Positions 1 through 13,910 of a stretch of DNA of 13,910 nucleotides are shown here, in pieces. The notes beneath the pieces were generated by a model that made no database searches, was not told the DNA's origin, and saw nothing but the letters and a program-made list of their open reading frames with translations. A program made the position numbers and the translations under genes. The DNA is taken from contig JAISTN010000071.1 of NCBI GenBank assembly GCA_031272565.1, positions 1-13,910 on the forward strand, given 5' to 3'. Source of the DNA: Bifidobacteriaceae bacterium (GTDB taxonomy: Bacteria; Actinomycetota; Actinomycetes; Actinomycetales; WQXJ01). Each line of letters opens with the position of its first letter. The first letter of the stretch is position 1.

Positions 1-155
1 GGCCTTTGGCGGTTGATGAGATGCCAATGGTCCGCGATGCGCTCGGCTGAGGGCCGGGGCTGCTTAGCCAGCACCCAGGCCACTGCCGCCGGGGGCCGCT
101 TGGCGGACCAGAAGGGGTCGTTTGGGAGCCTCAGATGACCGCCAGTGTAGGCCAC
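1..155 (-). CDS. Possible divergent gene, N-terminal 51 codons, product unrecognised
   Basis: On the minus strand a frame opens with GTG at 155-153 and stays open to the window edge, giving 51 codons. The peptide begins MAYTGGHLRLPNDPFW and continues with a basic, Pro-rich stretch and then ADHWHLINRQR. A strong GGAGGGG ribosome binding site lies six bases upstream of the GTG (plus-strand 162-168). An in-frame TGA lies just upstream (plus-strand 180-182), so GTG is the only plausible start. The residue mix looks like real protein, but I recognise no family and assign no function. If real, the gene is divergent from the NRPS operon and 156-330 is a shared promoter region. An alternative forward-strand reading of 3-50 gives a 15-residue C-terminal tail, which would exclude this gene. 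Short length limits confidence. Confidence 0.4.
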   Translation of the reverse strand, partial: MAYTGGHLRLPNDPFWSAKRPPAAVAWVLAKQPRPSAERIADHWHLINRQR

Positions 156-161
156 CCTGAA

Positions 162-168
162 CCCCTCC
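162..168 (-). promoter_or_regulatory. Ribosome binding site of the divergent gene
   Basis: Read on the minus strand this is GGAGGGG, a close anti-Shine-Dalgarno match. It ends six bases before the GTG at 155. It is the main reason for believing the partial divergent gene and for choosing its start. Confidence 0.4.
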
Positions 169-190
169 GCAGGTGGCCATCAGGCCGGGA

Positions 191-207
191 TTCGCCGGGT
201 TGGCGAA
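191..207. repeat. Inverted repeat, possible operator or small hairpin
   Basis: TTCGCC (191-196) and GGCGAA (202-207) are perfect 6-base arms around a 5-base centre. It sits between the possible divergent start and the NRPS start, where a regulator could act on both. At this length and GC content it could also be chance, and no run of T follows it, so it is not a terminator. Confidence 0.3.
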
Positions 208-288
208 AGACTACTCAATGACCGCCTGCGTGGAGCCCACCAGGCATGATACGGTCTCTCGAAGAACACACACCCGCCCCATGGGTTC

Positions 289-303
289 CCTGGTATCGCC
301 AGG
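289..303. repeat. Short inverted repeat just upstream of NRPS protein 1
   Basis: CCTGG (289-293) and CCAGG (299-303) pair across a 5-base loop. The repeat ends 27 bases before the ATG at 331. It could fold in the mRNA leader, but a 5-base stem in GC-rich DNA is weak evidence. Confidence 0.2.
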
Positions 304-330
304 TGGCTCCTGGCCAACGTCGATCATGCC

Positions 331-3300
331 ATGCCTTCGTCTTTGCGCACCTCGGTGGCGGAGATCGCTGATCTGACTCCGCTACAAGCCGGTATGTTGC
401 ACCACCGGCTGGACAACCCTGCCAGCCGGGCCTACGTGTTGCAGTGGCGGATCAGGTTGCTGGGGCAGGTTGACGCGGAGCGGGTCCGCCAAGCCCTGGG
501 ATTGCTGGCCCGACGGCATGACGCCCTGCGGCTGGCCTTCACCATCCCACGGGGCTCGGGCAGGCCACGGCAGGTGATCCTGACTGAACGCCAGCCCACC
601 TGCGAGGTGCAGGACATGAGCCAGGTGCCGGCAGACGAACTGCCGGCCCGGTTGGACCAACTCGCCCGTGCGGATATTGACCGCGGCTTCGACCTGGCCA
701 AGGACCCGTTGATGCGGGTGACGCTGATACGGACCGGGCCCCAGTCAACCGAAACCCTGTGGTGCTTCCACCACCTGGTGATAGATGGCTGGTCGCTCCA
801 GTTGGTGATCGCAGACTTTGTCCGCTTCTTCGAAGCCCTGGCCACGACCCCGCTGCCGGCCCTGACCGCGCAAGTGCGGCGGGAGGCCGCCGCCTACCCT
901 GGCTTTGGTGACTTCCTGCGCTGGGCGGCCGGCCGCGACCAGAGCGCGGCACTGGACTTCTGGCGCGACACCTTGTCTGGCTATGAGGAGGCCGCCCGGG
1001 TGCGGCCCTTGGCCCGGCCGGCCGCCACCACCGACCAGGTCAAGGCCATCACACTGGCCTGCCCGCCAGCCACCTGCAACGCCCTGAAGCGGCTGGGAGC
1101 CGTCAGTAGTGCCACCATGTCCAGCGTGGTGACCGCAGCTTGGGGGCTGTTGCTGGCCCGCTATGCGCGGCGCGAAGACGTGGTGTTTGGCCGGGTGGTG
1201 TCCGGCCGGGACGGCGACCTGCCCGGCGTGGAACGGCTGGTGGGGCCACTGATCAACACTGTCCCAGCCCGCGTGCGGTTTAGCCCCACCACCACCGTGC
1301 GCCAGGTGCTGCGCGAGTTCCAAGCCCAAGTGGCGGCTGCCACGGCCCATGACCACGCCCCGCTGGCGGCCATGCACCGTTTCACGGCCGCCGGGGCCGA
1401 CTTGGTCACCACCCTGGTGGCGTATGAAAACTACCCTGCAGACGCGGCCGCAGGGCTGGTGGGAGGCTTCGAGACCCAGAGTGTCAGCGCCGCCGAACAA
1501 ACCATCTACCCCCTCAACCTGCGGGCCGTTGGCCCTGAAAAGCTGGACCTGTTGTATGACCCACGGGTCTACGAGGAAGGCGAGGCGAAGGCCCTGATCG
1601 AACGACTAGTTCATCTGCTGGGCCAGATGGCCGCCAACCCAGACGGGCTGGTGGCTGAGCTTGACCTGGTGCCGCCGGCCGAACGCGCCTTGGTGCTGGA
1701 CCAGTTTGGCAACGGTGGGCCACCGGCGACACCCTTGGCCCCCACCCTGCATGGCCTGCTGGAACACTGGGCCCGGCAGACGCCTGACGCGCCGGCCCTG
1801 CTGTGGCGCGGTGAAAGCTGGACGTTTGCCCAGTTCAACGCCCGCGCTAACCAGTTGGCCCGGGCGTTGGCGGACCAAGGCGCGATGCCCGGCCGGCCGG
1901 TGGGTCTGTTGATGCGCCGCGGGCCGTACCAGGTAGTGGCCCAATACGCCTGCGCCAAAGCTGGTGCCCCCTGGGTGCCAATGGACCCAGACTACCCGCC
2001 GGACCGGGTGGCCACCCTTGTGGCGGACTGTCAACCGGCGCTGGTCCTGGCGAGTGGCGTCACGGCACCCGCGCTAGCTGGGGTGCCGGTGGTGGACCTG
2101 GAGTCGCTGGACCTGGCAGCCTTGCCCGCCAGCGACGGGCTGGCCCAGGTGGCGCCCGATGACGTGGCCTACATCATGTACACCAGCGGTACCACCGGGC
2201 AGCCCAAGGGCGTCATGGTGGAGCACCGGAACATCGTCAACTACGTGTCTCACCTGCGCGAACAGTGGCGGCCTGGACCGGACGACGTCATGACCCTGAC
2301 CACTAATTACACCTTCGACGCCTCCTTGCTGGAGCACGGCTTGGGTCTCCTCGCAGGCCGTCCCACGTGTCTGCTGCCGGAACTGACCACGCTGCCGGGC
2401 CGCGCTCTGCGTGACTACCTGGAGGCCCACCAGGTGACCTGGGCGTTCTTCAACCCCGCCTTCTTTATGCAGGCCGAACTACCGCCGCGGCTGCGGCGGA
2501 TCTTCACCGGGGGAGCGGCCGCCAGCCCGGAACTGGTAGCCAAGGCGCTGCGCCATGGCCGGTGGGTCAACGCCTATGGCCCCACCGAGATTGCCGTGGT
2601 GGCGGCCGAATGGGAAGCGCCTGTGGACCAGCCACTGCCGGACGTGATCCCGATAGGCCGGCCCATCGCCGGCGCCAAACTGACGGTGCTGGACGGTGAC
2701 CGCTTGTGCGGCATCGGGCTGCCCGGCGAACTGTGTATTGGCGGGGCGGGCGTAACTCGGGGCTACCTGGGTCAGCCGGAACTGACGGCCCGTGCCTTTG
2801 TCGAACTGCCAAGCGAGCCAGGCACCGCGTCTGGACCGCACGGCCGGGTCTACCGCAGCGGTGACCTGGTCGCCTGGCGGGCGGACGGCCAGTTGGTTTA
2901 TCTGGGCCGGATTGATGACCAGGTCAAGATTCTTGGCCACCGGATCGAACCAGGTGAGGTCGCGGCGGCGATTCAGGCCCACCCCGCGGTGGTTGATGCA
3001 GCAGTGGTAGTGGATGACGTGCCTGCCCTGCACGGCTTCTATGTGGCACCCGCCGCGGTAGAGCCGGCCCAGGTACGGGCCCACTTGGCGGCCGGCCTGC
3101 CGCATTACATGGTGCCGGCCAGTTTGACCCGGCTGGCGCAACTACCGGTGGTGGCGGCCACCCATAAGGTCGACCGAGCGGCCCTGCTGGCCCAGGTGCC
3201 CCACTTCGAGGCCACCGGCCGGGCGCCAGCCACAGCCACCGAACTGGTGGTGGCGGCGGTTTTCAGCGAAGTGCTCCAAGTGCCGGCCGTGGGCGCCACC

Positions 3301-4710
3301 GATTCGTTCTTCGACCTAGGCGGTGATTCGCTCAAGGCCATCGCCATTGCCACCAAACTGGGCGCGGCCGGCCTGGACGTCACGGTGCATGACATTTTTG
3401 CTGGTCAGACGGTGGAAACGCTGGCCGGACGGCTGAACGCGCAGGCGGCCAGGGCTGGTGTCCCCCAGGTGGCGGCCGGCAGGCCGGCGGCCACCCCAAC
3501 TGGACAGGCGGCCACGCCGGCCGGGTCGGCGCCGGCCAGCCGGTCCGGACCAGCACCGGCAGCGAGCGATCAATTGTTGAGTCAGGCCGAGGCGGCGTTC
3601 GCGGTCTACGCCGCCGCCAGCCAGCTTAGCCAGCCCCAGGCCGAATACCCCCTGACCGACGGCCAGCGCCTGTCCCGGCTGATTGGCGCCAACGCCTCAT
3701 ACGCCATCGTGCCGCTGGACCGGCCCTATGACCCGGCCCTGTTCACGGCGGTGTGGCGGGCCATCCAGGCCGACCACGCCGTGCTCAGGGCACGGCTAAC
3801 CGACTGTGACACCTTGGCGGTAGGGCCGGTGCCGGCCGCCCCCATCCCGGTGGTCGACGTGACCGGTCTAACCGCGGACCAGGTGGTCAAGCTGGCGGTG
3901 GACGCGGCCAGCCGGGCGGCCGCCAACTTCGGGGAGCAGGCCACTGGATTGGCCCACCGCCTGGCGGTGCTGTGCGCGCCGGACCGCTTCTGGGCAGTGA
4001 TACCGCTCAGCCACCTGGTGTTTGACGCCTTCTCATCCCAGGTGCTGGCAGGCCGCCTGACCCAGGACTACCTGGCCGGCGCCCCTGCCCACCAACCGTA
4101 CGACTACGCCGCCTACCTGGATTTCCTGGCCGCCGGGCCGGCCGGCGTGACCGACCAAGATGTGGTGGCAGCGCTTGATCTGCCCGCCTTTGCCGCCGCC
4201 GCTAGGACCTGGCGGCCCCAACCGGCCCCCCTGGCTCAGGTCACAGCGGCAGCGGGTGATGACCCAACTGGCACCGCTTGGGGACTGATCCAGACTGCCT
4301 TCGAACGGGCCTTTCCCGGGCAGGCCGTGCCCGCCCTGCTGGTCCACACCGGCCGGGTCTACGAGGGTTTCGATTTTACCGGCCACCTGGGCGAGTTCCT
4401 GGACGTCCTGCCAGTGGTGATTGGGCCCGGCGGCTCCGGGCCGGGGGGACACACGGCCAAACTGGCCTACCTGCGTCAACATCGCCTGGTCGCCAGTTCC
4501 CTGCTGGCCGGCCGCTGGGCGGAGCGCCTGCCAGAAGCTACCAGCCTGATCCGGGGCGACCCGGCGGCTTGGCCGGTCGTCAACCTGGTCCTGACGCCCG
4601 TCGATCCGGGCCACCTTCCCGCTGCCTCATTCCAACACGGGCCACCGCGTGTGGTCACGGCCTATCTGACCGGCTCAAGGTTGAAACTGATGGGTTTACC
4701 TGCGGTCTAG
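331..4710 (+). CDS. Non-ribosomal peptide synthetase, C-A-T-C* (protein 1)
   Basis: This 1459-residue cytoplasmic megasynthase activates one amino acid, loads it on a carrier and condenses it with an upstream donor. Domains by residue: condensation 14-450 (HHLVIDG at 147-153), adenylation about 471-955, carrier about 966-1038 (LGGDSL, Ser1000), Ala/Pro linker about 1039-1105, and a degenerate condensation-like domain 1106-1459 (SHLVFDA at 1227-1233). The first domain is of the D-donor type, and the 14 residues before it are placed like an acceptor communication segment. That supports ATG 331 as the start, although no good ribosome binding site is seen. There is no thioesterase. The gene ends with TAG at 4708-4710 and the next NRPS starts 44 bases later, so the two are probably co-transcribed. 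The NRPS assignment is certain; the product and assembly order are not. Confidence 0.97.
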   Translation: MPSSLRTSVAEIADLTPLQAGMLHHRLDNPASRAYVLQWRIRLLGQVDAERVRQALGLLARRHDALRLAFTIPRGSGRPRQVILTERQPTCEVQDMSQVPADELPARLDQLARADIDRGFDLAKDPLMRVTLIRTGPQSTETLWCFHHLVIDGWSLQLVIADFVRFFEALATTPLPALTAQVRREAAAYPGFGDFLRWAAGRDQSAALDFWRDTLSGYEEAARVRPLARPAATTDQVKAITLACPPATCNALKRLGAVSSATMSSVVTAAWGLLLARYARREDVVFGRVVSGRDGDLPGVERLVGPLINTVPARVRFSPTTTVRQVLREFQAQVAAATAHDHAPLAAMHRFTAAGADLVTTLVAYENYPADAAAGLVGGFETQSVSAAEQTIYPLNLRAVGPEKLDLLYDPRVYEEGEAKALIERLVHLLGQMAANPDGLVAELDLVPPAERALVLDQFGNGGPPATPLAPTLHGLLEHWARQTPDAPALLWRGESWTFAQFNARANQLARALADQGAMPGRPVGLLMRRGPYQVVAQYACAKAGAPWVPMDPDYPPDRVATLVADCQPALVLASGVTAPALAGVPVVDLESLDLAALPASDGLAQVAPDDVAYIMYTSGTTGQPKGVMVEHRNIVNYVSHLREQWRPGPDDVMTLTTNYTFDASLLEHGLGLLAGRPTCLLPELTTLPGRALRDYLEAHQVTWAFFNPAFFMQAELPPRLRRIFTGGAAASPELVAKALRHGRWVNAYGPTEIAVVAAEWEAPVDQPLPDVIPIGRPIAGAKLTVLDGDRLCGIGLPGELCIGGAGVTRGYLGQPELTARAFVELPSEPGTASGPHGRVYRSGDLVAWRADGQLVYLGRIDDQVKILGHRIEPGEVAAAIQAHPAVVDAAVVVDDVPALHGFYVAPAAVEPAQVRAHLAAGLPHYMVPASLTRLAQLPVVAATHKVDRAALLAQVPHFEATGRAPATATELVVAAVFSEVLQVPAVGATDSFFDLGGDSLKAIAIATKLGAAGLDVTVHDIFAGQTVETLAGRLNAQAARAGVPQVAAGRPAATPTGQAATPAGSAPASRSGPAPAASDQLLSQAEAAFAVYAAASQLSQPQAEYPLTDGQRLSRLIGANASYAIVPLDRPYDPALFTAVWRAIQADHAVLRARLTDCDTLAVGPVPAAPIPVVDVTGLTADQVVKLAVDAASRAAANFGEQATGLAHRLAVLCAPDRFWAVIPLSHLVFDAFSSQVLAGRLTQDYLAGAPAHQPYDYAAYLDFLAAGPAGVTDQDVVAALDLPAFAAAARTWRPQPAPLAQVTAAAGDDPTGTAWGLIQTAFERAFPGQAVPALLVHTGRVYEGFDFTGHLGEFLDVLPVVIGPGGSGPGGHTAKLAYLRQHRLVASSLLAGRWAERLPEATSLIRGDPAAWPVVNLVLTPVDPGHLPAASFQHGPPRVVTAYLTGSRLKLMGLPAV
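370..1680 (+). other. Condensation domain, D-donor (DCL) type, protein 1
   Basis: Residues 14-450. It forms a peptide bond between an upstream carrier-bound chain and the residue loaded by this protein. Core motifs seen: LTPLQAGMLHH near the start, RGFDLAKDPLMR at 118-129, the catalytic HHLVIDGWS at 147-155, SGRDGDLPGVERLVGPLIN and YENYP at 365-369. The RGFDL..D..MR, HH...DGWS and F/YENYP signatures match DCL domains such as that of SrfA-C as I remember it, and differ from the LCL domains in protein 2. Such domains accept donors ending in a D-residue. No module lies before it on this protein, so the donor must come from another protein that ends in an epimerization domain. Confidence 0.8.
1741..3195 (+). 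other. Adenylation domain A1 (protein 1), loosely Tyr-like code
   Basis: Residues about 471-955. It activates the amino acid as an aminoacyl-AMP and loads it on the adjacent carrier. Motifs: YTSGTTGQPKG at 617-627 (A3), FDAS at 662-665 (A4), NAYGPTE at 747-753 (A5), YRSGDL at 841-846 (A7) and GRIDDQVKILGHRIEPGE at 859-876 (A8). The A10 motif is unusual, THKVDR instead of NGKVDR, but Lys946 is kept. The pocket by eye is D663, A664, L667, F706, F725, G727, A748, V756, V757, K946, that is DALFFGAVVK. From memory it agrees at eight of ten places with the Tyr code DALVTGAVVK. An aromatic or hydrophobic residue is the cautious reading. Confidence 0.85.
3226..3444 (+). other. Peptidyl carrier domain T1 (protein 1)
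   Basis: Residues about 966-1038. The phosphopantetheine-bearing Ser1000 (codon 3328-3330) lies in FFDLGGDSLKAI. GGDS rather than GGHS at this site is typical of carriers placed before epimerization domains or donating across protein junctions. Here the following domain is not a normal epimerase. Confidence 0.92.
3445..3645 (+). other. Ala/Pro-rich interdomain linker (protein 1)
   Basis: Residues about 1039-1105 are rich in Ala, Pro, Gly and Ser, and no fold is recognisable for the first 40 or so. It joins the carrier to the C-terminal degenerate condensation domain. It is longer than the carrier-to-C joints in protein 2 (about 15 residues), so the last domain is loosely tethered. Confidence 0.7.
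3646..4707 (+). other. Degenerate condensation-like domain at the C-terminus of protein 1
   Basis: Residues 1106-1459. It opens with YPLTDGQ, a condensation-type first motif, then AIQADHAVLRARL. The active-site motif is SHLVFDAFS (1227-1235) instead of HHxxxDG: the second His (1228) and the Asp (1232) are kept, the first His is Ser and the Gly is Ala. GHLGEFLDVLP (1351-1361) stands where C domains usually have GxFxNTLP. From that motif to the stop there are about 95-105 residues, against about 155 in C2 of protein 2, so the last strand and helix seem to be missing. It could be an active C domain of a divergent subfamily, a release domain, or an inactive docking piece. It is not a heterocyclization domain, since the first Asp of DxxxxDxxS is absent. 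Confidence 0.75.
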
Positions 4711-4740
4711 GCCACATCGGTTCCGCGCAACTCTCTAACT

Positions 4741-4746
4741 GAAGGA
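4741..4746 (+). promoter_or_regulatory. Ribosome binding site of NRPS protein 2
   Basis: GAAGGA lies eight bases before the ATG at 4755, which is good spacing. It fixes the start of protein 2 and contrasts with the absent site before protein 1. The 44-base gap from the TAG of protein 1 has no hairpin or T-run, so no terminator separates the genes. Confidence 0.75.
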
Positions 4747-4754
4747 TGCTTATC

Positions 4755-7700
4755 ATGTCTAATTCCACCGACGCTCCAACCAAGACCCAACTCAACATCC
4801 CCTTGGCGTTACTGGAAGGACTGGCCGGCCAGGCCGGCCCCATGATCCCCTCTGGGCCCGATGGGTTGCCGTTGGCCGCCCTGGCGCTGAGCGCCGCCTT
4901 GATTCAGTTCAGCCAAGACCGAACCGGCTTTACCATCGCCCTGACTGGGTCCGGCGAAACCCAGGCCGCTGCCGTTGACCTGGATCCGGACCAGCCACTG
5001 GGCGCCGGCCTAGCCAGCCTGGCCGCCGGTCTGGCCCCAATCCAGGCAGGCGCCGAACCACCGGAGGCCTGGGTCACCTGGGACCAGCCGCGGCCGGAGA
5101 GCGCAGTGGGTCGCCTGCACCTGGACTGGGCGGTCGCTGGCGACCAGGCCACGGTTACCCTGACCGGTGATGACGCCATCTACGAATCCCGCCAATTAAC
5201 CGTTTGGGGCTGGCACCTGGCCGAACTGGCCCGCTCCTGGCGGGCCAGTCCGGCCACACCGGCGGGCCGCCTCAACCTGGTCAGCCAGGCCGAATGGGAC
5301 GCCATCGGGCAGGTCAACGACACCGCTGCCCCCTTCAGTCCACTGACCATTCACGGCCGGGTCAGTCAGACGGTGCGGCGCTACCCGGACAGCATCGCCC
5401 TGGTGGACGCCCAAGGCCAGTTGACCTTTGCTGAAATGGAAGCCCAGGCCAACCGGTTGGCGCGGCGGTTGCAGGGCAGCGGCATTGGGCGCGGGCAAAC
5501 AGTAGGCCTGATGCCAGCCCGTGGGGCCACCCTGGTGATCGCCATGCTGGGGGTGCTGCGGTCCGGGGCGGCCTTTGTGCCGCTGTCACCTGCCTGGCCG
5601 CGCGAACGGGTGGACTTTGTCCTGGCCGATTCGGGTGCCGCCGCCCTGCTGGTGGGCAGCCCAGCCTTTGACTTTGGGCCTCCCGGCCTGCTGCGGGTCG
5701 ACCTGACCGAAGCGTCCACCTGGGAGGCGGACGCGGAGCCGCTGGAGGAAGCCACCACGCCGCAGGACCTGTGCGCGGTGATCTATACCTCCGGCACCAC
5801 CGGTCTGCCCAAGGGAGTCCGGGTGCGCCACGACACGATTGTCAACTACGGCGAGTTCAACCACACCGAATGGCCCATCGAACCCAGCGACGTCATCACC
5901 CAGTTCGCGCCATTTACCTTCAGCACCGCCATCCTGGAGATCACGGCCCCGCTGTTCAGTGGCGCCCGGCTGGTCTGCGTGGCGGATGAGGTGATTGCCG
6001 ATCCGCGCCAGTTCATTGGCGCCATGGCGGCCAACGGTGTGACCATTGTGCTGGCCCCACCGGAGTACGCCCGCTACCTGGTGCCGCTGCCCACCTTGCG
6101 CATCCTGGAAACCGGCGCCTCGCCCTGCCCGCCGGAACTGTCCGCCAAGTTTGCCGGCCAACTGCTGCACGTCAACGCCTACGGTTTGACCGAGGTGGCC
6201 GTGCCGTTGGTGTGGCATGGGGCCAAAGACGGCCAGGTGCCGCGCCGGGTGCCGATTGGCCGGCCGGTCCCCAACACTCAGGTCAGGGTAATGCGGGGCG
6301 ACACCGACTGTGGCCTGTATATGCCAGGTGAAATCCGGGTGACCGGCATCAGCGTCTCGGACGGCTACGTGGGCCACCCTGACCTACAGGCTGAACGCTT
6401 CATCCCTTGGGCTGGGGATGGCCTAATGATGCGGACGGGCGACATCGGCTGGTGGAACGCCGATGGCGACATCGAATACTTGGGCCGGGCGGACAACCAA
6501 ATCAAGATCCGCGGCCAGCGGGTGGAACTGGAAGAAGTGGAACGCCTGATGGCGTCCCTGCCTTACGTTGAGACGGCTGGCGCCATCGCCCGCCATGAGG
6601 TCACCACCAACCTGACCGAACTGACAGGCTTCGTGGTGTCGATGGCGCCTCTTGACCTGAAGCGCCTGCGTCAGGACTTGGCGGCCCGCATGACCAGCGC
6701 CATGGTGCCCTCCCGCCTGGTTCAGATCGAAACCCTGCCATTGACGCCCAACGGCAAGCCGGACCGTAAGGCTCTGGCCACCCTGGCGGAGGAGGGCGAA
6801 CCGCCACCTGAGGAGCCTTCTCTACCAAGTGAAACCGAACGCTTGGTCCAACAGGCTTTCCAGGAGGCGCTGGGCAGCCCGGTGGAGGTGACGGACAGTT
6901 TTTTCGACCGGGGCGGTCACTCGCTGACGGCCACGTGGGTGATCAACCGCCTGGAAGAATTGACTGGCCAGCGCCTGGCACTACTTGATCTGTTCGAGGC
7001 GCCCACGCCGGCCCAGTTGGCGGCCCGGTTGACGGCCGGGGCGGCCCCGGCCGCCCAGATCGCCTCGGTGGGCGGACCGGGCGACTACCCGCTGACCGCT
7101 ACTCAGCGCCGGCTATGTGTCATTGAGGGCTTTGGCAACGCCGGGGTGGCCTACAACATCCCCGCCTTGGTTGAGTTGAGCGCCAAGGCTGATCCAGTCC
7201 GGGTGCGGCAGGTCTACGCCCAGTTGGTGGAGCGCCATGAGGGTCTGCGGACCAGCTTCCCGTTGGTTGACGGCGAACCGGTCCAGCGGATCGAGGCCTC
7301 CGCGCCGGCCGAACTGGCAGTGATCGACCTGACCGGTACGGGGCCACTGGATGCCCAGCAGGCGGCCGACTTGGTGACCAGTTTCGGCCGGCCGTTCGAC
7401 CTGACGCGGGCCCCTTTGGCCCGGCTGGCCCTGGTGCGGCTGAGCGACGGGCCGGACTACATCTTGTACGACATTCACCATTTGGTGGCCGACGGCACCT
7501 CGATTATGACCCTGCTGAGCGAGTTCGCGGCGTTGTATGAGGGCCGCGAATTGGAGCCTGTGCTGGCGCAAGCCAAGGACTATGCCGCCTATCTGGCTGC
7601 CCAGGATACGGCAGCCGATCAGGCCTACTGGCTGGAGCAGTTGGCCAGCCCGCCATCACCGCTGGACTGGCCCACGGATTTCCCACGCCCGGCGGTGGTG

Positions 7701-10700
7701 GGCTTCGAGGGTGACGCGGTCACTGTGCACTTGCCGCCGGCTTTCCGCCAACTGGTGGGGGCCTACGCCGCGCGGCGCGGCGCCACCGACTTCATGGTGC
7801 TGGCGGCAGTGGCCTTTGCTCTGCTGGGCCGGCAAGGCCGGGCGGATGACATTGCGCTGGGTACGCCGGTGGCCGGGCGGACCCACCGGGCGGCTGAGCA
7901 CCTGGTGGGCATGCTGGTCAACACGTTGGTGCTGCGGGCCCAGCCCCGTCCGGACATGACCTTTGACGCCTTGGTGAACCAGGTGCGGAACGCTACCCTT
8001 GGGGCGCTGGAACACCAAGCCTATCCCTTTGATGAATTGGTGGACCAGGTGACCACGGGACGTGACCCGTCCCGCCATCCGCTGTTTGATGTCTCGTTCG
8101 CCCTGCGGAACTTTGACCCGGCCAGGCTGGTGCGGGGCGGCAGCGTGGCCCGGGAGGTACCCGTACGCCTGCCGGTGTCCAAGACTGACCTTAGCCTGAC
8201 TCTGACACCCACGGCCGATGGCGGCTACGACCTGGAAGTGGAATACCGCACCGACCTTTGGCGGCGGTCCACCGCCCAGGCGTTGGCGCAGCACTTCGCG
8301 GTGCTGGCGGCTCACGCGTTGGAGGCTCCAGAGACCGAATTGGGGCGGCTGTCAGTGTTGGATGAGGCCGAACGGGAGTTGGTGCTCAATGAGTTCAACC
8401 GGCCGGCCGCTGGCGGGGTTGGTGACGGAATGGCGGCCGATGTCGTCTCTGGGCCCGACAGTCCACCGGCGGCTCCGGCAGGGCACGGCGGCACCGTGAT
8501 TGGCGCCATCGCCGCCCAGGTGGTGGCCGACCCGGCAGCTACCGCCCTGCTGTGGCGCGGCCAGCCGATCAGCCGGGGCGAACTCTGGCGCCGGTCCAGC
8601 CACTTGGCCGCTGACCTGCGTAAAGGCGGCGTTGGCCGGGGCGATCGGGTGGCTTTACTGGCGCAGCGCGGCCCGGAGTTCGTGGTCGGCACGGTGGGCA
8701 TCATGCTGGCCGGGGCGGCCTTCGTGCCGCTTGACTCGGCTTGGCCCGCGGCCAGGTTGCAGAGCCTAGTGGCAGACGCTGCCCCCAAGGCGTTGGTGGT
8801 GTATGGCACCGCGCCGTTGACGGGCTTTGGTGGACTGGTCCTGGACCTGGGTGACCCGGCCCTGACCGCCGGGCCGGCCCCGTCCGTGACACCGGTCAAC
8901 CAACCGGACGACCCGATCTACTGCTTGTTCACCAGTGGTACCACCGGCCAGCCCAAGGCCGCGGTCATGCGGCACCGCGGGGTCCTGGCGGTCTGCCTGG
9001 ATCGGATGACCTGGGAGCTTTGTGCCGCCGAACCGCAGATCACGGGCTGGACCGTCACCAGCACCTTCGATATGTCAGCCCATCAAATGCTGGGTTCCTT
9101 GGTCCAGGGCGCCACCATGGCGTTGGCTGGACCCGATGATGTGGCCTCGCCGGGGGCTTTGGCCGCCTGGTTGTCCCAATCCGGTGTCACCTCCCTGGTT
9201 GAGGTGCCGGCCAAAGTTGCCGCCATGCTGGCAGAGGCCCCGGACTGCCTGAAGGCGCTCAAGGTCTTGCTACTTGGTGGTGAGGTCCTGGAACCGAACT
9301 TAGCCCGGCTGGTATTGGAGCGCGGCCCGGCTAGATTGTGCAACGCCTACGGGCCCACCGAAACGTCGATCTTCTCCTCCGGGCAGTGGGTGACCGACCC
9401 GGACGACATCACGCTTGGACCGCCGATGGCCGCCGCCCTGTACTACGTACTGGACGGCCTGGAACCCTGCGGTGTCACCATGCCCGGCGAGTTGTGCATC
9501 GGTGGCGACGTGGTGGGAGCGGGCTACCTTGGCCGGCCCGAACTGACCGCCCAACGCTTTGTGCCCAACCCGTACGGGCCCGGGGTGTTGTACCGCACCG
9601 GCGACCTGGCCCGCTGGCTGCCGGACGGTCGGGTTGACTTCCTAGGGCGGGTCGACCGGCAGATCAAGATCAGGGGCCTGCGGATTGAACCTGGCGAAAT
9701 CGAAGCCACCATCCAAGCCGTGCCGGGGATGGAGCAAGCCGCCGTGGTGCTCCACCGCCAGGGAGCAGACCAACTGTTGGTGGCCTATGTGGTGGGCAGC
9801 GCCGATGAGGCTGTGGTGCGCCAGCACTGCGCCGAACAGTTGCCGCGCTATATGGTGCCCAACGCGATTGTGTTCCTGGAGCGGTTACCCGTGACGGTGC
9901 GAGGCAAACTCGACCGGGCCGCCCTGGCGGCCCGGCAGCTGCCCCGGGCGCAGAGCGGCGGGCAGGCCCCGCGTGATGCCTTGGAGGCGGCGGTGGCCGG
10001 TGCTTTCGCCGAGGCCCTGGGTCACGCCGTGGGCGTGGAGGATGACTTCTTCGCGGCTGGCGGCCATTCGCTACGGGCCATGCGCCTGACCGCTCGATTG
10101 GCACAGCAGATTGACCGCCCAGTGGACCTGTTGGATGTCTTTACGCACCCCACTGTGGCTGGACTGGCCGGGCTGCTCAGGGAGCGGACCGAACAGGCGA
10201 CCAACCCAATCAAGCCGGCCGGTGGACCTGGCGCCTACCCGATGGCTGGCCCGCAGCGGCGGCTGTTCGCCCTCGACCAGATTGATGGCGGCGCCCCGGT
10301 TTACAACATGCCGGCCGCGGCCCGGCTGCCGGGCGGGGTGGACGCTGAGCGCTTGGAAACCGCCTTCGCTGCCCTGGTGAAGCGCCATGAGGTCCTGCGG
10401 ACGGGCTTCGAGGTGCGTGACGGCGAACCGTTCCAAGTGGTCTATCCGCCGCAGGCGGTGACCCCGAAGGTGGAGCTGCTGGATGATGCTGGAGCCACGC
10501 TGGAGCAGGTGGCCGCCCGCTTTGTGCGGCCGTTTGACCTGGCCGCGCCGCCTCTAGTCCGTCTCGGTTTGGTGTCAGCCGGCTTGCCGGACGGTTCTGG
10601 GGTGCCCGATGGCGTCCCGGTGCTACTGTTTGACGCCCACCACATTGTCTGTGACGGCTGGACCATGCGCCGTCTGGTGGTGGAACTCGCCGCCTTGTAT

Positions 10701-13700
10701 GAGGGCACGGAGCTACCGCCGGTGGCGGTGCACTACAAAGACTGGTCTCAGCACCAGGCCGGCCTGGACCTGTCCGCGGCAGCGGACTACTGGCTGGAGC
10801 AGTTCGCCGATGGCGGCCCCAAGGCCGGTCTGGTCACCGACTGGCCGCGGCCGGCACAGCAAGACTTCGCAGGTGCGACCATCACCACCACCCTGGACAT
10901 GGGGACGCGCCGCCGGCTGGGCGAGGCGGCGGCGGCCGGTGGGGCCACCGAGTACATGGTGGCCTTGGCAGCCTGGGCCGCCCTGCTGGCCCGCTACACC
11001 CGCAGCGAGGACGTGGCGGTTGGCACCGCGGTGGCCGGGCGGACCACCGCCGGCGCGCAAGACGTGGTGGGCATGCTGGTGGCTACCCTGGCGCTGCGCC
11101 TGCGGCCGGAAGGTGGGTTGACGTTTGCTGGCCTGGTCGAACAGGTCAGGGAAGTAGTGCTGGCCGCTCAGCGTTACCAGGACTATCCCTTTGAGGACTT
11201 GGTGGCGGCACTGGGGCCGGCCGTACGCGACACGGCGCGCAATCCGCTGTTCGACACCATGTTCGTGTTCGAGGCCGATCCGCCGTTGAGCTTTGTGTTG
11301 GACGGCCAACCGGCACAGCCACTGGCCCTGACCCAGCCGATCGCCAAATTCGACCTCAGTTTGACCATGTTGGGCCGGGGGGACGGCTACGAACTTGGCC
11401 TGGAATACGCCACGTCCCTGTTTGGGCCGGTCACCGCTGCCCGCCTGCTGCACCACTACCAGGTGTTGTTGCAGGCCGCCCTGGCCAACCCGGACGCCAC
11501 CCTAGCGGAGCTGAGCGAGGTAGACGCCGCTGAGCGGTCTCAACTGCTGGAAGAGTTGGCTCCCGGGCCGAAAGGCCCTCCGGAAACCACTCTGGCCGCC
11601 CTATTCGGCGCCCAGGTGGCGGCCCGTCCGGAAGCCACAGCGGTGGTGGCCGATGACGCGACCTTGACCTACGGCGAACTGGACACCTGGGCGGCTGCCT
11701 TCGCTGCAGCCCTGGGCGAGGTGGGCGCAGGCGACCGGGTGGGCATCGCCCTGCCGCGGTCCGCCTGCCAGGTGGCGGCCATCTTGGGGGTGGTCAAGAC
11801 CGGGGCTGCCTGGCTGCCGCTGGAACCCAGCCTGCCCGCCGCGCGGCTGGCGGACTTGGTGTCGGACGCCCAGCCGGTGGCCGTAATCGGCGATGCGGCT
11901 GGCCCGGTGCGGCCGTTGCCGGGTGGTCGCCTGATCGACGCCTTCACAGTTGCCAGGACCGGGCGGTTCGTCGAGCGGGAACTCGACCCCGCAGCCGACC
12001 TGTACTGCCTGTACACCAGCGGTACCACCGGCAGGCCCAAGGGGGTAGTGGTGACCAACCGGGGCTTGGCCGCACTGCACCAAACCCACCGGGACTGGTT
12101 GGGCGTTGGGCCGCAGGACACGGTGCTGGGCTACGCCAGCCCGGCCTTTGACGCCTCGGTCTGGGAATTGGTGATGGCGCTGACCAACGGAGCCACCTTG
12201 CGCCTGGTGCCCCCTGGACGGACCGCCGACCTGGCGTGGCTGAACCAGTGCCTGGCCGCCGGGGTCACGGTTGCCACCTTGCCGCCGGCCATCTTGACCC
12301 GGTTGGACGTGGCGCCCTTGCGGCTGGTGATTTCGGCCGGCTCCGGCGCCCACCCGGTGGACCGCCTGGGCGGGCAGTTCGTCAACGCCTACGGCCCAAC
12401 CGAAACCACGGTCTGCACTACCCTGTGGCGCCGGCCGGAGGCGGACAGCGCGTGGCCCGTTCGCATCCCGATTGGCCGGCCGCTGCCGGGGACCACCGTC
12501 TACGTGGTGGATCAAGACTTGCGGTTGACCGGCCTGGGGCGGCCGGGCGAATTGCTGGCTGCCGGGCCGTCGTTGGCGCGGTGCTATCACGGCCAGCCGG
12601 AGTTGACCGGCCAGACCTTTGTCACCAACCCGTTTGGGCCGGGCCGCGTCTACCGGACTGGTGACCTGGTGCGCTGGAACCAGGCTGGCGAACTTGAGTT
12701 CCTGGGCCGGGTTGACCGGCAGTTGAAGATCAACGGCGTCAGAGTGGAACCCGGCCAAGTGGAGGCGATGCTGCGCCAGCAACCAGATGTTGAGGATGCC
12801 TATGTCACCGGCGTGGCGGCCGATGGCGCCCCGCCGGCGTTGGTGGCTTACGTGGTGGGAGCACCGGACCTGGAGCCGTTGGCATTGCGCACGGCCTTGG
12901 CGGGCGAACTGCCCGCAGCGGAGGTGCCAAGTGCGATAGTCGTCCTAGATGCCCTGCCGCTGAACGCCTCTGGCAAGGTTGACGAGGCTGCCTTGCCCAG
13001 GCCCGGGCGTGCCGAGGCAACGGCGAATGGCGAACTGGAAGGGCCCGCTGAGGTGGCCGTGGCGCAGGCCTTCGCCGCCGCTCTGGAACTGGACGCCGTA
13101 GGGCCGGAGTCTGATTTCTTTGCGTTGGGCGGCGATTCGATTGCGGCCATTAGCGTGGTGGGGGCGGTGCGCCAGGCTGGTTACGAGGTTAGCGTGGGCC
13201 AAGTCCTGTCAGCCCGGACCGTGCGGGCTTTGGCGGCGCTAGCCAAGGCGACCGGGCCGGCCGGTTTCGACATGGCTGTGGCCAGCGGACCGGAGTTCGC
13301 CTTGACGCCAATCCAGCAGCGCTTCTTTGCCCACCAGATGCCCCAGCCGAACCACTTCAATCAGCACGTCTGGTTGACAGGGGCGTTCGATCCTGCCGCG
13401 TTGCGGGCGGCCCTGGCCGCCGTGGTTGAGCGGCATGACCTGTTGCGGGCCGGTTTCACGCCGGCTGGTGGGCGGATTGAGCCCGCGGGATCGGTTGAAC
13501 TGCCGCTGACTGTACTGGAACCAGGTGCTTCGCAAGACCAGGTGGCTCAAGCTGCGGCGCGGCTGCAGGGCAGCTTGGACCTGACCTGCCCGCCACTGCT
13601 GGCGGCCCTGTTGGTGCCCGGCGGAGCTAGGTCTGCCGCCGGAGAACTGGCCGCTGACGAGCCGGAGGGCAGTGAGACAGCGGCCGCTGGGCCGGACGCC

Positions 13701-13910
13701 TTGTTGATGGTGGCCCACCACCTGGTTGTCGACGCGATCTCGTGGCGGGTGCTTGGGGAGGACTTGGACCTGGCTTACCGCCAGGCAGCCAAGGGTCGTG
13801 ATCCGGTTCTGGGTACCGGGACAGCGGCTTTTGGTGTTTGGACGGCCCGCCTGGAAGCGGCGGCCGCGGCCGGTGAGTTCGAACCTGAAGTCAAGTACTG
13901 GGTGGACTTG
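4755..13910 (+). CDS. Non-ribosomal peptide synthetase, half-C-A-T-C-A-T-C-A-T-E (protein 2, incomplete)
   Basis: The frame is open from ATG 4755 to the window edge, 3052 codons with no stop; the C-terminus lies outside. Domains by residue: C-terminal half of a condensation domain 11-188, A2 195-680, carrier 690-762 (Ser723), C2 776-1212, A3 1245-1728, carrier 1738-1812 (Ser1772), C3 1826-2265, A4 2277-2750, carrier 2760-2832 (Ser2795), and the start of an epimerization domain from 2846. It carries three extension modules. The first activates a substrate that probably lacks a standard alpha-amino group (no Asp235). The second is of unknown specificity. The third activates Phe and should convert it to D-Phe. 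C2 and C3 are ordinary LCL domains with intact HHxxxDG. It follows protein 1 by 44 bases, so an operon is likely. More modules or a thioesterase may follow. Confidence 0.97.
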   Translation, partial: MSNSTDAPTKTQLNIPLALLEGLAGQAGPMIPSGPDGLPLAALALSAALIQFSQDRTGFTIALTGSGETQAAAVDLDPDQPLGAGLASLAAGLAPIQAGAEPPEAWVTWDQPRPESAVGRLHLDWAVAGDQATVTLTGDDAIYESRQLTVWGWHLAELARSWRASPATPAGRLNLVSQAEWDAIGQVNDTAAPFSPLTIHGRVSQTVRRYPDSIALVDAQGQLTFAEMEAQANRLARRLQGSGIGRGQTVGLMPARGATLVIAMLGVLRSGAAFVPLSPAWPRERVDFVLADSGAAALLVGSPAFDFGPPGLLRVDLTEASTWEADAEPLEEATTPQDLCAVIYTSGTTGLPKGVRVRHDTIVNYGEFNHTEWPIEPSDVITQFAPFTFSTAILEITAPLFSGARLVCVADEVIADPRQFIGAMAANGVTIVLAPPEYARYLVPLPTLRILETGASPCPPELSAKFAGQLLHVNAYGLTEVAVPLVWHGAKDGQVPRRVPIGRPVPNTQVRVMRGDTDCGLYMPGEIRVTGISVSDGYVGHPDLQAERFIPWAGDGLMMRTGDIGWWNADGDIEYLGRADNQIKIRGQRVELEEVERLMASLPYVETAGAIARHEVTTNLTELTGFVVSMAPLDLKRLRQDLAARMTSAMVPSRLVQIETLPLTPNGKPDRKALATLAEEGEPPPEEPSLPSETERLVQQAFQEALGSPVEVTDSFFDRGGHSLTATWVINRLEELTGQRLALLDLFEAPTPAQLAARLTAGAAPAAQIASVGGPGDYPLTATQRRLCVIEGFGNAGVAYNIPALVELSAKADPVRVRQVYAQLVERHEGLRTSFPLVDGEPVQRIEASAPAELAVIDLTGTGPLDAQQAADLVTSFGRPFDLTRAPLARLALVRLSDGPDYILYDIHHLVADGTSIMTLLSEFAALYEGRELEPVLAQAKDYAAYLAAQDTAADQAYWLEQLASPPSPLDWPTDFPRPAVVGFEGDAVTVHLPPAFRQLVGAYAARRGATDFMVLAAVAFALLGRQGRADDIALGTPVAGRTHRAAEHLVGMLVNTLVLRAQPRPDMTFDALVNQVRNATLGALEHQAYPFDELVDQVTTGRDPSRHPLFDVSFALRNFDPARLVRGGSVAREVPVRLPVSKTDLSLTLTPTADGGYDLEVEYRTDLWRRSTAQALAQHFAVLAAHALEAPETELGRLSVLDEAERELVLNEFNRPAAGGVGDGMAADVVSGPDSPPAAPAGHGGTVIGAIAAQVVADPAATALLWRGQPISRGELWRRSSHLAADLRKGGVGRGDRVALLAQRGPEFVVGTVGIMLAGAAFVPLDSAWPAARLQSLVADAAPKALVVYGTAPLTGFGGLVLDLGDPALTAGPAPSVTPVNQPDDPIYCLFTSGTTGQPKAAVMRHRGVLAVCLDRMTWELCAAEPQITGWTVTSTFDMSAHQMLGSLVQGATMALAGPDDVASPGALAAWLSQSGVTSLVEVPAKVAAMLAEAPDCLKALKVLLLGGEVLEPNLARLVLERGPARLCNAYGPTETSIFSSGQWVTDPDDITLGPPMAAALYYVLDGLEPCGVTMPGELCIGGDVVGAGYLGRPELTAQRFVPNPYGPGVLYRTGDLARWLPDGRVDFLGRVDRQIKIRGLRIEPGEIEATIQAVPGMEQAAVVLHRQGADQLLVAYVVGSADEAVVRQHCAEQLPRYMVPNAIVFLERLPVTVRGKLDRAALAARQLPRAQSGGQAPRDALEAAVAGAFAEALGHAVGVEDDFFAAGGHSLRAMRLTARLAQQIDRPVDLLDVFTHPTVAGLAGLLRERTEQATNPIKPAGGPGAYPMAGPQRRLFALDQIDGGAPVYNMPAAARLPGGVDAERLETAFAALVKRHEVLRTGFEVRDGEPFQVVYPPQAVTPKVELLDDAGATLEQVAARFVRPFDLAAPPLVRLGLVSAGLPDGSGVPDGVPVLLFDAHHIVCDGWTMRRLVVELAALYEGTELPPVAVHYKDWSQHQAGLDLSAAADYWLEQFADGGPKAGLVTDWPRPAQQDFAGATITTTLDMGTRRRLGEAAAAGGATEYMVALAAWAALLARYTRSEDVAVGTAVAGRTTAGAQDVVGMLVATLALRLRPEGGLTFAGLVEQVREVVLAAQRYQDYPFEDLVAALGPAVRDTARNPLFDTMFVFEADPPLSFVLDGQPAQPLALTQPIAKFDLSLTMLGRGDGYELGLEYATSLFGPVTAARLLHHYQVLLQAALANPDATLAELSEVDAAERSQLLEELAPGPKGPPETTLAALFGAQVAARPEATAVVADDATLTYGELDTWAAAFAAALGEVGAGDRVGIALPRSACQVAAILGVVKTGAAWLPLEPSLPAARLADLVSDAQPVAVIGDAAGPVRPLPGGRLIDAFTVARTGRFVERELDPAADLYCLYTSGTTGRPKGVVVTNRGLAALHQTHRDWLGVGPQDTVLGYASPAFDASVWELVMALTNGATLRLVPPGRTADLAWLNQCLAAGVTVATLPPAILTRLDVAPLRLVISAGSGAHPVDRLGGQFVNAYGPTETTVCTTLWRRPEADSAWPVRIPIGRPLPGTTVYVVDQDLRLTGLGRPGELLAAGPSLARCYHGQPELTGQTFVTNPFGPGRVYRTGDLVRWNQAGELEFLGRVDRQLKINGVRVEPGQVEAMLRQQPDVEDAYVTGVAADGAPPALVAYVVGAPDLEPLALRTALAGELPAAEVPSAIVVLDALPLNASGKVDEAALPRPGRAEATANGELEGPAEVAVAQAFAAALELDAVGPESDFFALGGDSIAAISVVGAVRQAGYEVSVGQVLSARTVRALAALAKATGPAGFDMAVASGPEFALTPIQQRFFAHQMPQPNHFNQHVWLTGAFDPAALRAALAAVVERHDLLRAGFTPAGGRIEPAGSVELPLTVLEPGASQDQVAQAAARLQGSLDLTCPPLLAALLVPGGARSAAGELAADEPEGSETAAAGPDALLMVAHHLVVDAISWRVLGEDLDLAYRQAAKGRDPVLGTGTAAFGVWTARLEAAAAAGEFEPEVKYWVDL
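4785..5318 (+). other. C-terminal half of a condensation domain at the N-terminus of protein 2
   Basis: Residues about 11-188. There is no HHxxxDG motif and no N-terminal lobe. The segment IPLALLEGLAGQAG followed by an Ala/Leu helix and DRTGFTIALTGSGE corresponds to the start of the C-terminal lobe of C domains. The tail, LHLDWAVAGDQATVTLTG then WGWHLAELARSW and LVSQAEWDAI, corresponds to the last strand, last helix and exit linker. The GxFxNTLP segment between them seems deleted. The piece cannot catalyse condensation alone. It contains the strand and helix that the C-terminal domain of protein 1 appears to lack, so a complementing interface is possible. A vestigial relic is the plain alternative. 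Confidence 0.65.
5337..6794 (+). other. Adenylation domain A2, pocket without Asp235
   Basis: Residues about 195-680. Complete core motifs: YTSGTTGLPKG at 344-354, NAYGLTE at 474-480 (Leu for the usual Pro), RTGDIGWW from 560, GRADNQIKIRG from 577, and NGKPDR at 666-671 with Lys668. The A4 region reads FTFSTAILE where FDASVWE is usual, so the Asp that binds the alpha-amino group is Ser390. The pocket by eye is S390, T391, L394, L433, L451, T453, A475, V483, P484, K668. Loss of that Asp is known in domains that activate aryl acids, hydroxy or keto acids, or some beta-amino acids. I do not name the substrate. With conserved catalytic motifs the domain is probably active. Confidence 0.88.
6822..7040 (+). 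other. Peptidyl carrier domain T2 (protein 2)
   Basis: Residues about 690-762. FFDRGGHSL places the phosphopantetheine site at Ser723 (codon 6921-6923). GGHS is the usual context for carriers that feed an LCL condensation domain, and C2 follows about 14 residues later. Confidence 0.92.
7080..8390 (+). other. Condensation domain C2, LCL type (protein 2)
   Basis: Residues about 776-1212. Motifs: YPLTATQRRL near the start, AYNIP at 799-803, VERHEGLRTSF, intact HHLVADG at 908-914, GTPVAGRTH and VGMLVNTL from 1051, and RHPLFDVSF. These are LCL signatures (L-donor, or an achiral donor). It joins the unit on T2 to the residue on T3. Confidence 0.88.
8487..9938 (+). other. Adenylation domain A3, unrecognised code (protein 2)
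   Basis: Residues about 1245-1728. Motifs: FTSGTTGQPKAAV at 1392-1404, where the Gly after the Lys is Ala; FDMSAHQ at 1438-1444; NAYGPTE at 1530-1536; YRTGDL; GRVDRQIKIRG; and RGKLDR with Lys1718. The pocket by eye is D1439, M1440, H1443, V1482, L1506, G1508, A1531, I1539, F1540, K1718, that is DMHVLGAIFK. The amino-binding Asp is present, so an alpha-amino acid is expected, but I do not recognise the code. A longer Gly/Pro/Ala-rich linker (about 1213-1248) precedes it. Confidence 0.88.
9966..10190 (+). other. Peptidyl carrier domain T3 (protein 2)
   Basis: Residues about 1738-1812, with DDFFAAGGHSLRAM and the phosphopantetheine site at Ser1772 (codon 10068-10070). The GGHS context fits the LCL domain that follows. 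Confidence 0.92.
10230..11549 (+). other. Condensation domain C3, LCL type (protein 2)
   Basis: Residues about 1826-2265. Motifs: YPMAGPQRRLFAL, VYNMP at 1849-1853, VKRHEVLRTGF, intact HHIVCDGW at 1962-1969, GTAVAGRTT, VGMLVATL, YPFEDLV and ARNPLFDTMF. The LCL signatures match an L-configured donor from T3. It adds the Phe carried by T4. Confidence 0.88.
11583..13004 (+). other. Adenylation domain A4, phenylalanine code (protein 2)
   Basis: Residues about 2277-2750. Motifs: YTSGTTGRPKG at 2420-2430, FDASVWE at 2465-2471, NAYGPTE at 2544-2550, YRTGDL, GRVDRQLKING, and SGKVDE with Lys2741. The pocket by eye is D2466, A2467, W2470, T2508, I2526, A2528, A2545, V2553, C2554, K2741, that is DAWTIAAVCK. 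This is the classical phenylalanine code, one conservative change from gramicidin synthetase A. Phe is the confident prediction, and the epimerization domain downstream agrees with D-Phe. Confidence 0.92.
13032..13250 (+). other. Peptidyl carrier domain T4, epimerase-associated (protein 2)
   Basis: Residues about 2760-2832. FFALGGDSIAAI puts the phosphopantetheine site at Ser2795 (codon 13137-13139). GGDSI is the context known for carriers that precede epimerization domains, which matches the next domain. Confidence 0.92.
13290..13910 (+). other. Epimerization domain, N-terminal part (protein 2, cut by window edge)
   Basis: Residues 2846-3052 so far, about half of a usual E domain. LTPIQQRFF at 2850-2858, HFNQ at 2867-2870 and HHLVVDAISWRVLGEDL from 2988 are epimerization signatures, distinct from the C domains here. 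The motif ends DA rather than DG, which I believe occurs in other E domains. An acidic, Ala-rich insert of roughly 20 residues (about 2957-2979) precedes the HH strand. It should convert L-Phe on T4 to a D/L mixture from which a downstream DCL domain takes D-Phe. Confidence 0.88.

What the first reader, a model, noticed from the sequence alone, without database searches (positions are those of the whole stretch)
5337..6794. Complete A domain that lacks the alpha-amino-binding Asp235
Seen: A4 reads FTFSTAILE, so the usual Asp is Ser390, while the P-loop, A5, A7, A8 and Lys668 are intact; the pocket is STLLLTAVPK. Known: Asp235 anchors the alpha-amino group, and domains without it tend to use aryl, hydroxy, keto or beta-amino acids. 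Inference: this module incorporates a non-standard building block. Its position right after a half C domain would suit a chain-initiating acid, followed by LCL domain C2.
Basis: partly seen in the sequence, partly recalled or inferred. Interest (0 to 1): 0.75.

Follow-up and report, generated by a model that had tools for sequence, protein, structure and literature searches.

The report
Starter enzyme for a non-standard acid
A peptide-making enzyme from an uncultured bacterium probably starts its chain with a module whose substrate pocket lacks the part that normally grips an amino acid, and five relatives keep the same odd pocket, so their products probably begin with an unidentified acid that is not an ordinary amino acid.

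Summary
A2 (window 5352-6788) has Ser at GrsA position 235 (codon 5922-5924) and no Asp within ten residues, so a small shift cannot restore it. P-loop, A7, Lys517 and carrier Ser are present. Among 240 listed proteins five relatives (44-61% identity) carry the identical code. The six form one clade (support 1.0) among 638 A domains; 27 of 34 pocket columns do not vary (one a shared gap), against 6 and 15 of 34 in modules 2 and 3 of four of these synthetases. All six begin with only the C-lobe of a condensation domain (weak match; P0045 may be cut), so this is best read as a starter. A second mark agrees: the A5 proline is absent in 6 of 6, absent in 8 of 8 background domains without Asp235, present in 609 of 663 with it. 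Best reading: a working starter A domain for an acid without an alpha-amino group, perhaps amine-bearing and gripped by Ser235/Glu299. Substrate unknown; no structure could be computed. A Ser235 starter and a truncated loading-module C domain each have a precedent in print; this code was not found.

The parts
4746..13910 (+). g2: NRPS gene, half C-A2-T-C2-A3-T-C3-A4-T-E; cut by the contig end inside the E domain
4746..5300 (+). half C: C-terminal lobe only, no HHxxxDG
   Evidence: matches positions 371-441 of a 446-position C profile, E 4.5e-6 in a search of 11 sequences
5352..6788 (+). A2: adenylation domain with code STLLEGAVPK
5922..5924 (+). Ser at GrsA position 235 (g2 residue 393)
6108..6110 (+). 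Glu at GrsA position 299 (g2 residue 455)
6186..6188 (+). Leu in place of the A5 proline, GrsA position 325 (g2 residue 481)
6204..6206 (+). Pro at GrsA position 331 (g2 residue 487), 0 of 676 in the background
6756..6758 (+). Lys517 (g2 residue 671)
6843..7031 (+). carrier (T) domain of module 1; Ser at 6921-6923
7083..8381 (+). C2, complete, HHLVADG
8502..9941 (+). A3, code DMHELGAIFK or DMHVLGAIFK depending on the alignment
10233..11549 (+). C3
11598..13001 (+). A4, code DAWTIAAVCK (Phe-like)
13293..13904 (+). N-terminal part of an E domain, cut by the contig end
331..4710 (+). g1: NRPS gene, C1-A1 (DALFFGAVVK)-T-terminal C/E-like domain; probably acts after g2

Best explanation
A2 is a functional, chain-initiating adenylation domain of a conserved family (code STLLEGAVPK). 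It activates one particular carboxylic acid without an alpha-amino group, loads it on its carrier domain, and C2 joins it to the next residue. Loss of Asp235 and of the A5 proline mark a non-alpha-amino substrate; a pocket that stays fixed while the other modules diverge marks a fixed starter. Less sure: Ser235 and Glu299 grip a polar or cationic group elsewhere on the acid, as in an aminobenzoate or an omega-amino acid. Shown: sequence, clade, pocket conservation, half C. Inferred: activity, starter role, order g2 then g1, substrate class.
For: Identical ten-residue code in six proteins down to 44% identity, one clade with support 1.0 of 638 domains. 27 of 34 pocket columns invariant (one a shared gap) against 6 and 15 of 34 in modules 2 and 3 of four synthetases. 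Catalytic motifs and carrier Ser present. Half C without HHxxxDG in all six. A5 proline absent in 6 of 6 clade members, absent in 8 of 8 background domains lacking Asp235, present in 609 of 663 with it; in StsA the corresponding residue is Met and the change to Pro abolished activity (section 2.5 of PMC11253843). A hydroxyl at or near 235 goes with aminobenzoates: EntE N235S, as told in PMC11356792, and Thr221 of AuaEII.
Against: No measured substrate and no structure. The Phe domain McyG has Val in place of Asp235, so loss of the Asp does not prove a non-amino acid. 54 of 663 Asp235 domains also lack the A5 proline, and some of the 8 non-Asp domains are close kin. The half-C matches are weak, and P0045 does not begin with Met and may be cut. 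The residue of PosA at position 299 does not touch its substrate. C1 of g1 lies nearest to N-terminal C domains (14 of 25), which may also mean that g1 starts a chain.
Confidence: 0.7

Rival explanations
1. A2 still activates an alpha-amino acid; the amine is held by backbone carbonyls or by Glu299 instead of Asp235.
For: McyG activates Phe with Val at that place (passage of PMC11253843); the closest solved structures by sequence are alpha-amino-acid domains (linear gramicidin synthetase and others).
Against: The A5 proline is lost as well, in all six members; the Asp is conserved in 670 of 679 background domains.
Confidence: 0.15
2. A2 activates an alpha-keto or alpha-hydroxy acid, as in depsipeptide synthetases or as proposed for the Ser235 module of Pseudanabaena galeata.
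For: Loss of the A5 proline as in StsA; the authors of PMC11356792 propose a hydroxy or carboxy acid for their Ser235 starter.
Against: Known domains of this kind have Ile, Ala or Gly at 235; Pfam shows no ketoreductase in g2 and A2 is 479 residues against a median of 488, so nothing is inserted; Glu299 has no counterpart there that I know of.
Confidence: 0.2
3. A2 activates a beta-amino acid in the manner of VinN.
For: Thr236 is bulkier than Ala; the loop after A5 is one residue shorter than in the Phe domain A4.
Against: VinN keeps the Asp. The short spacing also occurs in many Asp235 codes: of 39 domains with spacing six, 33 are outside the clade.
Confidence: 0.06
4. A2 is a decayed domain that is loaded in trans or skipped.
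For: It lies behind a broken C domain.
Against: Motifs intact, and the pocket is more conserved than those of modules 2 and 3.
Confidence: 0.05

Closest known systems
Pseudanabaena galeata OA858_03905 module 1 (PMC11356792)
   Same: Chain-starting A domain with Ser at 235, Lys517 kept, and a pocket identical in three other cyanobacterial proteins, as told there
   Different: Its code is SIFHSGICM; no half C is described; substrate not measured either
StsA A domain, alpha-ketoisocaproate (cereulide-type synthetase)
   Same: Asp235 and the A5 proline both replaced
   Different: Ile at 235 instead of Ser; works with a ketoreductase, which g2 lacks
ThdA loading module, thermoactinoamide (PMC7253712)
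   Same: Loading module behind a truncated, probably inactive C domain
   Different: Its A domain has an ordinary Leu code with Asp235
DhbE and EntE aryl-acid domains
   Same: No Asp at 235 in DhbE; EntE N235S is reported to bind 2-aminobenzoate
   Different: DhbE has Asn235, a cis-Pro shift and an A5 motif unlike NAYGLTE
VinN-type beta-amino-acid domains
   Same: Non-standard acid; bulkier residue at 236
   Different: They keep the Asp, which binds the beta-amine

Membership tests
NRPS adenylation domain (general) | AMP-binding fold over the Pfam cut-off | tested here: met
   PF00501 236.3 bits, cut-off 29.9
NRPS adenylation domain (general) | P-loop, A7 and Lys517 | tested here: met
alpha-amino-acid-activating A domain | Asp at 235 | tested here: not met
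   Ser, in all six relatives
alpha-amino-acid-activating A domain | Proline in A5 (YGPTE) | tested here: not met
   Leu or Gln in 6 of 6; but 54 of 663 Asp235 domains lack it too
DhbE-type aryl-acid A domain | Asn235 and an A5 motif as in DhbE | tested here: not met
   Ser235 and NAYGLTE against the description
alpha-keto-acid module | Hydrophobic residue at 235 | tested here: not met
   Ser against Ile in StsA
alpha-keto-acid module | A5 proline replaced | tested here: met
alpha-keto-acid module | Ketoreductase in the module | tested here: not met
   no such Pfam match
VinN-type beta-amino-acid domain | Asp kept at 235 | tested here: not met
VinN-type beta-amino-acid domain | Shortened loop after A5 | tested here: inconclusive
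   spacing also seen with ordinary codes
Starter module with truncated C domain | C-lobe only, HHxxxDG missing, at the N-terminus | tested here: met
   weak scores; P0045 may be cut
STLLEGAVPK clade (this report) | Measured substrate | not testable with these tools
   needs an assay

The most novel reading that the evidence does not exclude
STLLEGAVPK is a new specificity code for a starter acid not yet recorded in nonribosomal peptides, gripped by a carboxylate moved within the pocket from position 235 to 299: Glu299 faces an amine or guanidine far from the alpha carbon, as in an aminobenzoate, 5-aminovalerate or 4-guanidinobutyrate. A family of peptides from uncultured bacteria shares this cap while the other residues vary.
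Probability: 0.3. Interest if true: 0.65.

Novelty: new variant of a known kind. Interest (0 to 1): 0.5.

Why it matters
Predictions of nonribosomal peptides read the pocket code and lean on Asp235, so a conserved code without it is a blind spot. Here the code is identical in six synthetases whose extender codes differ, so one assay on one domain would probably assign the first building block of the whole family. It would also test whether the acidic anchor of an A domain can sit elsewhere in the pocket.

Tried and rejected
Short-loop idea: the spacing between Glu327 and Trp seemed to make A2 a VinN-like beta-amino-acid domain. Of 638 domains 39 have spacing six, 33 of them outside the clade; 389 have no Trp in range. 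Not evidence.

So there was no fold search and no pocket geometry.

Relatives with neighbourhood: a genome-contig scan with the single protein gave five loci of 23-33% identity, not studied; viral contigs gave none; plasmid records gave 2532 records, none at 60% identity or more, and none for the half C. Genome searches with the A2 protein found only the window's own genome: 1 of 18 (family, E 1e-80), 1 of 396 (order, 1e-110), 1 of 394 (class, 1e-100), 1 of 396 (phylum, 1e-100). These sets overlap; searches scored at most four candidates per genome. The six-member clade is a count among the 240 proteins listed and so a lower bound.

Joining contig C337 to g2: both end at the same motif of an E domain, but the printed ends, compared by eye, share no obvious sequence. 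Not claimed.

MbtH in the own genome: 0 of 1; the genome is 69.5% complete.

The code string: 0 papers; codes printed one letter per table cell would escape that search.

Full report
What is there. Two NRPS genes run in the same direction: g1 (331-4710) and g2 (4746-13910, cut by the contig end). Pfam and profile searches give g1 = C1-A1-T-terminal domain and g2 = half C-A2-T-C2-A3-T-C3-A4-T-E with the E domain cut. The finding concerns A2.

Check of the observation. A4 reads FTFSTAILE and its Ser aligns with Asp235 in a profile alignment and in a separate MAFFT alignment. The nearest Asp residues lie 11 before and 21 after; the +5 Glu is the Glu of the motif. The numbering is anchored on A4 of the same protein, whose code DAWTIAAVCK differs from the GrsA Phe code DAWTIAAICK (table in PMC11355689) only at 330. 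P-loop, A7, Lys517 and the carrier Ser are present.

Is it conserved? Two searches of 5.8 billion proteins listed 120 proteins each, 240 in all, the window's own included. Five of the others have this code exactly: P0045 (61% identical), P0099 (55%; named Propionibacteriaceae bacterium by its source), P0084 (49%), P0121 and P0122 (44%; named Peptococcaceae bacterium). If these names are right the family spans two phyla. Of 728 A-domain hits, 90 have incomplete codes and were left out; of the 638 complete ones 624 begin with D, 6 with S (this clade), 5 with V, 2 with H, 1 with I. Among complete codes an acid at 299 occurs in these six and in P0134 (DGQEEGFVDK). Over all hits outside the clade, Ser at 235 is 0 of 679, Glu at 299 is 1 of 664 and Pro at 331 is 0 of 676. 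This background was gathered by similarity to A2 and is not a random sample. In a FastTree of the 638 domains the six form a clade with support 1.0; the A domains of the other modules of the same synthetases join next (the 14-member group has support 0.355, the 15-member group 0.987), so the code may have arisen within this synthetase lineage.

Fixed starter, free extenders. For the four synthetases with three listed A domains (window, P0045, P0084, P0099), module-1 domains are 47-63% identical (mean 54.5) and share 27 of 34 pocket columns, one of them a shared gap; module-2 domains are 35-39% identical (mean 37.4) and share 6 of 34; module-3 domains are 38-52% identical (mean 43.7) and share 15 of 34. 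With P0121 and P0122 added, module 1 still shares 27 of 34. The codes at modules 2 and 3 differ in all four. The 34 positions are a recalled list. The pocket is kept more strictly than the domain as a whole, and more than in the other modules.

Why a starter. The six proteins begin with only the C-terminal lobe of a condensation domain. Matches to a 446-position C profile: window 371-441 (E 4.5e-6), P0084 374-443, P0122 232-274 and 386-442, P0121 233-271 (E 0.047) and 389-443, P0099 388-443, P0045 404-443 (E 5.5e-5); E-values are for a set of 11 sequences. The HHxxxDG motif lies near profile position 135, in the missing lobe. The scores are weak one by one but the pattern recurs. P0045 begins with Leu and may be cut; the window's g2 cannot hold more of the domain, since g1 ends 36 bases before it. 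A truncated C domain before a loading module is known from ThdA (passages of PMC7253712). In a tree of 575 C and E domains, C2 and C3 lie among mid-chain domains; C1 of g1 has 3 of the 4 post-E C domains among its 25 nearest (p 2.8e-4), which with the E domain at the end of g2 suggests that g2 acts first and hands on a chain ending in a D residue. Against this, 14 of the same 25 are N-terminal C domains (86 of 574 in all; p 1.2e-6), which fits either an acceptor from another subunit or a starter C domain. The labels come from position and motif.

A second mark. The review PMC11253843 (sections 2.5 and 2.6 and passages seen) says that the conserved A5 proline of alpha-amino-acid domains is Met in the keto-acid domain StsA and that changing it to Pro abolished activity. 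I asked whether loss of this proline goes with loss of Asp235: of 663 Asp235 domains 609 have Pro and 54 do not; all 8 background domains without Asp235 lack it (Fisher p 3.5e-9, but several of the 8 are kin); all six clade members lack it (Leu in five, Gln in P0099). This supports a non-alpha-amino substrate without using position 235 alone. It is not exclusive: NMYGITE and some YGLTE motifs occur with Asp235.

Which acid? Not determined. A hydroxyl near 235 is linked to aminobenzoates: EntE N235S is said to bind 2-aminobenzoate (section 3.2 of PMC11356792; the primary paper was not seen), and Thr221 of the anthranilate ligase AuaEII bonds to the amine (section 2.6 of PMC11253843). Glu299 could grip an amine or guanidine. 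In PosA an acid residue at another code position does so, and its authors note that such residues may come from different positions; but the PosA residue at code position 5 (299) does not touch its substrate (passages of PMC10522769). Keto and hydroxy acids remain possible, though the known pockets have Ile, Ala or Gly at 235 and g2 has no ketoreductase. VinN-type beta-amino acids are unlikely, since VinN keeps the Asp. McyG, a Phe domain with Val at this place, shows that an amino acid cannot be excluded.

Comparison with the known. Ten paper searches were run. They turned up one Ser235 starter, in Pseudanabaena galeata (section 3.2 and table 1 of PMC11356792 seen), with code SIFHSGICM and no measured substrate. 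STLLEGAVPK is in 0 papers of the held library. So A domains without Asp235, one with Ser235, and truncated starter C domains are known; this pocket and its fixed use at the head of an otherwise varying family were not found described in those searches. Other papers were seen only in passages (PMC11355689, PMC12959268, PMC3849588, PMC12283262, PMC7966384).

Limits. No structure, no measured substrate, no genomic neighbourhood of the relatives, an incomplete genome, and names of metagenome bins taken as written.

Noticed in passing
window 3478-4707: The end of g1 is an unusual C/E-superfamily domain with SHLVFDA in place of HHxxxDG and no Pfam match; in 5.8 billion proteins only one relative was listed, P0242, 48% identical to g1 over 1454 residues. 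It may release the chain.
   Followed up: partly
L007 1-3646 (contig C337 of the same genome): A PLP aminotransferase (best NCBIfam PRK07324, 461 bits, below its cut-off of 476; next GntC and capreomycidine synthase VioD, also below cut-off), a phosphopantetheinyl transferase and a type II thioesterase run towards the C-terminal part of an E domain on the other strand. It may be the other edge of this cluster; the link to the window is not shown.
   Followed up: partly
window 8502-9941: A3 has an uncommon code, DMHELGAIFK or DMHVLGAIFK depending on the alignment; its substrate is unclear.
   Followed up: no
background A domains: In this sample loss of Asp235 always goes with loss of the A5 proline (8 of 8), which might serve as a second flag for non-alpha-amino substrates in code readers.
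   Followed up: partly
P0034 280-769 and P0056 276-765: Two N-terminal A domains of long NRPS proteins carry His at position 235 (code HLRNVGPGIK).
   Followed up: no
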